In this document: piece after piece, positions 1 through 64,000 of the stretch | Layout: every line of letters begins with the position of its first letter | How positions within the stretch are numbered: the first letter of the stretch is position 1 | Source: Candidatus Neomarinimicrobiota bacterium | Lineage (GTDB): Bacteria; Fidelibacterota; Marinisomatia; Marinisomatales; S15-B10 | DNA length: 64,000 bases | Assembly: GCA_012964825.1 (NCBI GenBank) | Contig: DTTI01000084.1 | Span: 1-64,000 of the forward strand | Direction of reading: 5' to 3' | Made by a program: the position numbers and the translations under genes | The notes under the pieces: model-generated | The model's database searches: none | What the model was told of the DNA's origin: nothing | The model's input: only the letters and a program-made list of their open reading frames with translations

Positions 1-413
1 AGAGTCCATTTTTCTCCCGGCTGCGGGTTCAGGTCTTCTCCGTTATAAACATACGCCTCATACAGATTTTCCCTCTCATCATTCTCCACACTCTTCATGA
101 ACAGGAAGACGTAGTCTTTTGTACCGTTACTCACCGTAACCTCTGCGTCTCGCACTACAAATCTCGAGGCATAATAAACAACCACATTACCAAAAATAGT
201 GTCCCTCATAAGCGTGTTGGCAGCCTCGTCCACCCGGAGGGTCCGGTGTACCCGAACGAAACTGGTTACCAAAGAGTCTCCGGAAAGAATGCCCAGAATG
301 TTGAGCTCAGGTTCATAGTCTGCCTGCACGTCTTCCCATTCCAATTCAGGAGAAAAGTCAGCAACGCAGGCCCAAAACAAAAGAAACAAACAGCTAATTT
401 TAAACTGGCGCAT
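1..413 (-). CDS. Partial DUF4249-like lipoprotein, C-terminus beyond window
   Basis: The minus strand is open from an ATG at 413 to the window edge, giving about 137 residues with no stop. The N-terminus is a signal peptide ending in a lipobox-like FWAC, so the product is probably an outer-membrane-anchored lipoprotein. The start overlaps the stop of the TonB-dependent receptor (TGATG), so the two are translationally coupled. In FCB bacteria a TonB receptor followed directly by a DUF4249 lipoprotein is a common pair, and the mature N-terminus (a strand-rich stretch after a short acidic linker) fits that family. The family call is by context and resemblance only; substrate is unknown. Confidence 0.6.
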   Translation of the reverse strand, partial: MRQFKISCLFLLFWACVADFSPELEWEDVQADYEPELNILGILSGDSLVTSFVRVHRTLRVDEAANTLMRDTIFGNVVVYYASRFVVRDAEVTVSNGTKDYVFLFMKSVENDERENLYEAYVYNGEDLNPQPGEKWT

Positions 414-2851
414 CAAAATTCTATCCTATAACCAAAGGTGAGTAAAAAAGGAAACATGGGGACGGCTGCCCGTTCCAGTCCAAGTGCTTCATCTGTTAGT
501 CTGTTAATTTTATTTCTGTACTGGTAGGTGAGTGCATTCACATGGTTCGTTACATTCACCAGTTGGATGAACCTCTCATAGGGAAAACGGAAAAATTGTT
601 TTTTCTGCTTAAGACCTATGTCCAACCGAAAATAGCTGGAGAGACGGTCCGAGTTTTTTCTGCCCACCAAATTATTTTCGTAATAACTCCAGTTGGGCAT
701 ATAAGCATCATGCCAGGCGTCCCACTTTTCGTAGCGCCCCAAAGGCGGTGTAAAGGGCTGGCCACTTGATGCCTGCAAGGCGGTACTGAAATATGTTTCC
801 TTAATTATGGGTATTGCCACATCTCCCACAATATTCAAGGTGTGTTTTCGATCATACTTGGGGTAATACCAACCATGTTTTTCAATGTGGCGTTTAGTTT
901 CAGCATAGGTGTAACCCACCCAACCACGTATCCGCCCTGCCGTCTTTTTGAACAACAGTTCAAACCCATAGGCATAAGCCTGTGTTTCGTCAAATTCATT
1001 GAAAGGTGTAAAGCGGACTTGATCCGTTTCCTCTGTAAACAGTTCTCCCTGTTTCAGGGTGATGAGGTTCTCAAAATGCTTATAATAGGTTTCGGCCCGG
1101 AAGAGCCAGTTTTTTCTCGACAGGTATTCCACACCCAAAATGGCGTGGTCTGCATATGTGGCGGGCCTGTCAGAGGGTAAGCCGAGCCAGAAGTCAATAA
1201 TACGCAACGTCTCATCTTCCGGGTTGGCGATGGTGAGAAACTGGTGGTAACGTCCTAGAGCAAGTTTTAAGGAGAGGTCTTGGCGGAGCAAGTATTTCAA
1301 GCCAAACCTGGGATCGAAATAAAGCTCATTATGGAGAGAGTAATCCATAAGTCGGCCTCCCAACTGCAGTGCAAGTTTTGAGGTGACATCCCATTTGTCC
1401 TGAAAAAAAAGAGAGGTTTCCACCGTCTGGTCTTTCATGTTCAGGGGGTTGAGAAAAATTGTAGTGTCAAGGTTCGAAAATTCAAACTCCATGCCCAGGT
1501 TATAGTTCACGCGTTTCAGTTGCGCTCCACCCATAAGTTGGTGATTGTTAATACCGTGCCAGGACAGTTCCGTCTCCACTGTTCTGTCGTCAACTATATC
1601 AAAAAAGTCAAAGGAAAATTGGTCGCGATAGGTTCCTGTCTCACCCCCCATGCGCCAATCTCCTTCCTCCCGAGCAGTCATATCAAAATGGAACCTGTAT
1701 CGGCTGCTAGCTATAAAAGAGCGCGCCACCAGCTTTGGGCTCACCAGCCACCGCCAGGTCAGACTATTGGTGTGGTTTCCCCAGGGCCAGTCTATTTCAA
1801 AAGACGACTTTGAATTCTCATAATAATCTTCTAAAACATCGTATTCCTCATAATTGTCAGAGATGTTTATCTCCAGAACATCGTCGCCGTAAAACCGGCT
1901 GTAGGTAAGGCGGTGGTCGGGGTTTAGATCTATGTTTGCCTTCATTTGGTAGTCGTAGAAATAATAAGGAAACTTGAAGCCGTCGCCACTCTTTCCACTA
2001 GATTTAAATAAAGCATTAATAATCTGGTCAAAATATGTTCGCCGGCCAGCCACCATCCAAGATCCTTTCATCCCCTTAAATTCTGGTATAGGGCCTTCCA
2101 TTAAAACTTTGCTGGAAATGAGGGATATGTTTGCGTTGCCCTGAAATTTTTCCGTATTTCCTTCCCGGTTTATGACATTCAAGATGGCCCCCATTCTTCC
2201 CCCGTACCGGGCCGGGAACCCTCCGGCGTGAAAGTCCGCCTCCTTTATTGCGTCTGTGTTAAATGTGGAAAAAATGCCACCTAAGTGATAGGGGTTATAA
2301 ATCGTAATGCCATCCATCATAATAAGGTTTTGATCCGGTGTACTACCCCGAACGTAGAGAGCGCTGGAAAAATCGTTAAGCGTTTGCACGCCGGGGAGCA
2401 TTTGCACCGTTCGGAAAAGGTCTGGCTCTACAAAAGCCGGCGCAGTTTCTAGGGTCCGCATATCTAGTGTTACACGACTTGGCTCCACCAGCTGGCGCAT
2501 TTTTTGTGCTTCACCAAACACATCAATAGTTTCTCCCTCCAGAACCGCCCGTTTCAACCGGAAGTCCAAGCGAAGCTCTTGGCCAGCCTGTATGGTTACC
2601 TCTTTTGTCACCATTCCGTAACCAATGATGGAGGCCACCACTTCCTTTGTTCCTACCGGTAAATTGGCAAGCACATAATAGCCATCAACATTTGCGGCTG
2701 AGCCTATGTTGGATTCCTTTACAAAAACATTCGTGTAAGCCAGCGGCTCACCTGAAGCATCCTCACGGACAAAACCACTAATAGTAGCCGCTTCCTGAGA
2801 AAAAACCATCGATGTCAGAATGAAGAAAAGAGTTAGATCCTGTTTTTTCAC
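413..2851 (-). CDS. TonB-dependent outer-membrane receptor with carboxypeptidase-regulatory-like N-domain
   Basis: The 812-residue protein starts with a signal peptide (about 20 residues, ending near FSQEAA). A CarboxypepD_reg-like beta-sandwich follows (about 22-105; typical GxV..SGEPLAYTNVFV start). Then comes a plug domain (about 120-230, with VRGSTPDQNLIMMDGITIYNP-type sequence) and a C-terminal beta-barrel rich in aromatic strands. It should import a ligand across the outer membrane using TonB/ExbBD energy; an exbB-exbD-exbD-tonB operon lies at 59-61 kb. It is followed, with overlap, by the DUF4249-like lipoprotein gene. The substrate cannot be read from the sequence. The length is normal for the smaller FCB receptors and short of SusC types. 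Confidence 0.9.
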   Translation of the reverse strand: MKKQDLTLFFILTSMVFSQEAATISGFVREDASGEPLAYTNVFVKESNIGSAANVDGYYVLANLPVGTKEVVASIIGYGMVTKEVTIQAGQELRLDFRLKRAVLEGETIDVFGEAQKMRQLVEPSRVTLDMRTLETAPAFVEPDLFRTVQMLPGVQTLNDFSSALYVRGSTPDQNLIMMDGITIYNPYHLGGIFSTFNTDAIKEADFHAGGFPARYGGRMGAILNVINREGNTEKFQGNANISLISSKVLMEGPIPEFKGMKGSWMVAGRRTYFDQIINALFKSSGKSGDGFKFPYYFYDYQMKANIDLNPDHRLTYSRFYGDDVLEINISDNYEEYDVLEDYYENSKSSFEIDWPWGNHTNSLTWRWLVSPKLVARSFIASSRYRFHFDMTAREEGDWRMGGETGTYRDQFSFDFFDIVDDRTVETELSWHGINNHQLMGGAQLKRVNYNLGMEFEFSNLDTTIFLNPLNMKDQTVETSLFFQDKWDVTSKLALQLGGRLMDYSLHNELYFDPRFGLKYLLRQDLSLKLALGRYHQFLTIANPEDETLRIIDFWLGLPSDRPATYADHAILGVEYLSRKNWLFRAETYYKHFENLITLKQGELFTEETDQVRFTPFNEFDETQAYAYGFELLFKKTAGRIRGWVGYTYAETKRHIEKHGWYYPKYDRKHTLNIVGDVAIPIIKETYFSTALQASSGQPFTPPLGRYEKWDAWHDAYMPNWSYYENNLVGRKNSDRLSSYFRLDIGLKQKKQFFRFPYERFIQLVNVTNHVNALTYQYRNKINRLTDEALGLERAAVPMFPFLLTFGYRIEF

Positions 2852-2885
2852 GGTTTTTTCTTTAGCTGGGGACTCTATTGTTGGG

Positions 2886-3752
2886 TCAGTTGGTTCCCAA
2901 AAAATTACTGAAAAACGACCAAATCAACTCGTTGGCGTTCGTCCCGGTGTTATCATAAGAATCGGGCCATTCATGTCCCCAATCATCAATTTTGTAATAC
3001 CACACCTCATGATCATTTATACAATCTCTGTAATAGTAAGCGTGTGTTTTTTGGGGTAAAAACAGACTGTCCATGGTTATGCAACCATTTAAGCCAGACC
3101 AATAGTCAATTACTTTATCCATGTGAGGTGCCCCACTCCAGCCTCCCCCAGCGCTCATGCTTCCGTCTATTGGAACTATCTCATCTTTTACCCCTGATAT
3201 TTGCAAAATGGGAACAGGCCCTGACGGGTCGCAATTCTCCCAGCTGTAACCACTCATGGTGCCAGTTACAGAAGCGATCGCTTTGAAAGTCTCCGGTACT
3301 TCACAAGCTAGTGTATAACTCATATATCCTCCGTTTGACATACCACAGGCAAAGGTTTTTTCTGGGTTGAGGTTGTGTTCTGTCTGTAAAAATTCAGCAA
3401 GTTCTGAAAGAAACCCAATATCATCGGTTTGGCTGATACTCAAGCGGGCATTCCAGTGGGCCGTACCGCCATAATCTGATGTTCCCTGGGGATAGCATAC
3501 GGCAAATCCATTTGCGTCCGCAATGTCGTTCATACCAGAGTACCACTGTATTGTCTCCGCACTGCTCGTATAGCCGTGGAGTACAAAAATCAAGGGGGCA
3601 TTCTGCTCTAATTTGTCTGGCTTGTAAAGAATATAATCCCTTTCAACTCCGTTGTGGTTAAATGTGGGGCTTTTATCGCTCGGTTCTTCCTCTTCACAAG
3701 CACTAAAGAAAACAAGTAAAACAAGCGCTGGTAAGAAGTTTTTCCTCCGCAT
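2886..3752 (-). CDS. PHB-depolymerase/LpqC-family esterase lipoprotein
   Basis: This is an alpha/beta-hydrolase of the polyhydroxybutyrate depolymerase / feruloyl esterase-like family. From the ATG at 3752 the protein has 288 residues. I preferred this start to the one at 3797 because it gives a clean lipoprotein signal (MRRKNFLPALVLLVFFSAC) and has GAGGT just upstream. The visible features are an oxyanion-region HGYTSSAE, a nucleophile motif CGMSNGGY, an Asp in VKDEIVP and a His in WGHEWPD. The protein is expected in the periplasm or on the outer membrane, hydrolysing an ester substrate I cannot identify. It is transcribed divergently from the acyltransferase gene, with 33 bp between starts. 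Confidence 0.8.
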   Translation of the reverse strand: MRRKNFLPALVLLVFFSACEEEEPSDKSPTFNHNGVERDYILYKPDKLEQNAPLIFVLHGYTSSAETIQWYSGMNDIADANGFAVCYPQGTSDYGGTAHWNARLSISQTDDIGFLSELAEFLQTEHNLNPEKTFACGMSNGGYMSYTLACEVPETFKAIASVTGTMSGYSWENCDPSGPVPILQISGVKDEIVPIDGSMSAGGGWSGAPHMDKVIDYWSGLNGCITMDSLFLPQKTHAYYYRDCINDHEVWYYKIDDWGHEWPDSYDNTGTNANELIWSFFSNFLGTN

Positions 3753-3785
3753 TAATAATCTTACCTCTTTATTTTCTGACAACCT

Positions 3786-4823
3786 ATGAGAAGACACGAT
3801 GTTGACTGGCTGAGAGTCTTGGCCCTTGGGCTTTTAATTGTATACCATGTGGTGTTGAGTTTCCAACCCTGGGCCCAGTACATTTTCTTTATCCAGAACA
3901 AGCAGTCCTTGGAGGGGTTGTGGATCCTCATGGGGCTGATCAACATCTGGCGCATCCCCCTTCTGTTTATGGTTTCAGGCATGGGTGTGCGCTTTGCCAT
4001 GGAGCGAAGAAACTGGAAACAGCTCCTGAAAGACCGCACCGTCCGGATTTTAATCCCCTATGTTTTTGGTCTCTTTTTCATTTGTCCCATCAGTGTATAC
4101 GTTGCCATGAATTATTTCGGTAAAGAGGCTCAATATATACCTAACCCAGGCCACTTATGGTTTCTGGCCAATATTTTCTTTTATGTTTTGCTACTCCTTC
4201 CATTTCTTACTTACCTGAAAAACAGGCCGGGGAATTTCATCTTTAGATTCCTACCAAAGATTTTTCGGCTGCCCTTTGGAATTTATTTCATGGCTTTGCC
4301 TCTTGTGCTGGAAGCGTGGCTAGTGAACCCGGAGAACTATCCAGGGTATGCTCATACGGATCACGGCGGCTGGCTAGGAATGGTATGTTTTTTGACGGGA
4401 TTTATATTTATTTCATTAAAAGATGATTTCTGGCTGGCGGTGGAACGTATTAAGCAAGGTGCTCTGTTCGTAGCCTTTTTACTGTATCTAGTACGACTGT
4501 TTATTTTTTCGTTAGAAGGTCCAAACGTCCTTACCGCTATTGAATCCATAAGCTGGGTGCTGGCCATTTTTGGGTATGCGTCACTGTCCCTCAATAAACC
4601 CTCTCGGAAGCTGGCCTATTTCAGCAAGGCCGTCTACCCGGTCTATATTGTTCACATGCCATTACAGTATTTCTTTTCTTACTATATCATTCCCCTATCG
4701 CTACCAGCGGCTATGAAGCTTGTTCTTCTTCTGGTGTTGACGTTTGGGGGTAGCCTAACTCTCTATGAGTTTGCTCTAAAGCGGATAAAATGGGTGCGAC
4801 CCCTCTTTGGGTTAAAGCTTTAG
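3786..4823 (+). CDS. Acyltransferase family 3 (OpgC-like) membrane protein
   Basis: The 345-residue protein has about ten hydrophobic segments and opens with RRHDVDWLRVLALGLLIVYH. This is the characteristic first helix of the acyltransferase_3 family, with the conserved His in the first membrane segment. The family transfers acyl groups (often acetyl or succinyl) to sugars or other envelope substrates at the inner membrane; the glucan-succinylating OpgC/MdoC branch starts similarly. The acceptor cannot be inferred. The gene stands alone on the plus strand between a divergent esterase and a convergent peptidase that ends 11 bp away. Confidence 0.85.
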   Translation: MRRHDVDWLRVLALGLLIVYHVVLSFQPWAQYIFFIQNKQSLEGLWILMGLINIWRIPLLFMVSGMGVRFAMERRNWKQLLKDRTVRILIPYVFGLFFICPISVYVAMNYFGKEAQYIPNPGHLWFLANIFFYVLLLLPFLTYLKNRPGNFIFRFLPKIFRLPFGIYFMALPLVLEAWLVNPENYPGYAHTDHGGWLGMVCFLTGFIFISLKDDFWLAVERIKQGALFVAFLLYLVRLFIFSLEGPNVLTAIESISWVLAIFGYASLSLNKPSRKLAYFSKAVYPVYIVHMPLQYFFSYYIIPLSLPAAMKLVLLLVLTFGGSLTLYEFALKRIKWVRPLFGLKL

Positions 4824-4834
4824 CTCTTCCTCAG

Positions 4835-7765
4835 CTATTCGCGTGAACCCGGAACAATTTCCAGTTCAATTTTATTATTATCGCGAATAATAATAATTGA
4901 CGTTGCTTGACCAATTTTTACAGCGTCTATAGCATAGGTATAATCATAAATGTTTTCAATCTTCCGGCCGGCTAATTCTACAATAATATCTCCTGCTGTT
5001 AAGCCCGCCTTGTCAGCTGGGCTTCCCTTGGAAACGCCTGAAATTTTGAGCCCAGGAATGCTTCCTTCCCCATAATCAGGAATAGTGCCTAGATAGGCCC
5101 GTAGTCCTGCCCGTGCGGATTGCTCTTGTGGCTTTTGCGGTTCCAGATAGTCTGGTTCTTCGTTTGTTACAGCTAGTCCGCGGGCAACAAAACCAAGAAA
5201 TTTCGTAATGTCTTCCATCCCCTCATAGTTCAGCAGGTCTGGGGTATCTCTTGGTGAATGATATTCGCTATGTGAGCCTGTAAATACACTAAGAATAGGT
5301 ACTTTTTTCAGGTAAAATGAGGTTGCGTCTGTTGGTAGGTAACTGTCTTCCTTTAATGCCAATCTCAAGCCAATGGGGGCGTTCCGCTGCTCAATCTCCC
5401 GCCTCCACATGGAGCTTGATCCCACTCCATTTACAACCAAGGCGTCTTCATAACGACCCACCATGTCCATGTTCAGATAGGCGGCGAACCGGTTTGAGAG
5501 GTCGTTACTGTGGTTGGCTGATGCCAGCTGGTCTACGTAATGGGCAGAGCCTAACAATCCCAGCTCTTCTCCCGACCAGGCTGCAAAAATGATGTCCCGC
5601 TTCATCTCAAATTTTCCCTGCTGTTTCTGATCCACAAGCCATTCGGCCATCTCTAAAGTGCTGGCTACGCCAGAGGCGTTATCGTCTGCCCCAAAATGAA
5701 TCTTTCCTTTCTCGTCTTCCCGTGCAAGCGAGCTGGACCCGCCTTCTTTTCCAAGGTGATCAACGTGTCCACCAACAATCAGAGGGGGTTCATTGTTTCG
5801 GAGGTCTGACTTCAAGACAGCAAGCACGTTTCTTCCTGTCCGTTTTTCTTTCTTAAGGTCAATTCGCGCCGAAAGTTGAAAGCTTGTTGGGAACCCCATC
5901 TGTATACTTCCATCATCAAGTGTCTCTTGTAGTTTCTTTAGTGATTTACAATCTTTCCCACCCTTAGGACATAGTAGAAGTTCTGCTGTCTTATCGGAGG
6001 CTGAGATGACCGGTAGGCTAGCTGCCGATGTTGAAGCGTCAAGTCGTATGGGGATCAGCTGCTCCTTAACACCGGACTGTGGGCCACTTATAACAATCAT
6101 ACCCGCGGCCCCTTTGTCCCGTAACGTCATTGCTTTATATCTTAAGCTGCTGTATCTAGACAGGTGCTGTCTGTGCTCTGGGGAAATTTCCTCCGGCATG
6201 TATCGTAAGACCATAACCCACTTGTCTGTAACGTCTAGGTGAACAAAAGAGTCATACTCGCTAAATCCATTACCCTCTGGTGCAACAATTCCGTAGTTCC
6301 CCCAAACCACCTGTTTTAAAGGTGTCTCACCCGTTGCAGACCAAGTAACAGGCCGCCAGTCTAAATTTATTTTAGGGCTAAATCTTCTTGTAACTTTCCG
6401 CGGGCCATCCAGTTTTAGTGTGCTGCTTTTTTCAATCTCCATTCCAGCTGTAAAGTTAAACTGCTGAAAATATGTGCCATTTTCTCCAGCCGGTTCAAGT
6501 CCTAAGCGTCGGAATTCTTCCGCCACATACTGTGTTGCTTTCTGCTCCCCTATTGTGCCCGTCATTCGACCTTCAAGCTGGGGTGAGGCCAAGGTTTCAA
6601 CGTGGCGACGCAGGTCCGCTGCGGTTATTGCGGGGCTTCCCATTGGTTTCAACTGTTCTGTGGTGGTTTTGATTTTTTCTTTTTCGTCCACACCATCCTC
6701 ATTCAAAATCTCAAGTGCTGCACGATGGTTCCATTCTCCCAAAAATATTTGAGACTGTTTATTGCCAGTTCTTTGACTGGTCCATGCTAGGGTTTCCCCA
6801 TCTGGAGAGAAGGCTGGAAGTCCATCAAAACGATCTGTCTGGGTCACACGTACAGGTGGGCCACCATTGGCACTCACCAGATATAGTTCAAAGTTTCCAA
6901 AACCGTGAATGTTTGTGGCATAGATAAGATACTCTCCCGAAGGGTGGAAAAATGGTGCCCAAGACATAGCGCCCATCTCCGTTATTTGCGTCTGGTTACT
7001 GCCGTCGGCGTTCATCGTAAAAATTTCAGCTGTAACGCCGTCTTCAGAAAACCGACGCCAACAGATTTTTTCGCCGTTGTGACTGAAAAACGGGCCGCCA
7101 TCATAGCCGCGGCTATCTGTCAATTGCTGAAGGTTGCTGCCGTCCATTTTCATTCTATAGATGTCTATCATAAAGGCTTTATCAACCTTGAAAATTTTCT
7201 TGTCAGCCACTGACAGGGGTTTTGAATAGGCTAGGCGGTTAGAACTGAAAACAATCCAATTTCCATCTGGAGATATGGCACCCTCGGCATCATAGCCTAT
7301 GGCATTTGTTAGTTGATTGTAGTTTTTGCTCTTGCGATCATAAAGGTAGAGTTCGAAAGCTTCATCATAGTCCCAAGAGTAGCGTCGTTCTTTTCCGGAG
7401 GCCCGAAGCTCAAGCTCTTTCTTTTGTTTGCTTCGTGCTTCAGGGTCGCCATGGGTGGATGCAAACAGTACCTCCTGTTGGTTTGGATGTATCCATGAGC
7501 AGGTTGTTTTCCCGTAACCAGGCGAAATTCTCTCAACATCCCCCGTCTCAAAATCCATAAGGTAAATCTGATAAAATGGGTTGTCTGCCTCACGTTCGCT
7601 CTGTAAAACCATAAGATTGCCGCTTGAACCAAAATACCCTTCGCCGGCGCGGCGCCCTTCAAATGTTAACTGCCGGACATTACTTAAAAACTGTGCCTCT
7701 TCCCCAAAGACGATACTGAAAAAGACAAAAATAAGGCTTTGTGTCGTCAAAAATTTCTTTAACAT
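4835..7765 (-). CDS. Secreted beta-propeller + M28 metallopeptidase + PDZ fusion
   Basis: The 976-residue protein begins with a signal peptide (about 1-21). Residues 30-345 contain repeated TolB/PD40-type blades (for example AFSPDGETLAWTS). Residues 375-870 form an M28 aminopeptidase with an inserted PA-like region (about 480-630). The zinc ligands are visible: H667 in GGHVDHLG, D694 in GADDNASG, E733/E734 in SGEELGLLGS, D767 in NMDMVG and H836 in YHSPRDTPD. Residues 885-976 are a PDZ domain with a GLxISGVxxGSPADKAG pattern. It is probably a periplasmic or secreted exopeptidase; the propeller may gate substrates and the PDZ may bind peptide ends. The M28-PDZ half resembles known bacterial aminopeptidases; the N-terminal propeller is less usual. 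Confidence 0.9.
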   Translation of the reverse strand: MLKKFLTTQSLIFVFFSIVFGEEAQFLSNVRQLTFEGRRAGEGYFGSSGNLMVLQSEREADNPFYQIYLMDFETGDVERISPGYGKTTCSWIHPNQQEVLFASTHGDPEARSKQKKELELRASGKERRYSWDYDEAFELYLYDRKSKNYNQLTNAIGYDAEGAISPDGNWIVFSSNRLAYSKPLSVADKKIFKVDKAFMIDIYRMKMDGSNLQQLTDSRGYDGGPFFSHNGEKICWRRFSEDGVTAEIFTMNADGSNQTQITEMGAMSWAPFFHPSGEYLIYATNIHGFGNFELYLVSANGGPPVRVTQTDRFDGLPAFSPDGETLAWTSQRTGNKQSQIFLGEWNHRAALEILNEDGVDEKEKIKTTTEQLKPMGSPAITAADLRRHVETLASPQLEGRMTGTIGEQKATQYVAEEFRRLGLEPAGENGTYFQQFNFTAGMEIEKSSTLKLDGPRKVTRRFSPKINLDWRPVTWSATGETPLKQVVWGNYGIVAPEGNGFSEYDSFVHLDVTDKWVMVLRYMPEEISPEHRQHLSRYSSLRYKAMTLRDKGAAGMIVISGPQSGVKEQLIPIRLDASTSAASLPVISASDKTAELLLCPKGGKDCKSLKKLQETLDDGSIQMGFPTSFQLSARIDLKKEKRTGRNVLAVLKSDLRNNEPPLIVGGHVDHLGKEGGSSSLAREDEKGKIHFGADDNASGVASTLEMAEWLVDQKQQGKFEMKRDIIFAAWSGEELGLLGSAHYVDQLASANHSNDLSNRFAAYLNMDMVGRYEDALVVNGVGSSSMWRREIEQRNAPIGLRLALKEDSYLPTDATSFYLKKVPILSVFTGSHSEYHSPRDTPDLLNYEGMEDITKFLGFVARGLAVTNEEPDYLEPQKPQEQSARAGLRAYLGTIPDYGEGSIPGLKISGVSKGSPADKAGLTAGDIIVELAGRKIENIYDYTYAIDAVKIGQATSIIIIRDNNKIELEIVPGSRE

Positions 7766-7810
7766 AAATAAAAAGGGGGCTGTGATTATATCAAAATTAC
7801 CTAAGCAACT

Positions 7811-7831
7811 AAAAACCTTTTTAGGAAAAAG
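7811..7831 (-). terminator. Possible intrinsic terminator after the PNP-like gene
   Basis: On the minus strand a CTTTTT-CCT-AAAAAG hairpin (7831-7817) overlaps the stop codon of the PNP-like gene and is followed by GTTTTT. The stem is only 6 bp and AT-rich, so its strength is uncertain. It sits where the dnaN-gyrBA-yggS transcription unit would be expected to end. Confidence 0.45.
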
Positions 7832-8372
7832 CCTTTATCGTTTTAAAAAGTTCATTTCCGCTAAGGTCACACTCTTCGTTCCAGCCAAGAGCACATGTTC
7901 TCCAACCTGCATAAGCGGCAGACAGTGAAACTAGAGCAACCGCCTCTGATGTGTTCGCTTCCTTTTTTTCCCCAAACCTTCCAGGCCCTACACAATTAAC
8001 GACCTCCTTTGGCAAGCCCCTTTCCGTTCTGTCATACAGTTTGCTTACGTCGGGGAATCTGGGGTGATCATCAATTGGCGTTTTACCCATGAGAGGATTG
8101 ATACCTGTCAGGTTTCGGTGGTCTATAATTTGAATGATGGGTTCGCTCGAGTGTGTTCTGTCAACAATTAACAGTTCATTACCCTCCAGTTCTCTTTTGA
8201 GATCAATCAGGTTTGCGGGCGTTGCGGCTTCAGTTAGTGATTGTTGCGGTGAAACAATTGTCTTTTCTCCCCATTTATAGACATTGTGGTGCGCTATTGA
8301 TTTTTTTTCTTGGCTTACACAAGAAAATGTTTTGCTATACGCATCCAATGATAACGGAAGATAGACCGTCAT
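7821..8372 (-). CDS. Short purine nucleoside phosphorylase-like protein
   Basis: The 183-residue protein has one recognisable block, DHRNLTGINPLMG followed by RFPDVSKLYDRT. It closely matches the DHINLxGxNPLxGPN...RFPDMSxAYD signature of trimeric purine nucleoside phosphorylases. Near the C-terminus TSEAVALVSLSAAYAGWRTC recalls the PNP region around the T-x-x-E-v-iVARHaG motif. Family members usually have about 270-290 residues. The N-terminal phosphate-binding glycine loop and catalytic His region are not seen here, so it may be a degenerate or repurposed paralogue without normal phosphorolysis. The start overlaps the yggS stop (ATGA), so it is the last gene of the gyrase operon. Confidence 0.5.
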   Translation of the reverse strand: MTVYLPLSLDAYSKTFSCVSQEKKSIAHHNVYKWGEKTIVSPQQSLTEAATPANLIDLKRELEGNELLIVDRTHSSEPIIQIIDHRNLTGINPLMGKTPIDDHPRFPDVSKLYDRTERGLPKEVVNCVGPGRFGEKKEANTSEAVALVSLSAAYAGWRTCALGWNEECDLSGNELFKTIKAFS

Positions 8373-9064
8373 CGTTGCCGTTCTCCAAATAGGGCTGTTC
8401 CGATCCGTACCATTGTTGCTCCTTCCTCCACTGCCATCTCATAATCAGAAGACATCCCCATGGAAAGTTCTGTCAGCTGACCTTCTTCAGGAAGGTGCGT
8501 GTTCAGTCTCTCTTTAAGCTGCCTCAGTTTTTGAAACGTTTTCCTAATAGTTGTTTCGTTGGTGGTAAGCTCGCCAATTGTCATCAATCCTTTTACACCA
8601 AGGTTTTTCAACTCCAAGACCTCTAATAGGGTGTCAATTTTTCCCGGCTGAAAGCCGTGCTTAGTTGGGTCCCGACCGATGTTTACCTGAAGCAGGGACT
8701 CATAGTTGTTGCAGTTTTCCGCCAAAAGCACGCTTAGGCGGCGGGCCAGTTTCAGTGAGTCAATCGAATCAATTGCGTCAAAAAGTTTTATAGCTTTACT
8801 TGCCTTGTTGGACTGAAGGTGCCCAACAAGACGTTTTTTTAATCGTGGAAGATCTGGTAGGTGCGGGAACTTCTGGGAGGATTCTTGAATTCGGTTCTCA
8901 CCAATGTTTTTGATGCCGGCTCTATGTGCCGATTCGATTGCAGAAGCAGGGAAGGTTTTTGTTATTGCAACAATCTGAACGGGGGGGTCGTGCTCGCGGT
9001 TGGTGAGTTCTCTTGCTACCTCAATCCGCTCCTGAACGGATTTGAAGGCGTCTAAGTTTATCAC
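8369..9064 (-). CDS. yggS: YggS/PLPBP-family pyridoxal-phosphate homeostasis protein
   Basis: The 231-residue protein matches the single-domain PLP-binding YggS/PROSC family, which buffers pyridoxal phosphate and influences amino-acid pools. Visible motifs are VAITKTF with the PLP-attachment lysine K36, [16 protein letters not shown], and the C-terminal [28 protein letters not shown]-type block that holds the phosphate. Its ATG overlaps the gyrA stop (ATGA), and its stop overlaps the start of the PNP-like gene. It is therefore co-transcribed with gyrase. Confidence 0.93.
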
Positions 9065-11559
9065 GCTTCAGCGCTTTCTTCACCAGTAGGCTCTTGTTGG
9101 TCTGTGATTTCTTCGTCTGTGTCTTCCGATTCCACGCGCACTACCCTGCTTAGTGAGGAAATTTTTGCACCTTCATCAAGGCGAATAAGTTTTACACCCT
9201 GTGTTACACGTCCTATGGTTCGGATACTGTCAACGGGTTGTCGAATGAGAACACCCGTGTTTGTGATAACCATAAGATCGTCTGTGTCCACAACCTCCAT
9301 GATTGCCACCATTTTGCCCACTTTTTTGTTTGTCCGCATGGCCAGCACGCCCTTTCCAGACCGCTTTTGAATACGGTATTGCATAACTTCCGTGCGCTTG
9401 CCAAACCCTTTTTCGGTCGCAACCAGCAGTGTCCCCTCTCTTCGTACAACAACCATTCCCACTACATAATCGTTTTTTGTAGAGAGTTTTATACCTATAA
9501 CCCCGCGCGTCTTTCGACCCATGGGGCGGGCGTCCGTTTCTGAGAAACGAATTGATTTCCCTTCTCGTGTACCTAAAACAATGTCATTTTCTCCGGTTGT
9601 AATTTTTGCCTCTATGAGTTCGTCTCCCTCCCGTATATCAATGGCATAAATGCCTCCCTTTCGGGGGTTTCCGTAGGCCGACAGCTTTGTTTTTTTAATT
9701 ATTCCCTTCCGGGTGGCCATAACTATATACTTTTCTTCGTCGAATGTTTTTACACTCACAAAAGCTTTTACCTTTTCACCTGGTTCCGTACCTAAAAGAT
9801 TTACAATTGCCCGGCCTCTGGCGGCTCGGCCACCAGGTGGAATTTCATGTACTTTTAACCAATAGCATTTTCCTTTGTCTGTAAAGAAGAGTATATAGTC
9901 ATGGGTGTTTGCCACAAATAGGTGTTCCACAAAATCTTCTTCTTTGGCTTTCGCGCCCTGTAGGCCGCGGCCACCTCTGCGTTGACTTCTATAGGTCGAC
10001 GCCGCGGTCCTTTTCACATAGCCATTATGTGTAAACGTAAGAACAACGTCTTCTTCCGCAATCATGTCCTCAACTGAAAAAGTTGTCCCAATGGCTAGAA
10101 TTTCTGTTCTCCTGTTTTCTCCATAACGCTCTTTAATTTCTGCTAATTCTTCTTTAATAATGGCCATCTGCCTTTGACGACTTTCAAGAATTCCTTTAAG
10201 CTGTGCAATTAGCTTTATAACCTCTTTATACTCTTGGACAACTTTTTCTACCTCAAGGCCGGTAAGCCTCTGTAGACGCATCTCCAAAATGGCTTGCGCC
10301 TGTCTTTCTGACAGCTCGAAACTATTCATAAGCCCTTCTTTAGCCTGTGTCGGATCTTTGCTTCCGCGAATAACTTCTATCACCTCATCTATGTTGTCCA
10401 GTGCAATTTTTAAACCCTCAAGAATATGTGCTCGCTCTTCAGCTGCATTAAGCTCATAATTTGTCCTGCGAACAAGAACGTCATGTCTGTGGTCAATGAA
10501 GCACCGCAGAATCTCTCTTAACGAAAGAACTTTTGGTATACCATCTACCAGGGCCAAAAGTATGACGCCGAACGTATCTTTCATTTGGGTGTGAACGTAT
10601 AGCTGGTTGAGAATCACTTCTGGTACAATGTCGCGTTTTGTCTCAATCACGATGCGCATACCATCCCTGTCTGACTCGTCTCGTATATCGGAAATACCTT
10701 CTATTCTTTTGTTTCGAACCATGTCCGCAATTTTTTCTATTAATTTTGCTTTGTTTACCTGGTATGGTATTTCGTTTACAATAATATTGGATTTGCTACC
10801 TTTTATAGTCTCAATAAAGGCGTTAGCCCTCACGGTTATTTTTCCCCTCCCTGTTTCATAGGCTTGTCGTATGCCATCTAACCCCTCAATCGTCGCGCCC
10901 GTGGGAAAGTCAGGGCCCTTCACGTGCTTCATGAGGTCCTCAATTGTTGATTCTGGTTTGTCTATGAGGGTAGTGGTTGCATCAATAATCTCTATAAGGT
11001 TGTGAGGTGGAATTTTTGTGGCCATACCAACAGCAATTCCTTCTGACCCATTAACCAAAAGGTTAGGTATAACAGCCGGAAGCACCATGGGCTCTTCCAT
11101 TGTTTCATCAAAGTTTGGCTGCCAGTCAACTGTCTCTTTTTCTAGGTCTCTAAGCATTTCGGCCCCAAAGCGTGACATCCGAGCTTCCGTGTATCTCATT
11201 GCGGCTGCATTGTCTCCATCAACAGATCCGAAGTTCCCTTGACCATCAACCAATTCGTGGCGCATTGAGAAATCTTGGGCCATTCTTACCAAAGAATCGT
11301 AGATGGAGGAGTCGCCGTGAGGATGGTATTTACCCATCACGTCCCCAACAATTCTCGCTGACTTTTTATAGGGGCGGTTCCAAAAGGAGCCTAGCTCACT
11401 CATGCCATAAAGGATTCTTCGATGAATTGGCTTCAGGCCGTCTCTTACGTCAGGAAGGGCCCGAGAGACAATAACGGACATAGAATAATTGAGATAACTC
11501 TCTTTCATTTCGTCCACGATGTCACGGTTCAAGAACATGTCTCTGGTAAGCTCAGCCAT
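9061..11559 (-). CDS. gyrA: DNA gyrase subunit A
   Basis: The 832-residue protein is full length for GyrA. The catalytic tyrosine is Y123 in [12 protein letters not shown]. The quinolone-determining loop [10 protein letters not shown] keeps Ser84 and Asp88, equivalent to E. coli S83 and D87, so it has the wild-type sensitive configuration. The C-terminal beta-pinwheel carries the GyrA box QRRGGRG, needed for DNA wrapping and supercoiling, and ends in an acidic tail. GyrA with GyrB introduces negative supercoils in the cytoplasm. The gene follows gyrB after 14 bp and overlaps yggS by 4 bp. Confidence 0.98.
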
Positions 11560-11573
11560 TGTTCTTTTTCCCG

Positions 11574-13547
11574 TTATACATCAAGGTTTACCACAAATTT
11601 GGCGTGGGTCGTAATAAACTTCCGGCGTGCTTCTACATCACTGCCCATTAGCTCCATGAAAAGTGTTGAAGCTTCGCTAATGCTTTCTACAGAAACCTTA
11701 AGTAGTGACCTTCGCTCTGGGTCCATAGTGGTTGACCAAAGCTGGTCTGCGTTCATTTCACCCAAGCCTTTATAACGCTGAAGATCAATTTTTTGTGTTT
11801 TATTATCTTTCTTAAAGCGCTCGACGATCATTTCTCGTTGGTCTTCGTCAAAAGCATATTGCTCTTTCTTGCCTTGTTTCACTTTGTAGAGCGGTGGTTG
11901 AGCAATAAAGACATGGCCATCGGTGATCAGCTCGGGCATTTTTCTGTATAAAAAAGTGAGTAAGAGTGTCCGGATGTGGCTACCATCGATGTCTGCGTCT
12001 GTCATTATTATTACTTTGTTATACCGCAATTTCAGGATGTCAAATTCGGCTCCCGTTGGCTTTTCGCCGTCTTCCATTTCCCCGTTTCCTCCAAAACCCG
12101 TACCCAGTGCTGTAATAATTGACTGGATCTCGTTGTTTGATAAAAGTTTGTCAATTCTAGCTTTTTCAGCATTTATTACCTTGCCTCTTAGTGGTAAAAT
12201 TGCTTGGTATCGCCTATCTCTTCCCTGTTTGGCTGAGCCACCAGCTGAATCACCCTCAACTAGGAATATTTCACACATTTCCGGGTCTTTGCTTGAGCAG
12301 TCTGCCAGTTTTCCGGGGAGTGAGCCACCCTCCAGGGCGCTTTTACGCCTAATAAGCTCACGGGCTTTTCGAGCGGCTGCTCTACTGCGGGCTGACAACA
12401 CAGCTTTTTCAACAATTCTCCTTCCAACAGAAGGGTTCTGTTCAAGAAACTCCTGTAGCCCTTCAAAAACAATAGAATCAACAAGGCCTTTTACCTCTCC
12501 GTTGCCGAGTTTAGTTTTGGTTTGACCTTCAAATTGCGGTTCTGCTACTTTTATGGAGATGACGGCGGTGATTCCCTCTCTAAAGTCTTCCCCAGACAGC
12601 GTTATTTTCTCGTTCTTGTTTGATTTAATAAGTTTGTTTTTTGTGGTGTAGCTGTTCATTGCTCGGGTTAGGGCTGACCGAAACCCGGACATGTGGGTGC
12701 CCCCTTCAATTGTATTTATGTTGTTCACAAAGGACAGGATGTTTTCGTTGTATCCGTCGTTGTATCGAAGCGCTACCTCCACCGGCATATCCCCTTTTTC
12801 TTTCAAAACGGTAATTACCTTCTTGTGTAGGGGGTTCGCGGAGCTGTCTAGGAACTTGACATAGTCCGACAGTCCACCCTTGTATTTGAAAACCTCTTTT
12901 CTACCCTCCCCTTCTGGTCGATTGTCATCAATGGTTATTTCAAGTTCCTTGTTTAGGTACGCCAGCTCTCTGAGGCGCTCTGAAATAATGTCAAAGTCCC
13001 AATTTCTCTCCTTAAAGATTTCTCCGTCGGGCATAAAGGTAATTTTTGTTCCACTCGTTTTTGCTTTACCTGTTGATTTTAGTTTTGTTTTGGTGTCTCC
13101 CTTTTCATATCTCTGATTGTAAATCTTTCCGTCTCTTTTAACCTCCGCCTCCAGCCAGGCGGAAAGAGCATTTACAACCGACACACCTACGCCGTGTAGA
13201 CCCCCAGAAACCTTGTATGTCCCTTTGTCAAATTTGCCGCCAGCATGCAGTAGTGTCATAACAACCTCAAGTGCGGGCTTTTTTTCTTCTTTATGAATGT
13301 CTACAGGAATCCCGCGGCCATTGTCTTCTACAGAAAAGGAGTTGTCTTTGTTTATAGAGACGGCAATTTTCGTGCAGTGGCCCGCCATGGCCTCATCCAC
13401 ACTATTATCAACGACTTCATTAACAAGGTGGTGCAGACCTCGCTTTCCTAAGTCTCCGATGTACATTGCTGGACGTTTTCGAACAGCTTTGAGCCCCTTG
13501 AGAACGGTGATTTTCTCTGCACCATAATCTTTAGTTTTTTTTGCCAT
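11574..13547 (-). CDS. gyrB: DNA gyrase subunit B
   Basis: The 657-residue protein has the GHKL ATPase domain ([11 protein letters not shown], then ALHA/HAGGKF and [14 protein letters not shown]). After it come the transducer region and a TOPRIM domain with [15 protein letters not shown] and the metal-binding [18 protein letters not shown] motif. The length fits the shorter GyrB class without the gamma-proteobacterial insertion. It provides ATP-driven strand passage with GyrA. It lies 3 bp after dciA and 14 bp before gyrA in the dnaN-dciA-gyrB-gyrA array. Confidence 0.98.
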
Positions 13548-13550
13548 CTT

Positions 13551-13826
13551 TTATATAACCCGAATTTTCTTTATTGTTTCTTCCCCTAGTTTTTTGTTTA
13601 GTTTTTCAAGGATTTCTTTTTTCTTTATTGCCATTTCGTTTCGCCACACAGGAGTTGATGCCCTCACTATTAAAATTCCGTGCTTTACCTCCTCCGGTGT
13701 GCAATTTTTGGCAACGGATTTCCCAACAATATTTTCCCAAATTAAAAGGGCCTTGTTTTGGCGCATCGCCCTGTCAAGACCACCTTGTTTTAAAGCTGTG
13801 CTTAGTGCTGATTTAAGTGGTTGCAC
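13551..13826 (-). CDS. dciA: DciA-like (DUF721) replicative helicase loader
   Basis: The 91-residue protein begins at a GTG (13826), the only standard start after an in-frame TAG 30 bp upstream. It matches the DUF721/DciA family: a helical LWENIVG segment, a C-terminal half with GILIVRASTPVWRNEM and a final strand. DciA loads or regulates the replicative helicase DnaB in bacteria lacking DnaC/DnaI. A place between dnaN and gyrB is typical for this family, although recF often lies there too and is missing here. The gene lies 68 bp downstream of dnaN and 3 bp upstream of gyrB. Confidence 0.85.
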   Translation of the reverse strand: MQPLKSALSTALKQGGLDRAMRQNKALLIWENIVGKSVAKNCTPEEVKHGILIVRASTPVWRNEMAIKKKEILEKLNKKLGEETIKKIRVI

Positions 13827-13894
13827 AGATAGGCCAAGTCTCCCGCTGTTTATAAACTAATATTTTCCGCTCGGCACGAACAGAAAAACTTCTT

Positions 13895-15019
13895 TTAAAC
13901 CTGTTCTCCTCCAGTACGCATAGGCATTAGGAGCATTGTTGTTTCTTCGTTTTCTTCCTGTTTGTCTGGGCCTACCAGCGTTGCTGAAATAGGTGAGTTT
14001 AACCGAAGAACGACCTTCTCGGTGTCAATGTGCGTCAGAATATCCACAAGATAATTAGCATTAAAACCCACCGTTAAATCTTCGTCTTCATATTGTACCT
14101 GAAACTTCTCTTGGGCGCTTGACGCACTCTCCGGGTCTTCTGTTGTAACAACGGCCTCTCCATTTGAGAGTCTCAGTTCCACCTGCCTTGTGGCTCGGTT
14201 AGAAAAAATTGATACGCGCCGAACGGAGGCAAGCATTTCTTCCCTGTCCGCGGTTAGTATTTTACTGTTATCTTTGGGTAAAACCGTCTTATAGTCTGGA
14301 TACCGTTCGTCTATCACTCTCGAAAAGGCTGTAATTCCACTAAATGAGATTGTGAGGTGGTTGTCCCCCACCCAAAGAACTGTTTCTCCTTGGCCGTCTA
14401 AGTAGGGCAATAACAAATTAAGAAACTTTTTGGGTACAATAACACGGCCCTCATACCCCCTCGACGAAAAATCAGACCGGGAACAGACGGACAGCCTGTG
14501 TCCGTCCGTCGCAACAACCGAAATGCTGTTTTCCAAAACTTCAAACAGGGCTCCCATCAGGGCTGGTTTCAGGTCATCTGAGCTCAAGGCAAAAGATGTT
14601 TTTTCAACAAGGCGCTTAAGAACAGAAGAGGCAATCCCAATCTCTTTTTTGTTGTCCACTTCCGGCATCGTAGGAAAATCCTCGGGTGGTGCACCGGAAA
14701 TGTCGTAATTCCCAAAGGAAGTTTGAATAACAACCCGGTGTTCATCATTTGATTCAATCGTCACGTCTGTCTCTGGCAGCGCGTTCGTTATGTCCATAAG
14801 CGTGCGGTGCGGAATAGCAACGCCACCCTCACTCTCTACGGACCCCTGGGCTGTGGTCACAAGCGTAATTTCAAGGTCTGTGGTGCGCATTTCAAGTTCT
14901 TCCTTCCGCGCGGTGAACAGTACACTGCTAAGTATTGGAATGGTAGATCTTGTAGGCGTTGCCTTGGCTAGGTTTTGTAAAGCAGACTGGAGCGAATTTC
15001 TTGATATTGAAACATTCAT
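13895..15019 (-). CDS. dnaN: DNA polymerase III sliding clamp (beta subunit)
   Basis: The 374-residue protein spans the three clamp domains. It starts with SISRNSLQSALQNLAKATPTR and contains the typical PILSSVLFTA and SGAPPEDFPTMPE blocks, and domain 3 contains FNANYLVDIL. It forms the ring that tethers DNA polymerase to DNA and recruits repair factors. The last residues (MLLMPMRTGGEQV) resemble the usual clamp C-terminal M-P-M-R-L motif. It is the first gene of the dnaN-dciA-gyrBA-yggS unit and lies 11 kb from dnaA, not next to it. Its promoter must lie in the 374-bp gap upstream. Confidence 0.97.
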   Translation of the reverse strand: MNVSISRNSLQSALQNLAKATPTRSTIPILSSVLFTARKEELEMRTTDLEITLVTTAQGSVESEGGVAIPHRTLMDITNALPETDVTIESNDEHRVVIQTSFGNYDISGAPPEDFPTMPEVDNKKEIGIASSVLKRLVEKTSFALSSDDLKPALMGALFEVLENSISVVATDGHRLSVCSRSDFSSRGYEGRVIVPKKFLNLLLPYLDGQGETVLWVGDNHLTISFSGITAFSRVIDERYPDYKTVLPKDNSKILTADREEMLASVRRVSIFSNRATRQVELRLSNGEAVVTTEDPESASSAQEKFQVQYEDEDLTVGFNANYLVDILTHIDTEKVVLRLNSPISATLVGPDKQEENEETTMLLMPMRTGGEQV

Positions 15020-15393
15020 AATTTTTTGATTTTGCTTAGCCCGAAAAGAGTAACCTGGGATAAAATCTTGATTTTACGTTACCTAAATTTCGTTTCTCGG
15101 ACAACACCTTTTTCGTTATTTGTGAGTTTTGAATCTTAATTATTATGTTAATCTTTCTAAAATTTAAATCTTAGTTAATTATTATATACGGTGTGCAAAA
15201 CAATAAAAACAAGACATTAATCCCCATAACGAGTAAGCCGGAACATTTATAAAGGGGAAGGCTCACTTTCTGCTTTATGTGTATAAGCTGTTGAGAAGTG
15301 AGCATCCATGGTTTCGCGCTCCAACAAAAAGAAAAACAAGGGGAACTATTAAGACTTATAGCTTGTTTTTGTGGTTAATTTCTGAAGAGAGCT
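15020..15393. other. 374-bp intergenic region upstream of dnaN
   Basis: This AT-rich stretch lies between the surA stop and the dnaN start and has no open frame worth calling. It contains a long imperfect hairpin (15261-15303) with 8-bp outer arms, GCTCACTT/AAGTGAGC. Inside the hairpin is a consensus DnaA box, TTATACACA read on the minus strand (15286-15278). The region must carry the dnaN promoter; TTGTCC with 17-bp spacing to TAACGT on the minus strand is a weak candidate. No tRNA, SRP RNA or 6S-like consensus was recognised. Confidence 0.6.
15278..15286 (-). promoter_or_regulatory. DnaA box upstream of dnaN
   Basis: TGTGTATAA on the plus strand is TTATACACA on the minus strand, a perfect match to the TTATNCACA DnaA-box consensus. 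It lies in the loop-proximal part of a 43-nt imperfect inverted repeat about 260 bp upstream of dnaN. A single box suggests transcriptional control of dnaN rather than an origin. Chance occurrence of one 9-mer is possible. Confidence 0.5.
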
Positions 15394-16683
15394 TCACCGC
15401 TCTATCAAAAAGTTTTCCACATAAATAGAGGCGGAAGCCTCTCTGAGCCACTCGTTGAAATGACTTGACTTTTTCCTCGCAAGGGCGAGGCCTTCAATCT
15501 CTGACCAATGAGTTGCTAGCGTAGGGGTTCCTCCTTCCTTCACCTCAAGCAAAAGCAAGAGATGAAAGCCGTCTTTGGTCGTTACAGGGGGGGACGGAAA
15601 CCCAACCTTAAGGGTCGGTAACACTTGGCCGATTTCTTCTATAGGAAATTGATTGGGATTGACCCAACCAAGTCGCCCACCCAGGTCCTTTGTGCTTATG
15701 TCGTCAGAGTACTTTTTTGCCAGGCGCGAAAAGTCATCCTCCGTAGTTGTGCTGTCTCTTATGTTTAAGGCAAAAGCGTAGAGACTGTCTTCATCGGCCG
15801 GGCTTACCTTGGGAGCAATCAAGATGTGTCGAACATTCACCTTGTCACCCATGGCCTCTAAGACTTCTATAATATGGTATCCAAACTCGGTTTCTATAAT
15901 ATCGCTTAATTTACCAGGTTCTAAAGCGTAAGCCGCCTGCTCAAAGGCAGGCACAAAAGTACCCCGAGTAACGAAACCCATCTCTCCTCCGCTCCTAGCC
16001 GAGCCGGGATCTTGAGAAAACATCTCAGCTAGTTGCGAAAAGCTATCGCCAAGGAGGACTCTCTTTTTTAGTGAATCTATAAAACTGTAAGCGAGGCGCC
16101 GGCTTTCTCTACCGGGTCTCAACTTGAAGAAAATGTGGTCTGTGTTGTATAGGGTTGGGACAGACCCAAGGCTGTCCTTATAATTGTTGTAAAACACAAA
16201 CACCTCATCCCTAGTTATGGTTATGCCCCCAAAAAGCCGACCTTGGTACCGCTCGGCAATGAGCTGATCGCGCATATCGGGCCACCACATGCGCCGAATT
16301 TCACCTACACGCTTACCTAGAATTTTTTCTAGCTGTTCCTCTGACCCAGCCTGGGAGATTGACTGGGCAAGATACTGCTCGACCGCCTGATCAACCTCTC
16401 GGTCTTCCACCTCAATGCTTTCAACCTCAGCAATTTCAAGGATAAGCTTTTGGTTAATAAGAGACTGAAGAACTTGTTTTTGGAGTTTCTCGAGTTTATC
16501 CATATCAAGGCGAGGATCTAAGCGTTGCTCAATGGCTGTCATTTGTACAAGTTGTGCAACATCACTTTTAAGTATAACATGCTCCCCCACAAGAGCGGCC
16601 ACACCATCAATAAGATTTTGCCCCGAGAGGAGAAGGCCAACCCCAAACAGGACAAAAAAGAGGCCGGGCTTTTTGTTTTTCAT
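15394..16683 (-). CDS. surA: SurA-like periplasmic chaperone with two parvulin domains
   Basis: The 429-residue protein has a signal peptide (about 1-21), a SurA N-terminal helical region (DGVAALVGEHVILKSDV, as in SurA/PrsA families) and two PpiC parvulin domains. The first lies about 175-280, containing AEMFSQDPGSARSGGEMGFV; the second lies about 285-395, containing AKKYSDDISTKDLGGRLGWV. It should help outer-membrane proteins fold in the periplasm. It is the last gene of the rpmH-surA operon. Its ATG overlaps the stop of the upstream lipoprotein gene, which looks like a degenerate relative. Confidence 0.9.
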   Translation of the reverse strand: MKNKKPGLFFVLFGVGLLLSGQNLIDGVAALVGEHVILKSDVAQLVQMTAIEQRLDPRLDMDKLEKLQKQVLQSLINQKLILEIAEVESIEVEDREVDQAVEQYLAQSISQAGSEEQLEKILGKRVGEIRRMWWPDMRDQLIAERYQGRLFGGITITRDEVFVFYNNYKDSLGSVPTLYNTDHIFFKLRPGRESRRLAYSFIDSLKKRVLLGDSFSQLAEMFSQDPGSARSGGEMGFVTRGTFVPAFEQAAYALEPGKLSDIIETEFGYHIIEVLEAMGDKVNVRHILIAPKVSPADEDSLYAFALNIRDSTTTEDDFSRLAKKYSDDISTKDLGGRLGWVNPNQFPIEEIGQVLPTLKVGFPSPPVTTKDGFHLLLLLEVKEGGTPTLATHWSEIEGLALARKKSSHFNEWLREASASIYVENFLIER

Positions 16684-17468
16684 CTTGGTTTCTGTGCCCC
16701 TCCAACATCAGCGTTGGGTGGATAGACATTTCTTAGGCTGTCTAACAAGAGACCATACAGCTTGGCCCGCTTAGACCGGTAGATGTTCTGGCTAATTTCA
16801 TCATAAACTTCGTCAAGGCCCTGATAAGAACTTTGAGGGAAGAACTCGAGAACCTCTAGAACGTGATATCCATATTGTGTTTTCTCTGGACCCAAGACGC
16901 CACGGGGACGGGAAGACCCAAAAAGGAGGAGGTCTAATTCTTCTGGCATGTCACCAGGCGAAACAGTGACGGGAGAGACCCGGTTCTCTTTCAATAAAGA
17001 AATTCTTAGCCTGGCATCGTATTGTAAGAGGGTGAATTTGACTTCATTTGCAGAACCCTCGTTTTGGGTAAGGAACTGTATTAGTCGAACCTCGTCTGTG
17101 CGCCGCCGATAGGTTGGCCTATTAGAGAGATAGCGATCTCTAATTTCATCCATGGTTACTTTTATTTTTGAGGAGAGGTAATGTTCCAAATACAGGTTTC
17201 CATAAACAGTTTTTCTATAATCATCAATTAATTGTCTAACAGAAGCCTCGTTTTGTAAGTTGCTCGAAACAGCGGCACGGTAGAGCAGCTCACGAGAAGC
17301 TGGCTGACCCTCGTTTGTTTTGTTGCGCTCTTCAGTTGTAGTGCTTCCAACCCTAGGGGTTGTGGAAGGTTCCTTGTTTGTGTCTTTTTTAGCGCAGCTT
17401 GAAATTATGCTCATAAAGAAAGTAAAACAAAAAAGACGAAAAAGAGCTGTCGAAAAGAAGAAAAACAC
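16680..17468 (-). CDS. Degenerate PpiC/SurA-like lipoprotein
   Basis: The 262-residue protein has a hydrophobic N-terminus ending in SIISSC, a lipobox, so it is probably outer-membrane anchored. A helical middle resembles SurA/PrsA N-domains. Near the C-terminus LGPEKTQYGYHVLEVLEF matches the last strand and helix of a parvulin domain, but the central catalytic part of the domain is poorly preserved. It is probably a folding chaperone that has lost isomerase activity, working with the following SurA-like protein. The gene follows mfd after 9 bp and overlaps surA by 4 bp. The function is inferred from resemblance and neighbours. Confidence 0.65.
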   Translation of the reverse strand: MFFFFSTALFRLFCFTFFMSIISSCAKKDTNKEPSTTPRVGSTTTEERNKTNEGQPASRELLYRAAVSSNLQNEASVRQLIDDYRKTVYGNLYLEHYLSSKIKVTMDEIRDRYLSNRPTYRRRTDEVRLIQFLTQNEGSANEVKFTLLQYDARLRISLLKENRVSPVTVSPGDMPEELDLLLFGSSRPRGVLGPEKTQYGYHVLEVLEFFPQSSYQGLDEVYDEISQNIYRSKRAKLYGLLLDSLRNVYPPNADVGGAQKPR

Positions 17469-17477
17469 AGCGAAAAA

Positions 17478-20400
17478 CTAACCGGGAGGGCCTTGTGATT
17501 CAAAAAGGATTTCCACAGTTCGCAAAGCAGAAGAAAGGGAGCTTGTTTCGACATCAATCCCAGTCCGCTCACCATCATTGACAACGGTAAACGAAGCGTT
17601 GTTTTTTTTCAGCACACCGCAGTAGCGGTGGACAACATCAACAACGTTGCCATTGTTGTTCGAGCCTAACCAGAGTTTGGCACCACCCTGTCCAGCCTCC
17701 ACGGACTCAACGGCGCACCCAGGGGAAGCGAGCCGAATTTTCTTTATATAAAGGAGATTTAACACAGGTTCTGGAAGAGGACCAAACCTGTCTAGGATTT
17801 CCTCGGCGGTGTCCTGTATCTCTGAGGTAGAATTCGCGCTTGCCAGTCGGCGATAAAAGTGAAGACGGTCTTCCTGTTGTTGAACATATTTTTCAGGTAT
17901 TAAGGCGTCACCTTCCACAGACAATGAAAGTTGCGGTTGTGTTTTCTTTTGGGGTGTTTTTTTTTGTTTTTTTTCTTCCGCCACCTCTTTTACAATCTTG
18001 CAATAAAGATGGAACCCAACAGTTGCGAGGTGGCCACTCTGCTCTTTCCCAAAAAGGTTACCACCACCCCGAAGCTCTAGGTCTCGAAGAGCAATATCAT
18101 ATCCCGAGCCAAGAGCAGTGTTGTGTTGGATTGTTCTAAGACGCTCATGGGCTTCTGGACTTACATCGGCCCCCGGAATTAACAGGTAGCAGTAAGCCTG
18201 TTGAGAAGAGCGGCCCACACGCCCCCGCATTTGGTAAAGCTGGGAAAGACCGTACAGATGAGCGTTATTAATGAGAATTGTATTCACATTAGGCAGGTCG
18301 AGCCCCGCCCCAATAATTGTGGTGGAAACCAAGACGTCAACATCTCCCTGGTACATTCTTAGCATAACAGATTCAAGCTCGTCACTAAGCATTTTTCCGT
18401 GTGCAACCCCAATGTTTAGTTTGGGAAAAAGGCTTCTAATGCGGCGAGCAATCCGCCCAAGACCAGAAATGTTGTGTTGTACAAAGAAAACCTGTCCTCC
18501 GCGATCAATTTCATAGGCAATCGCATTTTTAATTTGATTTACATCAAAATTTTCTATGGACGTAATGACAGAAAGGCGCCCAGGGGGTGGTGTTCTGATT
18601 GTTGAAACATCACGAACCCCCATGAGAGAAAATTGTAAAGTGCGCGGAATGGGTGTTGCACTCATGCTTAAAACATCACAACCCGACTGGAGCACACGCA
18701 GCATTTCCTTGTGTTTGGCGCCAAAGCGATGCTCCTCATCGATGATAATTAGACCGAGGTGAGGAATTGAGACGTCTTTGGAAAGCAAACGGTGTGTTCC
18801 AATGACAACATCAACAGTTAACATTTTAAGCCCAAGCAGTGTTTTCTTTATATCTGTAGGCTTAGCAAAGCGAGAAAGGTGTCGAACCACAACACCAAAA
18901 GGTTCAAGCCGAGAAAAGAAGCTATTAAACAATTGATTAACTAAAATTGTGGTTGGAGCTAAAAGTGAGACCTGTTTGCCACTACAAACAGCCTTAAGGG
19001 CGGCTCGAATAGCAATTTCTGTTTTGCCGAAGCCCACGTCACCGCAAATAAGACGGTCCATGGGGGCATCTTTCTCCATGTCGAGACAAACATCTTTATA
19101 GCAGTTCATTTGATCAACAGTTTCAGTGTAGGGAAACGTTTCTCTAAGGCCGCGAAGGAACTCACCATCGGGTGAGAACGAAAACCCACGTGCCCCCTGC
19201 CTATCACTATATATTTGAATGAACTGATCTACGACCCTACCCACAGACGCTCTTGTGCTTTGTTTTGATCGCTGCCAATGGCTCGTACGAAGGTCAGTAA
19301 GTGCCGGCTTTTCTTCTGAACCAAGGTATTTGTGCACAACGTCAAGCCTTTCTAGCGGCACATGAACCAAGTCACCATGTTTAAACTTGAGAGCAACACA
19401 CTCCGTTTTAACACCATTTTTTGTAATCTGAGAAAGACCCCTATAGAGGCCAATTCCAAGGCCTTCATGAACAACAGGTCCATTCCAAGGCAAGCCAACA
19501 AACCCGAGACTGGGCTCAGAAGAAACCTCTTTTTCCCGAAAAGGGGCGTCAGGTACCCTAGGGAGATCAATGAGCTGGTCTAATGAAACCCAGAAGAAGC
19601 CAAGAGGGGCCGACGCAAAAGAACCACTAAGAGGTAAGTGACAAAACGAAAAGAAATCCAAAACCCCAACTGTTAAGGCCCGGTCAACAAAGGTCTTGTG
19701 GAGGAAAACAAACTGTTCAACTATTTGACTTTCTTTGAATTGAGCAACTAGCGCCGTAAAAACCCTGGGGTTGTTTTTAAAACCTCGATGAGAGACACAA
19801 CCCAAGTCCAACTCACGACCATCCTCATCCATGTAAACAGGCTGAAGATTAAAAATATCGGGGGAACCGGAGGGTTCAACAAAAAAACAGGTAACATTAA
19901 CAGGGTTTTTGGTGAAGGGATCCTTCTCTTGTTGGGAGCCCATAACCAAAGGGGCCGAAAGGACGACGCCACTGACATCAACCTGCCGGAGCATTCTTTG
20001 TGTCGCGACATCAAAAAACCTTGCAGAGGAAAGCTTCTCCTCAGCAAACTCAACTCGAAGAGGCCCAGCAGCCCCAAAAGAGAAAAAGTCAACAATGGCG
20101 CCCCGAAGAGCGAACTGACCGGGGGCGCTAACAGCAGGGGCTTGTTTCATTTTCCAGCCCAACAGAAGAGAAACCAAAGCTTCGCGGCTTTTCAGAGAAG
20201 AGAGTTTAATACTGTCTTCAGGACCACCAAACAGACTAGACCAGACAAGGCGATACCGGTGCTGGGGCACAATAAGCAAAGGTGTCTCACCAGCAGCAAA
20301 AAGATTTAAAACGTGAAGATCTGCACCAGTAAGATGTTCTTCTTCCCCAGAACCAACAAAAGCCAACGCCAAACCAGGCGACAAGGCCGCCAGGGACTCA

Positions 20401-20624
20401 TAAAGCTTCTTTTGAACAGAATAATCGTCAACCACAACAACACATTTTTTTGTTTTTGAACGAGCCAGAGCGATAAAAAGAAAAGGCAACAAGGAACCAT
20501 GAACGTTGGTGTATGGAGTCCAAAACGAAGGCTTATCACCGCCAAGCTCGCAAAGCCGGCGGGTAATTGACCGCACAATCTTGTCAAGTGAAACCGTAGG
20601 CACCGTTTCACGTGAAACAGTCAT
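17478..20624 (-). CDS. mfd: Transcription-repair coupling factor
   Basis: The 1048-residue protein is slightly short for Mfd (about 1100-1180). A UvrB-like N-terminal module is followed by a CarD-like RNA-polymerase-interaction domain (around VHEGLGIGLYRGL). The RecG-like translocase has a Walker A (GDVGFGKTE), DEEH in LIIIDEEHRFG, SATPIPRTL, and motif VI MRGRVGRSSQQAYCYLL. The C-terminal TRCF domain ends the protein. Mfd removes stalled RNA polymerase and recruits UvrA. Codons 2-7 (TVSRET) are encoded by a parS-like palindrome. The start overlaps the mnmG stop (ATGA). Confidence 0.96.
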   Translation of the reverse strand: MTVSRETVPTVSLDKIVRSITRRLCELGGDKPSFWTPYTNVHGSLLPFLFIALARSKTKKCVVVVDDYSVQKKLYESLAALSPGLALAFVGSGEEEHLTGADLHVLNLFAAGETPLLIVPQHRYRLVWSSLFGGPEDSIKLSSLKSREALVSLLLGWKMKQAPAVSAPGQFALRGAIVDFFSFGAAGPLRVEFAEEKLSSARFFDVATQRMLRQVDVSGVVLSAPLVMGSQQEKDPFTKNPVNVTCFFVEPSGSPDIFNLQPVYMDEDGRELDLGCVSHRGFKNNPRVFTALVAQFKESQIVEQFVFLHKTFVDRALTVGVLDFFSFCHLPLSGSFASAPLGFFWVSLDQLIDLPRVPDAPFREKEVSSEPSLGFVGLPWNGPVVHEGLGIGLYRGLSQITKNGVKTECVALKFKHGDLVHVPLERLDVVHKYLGSEEKPALTDLRTSHWQRSKQSTRASVGRVVDQFIQIYSDRQGARGFSFSPDGEFLRGLRETFPYTETVDQMNCYKDVCLDMEKDAPMDRLICGDVGFGKTEIAIRAALKAVCSGKQVSLLAPTTILVNQLFNSFFSRLEPFGVVVRHLSRFAKPTDIKKTLLGLKMLTVDVVIGTHRLLSKDVSIPHLGLIIIDEEHRFGAKHKEMLRVLQSGCDVLSMSATPIPRTLQFSLMGVRDVSTIRTPPPGRLSVITSIENFDVNQIKNAIAYEIDRGGQVFFVQHNISGLGRIARRIRSLFPKLNIGVAHGKMLSDELESVMLRMYQGDVDVLVSTTIIGAGLDLPNVNTILINNAHLYGLSQLYQMRGRVGRSSQQAYCYLLIPGADVSPEAHERLRTIQHNTALGSGYDIALRDLELRGGGNLFGKEQSGHLATVGFHLYCKIVKEVAEEKKQKKTPQKKTQPQLSLSVEGDALIPEKYVQQQEDRLHFYRRLASANSTSEIQDTAEEILDRFGPLPEPVLNLLYIKKIRLASPGCAVESVEAGQGGAKLWLGSNNNGNVVDVVHRYCGVLKKNNASFTVVNDGERTGIDVETSSLSSALRTVEILFESQGPPG
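20604..20619. promoter_or_regulatory. parS-like ParB-binding site inside the mfd 5' end
   Basis: CGTTTCACGTGAAACA matches the bacterial parS consensus TGTTTCACGTGAAACA at 15 of 16 positions and contains the 14-bp perfect palindrome GTTTCACGTGAAAC. It lies within codons 2-7 of mfd. A second copy lies 1.9 kb away on the far side of mnmG. Origin-proximal parS sites nucleate ParB for chromosome segregation. Confidence 0.85.
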
Positions 20625-22504
20625 TCTCGAGCGACCAAGAGGACCGCAAGCGCCGCAACGTCAGAGGGAGAGACACCTGAAATGCGTGAGGCCTGTCCTA
20701 ACGTTTCAGGCCGAACAATATTGAGTTTCTCTCGGGCCTCGGAAGAAAGGGCATTGCACTCATTAAATTTAAAAGAAGCCGGGATGTGGGAAGACTCATT
20801 TTGAATTAACTTTTTAATCAGGGAGTCTTGACGACGAATGTAACCCTCATATTTAATTATTGTTTCCAACTCATCAAGGAGGTCTTCCTGTTGTTCTTTA
20901 GAGAAGCCACGCAAATCCAAAGAAAGGACCCCCTCATCAATTAACATCTTTAAGCTAACGGTAGGCCGCCGAAGAAGCCCAGCCAAAGAAACCTTCTCAG
21001 GGGCGGGAGTTTCTTTAATAGAAGAGAGAAAAGCATTGGTGTTATAAAGCTCGGGTCGAGAAGTTTGTATTGTTCTAGTACTGTTGTTTAGAAAACGTGA
21101 TTTTTTACAAACCAAATTAAAGCTAGCACCATCTAAAAGCCCAAGGCGATAACCAGTCTCCGAAAGGCGAAGATCTGCGTTCGTATGCCGAAGCAACAAC
21201 CGATATTCGGCACGAGCAGTAAACATGCGGTAGGGCTCCAAAGTATCCTTTGTAACAAGATCGTCAATCAACACCCCCAGATAAGCCTCATTGCGACGGA
21301 GAACCAACGGATCTTTTTCAAGAAAATACATAGCAGCATTAATCCCAGCAATCAAACCCTGGGCAGCAGCCTCTTCATAGCCAGAAGTACCATTAAGTTG
21401 ACCAGCAAAGAAAAGTCCTTGAAGGTCTTTTGTTTCAAGAGAGGCTTTTAGCTGAGACGGCAGAAAAAAATCATATTCGATAGCATAGCCCGGCCTGTAA
21501 AAGGAGACGTTTTTTAAACCAGGGACCGTCCGGAGGGCCAGCAACTGTGCTTCCTCAGGAAGACTTGTTGAAAAGCCATTTGTATATATTTGGCTAGACC
21601 CCAACCATTCCGGCTCTAGGAACAGGTGGTGACTGTCCCGTTCTTTAAACCTTACAACCTTGTCTTCAATAGAGGGACAGTAGCGAGGACCAACACCCTT
21701 AATCTCGTTACAGTACATGGGAGAATCAGAAAGGTGATCCAAAATAATCTCGTGTGTCAGCTGGTTGGTCTGAGTTGTATGACAAGCTATGTTTGGTGGG
21801 TTGAAGCCACCCGTGCGAAAAGAAAAAGGTCTTGGGTTTTTATCTCCAGAGAACGGATGTACAGCGGCCCAATTTATTGAGGCCCTCCGAAGGCGTGGCG
21901 GCGTACCAGTTTTCAGCCTTCCGTGAGCAAAGCCGAGGGAAGCAAGAGACTCAGTAATGCCATCAGAGGCCTCCTCTCCCATTCTACCAGCACGAATTTT
22001 TCTCCTCCCCACATGAATGAGACCATTAAGGAACGTTCCACAGGTTAACACAAGGGAGCGACAACCAACCCGAATATCATCACCAACAGTAATACCAACC
22101 ACCTCACCGTTTTTACAGAGAACCTTGCGCGCCTCTCCTTCTAGGGTGTGGAGATTTGGTTCTAATTGAACCACAGAAAGAACAAGCCGCTCATAAAGCT
22201 TTTTGTCTATTTGCGCCCGAGGAGACCATACAGCCTTACCTTTGGATTTGTTTAGCATTTTAAACTGAAGTCCAGCAGAATCAGCGAGAAGGCCCATTTG
22301 TCCGCCAAGTGCGTCAACCTCCCTCACAAGGTGTCCCTTTGCAAGGCCACCAATAGCAGGGTTACAAGACATTCGCCCCAACACAGAAAGATCCAAAGAA
22401 ATAAGGGCGGTCTGCAGGCCCAAGCGGGCGGATGCGAGGGCCGCCTCAACACCAGCGTGACCACCACCAACGACCACCACGTCGTAATTTTTCTTTAGAA
22501 ACAT
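20621..22504 (-). CDS. mnmG: tRNA uridine-5-carboxymethylaminomethyl modification enzyme MnmG (GidA)
   Basis: The 627-residue protein is full length. It opens with the FAD dinucleotide-binding motif VVGGGHAGVEAALASARLG and contains SCNPAIGGLAKGHLVREVDALGG, another invariant MnmG block. It also has GVGPRYCPSIEDKV and GYEEAAAQGLIAGINAA. With MnmE it installs the cmnm5 group on the wobble uridine of several tRNAs, using FAD and methylene-tetrahydrofolate. It is 16 bp downstream of mnmE (a gap consisting of a parS site) and overlaps mfd by 4 bp. Such a place close to oriC is typical. Confidence 0.98.
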   Translation of the reverse strand: MFLKKNYDVVVVGGGHAGVEAALASARLGLQTALISLDLSVLGRMSCNPAIGGLAKGHLVREVDALGGQMGLLADSAGLQFKMLNKSKGKAVWSPRAQIDKKLYERLVLSVVQLEPNLHTLEGEARKVLCKNGEVVGITVGDDIRVGCRSLVLTCGTFLNGLIHVGRRKIRAGRMGEEASDGITESLASLGFAHGRLKTGTPPRLRRASINWAAVHPFSGDKNPRPFSFRTGGFNPPNIACHTTQTNQLTHEIILDHLSDSPMYCNEIKGVGPRYCPSIEDKVVRFKERDSHHLFLEPEWLGSSQIYTNGFSTSLPEEAQLLALRTVPGLKNVSFYRPGYAIEYDFFLPSQLKASLETKDLQGLFFAGQLNGTSGYEEAAAQGLIAGINAAMYFLEKDPLVLRRNEAYLGVLIDDLVTKDTLEPYRMFTARAEYRLLLRHTNADLRLSETGYRLGLLDGASFNLVCKKSRFLNNSTRTIQTSRPELYNTNAFLSSIKETPAPEKVSLAGLLRRPTVSLKMLIDEGVLSLDLRGFSKEQQEDLLDELETIIKYEGYIRRQDSLIKKLIQNESSHIPASFKFNECNALSSEAREKLNIVRPETLGQASRISGVSPSDVAALAVLLVARE

Positions 22505-22520
22505 GGTTTCACGTGAAACA
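22505..22520. promoter_or_regulatory. parS-like ParB-binding site between mnmE and mnmG
   Basis: GGTTTCACGTGAAACA matches the parS consensus at 15 of 16 positions and includes the same 14-bp palindrome as the site in mfd. It fills the whole mnmE-mnmG gap, so it also occupies the mnmG ribosome-binding region. It lies 3.7 kb from the probable oriC, a standard distance for parS. Confidence 0.9.
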
Positions 22521-23909
22521 TTATTTGCCTATACAAAAGTTTGAAAAAATATTATCGAGAATATCATCAACGGTTGTAATGCCCAAAATTTCATCAAGAT
22601 GAAAAAGCGCCCCCCGGAGCTCAACGGCTAAGATTTCAGAGGATTCGTTGGAAGAGATAACATAGAGAGCACGCTCGAGAGACTCCGCCACCCCATCAAG
22701 GGCAAGCTTGTGCCGGGCATTTGTTAGAACCACCCCCCCAACAAGAGCTGAACGCTGAACAAACCTCTTGTAGATGGACCTTAGCAAATCATCGACCCCA
22801 TCACCACACAGGGCTGACGTTATTGAAACATTGGGGAACATTGAAAGCCACTGTTCGGAAGGGCCATTGTTCAAGAGATCACATTTATTTAAAACATGAA
22901 TGACGGGACGTTGGTTATCAGAGTTAATAATGTCCTTTTTTACAGCTGTTTTGGGTTGAGAAATGTCCACAACATTTAAAAGAAGATCGGCCTTATTTAC
23001 ATAATTTCGTGTGAAGTCCATTCCACGTCCCTCGACAGCACTGTTGGGCTTCCCGAGGCCGGCAGTGTCTACCAACCTGACAGGGAAGTTGTTGATTAGG
23101 AAAGGAACCTCAACAGCGTCTCGTGTTGTGCCCGGATTTTCCGAAACAATAGTTCTTTCCTCGGATAGGATCGCATTCAACAAACTTGACTTTCCAACAT
23201 TTGGTTTCCCTACAAGTGCAACCAAAGCACCACGATGCAGAACCTTTCCTGTTGTATAGGTTGAGAGAACCTCTTTTGTTTGGGACAAAACAAGGGAAAC
23301 AAGGGCAGCCTTGTCTTTTTGCGGTGTTGGTTTTATTTCATCGTCAGTGAAGTCGAGCTCAGCCTCTAAAATGGTGACAAGCCCAAAAAGAGAACTCTTA
23401 AGCTTTAACACAAGGTCTGAAAATCTACCAGTTAAAATTTTATAGTTAACCTCTTTGTCCATTGAGGATTCTGACATAATAACACCAGCAACAGCCTCAG
23501 CCTGACACAAGTCTATCTTGCCGTTCATAAAGGCACGCCTTGTAAACTCACCTGGGTGGGCAGGAACACAACCTAAAGAGAAACATGCGTCTAGTAGTTC
23601 GTTGGCAACAACAACACCACCATGACAAGAGAGCTCTAAAACGTCCTCACCCGTATAAGAATGTGGTGAAGGGAAAAAGGTGAGAACACCTGAATCAATT
23701 TCAAGACCCCGGGGAGAAAAGAGGGGCGTATATAGGGCGTATCTTGGCTTAAAAACTTCTTTTCTTTTCCTACTCAATTTTTGCGCGACCGAGAGAGAAT
23801 TAGGACCACTGATTCGTACGACAGCTATTCCGCTAATACCAGCAGGTGTTGCGAGAGATGCAATTGTTGAGCTTAAACTGGAGGAGAGAGTACTAACCGA
23901 AGAAATCAC
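22521..23909 (-). CDS. mnmE: tRNA modification GTPase MnmE (TrmE)
   Basis: The 462-residue protein has the N-terminal THF-binding domain (SLATPAGISGIAVVRISG), then a helical domain. The inserted G domain has G1 GKPNVGKSSLLNAIL, G2/G3 TTRDAVEVPF and DTAGLG, and G4 NKCD. It ends in the MnmE signature CIGK, with the cysteine at the catalytic site. It partners MnmG in wobble-uridine modification. Its start overlaps the yidC stop (ATGA). Confidence 0.97.
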   Translation of the reverse strand: MISSVSTLSSSLSSTIASLATPAGISGIAVVRISGPNSLSVAQKLSRKRKEVFKPRYALYTPLFSPRGLEIDSGVLTFFPSPHSYTGEDVLELSCHGGVVVANELLDACFSLGCVPAHPGEFTRRAFMNGKIDLCQAEAVAGVIMSESSMDKEVNYKILTGRFSDLVLKLKSSLFGLVTILEAELDFTDDEIKPTPQKDKAALVSLVLSQTKEVLSTYTTGKVLHRGALVALVGKPNVGKSSLLNAILSEERTIVSENPGTTRDAVEVPFLINNFPVRLVDTAGLGKPNSAVEGRGMDFTRNYVNKADLLLNVVDISQPKTAVKKDIINSDNQRPVIHVLNKCDLLNNGPSEQWLSMFPNVSITSALCGDGVDDLLRSIYKRFVQRSALVGGVVLTNARHKLALDGVAESLERALYVISSNESSEILAVELRGALFHLDEILGITTVDDILDNIFSNFCIGK

Positions 23910-25615
23910 GCCTTCTTTGTAGAAACATTTACCACCCCTGTGGGGTGGATCATATATTTTTGTTGAAGAATTGTCAAAACGTTAAAGAGCGTATAGTAAA
24001 GGTTAAGACCTGACGGAAATTGGTTGAAAAGAACAACAAAAAAGACAGACATAAACTGAGTCATCATCTTCTGTTGTGGGTTGGCCTGAGTGGTTGACAT
24101 TTTTTGTTGTATAAACATGGAGACACCCATTAGAAGGGGCAATAGGCTAATCTGGTTTCCATAAAGTGGAAGAGAGAAAGGGAGGGGGATTAGGGCGTCA
24201 GGCTGAGAAAGATCATCTATCCAAAGAACAAACGGGGCGCCCCGAAGCTCAATTGTAGACCTAAAGACAATAAAAAGGGCGAACAAAAGGGGCATCTGAA
24301 GAAGCATAGGGAGACACCCACCAAGAGGGTTTGCGCCACGCTCTTTATACATTTTCATTGTTTCTTTATTAAGCCGCTGGGGGTCTCCCTGGTATTTGTC
24401 CTTGAGCTTCATAAGTTCAGGCTGAAGAAGTTGCATCTCTTTCATGGACTGATAACTTTTTTTGGTTAGGGGGTAGACCACAATTTTAACAAGCACTGAA
24501 AAAACGATAAGCACCACACCATAATTAGGAATGAAACCATAAAAAGCCGTTAAAAGAAACAGCACGCCCCGACCGATGCCACGTATGGGAGCAAGGCCAA
24601 AGCTCATAGTGTTCTCAAGCCCCACGTTAAGGGACTTTAAACTATTATACTGTAGAGGCCCGAGATAGACAATAGCAGCTGAGGGAGCAGCGGATGAGAA
24701 GCCAACAGACAGGTTGTATATGGGTGCTTTGCTGTTGCCATTGACAAGAGGGGTTGTTCTGGTTCTCCCACTTACTTCTCCGTAATTACTAATAGAGGTA
24801 GGGACGATAGCGACAGTAAAGTATTTTGACCTAATGGCGGCCCAATCCGTTCTGCCCGTTGAAGAGACAACATTTCCATCCTTGCCGTTGTGCTTGGTCA
24901 CCTCCCGACCTTGGGAAAGATTGGCGGCGTAGAAAGATGCCTCATCGCTCTTGTTGGGCTCTGTGGATGGAAGGCCTCCATTCCAAACAAGTGTGAAGCG
25001 TTCTTGAGACATCATGTCGCGGCCAACACTTTGTAGGTCCATGGTTAAACCGATGGTATAACTATCAGGATTAAACGTGAGGGCCTTGTTTATAATCTTC
25101 CCATCTATTGTAGATGAAAACTCTAGAGACCTGCTTTCATCCATTGCAAAGACAGTGTCATTCTGAGCGTAAGGGTCAGATAATATCCAAGCGTTGTCAA
25201 GGATTACGTTTTCACCCGTGAAATCCTTGAATTTGATTAAAAGATTGTCCCTGTTGATTTCGGCCACAACAAGATTAACAAGAGAGGAATCATTTAACGT
25301 GTAGTTTTTTAACACAAAAGACACTAGGGAACCACCTCCCCGGGAGGAGACACCAGCCACATAGAGAGGAGTCTTCACATATACTATTGTTTCTTCAAAA
25401 GCTGTTTTTATCGGCCAGCCTGGGCTTGCAGTGACCACACCTCCGCGTAAAGCTTTCGGGGTTGACAAAGCCGATTTTTCTGGAGATGTATTATTAGGAG
25501 CTGCCGCCTCTTCCTGTGGGGGTGGTGGAGCAAGACCAATCATTTCATAGTAATAGGGCATAGCCATCAGGATGAGGGCGATAAACAGGAAGGCAAAAAT
25601 GGTTTTCTTGTCCAT
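23906..25615 (-). CDS. yidC: Membrane protein insertase YidC
   Basis: I chose the ATG at 25615, giving 569 residues with the typical MDKKTIFAFLFIALILM start; it overlaps the yidD stop (TGATG). A start at 25651 would add 12 residues with no hydrophobic character. The protein has the first membrane helix, a large periplasmic beta domain (about 60-330) and the conserved C-terminal insertase core. The core has five helices, including NYGVVLIVFSVLVKIVVYPL and GCLPMLLQMPLLFALF. It inserts inner-membrane proteins with or without SecYEG. A basic C-terminal tail is short. Confidence 0.97.
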   Translation of the reverse strand: MDKKTIFAFLFIALILMAMPYYYEMIGLAPPPPQEEAAAPNNTSPEKSALSTPKALRGGVVTASPGWPIKTAFEETIVYVKTPLYVAGVSSRGGGSLVSFVLKNYTLNDSSLVNLVVAEINRDNLLIKFKDFTGENVILDNAWILSDPYAQNDTVFAMDESRSLEFSSTIDGKIINKALTFNPDSYTIGLTMDLQSVGRDMMSQERFTLVWNGGLPSTEPNKSDEASFYAANLSQGREVTKHNGKDGNVVSSTGRTDWAAIRSKYFTVAIVPTSISNYGEVSGRTRTTPLVNGNSKAPIYNLSVGFSSAAPSAAIVYLGPLQYNSLKSLNVGLENTMSFGLAPIRGIGRGVLFLLTAFYGFIPNYGVVLIVFSVLVKIVVYPLTKKSYQSMKEMQLLQPELMKLKDKYQGDPQRLNKETMKMYKERGANPLGGCLPMLLQMPLLFALFIVFRSTIELRGAPFVLWIDDLSQPDALIPLPFSLPLYGNQISLLPLLMGVSMFIQQKMSTTQANPQQKMMTQFMSVFFVVLFNQFPSGLNLYYTLFNVLTILQQKYMIHPTGVVNVSTKKA

Positions 25616-25905
25616 CAGTCTGGGACGGGATCCTCTCCATGAGTGCCCCATGGGTGACAGTTGGAAATTCTTATGAGCGTCAATATCATGGCCTTACCTG
25701 GAGAGTGCTTTTGAAACGCTTCCAGTGCGTAGTTAGAGCAGGACAAGGAGAAGCGACAGGTGGAGGGAAAAAGTGGAGAAAAGACAAACTGATATGCTTG
25801 AATTAGAAACCGGGCCAAAAGTGATAAAACAATCGAGGGTAATCGGACAGCCCAACGAGAGCAAGAGCAGAGGGCTAACCGAAACCGTTTTAGGGAGGTC
25901 GGCAT
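25615..25905 (-). CDS. yidD: Membrane protein insertion efficiency factor YidD
   Basis: The 96-residue protein has the YidD core: AYQFVFSPLFPSTCRFSLSCSNYALEAFQKHSPGKA and the C-terminal CHPWGTHGEDPVPD, with the conserved cysteines. YidD assists YidC-dependent insertion at the inner membrane. The N-terminus is about 30 residues longer than usual (arginine- and cysteine-rich), and no Shine-Dalgarno precedes the ATG at 25905. A downstream TTG in the LLARFL segment could be the real start. It lies directly between rpmH and yidC with no rnpA in the 32-bp gap. Confidence 0.92.
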   Translation of the reverse strand: MPTSLKRFRLALCSCSRWAVRLPSIVLSLLARFLIQAYQFVFSPLFPSTCRFSLSCSNYALEAFQKHSPGKAMILTLIRISNCHPWGTHGEDPVPD

Positions 25906-25937
25906 AAGACTATCGTGTTGAAAATTAAAAAGTGTGG

Positions 25938-26072
25938 TTAGGCCGAGATCTTCTTTCTCCCCTTACTTCGTCTGCGACGAAGAATGCGTTTTCCACCAGG
26001 AGAGGAAGAACGGGAACGGAAACCGTGCTTCTTTTTCCGCTTCCGGTTACTCGGTTGATAAGTCCTTTTCAT
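25938..26072 (-). CDS. rpmH: 50S ribosomal protein L34
   Basis: This 44-residue ORF reads [20 protein letters not shown] at the start and ends [13 protein letters not shown]. It is an unmistakable match to L34 along its whole length, including the Y-Q-P-S-N and H-G-F-R blocks. It was found by reading the minus strand directly. It is the first gene of the leftward operon and lies next to the oriC region, as in many bacteria. The [10 protein letters not shown] stretch replaces the common xRMxTxxGRKV segment. Confidence 0.97.
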
Positions 26073-26246
26073 GATACACCATTTTAAAGACGTGGAAATT
26101 AACTATTATAGAAAACCTCAGCAACCACTCCTTCAAGTTTACTGCCTGTGTACTGATTATACCAAAAAACAATTTTTCCGCTTGATATCAGAGGAGAGAA
26201 AGGGATAAATTTAAACCCTCCCACAGTGTGGATAAGTTGTGGATAA
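26073..26246. other. oriC: Probable chromosomal replication origin (oriC) between rpmH and dnaA
   Basis: This 166-bp non-coding gap between divergent rpmH and dnaA is AT-rich in its left two thirds. It ends in two perfect DnaA boxes, TGTGGATAA at 26227-26235 and 26238-26246. Their starts are 11 bp apart, about one helical turn. Transcription leads away from this point on both sides (minus to 4.8 kb, plus to 35.0 kb), and two parS sites lie 3.6-5.5 kb away. Two boxes alone are few for an origin; the gap could instead be mainly the autoregulated dnaA promoter. Confidence 0.65.
26182..26211 (+). promoter_or_regulatory. Candidate dnaA promoter
   Basis: TTGATA (26182-26187) and TAAATT (26206-26211) are separated by 18 bp. 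Transcription would start just upstream of the two DnaA boxes, an arrangement that would let DnaA repress its own gene. The hexamers are imperfect. Confidence 0.35.
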
Positions 26247-27603
26247 AACTATTTTAACAGCATCAGATTTATGGACAAATTTGTCAGGAGAAGTCCAATC
26301 TTCTATTAGTAAACAAACTTATGCAACATGGTTTGAACCGATTAGAGCGGTTAGCTTAGACGAAAACAGCTTGACACTAGAAGTCCCTAGCAAGTTTTAT
26401 TATGAATGGATCGATCGTCATTATCGAAGGATGCTATTGTCAAAACTCAAAACTGCAACAGGAAAAGATCTAAAAGTCCGTTATAGTGTCGTTGTGAGTG
26501 AACCTGGCAACGGTGAGTTTCCAACAGAGCCAGACACCCTTGTTGAACAAAGAGGTTCGGGTCAGAACTATGATAGTGGCAGCAGGCTGAACAAACGCTA
26601 CACTTTTGATAGTTTTGTGGAAGGATCAAACAACCAGCTGGCCAAAGCGGCCGCTGTTTCAGTTGCAGACTCGCCAGGACAGACATCATTTAATCCACTG
26701 GTTGTTTACGGTGGCGTTGGTTTAGGAAAGACACACCTTCTTCAAGCCATTGGGAACAAGGTCTTGCAGCGGTTGCCGAGGCCACGAGTTCATTATACCA
26801 CTAGCGAAAAGTTCACTCTTGATTTTATTACAGCTATTCAAAACAACAACAGCGCCCCGTTTACGGAGAGACACAGAAAAGTAGATGTTCTACTGGTGGA
26901 CGACATTCAGTTCTTGCAGAAAAAGGAGCAAACCCAAGAACAATTTTTTCACACTTTTAATGATCTTTACCAAAGAGGAAAGCAAGTGGTTTTAACAACA
27001 GACCGTCACCCGAGTGAGCTATATGGACTAAAGGACAGGTTGCTTTCCCGTTTTAAATCAGGGTTGATTGTTGATGTTCAAGCACCAAATCTTGAAACAC
27101 GCATCGCAATCCTTCAGAAAAAAGCAGAAGATGACAGTTTAGAAATTCCCTACGAAATCATAGAGTTTATCGCCACTAATATCCGCACCAACATCCGGGA
27201 GATGGAAGGGGCCCTCATCAAACTATTAGCATATTCATCGCTGTCACATTCGGACATTACCATGTCTCTGGCCAAGCGGGCTCTTCGTGAAACATTGGGC
27301 CGCCCCGGGACTAAAACAGTATCCATTGAAGACGTGATACAAAGTGTTAGCGAAGCCATGGATGTACCTGAGAAAAAACTTGTAGGGCGAGGCAGGAAAA
27401 TGGATGTGGCCAGAGCTAGGCAGGTGGCCATGTACCTGTCCCGGGAAATTGTGGGCACTTCTCTGGAAAACATAGGGATGCACTTTGGTGGGCGCGATCA
27501 CTCCACTGTTATACATGCTTGCCGGGCGGTGAAGGGCAAGATGAAAGAAAAGGCAGATTTTTGTCGCAGGGTTGACGGAATTCGCTCACAGCTCGAATTC
27601 TAA
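26239..27603 (+). CDS. dnaA: Chromosomal replication initiator DnaA
   Basis: The 454-residue protein has the N-terminal DnaB-interaction domain (SISKQTYATWFEPIRA), a variable linker and the AAA+ domain. The AAA+ domain has Walker A in YGGVGLGKTHLLQAIGN and Walker B in DVLLVDDIQFL. The C-terminal DNA-binding domain ends with the signature GRDHSTVIHACRAV. It melts oriC and loads helicase, here presumably with DciA. The GTG at 26239 is the only plausible start: an in-frame TAA lies 6 bp upstream and no earlier ATG exists. This start lies inside the second DnaA box. There is no Shine-Dalgarno close by. Confidence 0.97.
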   Translation: MDKTILTASDLWTNLSGEVQSSISKQTYATWFEPIRAVSLDENSLTLEVPSKFYYEWIDRHYRRMLLSKLKTATGKDLKVRYSVVVSEPGNGEFPTEPDTLVEQRGSGQNYDSGSRLNKRYTFDSFVEGSNNQLAKAAAVSVADSPGQTSFNPLVVYGGVGLGKTHLLQAIGNKVLQRLPRPRVHYTTSEKFTLDFITAIQNNNSAPFTERHRKVDVLLVDDIQFLQKKEQTQEQFFHTFNDLYQRGKQVVLTTDRHPSELYGLKDRLLSRFKSGLIVDVQAPNLETRIAILQKKAEDDSLEIPYEIIEFIATNIRTNIREMEGALIKLLAYSSLSHSDITMSLAKRALRETLGRPGTKTVSIEDVIQSVSEAMDVPEKKLVGRGRKMDVARARQVAMYLSREIVGTSLENIGMHFGGRDHSTVIHACRAVKGKMKEKADFCRRVDGIRSQLEF

Positions 27604-27650
27604 TCTATAGTTTCAACATCTTTATTTTTTCGTGCAATTGGACTAAATTT

Positions 27651-27665
27651 GTACGCTTTTTGTAC
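27651..27665 (+). promoter_or_regulatory. Candidate LexA operator, GTAC-N7-GTAC
   Basis: Two GTAC half-sites separated by exactly 7 bp (GTACGCTTTTTGTAC) lie 2 bp upstream of the lexA ATG, each preceded by TT. The layout resembles the alphaproteobacterial LexA site GTTC-N7-GTTC and the GTAC-type cyanobacterial site. Autorepression of lexA is almost universal, so this is a reasonable operator candidate, though no second copy was found in the window. Confidence 0.45.
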
Positions 27666-27667
27666 TC

Positions 27668-28279
27668 ATGTTCTTAACGAAGCGACAGAAAGAAATTTTC
27701 GACTACCTGAGAGGATATATCTCAAGGCATGGCTATGCACCCACCTTTGATGAAATTGCTTCAAGTTTCGGGTTTACATCAAAAGGCACCGTCTATAAGC
27801 ACATTCGGGCGCTAAAAGAGAAGGGGGCCATTCGTCACGAGTGGAACAGAACTCGTTCCATTGAACTCCATCCAGCCGATTCCTCCTTCAACACCCTTGA
27901 AGTGTTAGGAATGGTAGCTGCCGGAAAACCGATTGATGCCATTTCAAACCCGGAGGTCATTGAGGTTCCCGCATCATTTCTCCGGCGCGGCAAACACTAT
28001 GTTCTAAAAGTGTCAGGCGATTCCATGATAGAAGAACATATTCAAGATGGCGACTTTGTCATTGTACAAGAAAAAATTGAAGCTCAAAATGGTCAGACTA
28101 TTGTGGCGTTAATTGACGATCAGGAGGCAACCATAAAAAAACTTTATCTCCGCAATGATGAGATAGAATTAAGACCAGCAAACAGAACATTAGATCCTGT
28201 GATATACTCAGTGGACAGGGTGAGAATACAGGGCGTGGTGGTTGGTGTTATGCGGAAATACAACGGAGAGTTGTTATGA
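27668..28279 (+). CDS. lexA: SOS repressor LexA
   Basis: The 203-residue protein has the LexA winged-helix N-domain (FLTKRQKEIFDYL, then GYAPTFDEIASSFGF). The self-cleavage site is A85-G86 in GMVAAGKP, with catalytic Ser119 in SGDSM and Lys157 in EATIKK. It represses DNA-damage genes until RecA filaments trigger autoproteolysis. It follows dnaA by 64 bp, with a candidate operator at its own start codon. Its stop overlaps the start of the UGA-containing peroxiredoxin gene (ATGA), which would place an antioxidant enzyme under the same transcript. Confidence 0.95.
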   Translation: MFLTKRQKEIFDYLRGYISRHGYAPTFDEIASSFGFTSKGTVYKHIRALKEKGAIRHEWNRTRSIELHPADSSFNTLEVLGMVAAGKPIDAISNPEVIEVPASFLRRGKHYVLKVSGDSMIEEHIQDGDFVIVQEKIEAQNGQTIVALIDDQEATIKKLYLRNDEIELRPANRTLDPVIYSVDRVRIQGVVVGVMRKYNGELL

Positions 28280-28728
28280 TTGAAGTTGGTGAAACAGTAG
28301 ACGATTTGACATTGTTAGACCATAACGGCGAGCATAGAAGTCTGGAGACCTCCAGGAAAAAGGTGATTTTTTGTTTCCCCAAAGCAAGCACTCCAGGATG
28401 AACGATTGAAGCGACTGAGTTTCAGTCGATATTGAAAAGGTTTGAAAGGAGAAATGTTGATGTTTATGGTCTGTCCGCTGACCCGCCCAAGGCTCTGAAG
28501 AAATTTGTGGTTAAATGTGGTCTCACCTACCCGCTTCTAAGCAATGAAAACCACATGATGCTAGACAAGTTGGGTGTGTGGGGAGCCAAGAAAATGTACG
28601 GGAAGCAATATGAAGGTGTCATGCGGGGTACCATCGTTCTAGATGAAAACAATGTAGTTATTCACACATTCCCAAAAGCCTCGCCAAAAGGTCACGCTGA
28701 GGAAGTAGCTAAGACTCTTGCAGTATAA
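28276..28728 (+). CDS. Bcp/PrxQ-type peroxiredoxin, probable selenoprotein (UGA at codon 42)
   Basis: The frame starts at the ATG at 28276, overlapping the lexA stop. It encodes 41 residues ending FPKASTPG, then TGA at 28399-28401, then TIEATEFQ and 100 more Bcp-like residues to the TAA at 28728, 150 codons in all. Bcp/PrxQ proteins have P-x-x-x-T-x-x-C at this place; here the peroxidatic cysteine is the UGA, giving TPG-U-T. A hairpin fitting a bacterial SECIS follows. Sequence on both sides is intact, so this is unlikely to be a decayed gene. Cys at +5 is absent (Thr47); Cys81 could be the resolving residue. The enzyme would reduce hydroperoxides with thiol reductants. Sec machinery is not in the window. 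A start at 28432 would give a truncated, inactive protein. Confidence 0.82.
28412..28428 (+). promoter_or_regulatory. Candidate bacterial SECIS hairpin
   Basis: CGACTGA (28412-28418), loop GTT and TCAGTCG (28422-28428) form a perfect 7-bp stem. Seventeen bases separate the UGA from the first loop base, which is G followed by U. Known bacterial SECIS elements have a G early in a small apical loop at about 16-37 nt after UGA. The hairpin is within the coding sequence, as required. Confidence 0.75.
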
Positions 28729-28731
28729 TTG

Positions 28732-29274
28732 ATGAAACTGATTACAGAAGAGAGTCAGCTTCTTGTGATTGATGTGCAGGAGAAGATATTTGCTGTCATG
28801 CAAGAACAGGAACAGACCAAGAAAAATATCTGTCGGCTTATTAAAGGTATCAGAGTTTTGGGTATTCCCATCAATTGGACCGAACAGTACCCGGCCGGGT
28901 TGGGCCCCACAATGAGCGAGGTAGCTGCGGCCCTGAACAGCACGGAAAGAATGGAAAAGATAACATTCAGTTGCTTGGGTGATAATATTGTATCGGAAAA
29001 GATAAAATCTTATGAGAAGAGACAGATTTTGGTCTGCGGAATTGAGACACATGTCTGTGTTTATCAGACCGTACAGGATCTGCTGATAGAAGGTTACGAG
29101 GTGCATGTCGTCACTGACGCTGTCATGTCACGACACGAGTCGAACCACAATCTCGGCCTTCAAAAAATGGGAGCCCTGGGGGCTAATATGACCTCGGTAG
29201 AAATGGCTTTATTCGAACTACAGCAGGTAGCCAGCGGTGACAACTTCAAGGCTATTGCGAGCATTATAAAATAA
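28732..29274 (+). CDS. Isochorismatase-family cysteine hydrolase
   Basis: From the ATG at 28732 (a TTG codon is directly before it) the protein has 180 residues. The catalytic triad of the family is visible: Asp14 in LVIDVQEK, Lys76 in MEKITFS and Cys109 in CGIETHVCVYQT, with the cis-peptide-bearing GIETHVC loop. Members hydrolyse isochorismate, nicotinamide or other small amides. The sequence is closest in feel to the hydrolases often named YcaC-like or nicotinamidase-related, and the substrate is not certain. It follows the peroxiredoxin by 3 bp and is probably co-transcribed. Confidence 0.88.
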   Translation: MKLITEESQLLVIDVQEKIFAVMQEQEQTKKNICRLIKGIRVLGIPINWTEQYPAGLGPTMSEVAAALNSTERMEKITFSCLGDNIVSEKIKSYEKRQILVCGIETHVCVYQTVQDLLIEGYEVHVVTDAVMSRHESNHNLGLQKMGALGANMTSVEMALFELQQVASGDNFKAIASIIK

Positions 29275-29314
29275 ACTTTACCTTCCCTTTTTATTTTGAC
29301 ATAAAAGTTGTCCT

Positions 29315-30622
29315 GTGAGTAAAACCATCAAACAATTTATTCCTGTGAAAGAATCAGGAGGAATTACCGAATATCGGCATAAAAAAAACGATCTCACCGT
29401 CCTGCTGCTAGAGAACCACCACGCCCCTGTTATTACCTTTATGGTTACCTATCATGTGGGTTCCCGGAACGAGGCTATTGGCCACACGGGATCGACACAC
29501 CTTTTAGAACATCTTATGTTTAAGGGATCAAAACAGTTTAATAAAGAAGGAGGAACAGCCATTTGGAATGTACTTCAGGATGTAGGTGCCATGATCAACG
29601 CCACAACCTGGTTCGATCGAACCAACTATTTTGAGCTGTTGCCAAAAGAACACTTGGAAAAAGCCATGGAAATAGAGGCCGACAGAATGAGAGGTGCGTT
29701 TATTAAAGACGAGGACAGACAGTCAGAAATGACTGTTGTAAGAAATGAGTTCGAGCGCGGTGAAAACGATCCATATGAGGCACTAGACAAAAATATCTGG
29801 GCGACTGCTTACCAGGCTCATCCGTATCATCATTCCACCATTGGTTGGCGTTCGGACATTGAAAACGTGACGACGGAGCGACTGAAAAAGTTTTACAACA
29901 CCTTTTATTGGCCGAATAATTCCACTATCTCTGTCATAGGTGATTTTCAGAAAGACGTTGCTCTTACTCTTTTGGACAAACATTTCGGATCGATTCCAAA
30001 GCCGTCACACAGTATCCCCCAAATGTATACCAGTGAACCGCCTCAAGAAGGACCCCGGCGGGTCATGGTGAAAAGAGCGGGAGAAATGCCGATTGTGGGC
30101 TTAGCGCATAAAACACCTGAAGGTGTTCATGAAGACACTCATACCTTGCAAATCCTCGGGCGCATTCTGGGCCATGGAAAGATGAGCCGCTTCTACAAAA
30201 GGTTCATCGATTCCGGCAAAGCAGCTGATGTGAATGTCTGGTCTCATCCCCTTCATGATAATGGCCTTTTTGTTACCTATGTCTTTCTAGCGGGAAGCAT
30301 CACATGTGAAGAAGCAGAAAAAGGTGTGTTGGAAGAATACGGCACCATTATTGCTAAAGATGTGCAGGAGAAGGAACTTCACTATGCAAAATCCCAGATA
30401 CGTGCCGAAACCGCATTCACAAGAGACGGATCTTACTCCGTTGCCAGCAATTTAAATGAGGCAATTGCCCTTGGAGACTGGACATTTTATACCACATTCC
30501 TTGAAAAGATTGAAAGAGTCACAGTTAATGATGTTAAGCGTGTAGCTTCTAAATATCTGAAAGAAGACCAAAGCACCACCGGGTTTTTTATTCCTACTTC
30601 ACAAGGGCCTAACGCTGAGTAA
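29315..30622 (+). CDS. M16 (pitrilysin-type) zinc peptidase, catalytic subunit
   Basis: The 435-residue protein (GTG start at 29315) has the inverted zinc motif HLLEH at residues 62-66. The downstream ligand glutamate is in the NEFERGENDPYE region. The C-terminal M16 half lacks a metal site. No strong signal peptide is seen. M16B peptidases of this length work as dimers, often with a separate non-catalytic partner; such a gene follows 4 bp later. They degrade peptides or process exported proteins. It lacks a convincing Shine-Dalgarno. Confidence 0.92.
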   Translation: MSKTIKQFIPVKESGGITEYRHKKNDLTVLLLENHHAPVITFMVTYHVGSRNEAIGHTGSTHLLEHLMFKGSKQFNKEGGTAIWNVLQDVGAMINATTWFDRTNYFELLPKEHLEKAMEIEADRMRGAFIKDEDRQSEMTVVRNEFERGENDPYEALDKNIWATAYQAHPYHHSTIGWRSDIENVTTERLKKFYNTFYWPNNSTISVIGDFQKDVALTLLDKHFGSIPKPSHSIPQMYTSEPPQEGPRRVMVKRAGEMPIVGLAHKTPEGVHEDTHTLQILGRILGHGKMSRFYKRFIDSGKAADVNVWSHPLHDNGLFVTYVFLAGSITCEEAEKGVLEEYGTIIAKDVQEKELHYAKSQIRAETAFTRDGSYSVASNLNEAIALGDWTFYTTFLEKIERVTVNDVKRVASKYLKEDQSTTGFFIPTSQGPNAE

Positions 30623-30626
30623 AAGT

Positions 30627-31904
30627 TTGGAGCTGGCCCCCAAAATAAAAAGTTCGTCACCGTTAGATGGGCTCAACCTTTATTTCCTGAAAACAGATAT
30701 TAAAGATGTAATTACATTTCGTGGAAGTTTTCTAGGCGGGGATGTCTTTGCAACAAACAATATTGTTGTACCTGAAATAGCAGCTGCCATGTTGGATCTT
30801 GGTACACAGAAGCGGGACAAGTTTAAAATAGGAGACGCGCTAGAATCTGTTGGTGCAAAACTTGTATTTACCTCGGGCAGATACCGTGTACACTTCTCAG
30901 GTAAATGTCTTAGGGAAAACTTGCCTCTCCTGATCGAGTTGTTGGCGGAGCAGCTTATGATGCCGGCGTATAATGAGAAGGATTTACAATCGATTGTGCA
31001 GCGCCGGACAGCGGAAATGAGAAAATCAAAAGAGGACACACGGACTCGAGCCATTGAAGCATTTCTCATGCAACTCTACCCTGAAGGCCACCCAAACCGG
31101 GCCATGGGATTGGACCGAGAGATTGAGAACATGGAAAAAGTGACAACCAAACAGTTGCAATCGTTCCATGGTGAAAACTATGGATTAGGGACGGTCCACA
31201 TCTGTTTTGTGGGTGATGTGGATCACAGAACTGTTGAAAAAGAGATTGCGAAAAGATTTGGAGGATGGAAGGAATCTCCCCTGACCTTGGGAACTGTTGC
31301 AAAATCTAAGGCAAACACCATTTACAAGCATCTGTCAGAAGTGGTTCACATTCCGGACAAGACCAGTGCTGATGTGGTAACGGGACACGGGATAGGCATA
31401 GATCGAGAGCACGAAGATTATTATGCTGTTATGATGAGCCATTTCATTCTGGGGGGAAATTTTTCGGCGAGACTCATGGCAACGGTGAGAGATAAAGAGG
31501 GGCTCACCTATGGGATTCAATCATCTACTGGCGGCGTGGAAGAAGGCAATGACGGCTATTGGTATATCTGGGGGACTTTTGCGCCGGACATCATTGACAA
31601 AGCAAAAAAGTCCATGGAGAAACAGCTTAACCTTTGGCTTAGAGGAGGTGTCACTAGAGACGAGCTGGAGGCCAAGAAGACAACCATATCTGGTATGTAT
31701 CAGGTAGGTCTCGACACAACAGCCGGCATCGCCAACAGAGTTTTGACAACAGTGGAGAGAGGTAAAGAGTTGTCGTTCATGGATGAATATCCCAACCTTA
31801 TCAATTTATTGACTCTTGAACAAGTTAATGATTCGATCCACGCCTATTGTGATCCCGGCAGGCGCATTACAGTTGTTGCAGGCACCCTAAACGGAACCAA
31901 TTGA
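30627..31904 (+). CDS. M16 peptidase-like protein, non-catalytic partner
   Basis: The 425-residue protein aligns in overall plan with M16 peptidases, but the HxxEH position reads PEIAAAMLDLGT, so it cannot bind catalytic zinc. The C-terminal half has GLTYGIQSSTGG, the R/Y-type substrate-binding region of M16 partners. It begins at a TTG 4 bp after the catalytic subunit and very probably forms a heterodimer with it, like mitochondrial processing peptidase or the paired bacterial M16B enzymes. Its stop overlaps the next gene's possible TTG start. Confidence 0.88.
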   Translation: MELAPKIKSSSPLDGLNLYFLKTDIKDVITFRGSFLGGDVFATNNIVVPEIAAAMLDLGTQKRDKFKIGDALESVGAKLVFTSGRYRVHFSGKCLRENLPLLIELLAEQLMMPAYNEKDLQSIVQRRTAEMRKSKEDTRTRAIEAFLMQLYPEGHPNRAMGLDREIENMEKVTTKQLQSFHGENYGLGTVHICFVGDVDHRTVEKEIAKRFGGWKESPLTLGTVAKSKANTIYKHLSEVVHIPDKTSADVVTGHGIGIDREHEDYYAVMMSHFILGGNFSARLMATVRDKEGLTYGIQSSTGGVEEGNDGYWYIWGTFAPDIIDKAKKSMEKQLNLWLRGGVTRDELEAKKTTISGMYQVGLDTTAGIANRVLTTVERGKELSFMDEYPNLINLLTLEQVNDSIHAYCDPGRRITVVAGTLNGTN

Positions 31905-31909
31905 AAACT

Positions 31910-32365
31910 ATGGATGTGATACTCACAGCCGCCGTCACGGTCAACGGCATGATAGCACGCCACCCCACGGAAGTAGTGGACTGGTCAGAAGACTTACAAT
32001 TGTTTCGGGAGCAAACCATTGGTCAGACAGTGGTTATGGGTTCTAACACAGAATCAACTCTAGCCACAGAGCTTGATGGTAGGGAGGTGGTTGTGATGCA
32101 CAGAGACATGGATCCTGAGACGGTCATTTCTCAGACCAAGACAGAAAAATGCTTCATCATAGGTGGTGCCCAGACCTATAGTAGGTTTTCTTTGTACTTA
32201 ACACATATTTTCCTGACGAATCACCCGCATATTTTCCCAAGCGACTCTGTAACGCTATTCTCGAATCTTGAAAAAGAGATTTCACTTTCATACATAAGAA
32301 AAGTTGCGATAGACAAAGCCCTTGGAATTTATCAGTTTCAATATCGGGTGATGAGGGTTGATTGA
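31910..32365 (+). CDS. Dihydrofolate reductase / RibD-C family protein
   Basis: The protein has 151 residues from the ATG at 31910; a TTG at 31901 overlapping the previous stop is the alternative start. The opening DVILTAAVTVNGMIA and the C-terminal CFIIGGAQTYSRF match the NADPH-binding DHFR/RibD reductase fold. Key DHFR active-site residues are not clear, so it could be a DHFR, a pteridine reductase-like enzyme or a riboflavin-pathway reductase. It overlaps the following esterase gene by 8 bp. Confidence 0.7.
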   Translation: MDVILTAAVTVNGMIARHPTEVVDWSEDLQLFREQTIGQTVVMGSNTESTLATELDGREVVVMHRDMDPETVISQTKTEKCFIIGGAQTYSRFSLYLTHIFLTNHPHIFPSDSVTLFSNLEKEISLSYIRKVAIDKALGIYQFQYRVMRVD

Positions 32366-32996
32366 GCTTCCACCAAAAGAGGGTCCGGCAAAGGTTGCTC
32401 TTATTGTTTTACACGGATGGGGAGCCAACCAACACGATCTTGTTCCTTTTGTCCAAAGTCTTAGGCTAAAAGGTACTCAAACTTTTTTTCCAGACGGCCT
32501 GTTTGATGTTCCTGGGACCGGAGGCCTTGGAAAAGGGTGGTTTTCATTTCCCTTGAATAAAGATTCTGAACAGGAAAGGATAGAGAGCAGAGAGTTGCTT
32601 ATCTCTTTAGTAAAGGATGTTTGTGCTAAAGGATTTGCCTTTAAAGAGATTGTTCTTCTCGGTTTTTCTCAGGGTGCCGGCATGTGCTTGGATATTATGC
32701 TACACTTAGAAAATCCGATAGGTGCCGTTGTGGCCCTGAGTGGTTTTCTTATGGAAGGGGAGGATGTGAAGCGACGTGAAAACATGCCTATAGAGAGCCC
32801 AATTTTTGCTGCACACGGATTGTATGACCCTATATTGCCATTGCACCGGTCGAAGGAATCACTTCACTTATTAAAGGAAATAGGATTCAGCCTCACCTGG
32901 AGGGAGTATCCTATCGCCCACGAGATTTCGCAGGATGAGGCGCGAGATGTTCGCCAGTTTCTACAGGAAAACAGTCACATAACCGGAAATCCTTGA
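32358..32996 (+). CDS. Carboxylesterase/lysophospholipase-like alpha/beta hydrolase
   Basis: The 212-residue protein belongs to the Abhydrolase_2 group (YpfH/EstB-like). The catalytic triad is visible: Ser in LLGFSQGAG, Asp in HGLYDPILPL and His in YPIAHEIS. An oxyanion LHGWGANQHDLVPF motif lies near the N-terminus. It has no signal peptide and should be cytoplasmic. A TTG start at 32358 is forced, since an in-frame TGA lies 9 bp upstream. It ends just before a good promoter for the next gene. Confidence 0.87.
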   Translation: MIELPPKEGPAKVALIVLHGWGANQHDLVPFVQSLRLKGTQTFFPDGLFDVPGTGGLGKGWFSFPLNKDSEQERIESRELLISLVKDVCAKGFAFKEIVLLGFSQGAGMCLDIMLHLENPIGAVVALSGFLMEGEDVKRRENMPIESPIFAAHGLYDPILPLHRSKESLHLLKEIGFSLTWREYPIAHEISQDEARDVRQFLQENSHITGNP

Positions 32997-33026
32997 TTGC
33001 AATAAAGACAATTGGTATTATATAAT
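32997..33026 (+). promoter_or_regulatory. Sigma70-type promoter for the formamidase-like gene
   Basis: TTGCAA (32997-33002) and a perfect TATAAT (33021-33026) are separated by 18 bp. They begin at the base after the preceding stop. The AGGGGG ribosome-binding site at 33051-33056 lies 6 bp before the ATG at 33063. Confidence 0.55.
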
Positions 33027-33062
33027 ATTAGGAAGTAGAAATATTATTGAAGGGGGAATGTA

Positions 33063-34307
33063 ATGAATAAGATGGCAAGACTACTGTGTGCAACCTTCAT
33101 TGCGTTGTTTCTTGTGGGCTGCCCGATGAAGCAGACTGTTGGTGGAAAAACAATAAAAATTTCGGCGACGGGCGACCACTGCATTAATGATCCTAAATGT
33201 CATAACCGATGGCACTGGGCAATTCCACCTGTTGCTCATGCGGATCCAGGTGATGTGCTTGTTTATGAAACCAGGGATGCTCTGGACAGTCCGTTTACTG
33301 AGGAGTCAACCCCGGCCGATGTAGCGGGAGCAAATCTGAACGTGGTACACCCACTGACGGGCCCTGTTTACATCAATGGTGCGGAGCGAGGCGACGTCTT
33401 AGCGATAACGCTTATAGACATTGAGCCAGGCCCCTTTGGTTATACGGTGATCGTTCCAGGCTTTGGTTTCCTAAGAGATCTCTATCCAGAGCCACACATT
33501 GTACGTTGGAACCTGGACAGGGTAGCCGCCACCTCAATAGACATGCCAGGAATACATGTTCCTTTTGCTGGATTTATGGGGACTGTTGGTGTTGCACCTG
33601 GACCTGAAGAGGTAGAAAAGATGTATCAACGGGAAACTGCTTTGGCTGATGCCGGGGGATTTGCCCTCCCACCAGAACCAATGGACGCGCAACCATCTGA
33701 TATCTGTGGCCCGGGAGGTCAACATGCTGAACGTTGTTTGAGGACCGTGCCGCCAAGAGAAAATGGAGGGAACATGGATGTAAAACAGATGCAGGTTGGG
33801 ACTATCCTCTATTTACCGGTGTTCGTAGATGGTGCACTTCTTTCCATTGGAGATATCCATTATGCTCAGGGAGATGGCGAGGTGTCAGGGACTGCCATTG
33901 AAATGAGTGCAATCGTAGAAGTGAGAGTTGAGGTGCTGAAAGGGAAAGGGAAGGATATCACCCAACCTCATGTGGAAGGTCATGATGATCAGTTAAAGAA
34001 CCTGGCACCAGGATCATTCTACGGAACGGTAGGCTACCCCATTAAGCAGAAGGATAAAGTGACTCCGCAACAAGCCTATCTTGATGGTGAACGGATTGGT
34101 GACCTTGAGAATCTGTCAGAAGATTTAACTCTTGCAGCCCGGGATGCTCTACTGCAAATGATCAGTTATTTAGTGAGAGAAAAAAGCCTAACCCGGGAAC
34201 AGGCGTACATACTTTGTAGCGCCGCGGTTGATCTCAGGATCAGCCAGCTGGTTGACGTACCAAACTTTGGCGTCTTGGCTGTTCTGCCTTTGGAAGTGTT
34301 TGAATAG
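33063..34307 (+). CDS. Acetamidase/formamidase-family lipoprotein
   Basis: The 414-residue protein has FmdA_AmdA features: a GDVLVYETRDALD region, LTGPVYINGAERGDVLAI, and FGFLRD. A later block ends in DGALLSIGDIHYAQGDGEVSGTAIEMS, which is typical of formamidases. It starts with a lipoprotein signal peptide (MARLLCATFIALFLVGC), which is unusual because characterised formamidases are cytoplasmic. It would hydrolyse a short-chain amide to ammonia and an acid, in the periplasm. It has its own promoter and a clear ribosome-binding site. The following gene encodes a TAXI-like protein. Confidence 0.87.
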   Translation: MNKMARLLCATFIALFLVGCPMKQTVGGKTIKISATGDHCINDPKCHNRWHWAIPPVAHADPGDVLVYETRDALDSPFTEESTPADVAGANLNVVHPLTGPVYINGAERGDVLAITLIDIEPGPFGYTVIVPGFGFLRDLYPEPHIVRWNLDRVAATSIDMPGIHVPFAGFMGTVGVAPGPEEVEKMYQRETALADAGGFALPPEPMDAQPSDICGPGGQHAERCLRTVPPRENGGNMDVKQMQVGTILYLPVFVDGALLSIGDIHYAQGDGEVSGTAIEMSAIVEVRVEVLKGKGKDITQPHVEGHDDQLKNLAPGSFYGTVGYPIKQKDKVTPQQAYLDGERIGDLENLSEDLTLAARDALLQMISYLVREKSLTREQAYILCSAAVDLRISQLVDVPNFGVLAVLPLEVFE

Positions 34308-34323
34308 AGTCTTTGCATAGAGA

Positions 34324-34980
34324 GTGCAAAACGAGAGACCCTCCTTGCGAAAAAGTCACGCGCGCGTCAGTATTTTCTTTTTAATTATTATAGGCTCGGC
34401 CAGTTTTCTTTTTGCCCACAGCCCGTATGGTCTCTGGTACAAATGGAGGAAAGATCGACTATTTCTTGTTACCACAGCTTCTGATCCTCAATCTTATCCG
34501 ATTGGTTTGGAGATTGCGACCGTTCTTGGAGAAGTTCTTCCAAAAAGTGAGGCTATTGCGGTTCGGGCTCCAACGACCCTTGCTGCCCTGAAGCTTCTGT
34601 TAAGTCATCAATTTGACGTTGCGCTTGTCCCAATTGATGATCTAGAACTAGCTATACGAGGAGAAGGTGAATTTGTTGAAATTACTCCGTGGCTGAACGG
34701 GACGGTATTCGGCAAACAGAAGCTGAAAGGAGGGGCAAAACCGCTAAGAGTAATTTCAGTTTTTGGTACCTACGTACTTATTAGCGAAAATCACTTCTCA
34801 GATCACAGAGCGCATATTCTAGCGGAGAAACTTACATCGAAACAAGGGATGTTGAGTTTAGTGTTGAGTGATACACGTGTGATTGGGTTACCGGTGCCTT
34901 TGCATGAAGGAACAATAGGCTTTAATGATGGGAGACCGCTTCCCCCGCTCCCACAGGGGGAGAAAAGTTGGCTCTGGTAG
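34324..34980 (+). CDS. TAXI/NMT1-like periplasmic substrate-binding protein
   Basis: The 218-residue protein (GTG start) has an N-terminal hydrophobic anchor or signal (about 14-32, ending near FLFAHS). The PIGLEIATVLGEVLP, APTTLAALKLL and FDVALVPIDDLELAI blocks resemble the first lobe of TAXI-family solute receptors. It is shorter than the usual 310-330 residues, so the second lobe may be reduced. No TRAP permease genes are nearby. It lies 16 bp after the formamidase-like gene and may bind a related compound; this link is inference. Confidence 0.5.
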   Translation: MQNERPSLRKSHARVSIFFLIIIGSASFLFAHSPYGLWYKWRKDRLFLVTTASDPQSYPIGLEIATVLGEVLPKSEAIAVRAPTTLAALKLLLSHQFDVALVPIDDLELAIRGEGEFVEITPWLNGTVFGKQKLKGGAKPLRVISVFGTYVLISENHFSDHRAHILAEKLTSKQGMLSLVLSDTRVIGLPVPLHEGTIGFNDGRPLPPLPQGEKSWLW

Positions 34981-35051
34981 TCTATTGAACAAGAAGAGGG
35001 GAAAATTAAGATCATACACGTATGCGTGCAGACAAACGGAGATCAAACTTT

Positions 35052-36497
35052 TTATCCTTGGGCTCGCTTCGCCTTTGCTAAGGCCGACTTGGCTTTAGCC
35101 CGCAACACTCTGTCCCCTAGGCCATTGATAAGATCCATGTTGCCTTCCAGGGCGGCCCGAACGGCCTGATCTACGACCGTTTCAGGACCGTCTGAACCAG
35201 CAGGAGGAGTTGGGGAAGCTTCTTCTTGAGTTTCCGGAGCTAGTGGCTGGTCAGAAGTTTCAGAGACTTCTGGCATTATGCCGGTGCGTTTTGCCTTAAC
35301 CAGTGCAGATTTCACTTTCGATCTTAATACACGGTCTTTGATACTAGAGATAGCTTCTTCATCTCCACCCATGGCCTTTGCAACGTAGGTGTTGACGAGA
35401 GTCCCTTCATCTATTTTCTGAGTGGGTATTGATGGAGCAGCCGCCGGCTCAGCACCCAGCGGAAGCGTGTCAGGTGGAACTTCCGGACGTTCACCGGTGC
35501 GTTTTGCTTTTGTAAGTGCTGATTTCACCTTTGAGCGAAAGACACGATCGTTGATGGAATTAATGATATCTGTATCTCCATCTAGCCCCCTGAGGATGTA
35601 TTGATTGATTCGTATCTCCTCAGGGACCTCAACTGCAGGCGCTGATGGAGACGCCACACCTACTTGAGGAGCATCACCGGACAGGAATTGGTTGACCGCT
35701 TGTGTTGCATCAGGTGTTGTATTCGGAGGTTTTCCGACCCGCTTCGCTTTTATAAGACCGGATTTGGCCTTTCCGCGAACTACTTTTTCGGAAATGCTAT
35801 TGAGGATGTCCGTGCCGTCGCTGTAAGCTTTTGCAATAAGGGCATTGATAAAATTGTCATCAAAGACGAACTGAGGTACTCTCGCCGCATCTTCGGCAGT
35901 ATCTTCTTCATAATCGACCTTCGGCATTATGTTATTTAGATTTCTCAAAACTTCTTTTCCCCGCCAAGAAAACATGGCTGTTGTAAGAAAATTGAGGAGG
36001 CTATTGCTTGTGGCTGTGTAGGTTACCTCAACACAGTTTTTATAAGGGTGAAGATTGAACGTTACTAATTCTCTGTTTAGTGGAAAAAAGCGCATCTCCA
36101 TGGCAAGTTTGTTAGGAGGGTCAATTGAGACAAAACGGCAGCTGTTATAGGGTGCCCCAAAAAAAGGCTGAATTTTAAACCGGCTTCCAACTTCCATTTT
36201 GTATTTCAAAAGGGAATGTTTATGTGCCCATCGTTTTGTGTTCTCATTTGTTACACGCAAGCGATGCACCCATGGATACCATGTTTTGTAATTAGCCATA
36301 TCAGTAAGAGTATGCCAGAGGATCTCGGGATCAGACTCAATATCCAGAGTGGCGGTTGCTATAGCTTGCCGGCGGGCATATTCAGTGGAGTAATCAAGGT
36401 CGAGATGCTGATTCGCCCCCGTGCTTCGAACAAAATAGTAGATAAGGAATAAAAGAGAGATGGTAGCCGCACCTACCGCCATATTCTTCTCCAACAC
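35052..36497 (-). CDS. Membrane-anchored SRPBCC protein with four basic repeats
   Basis: The 481-residue protein has a signal anchor (about 6-25; a start at Met6 is possible). An SRPBCC/polyketide cyclase-like domain follows (about 40-180, with the WHTLTDMANYKTWYPWV first-helix motif). The second half holds four copies of a roughly 40-residue unit: residues 215-255, 296-335, 366-406 and 440-480. Each has a core like INSINDRVFRSKVKSALTKAKR, and proline/alanine/acidic linkers separate them. The repeat is not a family I recognise. SRPBCC domains bind hydrophobic ligands; the lysine-rich repeats could bind a polymer or membrane surface. It is convergent with the TAXI-like gene and divergent from the symporter. 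Confidence 0.75.
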   Translation of the reverse strand: MLEKNMAVGAATISLLFLIYYFVRSTGANQHLDLDYSTEYARRQAIATATLDIESDPEILWHTLTDMANYKTWYPWVHRLRVTNENTKRWAHKHSLLKYKMEVGSRFKIQPFFGAPYNSCRFVSIDPPNKLAMEMRFFPLNRELVTFNLHPYKNCVEVTYTATSNSLLNFLTTAMFSWRGKEVLRNLNNIMPKVDYEEDTAEDAARVPQFVFDDNFINALIAKAYSDGTDILNSISEKVVRGKAKSGLIKAKRVGKPPNTTPDATQAVNQFLSGDAPQVGVASPSAPAVEVPEEIRINQYILRGLDGDTDIINSINDRVFRSKVKSALTKAKRTGERPEVPPDTLPLGAEPAAAPSIPTQKIDEGTLVNTYVAKAMGGDEEAISSIKDRVLRSKVKSALVKAKRTGIMPEVSETSDQPLAPETQEEASPTPPAGSDGPETVVDQAVRAALEGNMDLINGLGDRVLRAKAKSALAKAKRAQG

Positions 36498-36585
36498 AGA
36501 TTCTTCACAATATTTTCCTTAACAAAGAAGGTAAATCTAATATTCATCATGCCCTTTCTGGTATCACTTTGTCCTTAAGAAAATC

Positions 36586-36614
36586 TTGACTCTTTTTCTA
36601 GCATCAGGTAGAAT
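36586..36614 (+). promoter_or_regulatory. Sigma70-type promoter for the sodium:solute symporter
   Basis: TTGACT (36586-36591) and TAGAAT (36609-36614) are separated by 17 bp. They are followed by GGGGAGA as ribosome-binding site 7 bp before the ATG at 36645. Confidence 0.55.
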
Positions 36615-36644
36615 CACTTATACTTCTTCGGGGAGAAACTCAAT

Positions 36645-38525
36645 ATGGACTCAAAACTTCTGTGGCTTACTATATTTGTGAGTGTTTACTGGGCCTATTG
36701 TTTGTTTTGGGGTTTTAAGGGTGCCCGAAGCGCCCGGACTTCTTCAGACTATTTTCTGGCCGGCCGGTCCATTGGCATTTGGGTCTTTGTCTTGGCTGCA
36801 ACGGCCACCAGCTTTAGTGGTTGGACTTTTGTGGGTCACCCCGGGAAAATATTTACAGATGGGCTTCCTTATGCGTTTGCTTCCTTCTATGCTTTAACAA
36901 TTCCGTTTACAGGAGTCCTTTTTCTGCGTCGGCAGTGGGTTCTTGGTCGGGCGTTTAAATACATTACTCCTGGTGAGATGTACAGTGACTATTATGGCGG
37001 TAATGCAATTAGGATGCTTACTGTTCTGGTCGCGCTTTTGTTCAGCGTCCCCTATCTCGGTGTTCAGTTGAGAGCTTCTGGAGATTTGTTTAATGTAGTT
37101 ACTGACGGTCTAGTGAGTGCGAACTTTGGTATGTTTGCCTTGTCTACCGTGGTTGTTATATATGTGGCATCGGGGGGATTGAGATCTGTGGCTTACGTCG
37201 ACTGCGTTCAGTGTATTTTGTTGGCGTTGGGAATATGCATTTTGGGTGGTTTGGCGATCCATTTTTCAGGTGGCTGGTCTGGCTTTGTTGCCGGCATGGC
37301 GGAACATGTAAAAGGCGATTTGACTTCTAATAGTAACTTAACACCGGCTGGACACTCCCCCATTGTTGCCATCCCTGGCAGTATTCAGATGGTGTCGGCC
37401 GGTAGCAAAGCTGCGGGAGGGACATGGACAGGTATTATGTGTATGACATACATGTTTGCCCTTATGGGGATTCAATCGTCACCGGCGTTTTCCATGTGGG
37501 CCTTCGCGAACAAAACTAGCAAACCATTTCGCTGGCAGCAGGTAGCTGCATCATCAGTAGTAATTGGTATAATTCTTTTTACCTTTACAATTTTCCAAGG
37601 AGTTGGGGGTCACGTGCTCATCGCTAACGGCACACTCGAAAGTGCGAACGACAAGAATCTAGTTCCTCAGCTCATTAATCTTATTTCTGACTCATCACCA
37701 TGGCTGATGGGACTGCTTACTGTTTGTGCACTTGCAGCCATGCAGAGTACTGGCGCAGCTTATATGTCCACCTTTAGCGCAATGGTGACAAGAGATATAT
37801 ATAAAAGATATGTGGCGCCAGGCGCGACTGATTCTGTACAAAAGAGGGTAGGCCGCATTACAGTTGTCCTTGTGGCAGGAGCCGCACTGGTAGTGGCTGC
37901 AAAATCGACTTCAGCCATCGTCATGCTTGGCGGTCTTGCTGTTGCATATGGTTTTCAGATGTATCCAGCACTCATGGGTGTTTGTTATTTCCCATGGTTT
38001 ACGAGAAAAGGTGTGGTGGCTGGATTGGTGGCGGGGTTGGTGGCTGTTACGCTAACAGACCGAACCTCAGCATGGTTTGGATTACCTTGGGGGGCCTATC
38101 CACTTACGATCCACAGTGCAGGATGGGGAATTCTCTTTAATCTCGCTATTGCCGTGATTGTATCAAAAATGACCAACAAAGACCCGAAAGAAAAGGAGGC
38201 AAAGGAAAAACGGCACAAATTCCTTCAATTAGTGTCAGGAATTTCACCCGCTCAAAAGAGAAAGGTTTCGTTGGCGTGGATATTAACAATCATATGGTTT
38301 TTGGTTGGTTTTGGACCGTTTGCAACGATTGGTAACACACTCTTTTCTAACCCAAATAGCCCAGCCACATGGGTACCGTTTGGCCTGCCGTCACTTTGGG
38401 TGTGGCAACTCCTTTTTTTGGTATATGGAATATTTGTTATGTGGTTTCTGGCGTTTAAGGTGGGGTTGTCTGAGCCGGTGGAGCCGGACAAAGTTGAAAG
38501 GCTACACAAGGAATACTTTAGCTGA
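36645..38525 (+). CDS. Sodium:solute symporter (SSS family)
   Basis: The 626-residue protein has about 13-14 hydrophobic segments, with SSS hallmarks. These are SSDYFLAGRSIGIWVF in helix 1-2, the ATATSFSGWTFVGHPG unwound region, GGLRSVAYVDCVQCILL, and a later AAMQSTGAAYMSTFSAMVTRDIY. It couples sodium entry to uptake of an organic solute. The long size recalls the proline/pantothenate and the larger SSS branches, but the substrate cannot be named. It has its own promoter and ribosome-binding site. Confidence 0.92.
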   Translation: MDSKLLWLTIFVSVYWAYCLFWGFKGARSARTSSDYFLAGRSIGIWVFVLAATATSFSGWTFVGHPGKIFTDGLPYAFASFYALTIPFTGVLFLRRQWVLGRAFKYITPGEMYSDYYGGNAIRMLTVLVALLFSVPYLGVQLRASGDLFNVVTDGLVSANFGMFALSTVVVIYVASGGLRSVAYVDCVQCILLALGICILGGLAIHFSGGWSGFVAGMAEHVKGDLTSNSNLTPAGHSPIVAIPGSIQMVSAGSKAAGGTWTGIMCMTYMFALMGIQSSPAFSMWAFANKTSKPFRWQQVAASSVVIGIILFTFTIFQGVGGHVLIANGTLESANDKNLVPQLINLISDSSPWLMGLLTVCALAAMQSTGAAYMSTFSAMVTRDIYKRYVAPGATDSVQKRVGRITVVLVAGAALVVAAKSTSAIVMLGGLAVAYGFQMYPALMGVCYFPWFTRKGVVAGLVAGLVAVTLTDRTSAWFGLPWGAYPLTIHSAGWGILFNLAIAVIVSKMTNKDPKEKEAKEKRHKFLQLVSGISPAQKRKVSLAWILTIIWFLVGFGPFATIGNTLFSNPNSPATWVPFGLPSLWVWQLLFLVYGIFVMWFLAFKVGLSEPVEPDKVERLHKEYFS

Positions 38526-38544
38526 ATTTCTTAATATTAACCGT

Positions 38545-39540
38545 TTAAGCAAAAACAGGCGGTGAAGCTCTCTGTTCAGTTTTTGCTAGAGAAACTAATT
38601 CTAGTTGCATCTCGTCTAATCCTTGGGCAGTAACAAGAGCCTGTCGGAACTTGGCCGCGCCGGGAAATCCTCTGATGTACCACCCAAAATGTTTCCTCAT
38701 AAGATTCATTCCCCAGTGCTCGCCCCTATTTTCAAGAAGAAGGTCGAAATGTCGTTGGCACATTTCGACGCGCTCAGAAACAGTGCACTTTTCAGGCAGT
38801 GGTTCTCCCCTCAACAGGGCAAGAGTCTCTCTGAAAAACCAAGGATTACCAAGAGCACCACGCCCCACCATGACAGCATCACACCCAGTGTCCTCAAACA
38901 TTGAAAGCACATGCTTGGGGGTTGAAACATCACCGTTACCAATGACAGGAATAGAGACTGTTTGTTTTAGTTCCTTAATTAAGGACCAGTCAGCTTGACC
39001 AAGGTAGGATTGGACGGTTGTACGTGGGTGCAAGGTAATGGCTTTAATCCCGATCTTCTCCAGGCGCTCTCCTGCTTCAGGAGTCACGATCGACTCCTGG
39101 TTCCAACCGGAACGCATCTTTACTGTCACAGGGACGTCTGGGACAGATTCAACCACACTCGTCGTTATCTCATCCATTAGACAGAGGTCCTTTAAAGCTG
39201 CTGAACCAGCGCCTCGTTTTGTTACCTTCGGTACAGGACACCCATAATTGATATCAAGAATGTCAGGTCTGAAATTGTCAACCACGAAACGGGCGGCTTG
39301 AGCCATGACCTCCGGCGAGCTTCCGAACATTTGAATACCGATGGGCCGCTCTTCTTCATGGAAATGGATCAGGTCTAAAGTTTTCTGGTTTTCACGGATA
39401 ATACCGTCAGCAGAGACAAACTCAGAATAGACCACGCCAGCTCCCATCTCCTTGCAGAGGATTCGAAAAGCATAGTCTGTAACCCCAGCCATGGGCGCTA
39501 AAAAAACAGGAGATTCGATCTTTACTGAACCGATTTTCAT
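38545..39540 (-). CDS. dusB: tRNA-dihydrouridine synthase, DusB type
   Basis: The 331-residue protein has an FMN-binding TIM barrel beginning PVFLAPMAGVTDYAFR. Its catalytic Cys101 is in DINYGCPVPKV, followed by KRGAGSA and the VMVGRGALGNPWF block. It reduces uridine in the tRNA D-loop using FMN and NADPH. A short C-terminal helical domain binds tRNA. It is convergent with the symporter gene (19 bp apart) and divergent from sodC. Confidence 0.95.
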   Translation of the reverse strand: MKIGSVKIESPVFLAPMAGVTDYAFRILCKEMGAGVVYSEFVSADGIIRENQKTLDLIHFHEEERPIGIQMFGSSPEVMAQAARFVVDNFRPDILDINYGCPVPKVTKRGAGSAALKDLCLMDEITTSVVESVPDVPVTVKMRSGWNQESIVTPEAGERLEKIGIKAITLHPRTTVQSYLGQADWSLIKELKQTVSIPVIGNGDVSTPKHVLSMFEDTGCDAVMVGRGALGNPWFFRETLALLRGEPLPEKCTVSERVEMCQRHFDLLLENRGEHWGMNLMRKHFGWYIRGFPGAAKFRQALVTAQGLDEMQLELVSLAKTEQRASPPVFA

Positions 39541-39615
39541 TGACGCAAAGAATTTACATTTTCCTTACTGTCCGATCTGCCCTAAACTTATATCAAGACT
39601 CGAGGTTGATTTAAT

Positions 39616-40176
39616 ATGAAAAATGCGATTTATTGCTATTTTTTGGCCCTGGTTATTGGTTTAGCATTTCTTTTTTCGAGCTGCTCCAGTCAAAACAATG
39701 AAATTTATCGTGCTCGTGCAGATATTACCGGAGCTGAAGGATCAGGCGTTTCCGGATATGCCGAATTTGTACAGAGTAGTAAAGGGGTGGTTCCAACAGT
39801 TCTTGTCACCCTGGAAGTGACTGGCTTGGAGCCTGGCTCGGTCCACGGCTGTCACATCCATGAGAACGGCACTTGTGAACCAACCTTTGGTGCAGCGGGG
39901 GGGCACCTGGATCCTGGACCATATGGAATGTCTAATCCAGACGCGAACCACCCATTCCACATGGGTGATCTGCCAAATCTTGTGGCCAACGAGAATGGTG
40001 TGGCGAGATTTGAACACCGAACCAGCCGAGTCACACTTTCTGACGGACCACTTACTCTTTTTGACGGCAATGGAAGTGCCATCATTGTTCATGTAGACCC
40101 TGATCTGGGGACAACCGGACAGAAGGGAGGCGCTGGCGGGGCAAGACTGGCGTGTGGCACTATCCAAAAGCGCTGA
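39616..40176 (+). CDS. sodC: Cu/Zn superoxide dismutase lipoprotein
   Basis: The 186-residue protein starts with a lipoprotein signal ending in FLFSSC. The copper ligands are in GCHIHENGTC and VHVDPDLG, and the bridging and zinc ligands are in GGHLDP and HPFHMGDLPNL. The structural cysteines of the disulphide are in ENGTC and RLACG. It dismutates superoxide in the periplasm or at the outer membrane. SodC implies at least intermittent oxygen exposure, alongside the fumarate reductase genes at the window end. Confidence 0.95.
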   Translation: MKNAIYCYFLALVIGLAFLFSSCSSQNNEIYRARADITGAEGSGVSGYAEFVQSSKGVVPTVLVTLEVTGLEPGSVHGCHIHENGTCEPTFGAAGGHLDPGPYGMSNPDANHPFHMGDLPNLVANENGVARFEHRTSRVTLSDGPLTLFDGNGSAIIVHVDPDLGTTGQKGGAGGARLACGTIQKR

Positions 40177-40228
40177 ATTAACGGAACAAACACACACCTC
40201 TTTCTCAGAAAAGTTTTAGTTTCTCCCT

Positions 40229-40894
40229 GTGAAATATGAGATACAGCTATTCTTTAGCCTGACCTTTGTTGTGTCAATAAGTACTGGTCAAAATCTGCAA
40301 ATTCACTATGACTTTGCTGAAGACCGCAGATATTTTACTTCGACGCTCGAGATGTATAAACCAGATGAAAAGGGAGCTACCTTCTGGTTTGTCGATTTTG
40401 AATATAACCAGCCAGGAAATAAAAGTGCTTCAGTGGGATATTGGGAATTCGCTCGTTATATGAACCTGTCATTCATGGAAGGACTCTCTGGCACTATTCA
40501 GTTTAATGACGGCGTGTCGCGATGGGGGCCGTTGGGCCATGTCTGGCTTACCGGAATTACCTACCCTGTTGATTTGAAAACCACCACAGTTTCAACAGAA
40601 TTGCTCTATCGTGCTGCCTATGGTTCTAAATCACACGATGGGCAGTTGACGTTTGTATTCTATGTCCCACTGCTAAACGGGAAAGCTCACCTGACGGGCT
40701 ACGCGGACATCTGGACTCAAGACAGATTTGATGATGAGGGTAAAGAAACGGCAGTTATGAGTCAGCCGCAATTATGGTATGCTGTTTCTTCCAAACTTTA
40801 TGTTGGCGGTGAGGCACGAATTACGAAAAACTTTTTACCGAAGGATGGTTGGCAATTCTATGCGACTTTCGCGTTAAAATGGGACATGGAGTAA
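40229..40894 (+). CDS. DUF5020-family outer-membrane-type protein
   Basis: The 221-residue protein (GTG start) has a signal peptide ending around STGQN. It then matches the DUF5020 pattern: LQIHYDFAEDRRYFTSTLEMYKP, FWFVDFEYN, a GYWEFARYMN strand and amphipathic strands to a terminal FALKWDM. The alternating hydrophobic strands and aromatic ends suggest a small outer-membrane beta-barrel with some resemblance to Tsx-like channels. The function is unknown. It follows sodC by 52 bp and may share its transcript. Confidence 0.75.
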   Translation: MKYEIQLFFSLTFVVSISTGQNLQIHYDFAEDRRYFTSTLEMYKPDEKGATFWFVDFEYNQPGNKSASVGYWEFARYMNLSFMEGLSGTIQFNDGVSRWGPLGHVWLTGITYPVDLKTTTVSTELLYRAAYGSKSHDGQLTFVFYVPLLNGKAHLTGYADIWTQDRFDDEGKETAVMSQPQLWYAVSSKLYVGGEARITKNFLPKDGWQFYATFALKWDME

Positions 40895-40914
40895 ATGTGC
40901 CTGAAGCCACCTAA

Positions 40915-43071
40915 TTACTGACCAGCTGATACTACCACGGCATTTAGCAGAGTTTTTTGAACTCTTTGCAGCGATTGTTCTAAAACCACCATCATTTTCT
41001 GGGCTTCGCGGGTGTCACCCTTTTCAATTGCCTCACGGACCCCTGGTAGCGTCTTTACGCCGTATCCCGTATAAAACCCGGGTGCGTAGATTTGGTGTCT
41101 GAACCAGGGCCTCCCAGGCAAACCACCGTTATCAGTAAAATTTTCTTCAGCCAAAAGAAGATAGCGGTTCACTTCTTTAATCAGTGCTCTATTGGCCCCA
41201 GGATTGCTTAGTAGCAGTTCGATCTGGTTGTTCAAAACTAGTGATGTAGCGTGGAGTATTTCGGTGCTCTTCCGTAATGAGGAAAAATTAAGGTGCTTAG
41301 CCACGTTTCTATCTTCACTTTCTTTCTCAACCTCATCAATGTATTGGTGAATGGTTTCCGCAGTGCTGGAATAATCGAAAGGATAAACAGTGCTGTTTGC
41401 CATTCTTAGAAGGAATTTTGCAACAAGGTCGGTTAAAGCTATTCCGTACACAAAACCGGGATCACCGTATTGGGTGAAAAACCAATGAGTGTCATAGCGG
41501 GAATGATAAATACCATTTCCCGACCCAAAACCGAGGTTGATTGAAGGAATTCCCAAATGATCAAGAAAAACAGTATAGTCACTTCCCGATCCAAGGGCCC
41601 CCAGCCTCACATTTTCATAACCATTATGCTTTATTAGGCGGTTTTCATTTGAATTTTCTTTCCAAGAGTCATACACAGTTCCCTGACTTCCCGGCATATT
41701 AATATCTTTTGTTAACTGGTTTATAAATGGTTGAAGAGAATGAACACCACTGGCACTGAAATTTCCAGCTGTGTAGCTTTCTCGGTTTAAATAAACAACA
41801 ACGTTATTCTTTAATGTTTCTGCGAATTCTTCACCATACTCCACAGATCCGATCAACCCATATTCTTCTCCGTCCCAACTAGCAATCGCGATTGAACGTT
41901 TGGGCCTATATCCTTTTTCTGCAAGATCGCCTAGTAGCTTCCCAGTCTCAAGCAGAACAGTGGCGCCGCTTATAGGATCACGACCGCCGAAAGTCCATGC
42001 ATCACGGTGACTGCCCACCATCACGATTTTTTCAGGCTCCTCACTTCCTCTCAAAATTCCAATGACATTCATTATAGTTCGGAGGGACCAATCGGATTTT
42101 AATTTCATACGGACTTCAGCGGGACCCGGACCTATATGATATGTAATAGCTAAGCCACCTTTCCAGGAATCGGGTGCGATAGGCCCTTCAATATTCCTTA
42201 ATATTGGCAGGGCATCCCCGTAAGAAATAGGTAAAACGGGGATTTTTTGTAGAGTAGGGACTTTATCAAGCGGAAGCCTTTTAACATCTCCTTTCGCAGC
42301 TTGAAAGGGGGTTAGGGGGTCGCCGGGGTAAGTGGGCATATCCATTACGGATCCCCTCTGAACACCCCATTCGGGACGCCATTTTCCCTTTGGCATGACT
42401 TCTCCTTGAACAAAACCGTCGTCTTCTGGATCAGAATAGATTAGACAGCCGATAGCTCCATGCTCTGAAGCTATCTTTGGTTTAATCCCTCGCCAACTTC
42501 GACCGTATTTTGCCAGAACAATTTTTCCCCGTACGGAAACACCTAAAGAATCCAACACTTTATAGTCTTCAGGCAGACCATAGTTGACGAATACGATTTC
42601 ACCGGTTATGTCTCCATCAGCAGCATAAGCGTTATAAGGAGGCAAAACGCCATCTTTGGTTAAATCTTGGTCTTCATCGTAGGGTGGTTCGACTAGTTTT
42701 AACTCATATCGCTCAGGTGAAATGAGGGTAACTGAACGTTCTATCGGACGGGGAAGAAGCACCTCGTAATGGGAAGTTTGAACTTCATCGAAGCCAAATT
42801 CTTTCAGTTTTTCGGCGTAGTAGTGTCCGATTTTGATATTGGCTTCAGTTCCAGCGTGATGGGGCTCAGCTGTCATGATAAGGTGATATTCGTTCATACG
42901 TTTGGGCAGCGCCACACCTAGGCGACGCTCCAAAGTCAATTCATCTGATGCTCCCTTTGAGTTAAAACCAAGAAGCTGCTTTTCTTTAGCCCCTGACAAA
43001 GAATTCAACATTATCAGGCAGACAACCACACTTTTTAAAATGCTCGTTCTCATCGCTCCCCCCTTTTTCAT
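40915..43071 (-). CDS. M28 glutamate-carboxypeptidase-II-like peptidase
   Basis: The 718-residue protein has a signal peptide (a start at Met7, 43053, is equally possible). It shows the PSMA/transferrin-receptor architecture: a PA domain (about 150-340), an M28 peptidase domain (about 345-570) and a TfR-dimerisation-like C-terminus. Zinc-site residues are seen in GSHRDAWTFGGRDPISGA and WDGEEYGLIGS, and the final His in GIYHSRYDT. The Asp that follows YxN in relatives is replaced by Glu in VYLNRESYTAGN. It probably removes C-terminal acidic residues from peptides in the periplasm. It is the second large M28 peptidase in the window. Confidence 0.9.
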   Translation of the reverse strand: MKKGGAMRTSILKSVVVCLIMLNSLSGAKEKQLLGFNSKGASDELTLERRLGVALPKRMNEYHLIMTAEPHHAGTEANIKIGHYYAEKLKEFGFDEVQTSHYEVLLPRPIERSVTLISPERYELKLVEPPYDEDQDLTKDGVLPPYNAYAADGDITGEIVFVNYGLPEDYKVLDSLGVSVRGKIVLAKYGRSWRGIKPKIASEHGAIGCLIYSDPEDDGFVQGEVMPKGKWRPEWGVQRGSVMDMPTYPGDPLTPFQAAKGDVKRLPLDKVPTLQKIPVLPISYGDALPILRNIEGPIAPDSWKGGLAITYHIGPGPAEVRMKLKSDWSLRTIMNVIGILRGSEEPEKIVMVGSHRDAWTFGGRDPISGATVLLETGKLLGDLAEKGYRPKRSIAIASWDGEEYGLIGSVEYGEEFAETLKNNVVVYLNRESYTAGNFSASGVHSLQPFINQLTKDINMPGSQGTVYDSWKENSNENRLIKHNGYENVRLGALGSGSDYTVFLDHLGIPSINLGFGSGNGIYHSRYDTHWFFTQYGDPGFVYGIALTDLVAKFLLRMANSTVYPFDYSSTAETIHQYIDEVEKESEDRNVAKHLNFSSLRKSTEILHATSLVLNNQIELLLSNPGANRALIKEVNRYLLLAEENFTDNGGLPGRPWFRHQIYAPGFYTGYGVKTLPGVREAIEKGDTREAQKMMVVLEQSLQRVQKTLLNAVVVSAGQ

Positions 43072-43205
43072 CTAACTAGAAACTTTACTTATTTTCTTAA
43101 ACCCCAGATAAGTTACATTATTAAAATGAAAGAATCTTAACCATCCTCCTCTAGGATGAGACTTTTTAATACGGGGCAAAAGAAAAGGCAAGGATTGTTC
43201 CATAC

Positions 43206-45392
43206 CTAACGCATTAAAGCCTTGATGGTAGCATTAGATCCCGACAGGCGCTCACTTAACAGTTCCACAATAAATGTGTGAAGTTCTACAGTTTTATCAG
43301 GTGTTTCAAGGTTCATTTTCTTAAAACTTTCTTTGGACAGGAAAAAGACCCGGCAGTCTGTGTCAGCTATAACGGAAGCAGATGCAGAGGATCCTAAATA
43401 TAGACTCACTTCACCAACTACAGTTCCCGGGCCCAGGGTTTTAAGACGAATTTTTTTGCCGGTATCCAATTCCAGTTCTACGGTAATTTTTCCTGATTCT
43501 ATAAAAGTGATTCCACCGGGGTCTTCACCCTGCTTAATCATTATTGTTCCGGAAGGACAATTTTTAGTTTCAAAAAAGTCTGCAATCTGGGAGAATCGAT
43601 GCAGGAAAGATCCTGTCTTATCCTTACTCTCCAACCCATCGGTTTCAGGTAAAACACAATGTAGAATGTGTTGCTCACACCATTCCAAGCCGTGATCCAG
43701 GTCCTGAAAAATCCGGATAAGGCTGCTTTTTTCAGCAACAATCCCCTCAATATATAATTGAGCCTCCATTTCGTCATGCAGACCACAAAAAAGAATGTGA
43801 AATCCGCAATTCTCAGCCAATATTTTGAGTTTGTTAAAGCTATTTATTGCTGACGAGTCAAGACCTGTGACATGACGAAAATCAAAAACTAGGTACTTCA
43901 GCTTGCTGAGGTTTTGATTTTCCTGCCTTGATTGTACTTGCATTAGCAATCGGTTGGCGGTGCCAAAAAAAACAAAACCCTGTAAAGGCAGGATATAAAT
44001 TTCATCACCGTGATCCTGAAGAACCTCTTTTAGGTGACTGGACCGTTCAACGTTGCTGCTGAATGTTTTCCCCGACAACTCGTACTTAATTACCTCAACC
44101 TTGGAGTAATTAATCACAAAAAGAATTATGGACATCAAAAGGCCAAGAACTATTCCCTCCAGAAACCCAATAGACCCAATAACGATTAGAATTAAAACAA
44201 TCACCGCATAGTCAGTTTTGTGCAGTCTTTTCCAGGTATCGAAGAGCCATTCCACCATAAATTCAAGTCCCAAGTTCAATAATAGTCCACCCAGAATTAC
44301 TTTGGGGAAAATAGACAACACATCAGCCCCGAAGACGAGTGTAATCATACTGATTACGGCCACAACGATACTTGGCAACCGGGTGCGGGCACCGAGATTA
44401 TAGGACATGGATGTTTCGCTGAGGGTCATGTAACCTGCCGGAGCGCCAGCCATCCCAGCTAGAATGTTGCTGTAGCCAGTTAGGCGAAGTTCTTTATCCA
44501 GGTCAAAATCCCGTTTAACAATTAATTCCAGTCCACTATAATTAAATAATACCGAAACAGCGCTCAAGATCATCATTGTTGCAATAGCTGGCAGATGTAC
44601 AAGAAAGAGATCCCAACGAAAAAAGGAGACATACTTAAATGGAAAACCGGGAAAAAAACCACCCCCAGGGAACGGACCTAATAAATATCCGTTTTGTTCC
44701 ATGTTGGTAAAGGAAAACCCCAAGCCAAACATAATGATGTAGAACAGCACAATACTGCCGAATAGGATTCCCGGTGTCAACAGGTAATGACTAAAGTAGC
44801 GGGTCATTACTAACAGTGTTACTGCAAAAACAAGCCCAGGAAACCATTTGAAAATGGTGGAGCTTTCGAAAAGCATTCCCATATCTGCCAAGCCAAGGTC
44901 CAGATCCGTCATCATCATGAAGGAGAATTTGACAATTAGCCAACCTGTTCCAGCCAAGAACCCCCCAACAACAGGAAAGGGAATATAGCGCACTAATTTC
45001 CCGAGCTTAAAACGCCCTAAAATGTAAAAAAATAGCCCTACAAGGATGGAGCTAAGACCGATGGCAACAAAAATGAATTGGTACGCATGTTCAGCATCTA
45101 ATTCACTGCCTACACCCGTAGCCACGGTTGCCGCCATGAGAGCAAGAATGGCAATGGGAATGTCCTGGGGAGCGATGAAGATTAGGGGATAGGTGGCAGT
45201 GAGGGCGGAAAAAACAGCAAAAATGACAGTCCCAAACAACAGGATTCCAATGCCCTGAGATAGAAAGCTTGCCAATGGACCAGTAAACACAAGAGCAGCC
45301 AGCGCCATGGCTGAAACGATGCAGACAATGGCATTAATAGTTCCAGCAATAATCCCCGGGACAAAATCAGACATTATGGTGTTTTTCTTCAT
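43206..45392 (-). CDS. SulP-family anion transporter with STAS and cyclic-nucleotide-binding-like domains
   Basis: The 728-residue protein has a SulP membrane domain of about 12-14 helices (to about residue 420), a STAS domain (about 440-565) and a C-terminal CNB fold (about 600-715). In the CNB phosphate cassette the GE pair is kept (VVGEVSLYLG), but the usual R-S/T-A is SASASV. The arginine that binds the cyclic phosphate is therefore missing and nucleotide binding is doubtful. SulP proteins carry sulfate, bicarbonate or dicarboxylates; the ion is not predictable here. It stands alone. Confidence 0.9.
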   Translation of the reverse strand: MKKNTIMSDFVPGIIAGTINAIVCIVSAMALAALVFTGPLASFLSQGIGILLFGTVIFAVFSALTATYPLIFIAPQDIPIAILALMAATVATGVGSELDAEHAYQFIFVAIGLSSILVGLFFYILGRFKLGKLVRYIPFPVVGGFLAGTGWLIVKFSFMMMTDLDLGLADMGMLFESSTIFKWFPGLVFAVTLLVMTRYFSHYLLTPGILFGSIVLFYIIMFGLGFSFTNMEQNGYLLGPFPGGGFFPGFPFKYVSFFRWDLFLVHLPAIATMMILSAVSVLFNYSGLELIVKRDFDLDKELRLTGYSNILAGMAGAPAGYMTLSETSMSYNLGARTRLPSIVVAVISMITLVFGADVLSIFPKVILGGLLLNLGLEFMVEWLFDTWKRLHKTDYAVIVLILIVIGSIGFLEGIVLGLLMSIILFVINYSKVEVIKYELSGKTFSSNVERSSHLKEVLQDHGDEIYILPLQGFVFFGTANRLLMQVQSRQENQNLSKLKYLVFDFRHVTGLDSSAINSFNKLKILAENCGFHILFCGLHDEMEAQLYIEGIVAEKSSLIRIFQDLDHGLEWCEQHILHCVLPETDGLESKDKTGSFLHRFSQIADFFETKNCPSGTIMIKQGEDPGGITFIESGKITVELELDTGKKIRLKTLGPGTVVGEVSLYLGSSASASVIADTDCRVFFLSKESFKKMNLETPDKTVELHTFIVELLSERLSGSNATIKALMR

Positions 45393-45548
45393 CGCGATAT
45401 TGAGCCAAGAGCAGGAAACAGCAATTTAGTTACGGGTAAATGCGGGTTTCCTATTATTTATTTTTCATCACTTGTAAACGGGATTAATTACCCGACGAGA
45501 ACCAAGAAAAAGAGTAGTGCCATTGACCTATAGATCGTCCAAAATAAG

Positions 45549-45574
45549 AAAGGGCGACTAGATTGCCGCCCTTT
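45549..45574 (-). terminator. Intrinsic-type terminator after the acidic-tail membrane protein
   Basis: AAAGGGCG and CGCCCTTT form an 8-bp GC-rich hairpin with a 10-nt loop. On the minus strand it is followed by CTTATTTT. It lies 34 bp beyond the stop of the gene at 45608-46159. Confidence 0.6.
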
Positions 45575-45607
45575 AAGGATTTCAAACAACTATTTGTAGG
45601 CAAAAAA

Positions 45608-46159
45608 TTATTCCTCTTCGTACTCCTCGCCACCGTCTTCGTATGCTTCAAAATAAGCTTCTAACATTTCCGGATCATATTCAACCTCGTATTCCTCTGG
45701 CATCCACATATTTATGTCATCACTCTCAACATCCTCCAGCTCAGTGGACTGAGGTGCGAGCGGAACTACCGGCTGTACAACAGAGGGAGAAGAGGTCACC
45801 TTAGGCTGCGCACTTTTCCAGTAGAAAAGAAAGGCACCAGGCGTCATAGCAAGTAACAAGACAACAAAAGAAAAAAGCGCAGCTTCGGGTAAAATGTGGT
45901 AACCTCCCCACATATCCTGCTCAATTGCCTGCTCCAGAAAAACGGCCGTCCCAGCAAGGAATCCGAATAGAGTTACCACAAAGGGGAGAGAAGCCACCCT
46001 GATTTTCATAAAACTCAGACTGACGAACCAAATAAGGAGCCCACTCACTACAGACATTAGGGCAAGGCGGAATTCACCCAGAGCGGCCGCAACCACAAAC
46101 CCCGCAAGAGCCAACAGCACGACGACCGTACTGATAAATGCGTTTACATTACTGTTCAT
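45608..46159 (-). CDS. Small membrane protein with acidic C-terminal tail, unknown function
   Basis: The 183-residue protein has four hydrophobic segments (about 8-27, 31-49, 55-75 and 92-113). A cytoplasmic or periplasmic tail of about 70 residues follows, and its last 45 positions are dominated by Asp/Glu with tyrosines (ending YEDGGEEYEEE). I recognise no family. The tail composition suggests binding of cations or basic partners. It is monocistronic, ends at a clear hairpin terminator, and diverges from the lipid A cluster. Confidence 0.7.
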   Translation of the reverse strand: MNSNVNAFISTVVVLLALAGFVVAAALGEFRLALMSVVSGLLIWFVSLSFMKIRVASLPFVVTLFGFLAGTAVFLEQAIEQDMWGGYHILPEAALFSFVVLLLAMTPGAFLFYWKSAQPKVTSSPSVVQPVVPLAPQSTELEDVESDDINMWMPEEYEVEYDPEMLEAYFEAYEDGGEEYEEE

Positions 46160-46312
46160 TGAATTCGGTATTCTCTACCTCGGAGTAGCTACCGGAGGGG
46201 AAATTGACCATAAGAACCAAACCAGGCAACATGAATCTACATATTGGGTGAGGGGACTTTCCCTTTCGGCAATTCGTCTAAACCTCTCTATATTCGTCCG
46301 AGAGACACTCTC

Positions 46313-47314
46313 ATGAGTAATCCTAAATCTTTAAAAGCTATCGGAGTAATTGGTGTTGGCCACCTGGGAAAACGACACCTCAAGAATGTCATTAAGCTAC
46401 CATCTGTAATTTGTGCTGGATTTTTTGATATTGATGGTGAGACATCTAATAGAATTACCCGTGAAAGAGGAGTGGAAGCGGCTGTTTCCATTCAAGAGAT
46501 TATCGACAAGAGTGATGCACTGATTATTGCTGTGCCCACCTCAGAGCATTTCTCCGTTGGAAAAGCATGCCTTGAAGCGGGAAAGGATGTCTTTATGGAA
46601 AAACCGCTCTGTGCCTCACTGGAAGAGGCTGATATATTAGTGGAGCTAGCAGAGAAGAAAGAAGTGGTACTGCAGGTGGGCCACGTGGAAAGACTTAATC
46701 CAGCCATTTTAACCTTAAAAAGAGAGAAAATTCCTCTGGAGCCAAAATATATTGAGACTCACAGGCTGGCTCCATATCGGGTGCGAGGAACAGAGGTGCC
46801 TGTAGTTCTAGATCTTATGATTCATGATCTTGATGTGATCCTATCTCTAGTGAATTCACCCGTAAAAAATGTATCTGCCACAGGCGTTTCCATCATAACA
46901 GATTCCGTGGATATTGCGAATGCCCGGATCAGGTTCGAGAACGGCTGTGTTGCTAATATTACGTCTAGCAGAATAGCCAAGGATTATGTCAGGAAGTTGC
47001 GCGTATTTGAGCGAAATATTTATATCACCATCGATTTTTTGCAAGGCATCACAGAAGTTTACAAAGTGCTGGACGCTGAAGAAGAGAATCCAAATGCGTT
47101 AATCTCCGCACCCCTGGAACAGGATGGCCATCACAGACAGATTGTTTACGAGAAGCCAAGACAAGAGAAGGTGGATGCCCTTCAGTTAGAGTTGACAAAT
47201 TTTCTAGAGGCTATCGAAGGTAAGTCAGACCCCATCGTGACCGCTGAAGAAGGTCGTGAAGCACTCCGACTTGCACTGCTCATACAGGAGAAGATCGAAC
47301 AGGATCTTCAGTGA
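46313..47314 (+). CDS. Gfo/Idh/MocA-family oxidoreductase in the lipid A cluster
   Basis: From the ATG at 46313 the protein has 333 residues. I preferred this start to a TTG at 46244 because it places the Rossmann motif (GVIGVGHLGKRHLKN) near the N-terminus. The family EKP motif is present (DVFMEKPLCASLEEA), as is a C-terminal domain with DLMIHDLDVIL. Such enzymes oxidise or reduce sugar hydroxyls with NAD(P). Its place upstream of lpxB recalls GnnA, the UDP-GlcNAc 3-oxidoreductase of 3-amino lipid A synthesis. No gnnB-like aminotransferase is seen here, so the role is a hypothesis. Confidence 0.85.
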   Translation: MSNPKSLKAIGVIGVGHLGKRHLKNVIKLPSVICAGFFDIDGETSNRITRERGVEAAVSIQEIIDKSDALIIAVPTSEHFSVGKACLEAGKDVFMEKPLCASLEEADILVELAEKKEVVLQVGHVERLNPAILTLKREKIPLEPKYIETHRLAPYRVRGTEVPVVLDLMIHDLDVILSLVNSPVKNVSATGVSIITDSVDIANARIRFENGCVANITSSRIAKDYVRKLRVFERNIYITIDFLQGITEVYKVLDAEEENPNALISAPLEQDGHHRQIVYEKPRQEKVDALQLELTNFLEAIEGKSDPIVTAEEGREALRLALLIQEKIEQDLQ

Positions 47315-47339
47315 CGTAACGGTTCGTCCAGGTTTTGAT

Positions 47340-47918
47340 ATGGATGTCCGCCAATTTTTCTTTAAGAATCGAAGTTATACTCCTATTCCTCTGGCCTTGG
47401 CTATTATCATCCTTGCTGACCCTGGTGGACCCGTTACAAGGATGGGGTTGCTCCTGCTCCTCGTTGGAGAGACCTTAAGATTAAATGGAGTTCACTATGC
47501 CGGAGGCGCAACACGAACGAGAAAAGTGGGAGCTCCACAACTTTGTACAGACGGTCCCTTCGCTTATGTGCGAAATCCTCTCTACCTAGGCAATATTATT
47601 CTCTATGTCGGAGTCGTATTGATGGCCGGCGGGACATTTATGTGGCAACTGTTTGGGGTCACCGTTACCTTCTTTTTTCTACAATATAGTTTTATTATAT
47701 CTCTTGAAGAACAGACCCTCGCTGATAAGTTCGGAGAGGAATATAGATCCTACTTAGCAGCAGTTCCGCGCCTTCTCCCCCGCATTGTCCCTTGGCCGGG
47801 TCGCTACGGCATTTCACCCGCAACATGGAAAAAAACATTCCGTACTGAGCGTAGAACTTTGCAGATGATAGCCATTTATCTCTTGTTTATTATGGTAAAA
47901 ACTGTGATCTCTCGATGA
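47340..47918 (+). CDS. Isoprenylcysteine methyltransferase-like (ICMT/PEMT) membrane protein
   Basis: From the ATG at 47340 the protein has 192 residues, with 4-5 membrane helices and the signature GPFAYVRNPLYLGNI followed by EEQTLADKFGEEYRSYLAAVPR. Both are characteristic of the ICMT/PEMT SAM-dependent methyltransferase fold. Bacterial relatives methylate or modify lipids and isoprenoid-like substrates. It lies between the Gfo/Idh gene and lpxB, which suggests an envelope-lipid substrate. A longer frame starting at 47256 would overlap the previous gene and lacks support. Confidence 0.82.
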   Translation: MDVRQFFFKNRSYTPIPLALAIIILADPGGPVTRMGLLLLLVGETLRLNGVHYAGGATRTRKVGAPQLCTDGPFAYVRNPLYLGNIILYVGVVLMAGGTFMWQLFGVTVTFFFLQYSFIISLEEQTLADKFGEEYRSYLAAVPRLLPRIVPWPGRYGISPATWKKTFRTERRTLQMIAIYLLFIMVKTVISR

Positions 47919-47919
47919 A

Positions 47920-49044
47920 ATGAGAATGGAAAAAGAAATTCTTATTATAGCAGGGGAAACGTCAGCTGATCAACACGGTGCTGCCCTTGTAAACCAACTA
48001 AAAGCTTCTTCAAAAGGAATGTCCTTCTTTGGTATAGGTGGTGAAAAACTGAGGATGGAAGGTGTTCAGTTGGTAGAACATGCTGGAAACATGTCTGTCA
48101 TGGGTTTTGTGGAAGTAGTGTCACATTACCGACGTATAAGAACTGTATTTAATAAGGTGCTTTCAGAATGTGAAAAGAAAAATCCTGCCCGGGCAATACT
48201 CATTGACTACCCGGGCTTTAATTTGCGTCTGGCCAAAGAGCTCAAAAAAAGAAATATTCCGGTGACATACTACATTAGCCCTCAGCTGTGGGCTTGGAAA
48301 GAAAAGCGCATTGATGTGATTCGAGGGTGTGTGGAACAGATGCTCTGCATTTTCCCTTTTGAGGAAGATTGGTATCATCAACGGGGGATAAAAGCTGTCT
48401 ATGTGGGTCATCCGTTCCTAGATGGTCAATCTCAACCAATGGAGAGGTATGAGTTTTTTGAAAAACATGGAATCTCTCATGATGCTATTATTGTTGCTCT
48501 AATGCCCGGAAGCCGTCAACAGGAGGTAAACCGGCACCTGAAGACAATGCTAAAAACGGTGGAGATACTTAACAAAGAGGCAGAAATTACTGTTATTGTT
48601 GGTAAAGCTCCGGGAGTTGAACTCCCAAAAAATATTCAGGGAAAAATCTTTGTCGAATCAGACATACCTGAAATGGCACTGAAATATGCATCACTGGGTA
48701 TTGTGAGCTCAGGCACAATCTCACTGCTGGCAGCAATTTTCGGCATCCCAAGCGTAGTCATATACAAAATGAATCCTGTGACCTGGATGGTCGCAAAGGC
48801 GGTCACCCAGGTTCCTTATGTCTCCATGACAAACCTTATTGCAAAGGAGGAAGTGTTACCAGAATTATTACAGAACAGTGCTAGGCCTGAAAAAATATCC
48901 GACTATCTGAAAGAATGGCTCCAATCAGAGGTAATGAGAGAACGGACGGTGAACCAATTGGCTGAAGTTAAAGACTGTTTGGGTGGCCCGGGCGCTTCAA
49001 AGAAAGCGGCCCGACTCATTTTAGATTGTTTAGAAACGTCTTAG
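47920..49044 (+). CDS. lpxB: Lipid-A-disaccharide synthase
   Basis: The 374-residue protein opens with LIIAGETSADQHGAALV, the LpxB donor-site start. It has IDYPGFNLRLAKELKK, TYYISPQLWAWKEKR, VGHPFLDG and LMPGSRQQEVNRHL. It condenses UDP-diacylglucosamine with lipid X at the inner membrane. Its presence indicates lipid-A-type LPS. It starts 1 bp after the previous stop and 4 bp before the DUF374 acyltransferase gene. Confidence 0.97.
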   Translation: MRMEKEILIIAGETSADQHGAALVNQLKASSKGMSFFGIGGEKLRMEGVQLVEHAGNMSVMGFVEVVSHYRRIRTVFNKVLSECEKKNPARAILIDYPGFNLRLAKELKKRNIPVTYYISPQLWAWKEKRIDVIRGCVEQMLCIFPFEEDWYHQRGIKAVYVGHPFLDGQSQPMERYEFFEKHGISHDAIIVALMPGSRQQEVNRHLKTMLKTVEILNKEAEITVIVGKAPGVELPKNIQGKIFVESDIPEMALKYASLGIVSSGTISLLAAIFGIPSVVIYKMNPVTWMVAKAVTQVPYVSMTNLIAKEEVLPELLQNSARPEKISDYLKEWLQSEVMRERTVNQLAEVKDCLGGPGASKKAARLILDCLETS

Positions 49045-49048
49045 ATTT

Positions 49049-49687
49049 ATGTTAGGAGTTAGAATGTCTCTCTCAGCATTTTTTGGTTACTGGTTTTTGA
49101 AGTTTTTCTTCAGCGTCAACAGGCGGACCGTGTTGAACTGTGAACGGTTAATAGAGACAATATCCACTGGTAGGCCAGTATTAATATGCTGCTGGCACGG
49201 TCGTCTACTTTTCCCGGTCTTTCATTGGAACAGATTTCGTTACTATGCACTGGCGGGGTTGCACAAGGACGCTGAAATTATTTCTAGGATTGCGACGAAG
49301 CTTGGATGGAGAATGTTACGTGGATCAAGCAGTCGGGGTGGTACTAAGGCCTATATGAAAATGATGCGGGTTCTGAATGATGGAGGTAAACTGTTCATTA
49401 CCCCTGATGGACCACGGGGGTTGGAATATGAAGTGAAGGAGGGTGCTGTAAAAAGTGCTTTTCTCTCAGGAGCTATTATGGTGGCTGTTTCTGGTCAGGC
49501 ATCGTGGCGGTGGGAAATAAAAAACTGGGACACCTTCGTGATTCCAAAACCGTTTGGTCGTATAATACACGTTGTGGGGAACCCTTTGGACGTCCGCGAC
49601 TTTGAGGATAGTGAGAGTTTTAAGGAAGCTATAACTGTAGAAATGACGAGAGTACAGGCTGAAGCTGATGCGTGGATTAAAAGATAA
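49049..49687 (+). CDS. DUF374-family lysophospholipid acyltransferase-like protein
   Basis: The 212-residue protein belongs to the DUF374 branch of acyltransferases: CCWHGRLLFPVF carries the HxxxxD-like His region, then RGSSSRGGTKAYMKM, and LFITPDGPRGLEYEVKEGAV. This branch is often found with lpxB and lpxK and may acylate lipid A or its precursors, replacing or aiding LpxL/LpxM. It overlaps lpxK by 20 bp. A start at Met6 is also possible. It is inner-membrane associated through its N-terminal helix. Confidence 0.88.
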   Translation: MLGVRMSLSAFFGYWFLKFFFSVNRRTVLNCERLIETISTGRPVLICCWHGRLLFPVFHWNRFRYYALAGLHKDAEIISRIATKLGWRMLRGSSSRGGTKAYMKMMRVLNDGGKLFITPDGPRGLEYEVKEGAVKSAFLSGAIMVAVSGQASWRWEIKNWDTFVIPKPFGRIIHVVGNPLDVRDFEDSESFKEAITVEMTRVQAEADAWIKR

Positions 49688-50678
49688 GTTTAGATATCTA
49701 TTTTTCCCTGTAGCTCTTTTTTACTGGGGGCTCTCCTTCTGGCGAAACCTGTTCTATGTAACAGGATTCTTCGTAAGCCACCGATTACCTGTTCCTGTGG
49801 TTAGTGTTGGAAATATTACCCTTGGGGGGACAGGAAAAACTCCCACAGTTGTGACTGTTGCACACATGTTACAGAAGCTTGGAAAACATCCAGCAGTCAT
49901 TAGTAGGGGTTATATGAGAGAGACAACGGGAACGGTGGTTGTGTCAAAGGGAGAAAAAGTTCTTGTGCCTTGGAATGAAGCGGGCGATGAAGCCCTTCTT
50001 ATATCACAGCGTCTTCCATCCGTTCCTGTGATAGTAGATGAGGTGAGGTACCGGGGTGCTATTTTGGCGGTGGAGCATTTTGACTGTGATGTGATTGTTC
50101 TCGACGATGCTTTCCAGCACCGCGCTATAGAAAGAGATTTGGATATTGTGTTGATAAACAGTTGTGAGCCACCGGAACATTATAAAATGATACCTTATGG
50201 CAGGCTTCGGGAGCCGATTTGGTCCTTAAAACGAGCTGACTTGGTAATCTGGAGTAGAGCTGACCAGTCACAGCCTGCGCCAGTCATCAGAAAATGGGTT
50301 TATCAACGTTCAATGAAAAGTTTGAAAAGCAGACTTTCCGCGGGGAATATTGAAAATTTGAAAGATTTAAAGTTATTCGCTTATTGTGGTATTGGAGACC
50401 CACAGTCATTTCTTTTTCTTTTGAACCAGCTGAACCTGAAAGTGATCGAGTTCCAACCTTTTCCCGATCACTATGTTTACAAAGAAGCCGAAATATTACG
50501 GCTGAAAACAAAAGCAAAGAGCTTAGGTGCTGCCCATCTTGTTACAACAGAGAAAGACTGGGTGAAACTTACGGAGGATGAAAGAGAGGAGGGGTTCATT
50601 CGCTTTGTCCCGGTTGACACAGTCTTTCTGAATAGTGGAGAGACGGTCCTTGAGGAAACTTTGAAAAAGCTCTTTTAG
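49668..50678 (+). CDS. lpxK: Tetraacyldisaccharide 4'-kinase
   Basis: The 336-residue protein has an N-terminal amphipathic/membrane helix and the P-loop ITLGGTGKTPTVVTVAHML. Downstream are EAGDEALLISQRLP, VIVLDDAFQHRAIERDLDIVLI and TTEKDWVKL near the end, all LpxK hallmarks. It phosphorylates the 4' position of the lipid A disaccharide. Its start overlaps the acyltransferase gene by 20 bp, so the Gfo/Idh-ICMT-lpxB-DUF374-lpxK set is one operon. Confidence 0.96.
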   Translation: MRGLKDKFRYLFFPVALFYWGLSFWRNLFYVTGFFVSHRLPVPVVSVGNITLGGTGKTPTVVTVAHMLQKLGKHPAVISRGYMRETTGTVVVSKGEKVLVPWNEAGDEALLISQRLPSVPVIVDEVRYRGAILAVEHFDCDVIVLDDAFQHRAIERDLDIVLINSCEPPEHYKMIPYGRLREPIWSLKRADLVIWSRADQSQPAPVIRKWVYQRSMKSLKSRLSAGNIENLKDLKLFAYCGIGDPQSFLFLLNQLNLKVIEFQPFPDHYVYKEAEILRLKTKAKSLGAAHLVTTEKDWVKLTEDEREEGFIRFVPVDTVFLNSGETVLEETLKKLF

Positions 50679-50682
50679 TGGT

Positions 50683-53600
50683 CTAGTTCATGGCAGCCAC
50701 GCCAACGGTAAACATGGTGCCCACAAAGGCAAGCAGAAGTGGCCAGGTTGTGGAGATAAACTGTTGAGAAGAAGGGTCTTCGAAAACATGTACCTGAAAT
50801 TCATGTGAGGTGGCAGAACCTCGGTCATCCACAGCAGTAATGACAATATCATTGACTCCCCGCTGAGCCATTCTCGGTTTCCACCTGAGCATTCCTGTCT
50901 CAGGATCAAAACGGGCGTATTTCGGAATCTTTACGGGCCTGAGTTTGACCTCATCACCATTGAGATCTTCAGTCACCATTCTGTAACGGTATTCAAAATT
51001 GGTGAGGGCCACAGGCTTTGGTTGAGTCAGGATACTGGGAGCGATATTCACAAAAAGTCTTGTCTCCTGTATATCAGTAGTGTAGCTGTCGCTTACCTCC
51101 ACTGAAAACAGACGGCTGTTGATCTGAGATGGTGTCGGATTCCATGATATGCGCCCATCCCGGGAGACCTGCATCCCCTTTGGTGCTTTAGCAAGGCTGA
51201 AAGACAGATTCTTATCAGAATTTTTGTCCTCTACCACCACCTTGTACTTGTAAAGTTCATTGACGCGAGCGGTTTTAGGAGCAGTCGAAATAATAGTGGG
51301 AGGATGGTTGATATATAGTTCAAAACTTTGTTCATCCCTTGTATAGCCATCAGAGACCATGTAAGTGATGGTGTGGCTGTCGTACTGGTTGGGAGAGGGT
51401 GTCCAGGAGATTATTCCTGTGTGTTCATCTACAAACATGCCGTCCGGGAAATCGAGCAAGGTGTATCTCACAAAAGGCACACGATTCACCAGAACCTTGG
51501 GTGGTTTGCCTTTATTGCCCTCGAAGAAGTGCCAGAGAACATCCTTGATCTTCACCGTTCTGCCACCGACTTTCTTTATAACAATGATAAGCTGGTCATC
51601 CTCATAGAAGACATCTTGAACATAGCGCTTCAGGTTGATGCGTGATACCGTTTCTTCCTCTTTACCCTGTTTTTCACTGTCCAGCTCTTTTTCATCCACG
51701 TCTACGAGAATTGATTTCTTAGCTTTGAACTCACCAATATATCGATCAATGTTTTCTCGATATACATCATCATCAATTTCAACTGCAAAGACACGACTGT
51801 CTTTTACAGAATAGACAGGTGTAATCTTGGCAAAGGACATTAGAGACCCTTCATTCAAGTCTTTAATTCCTATCTTATAAGTTAACGCTTCACCTACAGA
51901 GCCGAGGGTGGGCGGCTCCGACACAATATGGATGGGAGCGTTTACAAAGAAGTCATATGACTGTACGTGAGACATGTGACCGTCTGAAATTTCAATCTCC
52001 GCAGTAGAAAAATCGAGAGCGGCTTCCGCCGGTACCCAGAGAATACGACCTGTGGAAGGATCCACACGCATTCCTTCAGGCAGATTGATAGGTTCGTATC
52101 TGATGATGTCAAATTCATTGGGATCATCCACCACAATTTGAAAATTGAAGGTGTCGTTTATAGCAATTTTTGTCATGAGCTCAGGGACCGAAGACAGAAT
52201 TGGTGGATGATTGACAAACAAAGCGACACTTTGAGTGTCTACGGCGATACCGTGATTTGCGGCAATAACAAATCGCTGAGTATCGATTTGAGTGCTCTGG
52301 GGCGTCCATGTGATTTGTCCCACGTTATCAACCATCATCCCATATGGTGAAAATACTAGGGTGTAGATCAGTTCCTGCTGTTTGTCTTCGGGCATTCGAA
52401 CGCCTACCTTATAACGATATTCTTCTCCAACGGTACCGCTCAACTCTGGTAGTGAGGTAATCACTACCTGCCCGCGGGAATAAAGCTTCAAGTTTTGCAC
52501 GTCACGGTCAAATCCGTCTGAGGTGACAATTCTCACGTCGTAGATGTCAATATGAGAAGCCTCTGTCTGCCATCTCAGCAACCCGTCCTGTTCAATTGTC
52601 ATTCCCTCAGGTGCTTTTTCAAGTGTATATCTAATTAAGGCATCCTCATTATTATCTGTAACATACACCTGATAGATGAAGGGGTCACCCGCTACAAACT
52701 CTGTCTCTCCGGGAGAAGATACGATTAGGGGAGGATCGTTAACATAAATCCAAAACCGGGACTCAATAGTGGCCAGTTCTGGCACTACCTGATATGTCAC
52801 CACACCCTCTTCATCGGTAGTGATGATATCAACGGTTTCACCTACTTTCATTTTCAGTAGAAAGGACAACTGGTATGCACCCAGTTGCATCTCGTCCGGG
52901 ACCCACTCAATGGATTTTGTCTCGTAGTGGAAGTACATTCCTCGAGGTGGAGCGTCGACCCATCGGAAGCTAAAAAATTCCCTGTCGTCTTCTTCCGGAA
53001 TGGTGTAAGCGAAGGTCTGGTTAACAGGGAGGACATAAGTTGGCAGAATCCCGAGAGGCAGGGGTTGACCTTCAGTTGGCGGAACAATAGGCATTTCTTC
53101 AACTATCTCTTCCATCTGAGTCTGTGGGATGTACGTATCTACGAGAATTTCTTCAGGATACTCCGGTATGGAGCCCAGTTCAAAGTAGAATATTTCACTT
53201 TGTTGCCCGGTCCACCCACCGGCAATGACGGTTCCAAGATATATCCCATCCACAATTTCGGGAATTACAGAAAAGATTTGAGGCCCTTCAGTTCCTTCAC
53301 CAGCAGCGATAGAAAAGTATTCATTGAGACGCGGCGTATCCATACGGGTGCCGTAAGATGCTGTAACAATACCTTGTTGACCGCTGATAAGTAACAAATC
53401 TGTTAGACCGTCCTGGTTAAAGTCAGCGTGTTTTAGATCAGAAAGAGGTCCGGCCTCTATGCCGAGCTCTGCAACCTCAATTTTTTGATCAATCATGGTG
53501 AGTGATATAACGTGCCCTGACTGAAAAGGGATTAATACATCATCGGTGTCGTCGCTGTTCCAGTTTAGGGTGGTAAGGGAACTGGTCAGCACGTTTGACA

Positions 53601-54411
53601 TCCCGGGGACACGATGGAGCAGGTTAGGGCCGGCACTCAGGACGCCCCCAGAATTGAAAAAGGACTGAATCCTCAGGATGTTTCTTTCAGGACTGAATGC
53701 AAAAAGGTCTGTTAGACCATCCCGATCGAAATCAACGCCCGCCACGTGAACATCACCGGCGCTTGTTGAAAAGTCTTGAAGAAGGAACGACTGGACCTCA
53801 CTAAAGAGACGTTCTTCCCCACCAGAAAGACCGATGACAGTCACCACAGCCTCAGGACCAGTCAGGGCAATGGCAACCTCTTCTTTGCCGTCCCCTTCAA
53901 GGTCTACGACATCCAGATTGCTGATAGCCTGACCGCTTTGAGGACCGGTGAGGGCTGTGGAGAGAGCCGGCGCTGTAGAGAAGCTGCCATCTATCCAATC
54001 GTAAACAGAGATCACCCCCTGGGTAAAATCTGGATTGTCCGGTATTCTCACATTTGCGGCGATGACTAGCTCGGCTGTGCCGCTTCCGTCAAGATCTGTG
54101 ATTCGAGCAGCAACAATGCGTCCATCTATTTGCTGTGGCGTATCTAGATTCCAGATAAGTTGGGGAAAACCGAGAGCATCGATTTCGTAGTACGCAACCC
54201 TGGAAACAACCCCACCCGCTTCCCGCGGAAGTAGAGACGGAATTGGTTGTTGCATTGCTACTATGTCCTGCTCGAAAGCAATGAACTCTACGAGATCATC
54301 ATTGTCCAAGTCATACACACCGTCCATATGGACTATCTGAAGATTTTGCGCCATGATGCTGGACAAAAGTGTAAAGATAAAAGCCACAGAGGGTTTTAGC
54401 ATATTTTTCAT
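50683..54411 (-). CDS. Very large secreted FG-GAP/Ig-like repeat protein with C-terminal membrane anchor
   Basis: The 1242-residue protein has a signal peptide (about 1-21). An FG-GAP/VCBS-like beta-propeller region follows (about 22-420, with repeated DLDNDD, DLDGSG, DLEGDG, DFNQDG calcium-type loops). About six tandem Ig/cadherin-like modules (about 460-1200) each begin near VNHPPILSS and end near GRILWVPA. The fourth module is interrupted by a highly charged segment of about 105 residues (865-970). A hydrophobic C-terminal segment (TWPLLLAFVGTMFTVGVAAM) anchors it. It is probably displayed in the envelope; ligand unknown. It starts at the base following the stop of its paralogue. Confidence 0.8.
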   Translation of the reverse strand: MKNMLKPSVAFIFTLLSSIMAQNLQIVHMDGVYDLDNDDLVEFIAFEQDIVAMQQPIPSLLPREAGGVVSRVAYYEIDALGFPQLIWNLDTPQQIDGRIVAARITDLDGSGTAELVIAANVRIPDNPDFTQGVISVYDWIDGSFSTAPALSTALTGPQSGQAISNLDVVDLEGDGKEEVAIALTGPEAVVTVIGLSGGEERLFSEVQSFLLQDFSTSAGDVHVAGVDFDRDGLTDLFAFSPERNILRIQSFFNSGGVLSAGPNLLHRVPGMSNVLTSSLTTLNWNSDDTDDVLIPFQSGHVISLTMIDQKIEVAELGIEAGPLSDLKHADFNQDGLTDLLLISGQQGIVTASYGTRMDTPRLNEYFSIAAGEGTEGPQIFSVIPEIVDGIYLGTVIAGGWTGQQSEIFYFELGSIPEYPEEILVDTYIPQTQMEEIVEEMPIVPPTEGQPLPLGILPTYVLPVNQTFAYTIPEEDDREFFSFRWVDAPPRGMYFHYETKSIEWVPDEMQLGAYQLSFLLKMKVGETVDIITTDEEGVVTYQVVPELATIESRFWIYVNDPPLIVSSPGETEFVAGDPFIYQVYVTDNNEDALIRYTLEKAPEGMTIEQDGLLRWQTEASHIDIYDVRIVTSDGFDRDVQNLKLYSRGQVVITSLPELSGTVGEEYRYKVGVRMPEDKQQELIYTLVFSPYGMMVDNVGQITWTPQSTQIDTQRFVIAANHGIAVDTQSVALFVNHPPILSSVPELMTKIAINDTFNFQIVVDDPNEFDIIRYEPINLPEGMRVDPSTGRILWVPAEAALDFSTAEIEISDGHMSHVQSYDFFVNAPIHIVSEPPTLGSVGEALTYKIGIKDLNEGSLMSFAKITPVYSVKDSRVFAVEIDDDVYRENIDRYIGEFKAKKSILVDVDEKELDSEKQGKEEETVSRINLKRYVQDVFYEDDQLIIVIKKVGGRTVKIKDVLWHFFEGNKGKPPKVLVNRVPFVRYTLLDFPDGMFVDEHTGIISWTPSPNQYDSHTITYMVSDGYTRDEQSFELYINHPPTIISTAPKTARVNELYKYKVVVEDKNSDKNLSFSLAKAPKGMQVSRDGRISWNPTPSQINSRLFSVEVSDSYTTDIQETRLFVNIAPSILTQPKPVALTNFEYRYRMVTEDLNGDEVKLRPVKIPKYARFDPETGMLRWKPRMAQRGVNDIVITAVDDRGSATSHEFQVHVFEDPSSQQFISTTWPLLLAFVGTMFTVGVAAMN

Positions 54412-56187
54412 TTATGGTTGTACAAGAACAGTAAACAGGACTGATTCTACTTTAGTGTTTGATCGAACAGTAACTCCTTGACCTCTAACTTCATCTACAA
54501 CGGGACGACCAGCTCCGCCCTCTACTGTCATCTGAAATTCTATTTGATGTACACCCACTTGGGAAGGGGCTGGAGTCCAAGTAATGACCCTCGAGGAAGG
54601 GTCAAAACTTGCACCACCTGGCATGGAAACAGGCCTAAAGGAGACCATGGTGCCGTTGAATGGTTCAACGGGATAAACAAATTTTTCTCCGACATATAAA
54701 GTGTCGGAAATTCCAGAACCGGCCGGGGCTCCAGCCCCTTCTCCAAGAGTAGAGAGTTGTATCCGCCGTATTTTCCCAGCTGGCGGAGCTGTCATCGGTC
54801 GGGCAGCGGAGGAAGAAGTTATGTTGTTGGAGTTATTGTTCACTGATGAAAGAGCAATTTGTTGCATACGTCCACTGAGCGCAGCCTGGAGATGACTGGG
54901 TTCAGTGTCGGCTACCGTTTCAGACGGTATAACGGGAACGGCCGACAGTTGAACTCTGGATAGAGGGCTTTTTGAAACAGGCTCCGGCTCCTCCTCTGGC
55001 ATCGGCTCAGGGACATCCTCCACCAACAGTGGGTTGAGTTGAGCTTGTGAAAGAGGTTGTGGTTTAGGCTCTACTTCTGCTTCACTTTCTTGGGCTATAA
55101 CCGGAGAAGCACTTAGGCTTAGCTGTTTCAAAACAGAGCCGTCCATGCCCATTTCAGCGCGGTCAAGGAGAATAGCATTAATGTCATTTTCTGTTAGCGG
55201 ATCCTTAAACTGGAACAGGGAAGCTTGAGATAAATCAACAAGAACAACCTGAAAATCATCACCCTGTTTTTTGATTGCCAGAACGGTTCCTGATTCAAAA
55301 GGCAGCACGACCTCCTTGGTTCCGTCTTGATCAATGTCCACTTCTGCCATACCGTTCGGGATGAGTACCGCAGACATAGGAACTTCATCCGGGTACATCA
55401 GTACGGCCGACGTCCCTTTGGAGAAACTGCTACCTTCATTAACAAAAACCTGGACCCTTACACGATTTTGCTCCGGGCTTATGGCCATTAAATCGGGCAT
55501 TTCATCATCATTATGGTGAACCTTTGTGACAAGGAGTGGCCCGTAACCTACGTTAAGAACATCTGAAGATAAGTCTTGGAGTGTGGTTAACCCGTCGCCT
55601 ATTTCATTGACCACTTTCACAGATACGAGACGTGTGGGGCTCCCTTCTGCATAAGCGATTTCATCGGTACCGTCATTGTCGAAATCGATAATCGTTAGTC
55701 CTGATGGACGGATGCGTACGTTGTCTTTTCCATCGCCGATTGTAAAGGATGGAGAAGGTGAAAAATCAACACCTGTCCATGGAAAAACTTTTAACCAAGG
55801 AGGATCATCCAAACCAGCTCCTAGAGACGAAGAACGGCTGAGAAGAACAATCTCCGGTGAATCGTCGCCATTGATATCACCCACTTGGGCTGTTACAAGA
55901 GGATCCACAGTCGTGTGGCGCCAGATTTCCATGTGGGCGCCAAAGTCGTCAATCTCATAATAAACAGCACTTGAGGGTTCCGTATCAACAATATTCTGCT
56001 TCTCTAATGCAAGGAATTCACTCAGGCCATCACCATCTAAGTCAAAGGTTGGACTCAGGGAGACGACCATTTTCTGAGCGCTAAGGTCAGACGGGAATAG
56101 AGTTATGACACAGAGAAGGGATGCAGTGTTCAACAAGGAACGAAGATCCAACGTACAGTGCCTTACTGTTCGGGTCCAATGAAACAT
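54412..56187 (-). CDS. Secreted FG-GAP/Ig-like protein, paralogue of the downstream giant protein
   Basis: The 591-residue protein has an N-terminal signal (hydrophobic stretch ending near LSAQK). Its propeller region (about 35-340) is clearly related to that of the next gene: FDLDGDGLSEFLALE against YDLDNDDLVEFIAFE, and AVYYEIDDFG against VAYYEIDALG. A proline/glutamate-rich linker (about 360-460) carries repeats of the type LSRVQLSAVPV. One Ig-like module ends the protein (GTMVSFRPVSMPGGASFDPS, then ITWTPAPSQVGVH). It has no C-terminal anchor. The two genes probably arose by duplication and act together. Confidence 0.78.
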   Translation of the reverse strand: MFHWTRTVRHCTLDLRSLLNTASLLCVITLFPSDLSAQKMVVSLSPTFDLDGDGLSEFLALEKQNIVDTEPSSAVYYEIDDFGAHMEIWRHTTVDPLVTAQVGDINGDDSPEIVLLSRSSSLGAGLDDPPWLKVFPWTGVDFSPSPSFTIGDGKDNVRIRPSGLTIIDFDNDGTDEIAYAEGSPTRLVSVKVVNEIGDGLTTLQDLSSDVLNVGYGPLLVTKVHHNDDEMPDLMAISPEQNRVRVQVFVNEGSSFSKGTSAVLMYPDEVPMSAVLIPNGMAEVDIDQDGTKEVVLPFESGTVLAIKKQGDDFQVVLVDLSQASLFQFKDPLTENDINAILLDRAEMGMDGSVLKQLSLSASPVIAQESEAEVEPKPQPLSQAQLNPLLVEDVPEPMPEEEPEPVSKSPLSRVQLSAVPVIPSETVADTEPSHLQAALSGRMQQIALSSVNNNSNNITSSSAARPMTAPPAGKIRRIQLSTLGEGAGAPAGSGISDTLYVGEKFVYPVEPFNGTMVSFRPVSMPGGASFDPSSRVITWTPAPSQVGVHQIEFQMTVEGGAGRPVVDEVRGQGVTVRSNTKVESVLFTVLVQP

Positions 56188-56367
56188 TTCTACCTTACCT
56201 CGGCTAACGTTTAGAAAGATAGGTGACTATTCAACCTCTCTCCGTCAGCGAATATATCGGGTGTCCCCTGTAAAACCAAGTAAAAATGGCCGGGCAGCAT
56301 TTGTTTCTTGTTCCTAAGATAGACGGAAAGTTAAATTGCATTCTCGCTTATCCGAGGTGAGCTGAAT

Positions 56368-57282
56368 ATGGGAACTCAGATAATTAAGAACTTGGTGTTC
56401 TGCCTAATAATTGTGCCCGTTAGTCTGGGTGCTCAGGATGATTATTATCCACCGGAATCTTTCTATGGTGGCGGTGTCGGCTTCAGTCAGATGTTTCTGT
56501 TCCAGAATCTAGGTCAGTTGCAAAGCTTTGAAATGTTGGGTTCTGTTGGCGATACAGCTGGTTTTGGGTTTGATTTGACGAAATTTGCTAACCCTTTCAT
56601 AATTAACGGTGGTGAGGGTTTTTCAAACATAACTGAACGGATTCGCATCGGTGGATATGCTGGCGTTGGTACGTCATTTATAACTGTGAAACCTGATATT
56701 ACTCTGGTTCTTGATGAGAACGGAGATGGTATATATGATATTAAGGAAGTCTTCGAGAAACCACCCGACCTTCAGGGAAAGATTTCCATGTGGCTCAGCG
56801 GGGCAACCATTGAATACCTGTTTCCTCTCTTTCGCGGTTTAGAAGTATCCATAGGTTCGTTCTTTGGCATTGGCCGCCTGAACCTTAACCTTTCTCAGTC
56901 TGCAGGCAGTCCTTCGTGGAAGAATCAGTTCAACCCTGTTTTTCAAATAGGGGAAAATGGATATGTACTTATTAAAGATGCTAATGCCGATGGTGCCATA
57001 GATTCCACCGATATTGACTATGTACAGCAAAATCAGTTTCCTACCATTGCTATCAATAGTACCATGACATCACCGTCTGGCACATTCTTTAATGTTCAGC
57101 CGTACATTGCGGTGAAGCTGCAGCTGCTTGACCGCATGGGGTTGCGGATGACTGTAGGCTTTAATGCCGGGACAATCAATGAAGGTGAATGGCGGACTGA
57201 AGACAGGAAGCCGATCCTAGACTCTCCAGAGACCGTGCTTAATTCCATGGCCATTCGGACAATGATTTACTTTGGTTTGTAG
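56368..57282 (+). CDS. Probable outer-membrane beta-barrel with EF-hand-like loops
   Basis: The 304-residue protein has a signal peptide (cut near SLGAQ), and then alternating amphipathic strands and a terminal aromatic strand (AIRTMIYFGL), as in outer-membrane barrels. Two Ca2+-loop-like segments are present: DENGDGIYDIKE and DANADGAIDSTD. Each begins a loop between strands and resembles an EF-hand/dockerin ligand loop. No family was recognised. It is transcribed toward the CtpA gene, 72 bp upstream of it, and diverges from the Ig-like genes. Confidence 0.6.
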   Translation: MGTQIIKNLVFCLIIVPVSLGAQDDYYPPESFYGGGVGFSQMFLFQNLGQLQSFEMLGSVGDTAGFGFDLTKFANPFIINGGEGFSNITERIRIGGYAGVGTSFITVKPDITLVLDENGDGIYDIKEVFEKPPDLQGKISMWLSGATIEYLFPLFRGLEVSIGSFFGIGRLNLNLSQSAGSPSWKNQFNPVFQIGENGYVLIKDANADGAIDSTDIDYVQQNQFPTIAINSTMTSPSGTFFNVQPYIAVKLQLLDRMGLRMTVGFNAGTINEGEWRTEDRKPILDSPETVLNSMAIRTMIYFGL

Positions 57283-57354
57283 TTGCTCCCGCCGCTGACT
57301 GTACTGTAAACTTATCTGTTCGAGAAACATTTTATTGAAAACGTTGCGATACAA

Positions 57355-58941
57355 ATGAATTACCTAAAGCGATATCTGGCTATCGGTGCCATTTCTCTCA
57401 TATTTCTGTTCACCGTGGCCTCTGTAGGCCCTGCCGCCTACAGCAAAGTGGTTAACATATATGACAAAATTCGAGTTCTTAATCAGATTATTTCCATTGT
57501 GAATGAAAACTATGTGGAACCGGTGAACTGGGACGAAGCACTGGATGGTGCTTTCCTCGGCCTGCTTGAAGAACTGGATCCTCACTCTTCTTACATATCC
57601 CGGGACAAACTTGAGGCAGTGAATGAGCAGTTCCATGGGAAGTTTGAAGGTATCGGTATAGAGTTTGACCTGTTAGGCGGCTACATTACTGTCATTTCAC
57701 CGGTAGTGGACTCCCCATCCGACCGTGCTGGACTGCAGCCTGGAGATAAAATTGTCGCCATAGATGGAGAAGATGCTTACGAAATCACTCGAGAAGATGT
57801 CTACAATACGTTGAGGGGTCCCAAGGGGACTGCAGTGTTGCTCACAATACGCAGGCCAGGCCAGGCAGAGACATTCGATGTGGAGATCATACGAGATCAG
57901 ATTCCTATATATAGTCTAATCTCGTCTTTCATGATCGATGATCAGATAGGTTACATGAGACTGACACGGTTCGCTTCCTCTACGTCCCAAGAAGTTTTAG
58001 AGGCTGTTGAGTCTTTGCGGGCAGAGGGGATGACACGGCTCATATTCGATCTTCGCACAAACAGTGGTGGTTATCTCGAACAAGCGGTGAATGTGGCTGA
58101 TCTTTTCATTACATCCCCGGATACGCTTGTTTACACGGCTGGACGGAAAACAGAAATGTCAGAAGTTTTCATTGCAAGTTCGAAACGGGGTTATGAAGAC
58201 TTCGCTGTTATTGTATTGATAAACCGCTGGTCTGCCAGTGCCAGCGAAATTGTTGCTGGCGCTATTCAGGATCTGGATCGGGGCCTTGTCGTGGGTGAGA
58301 CCAGTTTTGGAAAAGGGTTGGTCCAGCGGCAGTGGCCTCTTAAGGACGGTTCCGCACTCCGTGTCACAATCGCCAGATATTATACCCCTAGTGGAAGGCT
58401 GATACAGCGGCCGTATGATAATGGGACAAGGGAGTATTATGGGAATCTGGGCAAAGAAGATAGGGAGGAACTTCTGGACTCTCTGAGAATAGGTAAGCCC
58501 AAATACAAAACTAAGCGTGGAAGAGAAGTATACGGTGGCGGTGGCATTTCACCTGACGTGTATGTCCCCATCTCTAAGTATACAACAACCACAGTCCGTA
58601 TGGTTGGCCACCCCAAGCGATTTACCTTCAATTGGGGAACAGATTATGCCAAAGGGAGGAAGACTGACTGGAAAGATCTCGTGGATTTCAATCGTGATTT
58701 TCAAGTTAGCGCCGATTTGGTGGAAGACTTTCTCACCTATGTAAAGGATCAGGATGTAGACTTTGAGAGGGAAGAACTTGATAAAGACATGGGCTATCTC
58801 AAGTCTGTTTTAAAGGCAGAGGTGGCAGGTGCTGTATGGGGAAAATCAGCATACTATCAAATGTTTGTAAGTAACGATCCGCAGGTAACCGCCGCCCTAT
58901 CACACTTTGATGAGGCTGCCGAGTTTTTAGTTCACCATTAG
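57355..58941 (+). CDS. ctpA: C-terminal processing protease, S41 family
   Basis: The 528-residue protein has an N-terminal membrane segment, then a PDZ domain (about 100-180, SPSDRAGLQPGDKIVAIDGE). The S41 catalytic core has the nucleophile Ser in RWSASASEIVAGA and the general base Lys in GETSFGKGLVQRQWP. A C-terminal extension of about 140 residues completes it. Such proteases trim or destroy periplasmic proteins from their C-terminus. The extension beyond the core is typical of FCB family members. It follows an OMP gene and precedes the exbB operon promoter. Confidence 0.94.
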   Translation: MNYLKRYLAIGAISLIFLFTVASVGPAAYSKVVNIYDKIRVLNQIISIVNENYVEPVNWDEALDGAFLGLLEELDPHSSYISRDKLEAVNEQFHGKFEGIGIEFDLLGGYITVISPVVDSPSDRAGLQPGDKIVAIDGEDAYEITREDVYNTLRGPKGTAVLLTIRRPGQAETFDVEIIRDQIPIYSLISSFMIDDQIGYMRLTRFASSTSQEVLEAVESLRAEGMTRLIFDLRTNSGGYLEQAVNVADLFITSPDTLVYTAGRKTEMSEVFIASSKRGYEDFAVIVLINRWSASASEIVAGAIQDLDRGLVVGETSFGKGLVQRQWPLKDGSALRVTIARYYTPSGRLIQRPYDNGTREYYGNLGKEDREELLDSLRIGKPKYKTKRGREVYGGGGISPDVYVPISKYTTTTVRMVGHPKRFTFNWGTDYAKGRKTDWKDLVDFNRDFQVSADLVEDFLTYVKDQDVDFEREELDKDMGYLKSVLKAEVAGAVWGKSAYYQMFVSNDPQVTAALSHFDEAAEFLVHH

Positions 58942-58967
58942 TAAGTAGGTGTTTTGTAAAATCATGA

Positions 58968-58987
58968 AAGGAAGTTTGACATTCCTT
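58968..58987. repeat. Inverted repeat straddling the exbB promoter -35 box
   Basis: AAGGAA (58968-58973) and TTCCTT (58982-58987) are 6-bp inverted arms separated by the 8 bp GTTTGACA, which contains most of the -35 hexamer. The position suggests a dimeric repressor operator. The length and sequence do not match a Fur box. Confidence 0.4.
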
Positions 58988-59004
58988 AATGAAAGCATTA
59001 TTTT
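58976..59004 (+). promoter_or_regulatory. Sigma70-type promoter for the exbB-exbD-exbD-tonB operon
   Basis: A perfect TTGACA (58976-58981) is followed at 17 bp by TATTTT (58999-59004). A strong Shine-Dalgarno (AAGGAG) precedes the ATG at 59044. The -35 overlaps the inverted repeat at 58968-58987. Confidence 0.6.
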
Positions 59005-59043
59005 CGTGGGCGTTAAAAAGACTTTAGTAAGGAGAAAACGGTA

Positions 59044-59667
59044 ATGGTTCAATACTTTTTAGATGGTGGTCCGTTTATGTATCCTATTCTTGGCTTATTG
59101 ATTTTTGGTCTCGGATTCGGCATTGAGAGGGTTTATACACTATTTCGTGCTTCTATTAATACGAAAAAGTTTATGAACGATGTACGCACAGCCCTTCATG
59201 AGGAAGGAAACGATAAGGCTGTTGAGGTGTGTTCTAACACCCGTGGGCCTGTCGCTGAGATATTCCACGCAGGACTGAGTCGGGCACACCGCGGCCTTGA
59301 AGCAGTGGAGAAAGGGATTGAAAATGCGGGAACCATAGAAATGGCTTTTCTGGAAAAGAACATGGTTTGGCTAAGCACCGTCGTCACTCTGGCACCTATG
59401 CTTGGGTTTACAGGTACGGTGGCAGGCATGATCCAGGCCTTCGATGACATTAAGGCAGCCAACGACATTTCACCGGCTGTCGTGGCTGGTGGTATTTCCA
59501 TTGCACTGCTAACAACACTATTCGGTCTTGTGGTTGCTATTATCATTCAAACGTTCCAGAATTTTCTTATCTCCCGTGTTGACAAGCTTATCGTAGACAT
59601 GGAAGAAAATTCTGTTATGCTGATGGACGAGCTTATTGAAATAGACTTAGCAAGCAAAAAGGAGTAG
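59044..59667 (+). CDS. exbB: MotA/TolQ/ExbB proton channel protein
   Basis: The 207-residue protein has three membrane helices: FMYPILGLLIFGLGFGIERV, then WLSTVVTLAPMLGFTGTVAGM, and a third near AVVAGGISIALLTTLFGLVVAI. These are typical of ExbB/TolQ, with the conserved GTVxGM and ALxTTxxGL motifs. With ExbD it uses the proton gradient to energise TonB. It is the first gene of a four-gene operon with a good promoter and ribosome-binding site. Confidence 0.94.
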   Translation: MVQYFLDGGPFMYPILGLLIFGLGFGIERVYTLFRASINTKKFMNDVRTALHEEGNDKAVEVCSNTRGPVAEIFHAGLSRAHRGLEAVEKGIENAGTIEMAFLEKNMVWLSTVVTLAPMLGFTGTVAGMIQAFDDIKAANDISPAVVAGGISIALLTTLFGLVVAIIIQTFQNFLISRVDKLIVDMEENSVMLMDELIEIDLASKKE

Positions 59668-59697
59668 GGGCAATAATAAGAAGGAGCATTTGAATCC

Positions 59698-60090
59698 ATG
59701 AAAAAACGGATTAGAGCTGGCGAAATTCCTACCGCTTCTATGGCTGATATAGCCTTTTTATTACTCATCTTTTTTCTTGTTACTACTACCATCGATACGG
59801 ATAAGGGTCTCGGGCTTGTGTTACCCCCCAAAGGAGAGGAGAAAGAGATCCCTAAGAGAAATATTTCAAACCTTCTGATCAATGCTCGAGGTGATGTATT
59901 ACTCGATAAGCAGCCAATTCAGATTCGTGATATCCGTCAGGTGGTTATGGAAAAGATGGCCGCAAACGATAAGCTGATTTTTTCAGTTAAAACGCACGCC
60001 AAGGCTAAGTATCAGGCATATATTAGCGTACTGGACCAGCTTAAAATGGCCAATGCAACGAGAATTTCCATTGCTGAGACCGAGAAATGA
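59698..60090 (+). CDS. exbD: ExbD/TolR biopolymer transport protein (first copy)
   Basis: The 130-residue protein has the single N-terminal helix ADIAFLLLIFFLVTTTI with the conserved membrane Asp, preceded by basic residues. A periplasmic domain follows. It partners ExbB. It overlaps the second exbD by 4 bp (ATGA). Operons with one exbB and two exbD genes are common in FCB bacteria. Confidence 0.93.
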   Translation: MKKRIRAGEIPTASMADIAFLLLIFFLVTTTIDTDKGLGLVLPPKGEEKEIPKRNISNLLINARGDVLLDKQPIQIRDIRQVVMEKMAANDKLIFSVKTHAKAKYQAYISVLDQLKMANATRISIAETEK

Positions 60091-60500
60091 AGTTCTCTTC
60101 CAAGACAAAGGCCTCAGGTGAAATTCCTACAGCGTCCATGCCTGATATTATCTTCATGCTGCTCATATTTTTTATGGTGACTACAGTTCTTCGTGAGTAT
60201 GAAGGTCTGAATGTTTTCTTGCCGCAGGCGAGGAAGATTGAACGCTTGGATTCAAAACGTCACGTCTCGCACATTTTTGTATCCAAAGATGGCATGATCT
60301 CTATTGATGACAAAATCGTCGCTATAGATAATGTAAAGCATGTAATGTATGATAAACGTGTGGCCGACCCCCAACTGACCGTATCACTGAAGGCAGACAG
60401 AGAAGCGTCTATGGGACTTATTGGTGACATGCATAACCAACTGCGCGAGGCTGACGCCTTGAAAGTCAACTATTCGTCTAAAGTAGCCCCACCGTTATGA
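60087..60500 (+). CDS. exbD2: ExbD/TolR biopolymer transport protein (second copy)
   Basis: The 137-residue protein has the helix PDIIFMLLIFFMVTTVL with the membrane Asp and a periplasmic domain different from the first copy. The two ExbD proteins probably form mixed dimers in one ExbB pore. The start overlaps exbD1, and the stop overlaps tonB by 4 bp. Confidence 0.92.
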   Translation: MKFSSKTKASGEIPTASMPDIIFMLLIFFMVTTVLREYEGLNVFLPQARKIERLDSKRHVSHIFVSKDGMISIDDKIVAIDNVKHVMYDKRVADPQLTVSLKADREASMGLIGDMHNQLREADALKVNYSSKVAPPL

Positions 60501-61144
60501 TCCTTAGAAAAAACCAGGAGGTATCTCTGAAACTACGTTATCCTATCACGGTACGGATGACGACACTGATAAGTGTTATAATGCTTATAATGTTTTCGGT
60601 TGCTTTCCCACGTTTTGAGGCTAAAGAATTTCTGGATAAAGAGATACAGATTGAGATCGAACAGTTCGATATTCCGCAAACTCAGCAGTTTGATCTACCA
60701 CCGCCACCGTCTAGGCCTTCCATACCCGTGGAATCAGAAAACGAGGATTTGGCTGATGATGTCACCATTGAAGAGACGGAATTGGAGGATTTTGTAGAAT
60801 GGGATGCGCCGCCACCGCCGCCGACCGAAGGCCCCCGAGTCCGATTTATTCCTTATGACGACCCCCCTGTTCCCTTAGGGGGATATTCCGCTATTCAGCG
60901 TAATATTATTTATCCTGAAATTGCACAAGAGGCTGGGATTGAAGGAACCGTAGTAATACAAGCTTTTGTTGATAAAAAAGGGAAGGTAACTGACACTGTA
61001 GTGCTTAAAGGAATCCCCAACACTGGCTTGGATGAAGCTGCAATGACCGCAATCGCAAAGACAAGATTTAAGCCCGCCAAGCAACGTGATCGACCTGTGG
61101 GTGTCTGGATATCCATTCCGGTGAACTTTCGGTTGAAGGGTTAG
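60497..61144 (+). CDS. tonB: TonB-family energy transducer
   Basis: The 215-residue protein has one N-terminal helix (TTLISVIMLIMFSVAFPRF) and a proline/acidic periplasmic spacer (for example PPPPSRPSIPVE, and PPPPPTEGPRVR). The C-terminal TonB domain (about 135-213) has YPEIAQEAGIEGTVVIQAFVD and DEAAMTAIAKTRFKPAKQ. It transmits energy to TonB-dependent receptors such as the one at the left end of the window. It ends at a hairpin with a T-run. Confidence 0.94.
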   Translation: MILRKNQEVSLKLRYPITVRMTTLISVIMLIMFSVAFPRFEAKEFLDKEIQIEIEQFDIPQTQQFDLPPPPSRPSIPVESENEDLADDVTIEETELEDFVEWDAPPPPPTEGPRVRFIPYDDPPVPLGGYSAIQRNIIYPEIAQEAGIEGTVVIQAFVDKKGKVTDTVVLKGIPNTGLDEAAMTAIAKTRFKPAKQRDRPVGVWISIPVNFRLKG

Positions 61145-61157
61145 TAACCCCCGATTT
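61138..61157 (+). terminator. Possible terminator at the tonB stop
   Basis: GGGTT-AGT-AACCC (61138-61150) overlaps the tonB stop codon and is followed by CCGATTTTT. The stem is 5 bp and the T-run is 5 bases; moderate strength. Confidence 0.5.
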
Positions 61158-61174
61158 TTCTAGTAGAATCTCCC

Positions 61175-61549
61175 TTAAATAGTCCAGAAGACAACAGCTG
61201 AGATGATTGTGCCGGCAATCGCCCCACCATAGCAAAGAATGGAGATGACGGTGCTCACGGACTTCAGCCCTACATCTACGAGGGTGAAGCGGAAGCGGTG
61301 AGCCCAGTGGAAGAGCGGCAGGGTAATTATGGTAAAAAGGATTAGTTTTATGAGCTGGTTAGATACTGCAGTACTAATCTTTTCGAAATTAAGAGGATCA
61401 TCGCCTGCCCATCCAAATGGTACCAAGATGCCCGTTATGATGATCAGGATGGGAAGAATCATAGCTGCTACCATGCCGCCAGCGGAAAATAATGACCACC
61501 AAATCGGTTCGTTGGACTTTGGCATACCTAAACCCCTAATATCAGCCAT
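61175..61549 (-). CDS. frdD: Fumarate reductase membrane anchor subunit D
   Basis: From the ATG at 61549 the protein has 124 residues starting MADIRGLGMPKSNEPIWWSL; the longer frame from 61576 adds nine residues that overlap frdC more. It has three membrane helices and the FrdD-type SNEPIWWxLFxAGG start and LFHWAHRFRF segment. It anchors the FrdAB enzyme and takes part in quinol binding. It overlaps frdC by 22 bp and is the last gene of the operon. Confidence 0.93.
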   Translation of the reverse strand: MADIRGLGMPKSNEPIWWSLFSAGGMVAAMILPILIIITGILVPFGWAGDDPLNFEKISTAVSNQLIKLILFTIITLPLFHWAHRFRFTLVDVGLKSVSTVISILCYGGAIAGTIISAVVFWTI

Positions 61550-61926
61550 GCAATAATCAAGGAAACCACTACCCACCCGGCGTAGAACGTCCCTGCCACT
61601 AGCCCTTGGGGAATCCGTTCCTCTCCTCTGTAGAGCACGAGAATTTTTGGCGTCAGGTTAAACCAGGTAATGGTATGGTAAAGCACGAAAGAGAGCGTGA
61701 TAAAATGCAGCGCCACGCTACTGGGTGACTTCAAAGATGCCATGAAATTGCCGTAGACTTCGGCCCCTTGTGTCAGTTTGTAAACCAAGACCAGTAAAAA
61801 AATACAATATCCCGCAACGAAGACACTGGTTAACTCCCTAATCATGAATAAAATGTACGGTTTACGCTTAAGCCACCATGTATTGGGTACAAGTCTGTGG
61901 TAGGTACTCAATTCTTTTTCCCCCAC
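61528..61926 (-). CDS. frdC: Fumarate reductase membrane anchor subunit C
   Basis: The 132-residue protein (GTG start) has three membrane helices. NTWWLKRKPYILFMIRELTS and SVALHFITLSFVLYHTITWF are typical of E. coli-type FrdC, with conserved WW and KxxxY positions and no obvious haem ligands beyond H. It is the quinone-linked anchor. It overlaps frdB by 19 bp. Confidence 0.93.
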   Translation of the reverse strand: MGEKELSTYHRLVPNTWWLKRKPYILFMIRELTSVFVAGYCIFLLVLVYKLTQGAEVYGNFMASLKSPSSVALHFITLSFVLYHTITWFNLTPKILVLYRGEERIPQGLVAGTFYAGWVVVSLIIAWLILGV

Positions 61927-62660
61927 GGGGTTAAAATATCCTTGAACCAGTCAACAGTACTGGAGACTTTTGCCCGCTGTATTGCAGCTGCTGGGTCCAC
62001 ATCCTTTGGACAAACAGCACTGCACTCACCCACAAAAGTGCATTCCCAGATTCCATCGTGGCTGGCGATGACTTCCTGCCGGGCATCCCTGCCCTGGTCC
62101 CGGGAGTCCAAGTTGTACCGTTGGGCAAGGGCAATGGCGGCGGGTCCGACAAAGGTAGAATCAAGAGCATAAACGGGACAGGCAGCATAACAGAGCATGC
62201 AGTTAATACACATAGAGTACTGTTTATAATGAGCCAGCTCATTAGGGGACTGAAGGTATTCACCCTCCTCCAGAGGCTTCTCCTCACCTTCCGTCCGAAT
62301 AATGTATGGCTGTATCTCTGTTAGTTTTGTCATAAAGTCATCCATTTCGAAGATGAGATCCCGCTCTACAGGAAAACCTGTTAATGGTTCTATACGGATT
62401 TTATTTGGGTAGTAGTCCTTTAAAAATGCGGCGCATGATAGTTTCGGTACACCGTTGAGCATCATCCCGCAACTACCACAGACGCCCATCTGGCAAGACC
62501 AGCGGTAGGAAAGCGTTCCATCGATCTCGTCTTTAATGTGATTGATGGCGTCCAGCACTACCCAGTCTTCACGGAACGGGACCTTGTATGTCTGAAAGGA
62601 GGGCTCGCTCTCTTTCTCAGGTTGGTAGCGGAAGATTTCCAATTTCATGGTTTCTGCCAT
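61908..62660 (-). CDS. frdB: Fumarate reductase iron-sulfur subunit
   Basis: The 250-residue protein has the plant-type [2Fe-2S] motif (CQMGVCGSCGMMLNG, then a later Cys in LSCAAF). The [4Fe-4S] motif is CINCMLCYAACPVY and the [3Fe-4S] region is FVGECSAVCPKDVDP. It carries electrons from quinol through FrdCD to the FrdA flavin. It lies 10 bp after frdA. The length agrees with E. coli FrdB. Confidence 0.97.
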   Translation of the reverse strand: MAETMKLEIFRYQPEKESEPSFQTYKVPFREDWVVLDAINHIKDEIDGTLSYRWSCQMGVCGSCGMMLNGVPKLSCAAFLKDYYPNKIRIEPLTGFPVERDLIFEMDDFMTKLTEIQPYIIRTEGEEKPLEEGEYLQSPNELAHYKQYSMCINCMLCYAACPVYALDSTFVGPAAIALAQRYNLDSRDQGRDARQEVIASHDGIWECTFVGECSAVCPKDVDPAAAIQRAKVSSTVDWFKDILTPWGKKN

Positions 62661-62670
62661 TGTTTATAAT

Positions 62671-64000
62671 TTATCCTTCTTTTCCATAAACCCTTTCTCC
62701 AGGCGGCCATTTAGTAATCACCACATCTTTATAATCCATGCGGGGTTCAGTATCATTTCGGTATGCTAAAGAATGCTTTAAAAATTTTTCATCATCCCTG
62801 TCGGGGAAGTCAGTTCGCTGGTGAGAGCCCCTGCTTTCCGTTCTTTCCAGAGCACTATAGGTGATGGCTTCTGCAACATCCAACATGAACTCGAGTTCTA
62901 GTGCTGAGGTTAATTCAGTGTTAAAATTGAAACTTCTGTCCTCCATTATAATATTGGAAAACCGGTCTTTAAGTTCTTTTATTTTATTGCATGTTTCTTT
63001 CAAACTTTTCTCTGAGCGATAGATGCCGACACTCGTTTCCATCGTTTCGTTCATTTCTTGCCGAAGAGAAAAAATTCTTTCCGTCCCCCCTTCTTTTCTA
63101 AAGAAGTTTATCCCGATCCGTTCTTGTTCATCGGCAGCTTGCAGTTCCAGTGAGGCCGTGTTAAGATGGGGGTTCTCCAATGCAAACTGGGCCGCTGCCT
63201 TCCCTGCGCGACTCCCAAACACCAGAAGTTCCGTCAGGGAGTTCGATCCCAGGCGATTGGCCCCGTTGATAGAGATGCAGGCACACTCCCCGGCAGCGTA
63301 CAAACCGGGAAGGGCAGTAGCCCCTGTGATGTCAGTATCGATCCCTCCCATCATGTAGTGGACGACGGGTCTCACTGGGATTGGTTCATATACGGGATCA
63401 ATGCCAGCATAATTATTGGATAACTCCCGGACAAAGGGAATCTTTTTATCAATTTTCTTTTCACCTAAGTGACGAATGTCGAGATGGACTACGTGGCCAT
63501 ATGGACCGGAGATAGTTCTTCCTTTTTCTCTTTCCGCCACGAAAGCCTGACTCAGCCGATCCCGGGGACCCAGTTCCATGCTTTTTTTTACTGGATGCTT
63601 TGAATCATTAATATCCAACGGCTTGCCCAAGTCGTAATCCTGAAGGTATCTATAGCCGTCTTTATTCACCATGATTCCGCCTTCCCCCCGGGCTGCTTCC
63701 GTAATGAGAATACCCGTGCCAGGGAGTCCAGTGGGATGGTACTGGATAAATTCCATATCTTTTAGCGGTACACCGGCCCGGTACGCCATGGACATCCCGT
63801 CGCCCGTTTTGATGGCACCATTGGTCGTGAACGGGAAAACTCGTCCTGCTCCGCCTGTACACATTATCACCGACCTGCCGGTAATCGCCTCCACCTTGCC
63901 GGAGCGAAGTTCGATGGTAGCTACACCTTGGCACCGGCCATTCTCCACCAGAATTTTTGTGGCGAACCATTCATCGTAGCGGGTAATGTTGTTGTACTTA
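62671..64000 (-). CDS. frdA: Fumarate reductase flavoprotein subunit (N-terminus beyond window)
   Basis: The frame is open to the window edge, leaving about 443 C-terminal residues; the FAD-attachment N-terminal part is missing. Visible FrdA features are [61 protein letters not shown] with the catalytic region, and [19 protein letters not shown]. It reduces fumarate to succinate in anaerobic respiration. The set frdABCD is the four-subunit type, closer to fumarate reductase than to succinate dehydrogenase because of its two short anchors. Confidence 0.96.

Follow-up and report, generated by a model that had tools for sequence, protein, structure and literature searches.

The locus lies on the forward strand of the window, the 64,000-nucleotide stretch of contig DTTI01000084.1 that was analysed, and comprises lexA (27668–28279; Pfam LexA_DNA_bind and Peptidase_S24), a Bcp/PrxQ-type peroxiredoxin ORF identified by domain and fold matches (28276–28728) and a gene for an isochorismatase-family hydrolase (28729–29274; PF00857). 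The peroxiredoxin ORF extends from an ATG at 28276 to a TAA stop at 28726–28728, a total of 150 codons read through a sole in-frame TGA at 28399–28401 (codon 42) in the window translation. As described in an earlier note on this DNA, the codons preceding the TGA encode FPKASTPG, and those following it continue in the same frame with TIEATEFQ. Standard ORF calling at this position returned only a truncated ORF with a TTG start (28432–28728), exactly the gene that the note expected most pipelines to call. In the read-through protein, Cys is present only at positions 33 and 81, and the +5 position relative to codon 42, where a resolving Cys was expected, is occupied by Thr47, as the note had also observed.

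The read-through protein matches PF00578 (AhpC-TSA; E value 8e-25) and PF08534 (Redoxin; E value 4e-16) over residues 4–144. The top-scoring model was the Bcp model NF006960 (E value 2e-33), yet its 115.3 bits fall below the equivalog cut-off of 140, and this score by itself does not decide the Bcp/PrxQ subfamily. The PxxxT/SxxC motif of the family is present as P35-K-A-S-T39-P-G-U42, placing the UGA at the peroxidatic position, in agreement with the earlier note; T39, position 42 and the conserved active-site Arg (R117) are invariant among 41 aligned sequences. Because of Thr47, the protein lacks the +5 resolving Cys (CR) that defines an atypical 2-Cys PrxQ. An AlphaFold2 model (mean pLDDT 96.3, pTM 0.91) places U42 at the beginning of helix 40–51 and Cys81 at the end of helix 71–81, and its best structural matches in Foldseek were Bcp/PrxQ proteins (TM 0.86–0.95). 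As modelled, the Bcp fold is intact across the TGA.

The genome that holds the window is a metagenome-type assembly of 2.21 Mb in 84 contigs, with a completeness of 97.6 %. Since TGA is one base removed from both TGT and TGC, an error in a single assembly of this type could in principle have converted an ordinary Cys peroxiredoxin into the ORF seen here. However, a separate assembly (PAWD01000033.1, locus L016), which carries several other substitutions relative to the window, yielded the gene with an identical TGA, and TGA also occupies codon 42 in 24 further species of the order. With independent genomes refuting it in practice, we regard a sequencing or assembly error as having a negligible probability. 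The PAWD01000033.1 contig itself is filed as Thaumarchaeota archaeon SAT137, yet it encodes bacterial dnaA, lexA and peroxiredoxin genes and is 98 % identical to the window; it is a mislabelled or contaminated bin. As this contig belongs to a series of marine metagenomes and one Sec protein of the window's genome carries a Por secretion tail, the organism is probably a marine member of the FCB group; Marinimicrobia may be a fitting placement.

We searched 61 genomes of the order, counting as clear orthologs hits with an E value below 1e-20, and obtained clear orthologs in 49, of which 39 contain exactly one TGA and 10 contain none. When codon 42 was read at the DNA level in 30 orthologs, it was TGA in 25 and TGT in five, with no other stop codon in any of them; the placement of the TGA is not due to chance. 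Across 52 homologs, the aligned site carries TGA (28) or TGT/TGC (24) and nothing else, which is the Sec/Cys pattern that the earlier note proposed looking for in close relatives.

These data also bear on the possibility that the gene is a pseudogene, or that it yields a truncated product of 41 residues and is followed by an independent ORF starting at 28432, as the output of the standard caller, limited to the TTG ORF, might be taken to indicate. Compared with the same-genus orthologs L039 and L040, dN/dS is 0.14–0.17 upstream of the TGA and 0.13–0.14 downstream; both parts are therefore translated and constrained. Moreover, the TGA is held at one site throughout the order, and a fragment with this start would be missing the strands preceding the catalytic loop as well as the loop itself. 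We consider decay or truncation of the gene very improbable.

Alternatively, TGA might stand for a standard amino acid or be subject to non-specific read-through by near-cognate suppression; reassignment would equally leave a conserved gene with this codon in frame. Several observations argue against these readings. The adjoining lexA ends in a TGA (28277–28279), confirming the earlier remark that it uses this codon as a real stop. A codon-usage scan for TGA read-through proved insensitive, missing the known peroxiredoxin site itself. When uncovered ORFs joined by a TGA were scanned instead, the peroxiredoxin site was the sole convincing candidate in the window. Homologs show only Sec or Cys at the site, and tRNA-Sec, SelA, SelB and SelD are all encoded in the genome. 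Reassignment or unspecific suppression is accordingly a highly unlikely reading of codon 42.

The earlier note had named selA, selB, selC and selD as the genes to look for, and all four were found in the window's own genome. The selA gene (contig C58, 35591–36685, E value 5e-138) is directly followed by selB (C58, 36748–38604, E value 1e-105, 353 bits against a cut-off of 242), selD lies on contig C28 (E value 2e-121, 404 bits), and selC is represented by a tRNA-Sec scoring 63.9 bits against a gathering score of 47, which ARAGORN reported as tRNA-SeC with anticodon tca (UCA). Among the genomes of the order, selB, whole or in pieces, was detected in 37/39 with the TGA form and 4/10 with the Cys form (Fisher p = 3.6e-4, to be read as a guide only as the genomes are related). 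No selB was found in the TGA-form genomes G002 and G052 (91 % and 93 % complete, respectively), probably on account of incomplete assemblies.

Downstream of the UGA, we predicted a bacterial SECIS hairpin at 28412–28428 (CGACUGA-GUU-UCAGUCG, forward strand). Published limits for such bSECIS elements are a loop of 3–9 nt with a G in the first two loop positions, an upper stem of 4–16 bp, a distance of 16–37 nt from the UGA and a free energy of −7.5 kcal/mol or lower (PMC13188914). The window hairpin falls within them, with a 7-bp stem, a G-first 3-nt loop (GUU) starting 17 nt past the UGA and −7.7 kcal/mol as an isolated hairpin; a hairpin equally good follows 1.5 % of the 2349 TGAs in the window. 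In nine relatives, 90 % of the cells of the stem are paired, as opposed to 43 % or less when the stem is slid, and two of the seven pairs show covariation, one of which joins an amino-acid change (GAG to GGG) with a synonymous change (TTT to TTC). GUU triloops at an allowed distance also follow the UGA of three further putative Sec genes of the genome (selD, a second peroxiredoxin gene and a SelW-like gene), compared with 0.6 % of window TGAs, although the corresponding binomial value of 6e-9 overstates the case, the motif having been picked after it was seen.

The minimum-free-energy fold of 28399–28440 is a different hairpin (−13.3 kcal/mol, loop GACUGA, 11 nt past the UGA), and the SECIS form is therefore not the most stable fold in the window's species. 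In L039 and L040, the SECIS stem is down to 6 bp, at −5.3, weaker than the −7.5 guideline, and a contiguous-stem scan scored no good hairpin in L044. In 16 Sec orthologs of other families (within L049–L067), the hairpin is shifted to 21 nt and takes the form GGGRUUC-CGGGAU-GAAYUCC, with compensatory changes of its own. No comparable hairpin was found in the Cys orthologs L043, L047, L052 and L065, whereas the Cys ortholog L063 retains one. An Rfam search returned nothing relevant near the UGA.

With the full Sec machinery in the genome, an RNA signal after the codon and the same site in relatives, the UGA is almost certainly read as Sec. The Sec peroxiredoxin proposed in the earlier note is borne out by the machinery, the aligned Sec/Cys site and the SECIS-like hairpin with its compensatory changes, and we hold with high confidence that the gene encodes a cytosolic Bcp/PrxQ-type peroxiredoxin with selenocysteine (U42) as its peroxidatic residue, the UGA being decoded via SelB and the hairpin. 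Actual Sec insertion, peroxidase activity and the route of reduction are what we infer for this protein. Ribosomes reaching the UGA at 28399 would continue as the hairpin at 28412–28428 recruits SelB carrying Sec-tRNA-Sec, resulting in insertion of Sec. The U42 selenolate would then reduce hydroperoxides, yielding a selenenic acid. The thiol that would reduce it in turn could be Cys81, with thioredoxin acting next, or an external one acting directly.

The earlier note put forward Cys81 as the only candidate for a second redox residue. It stands as a possible partner but is not established as one: outside the window's genus, only two sister genera retain it. The combination of Cys33 and Cys81 is found in the window's genus and in genera g2 and g4, and no other Sec form has both. 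Among the Sec orthologs, a second Cys lies at +39 in the window clade and at +36 or +47 in others, and is missing from L044, L045, L056, L057, L058 and L061. No second Cys is conserved order-wide, and the families thus do not have an internal resolving Cys in common. Together with Thr47 in place of the +5 Cys, the differing or missing second Cys is consistent with a true 1-Sec mechanism within the Sec reading, in which the enzyme has no internal resolving residue and an external thiol reduces the selenenic acid; PrxQ variants without CR have been reported to be reduced by other systems (PMC5811025). Against it, Cys81 (+39), with which helix 71–81 ends, does not vary within the window clade, and the PrxQ of Xanthomonas campestris has its partner Cys at +36 in the equivalent helix, going by the titles of its PDB entries (C48S and C84S mutants, disulfide form). 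We give the 1-Sec mechanism a little under an even chance and regard reduction by an external thiol and by an internal Cys as about equally likely.

The X. campestris PrxQ (PDB 5iiz and others) is the best sequence match of the window protein among solved structures (E value 3e-20) and among its best fold matches (TM 0.83–0.91). Like the window protein, it has no +5 Cys and has a Cys in the next long helix, which in X. campestris is the partner. It differs in using an active-site Cys with the partner at +36, whereas the window protein has Sec and, one turn further along, Cys81 at +39.

Sec-containing Bcp-type peroxiredoxins are an already known selenoprotein family to which the window gene adds a member. 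Reports of Sec peroxiredoxins (COG1225/PF00578, TxxU) date from 2005 for the Sargasso Sea and from 2008 for GOS, and these proteins are common in marine samples, with 43 Sargasso Sea genes and 253 GOS genes (PMC1088965, PMC2398784, PMC13188914); the Prx family is listed among the established prokaryotic selenoproteins, and its PxxxTxxU motif has been described (PMC13188914). The window gene shares their COG and Pfam assignments, the peroxidatic Sec in PxxxTxxU and a bacterial SECIS just downstream, and there is no basic difference between them; the window copy has no +5 Cys and sits in a conserved dnaA–lexA–peroxiredoxin–isochorismatase locus. Its interest lies in being a clean case, with genome-wide support, of a selenoprotein truncated by standard gene calling and, for specialists, in the identity of the resolving residue in the absence of a +5 Cys and in the shifts of the SECIS hairpin inside one gene family.

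The order lexA–peroxiredoxin–isochorismatase is kept in the Sec-form loci L016, L039–L042, L044–L046 and L048, lexA remaining the immediate upstream neighbour and the isochorismatase-family gene the downstream one. A probable ribosome-binding site (GGAG, 28265–28268) and the ATGA in which the lexA stop codon overlaps the start codon of the peroxiredoxin gene fall within 28262–28279, and from this arrangement the two genes may be translationally coupled and are presumably co-transcribed. Just 5′ of the lexA start lies the TTTGTAC-repeat element TTTGTACGCTTTTTGTAC (27646–27667, forward strand), identical or nearly so in L016 and L039–L042, a candidate for a LexA operator of unusual type or a promoter of the lexA–peroxiredoxin unit. 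The operator pattern was not enriched genome-wide (seven matches against five for a reversed control), so LexA control of the unit is something we can only infer. The joint proposal that the SECIS hairpin moved between families of one order and that the window-clade enzyme belongs, tightly coupled, to a lexA operon is tentative and, taken as a whole, rather doubtful; if true, a peroxidase that depends on selenium would through this coupling be linked to the control of DNA damage. In genus g4 of the window's own family (L043, L047), a Cys form is positioned between dnaA and an M16 peptidase gene, lexA and the isochorismatase gene having been lost, while selB is present.

Sec is the usual state of the Bcp-type peroxiredoxin across this whole bacterial order, and the reduced-genome genus has Cys and no selB. 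In this genus, g19 (nine genomes, 0.8–1.0 Mb), the selB model gave EF-Tu-like matches only; its clear orthologs are without TGA, and its six Cys-form genomes are without selB. The gene tree (51 rows) needs about six Sec/Cys changes. Two Sec forms, L022 (from a Gemmatimonas bin) and L030 (from a Caldimicrobium bin), are placed among Cys forms in the tree and probably represent separate Cys-to-Sec changes.

The selenoproteome of the window's genome was sampled by family searches, covering SelW and thioredoxin in addition to peroxiredoxin and the Sec machinery. The selD gene (L014; C28, 53031–53957, reverse strand) has an in-frame TGA of its own (SHGAG-U-ACK), after which comes a GUU-loop hairpin with a 9-bp stem. 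The genome encodes two different Sec peroxiredoxins, the window gene and L068 (C69, 14380–14784, reverse strand). Like the window gene, L068 is Bcp-like with a peroxidatic TGA (ADTPG-U-TKEAC) and a GUU-triloop hairpin after the UGA, but it keeps the +5 Cys (U-TKEA-C), is only about 34 % identical and has an apparently hydrophobic N-terminus. The SelW-like gene (L080; C77, 15086–15301) encodes EYCSV-U (CxxU) and is followed by a GUU-triloop hairpin. Finally, a TlpA-like gene (L076; C22, 42484–42891) encodes the UxxC motif FFTSW-U-TSC. Its product, a selenoprotein, has a Por secretion tail (PF18962) at the C-terminus and is apparently exported through a type IX-like pathway.
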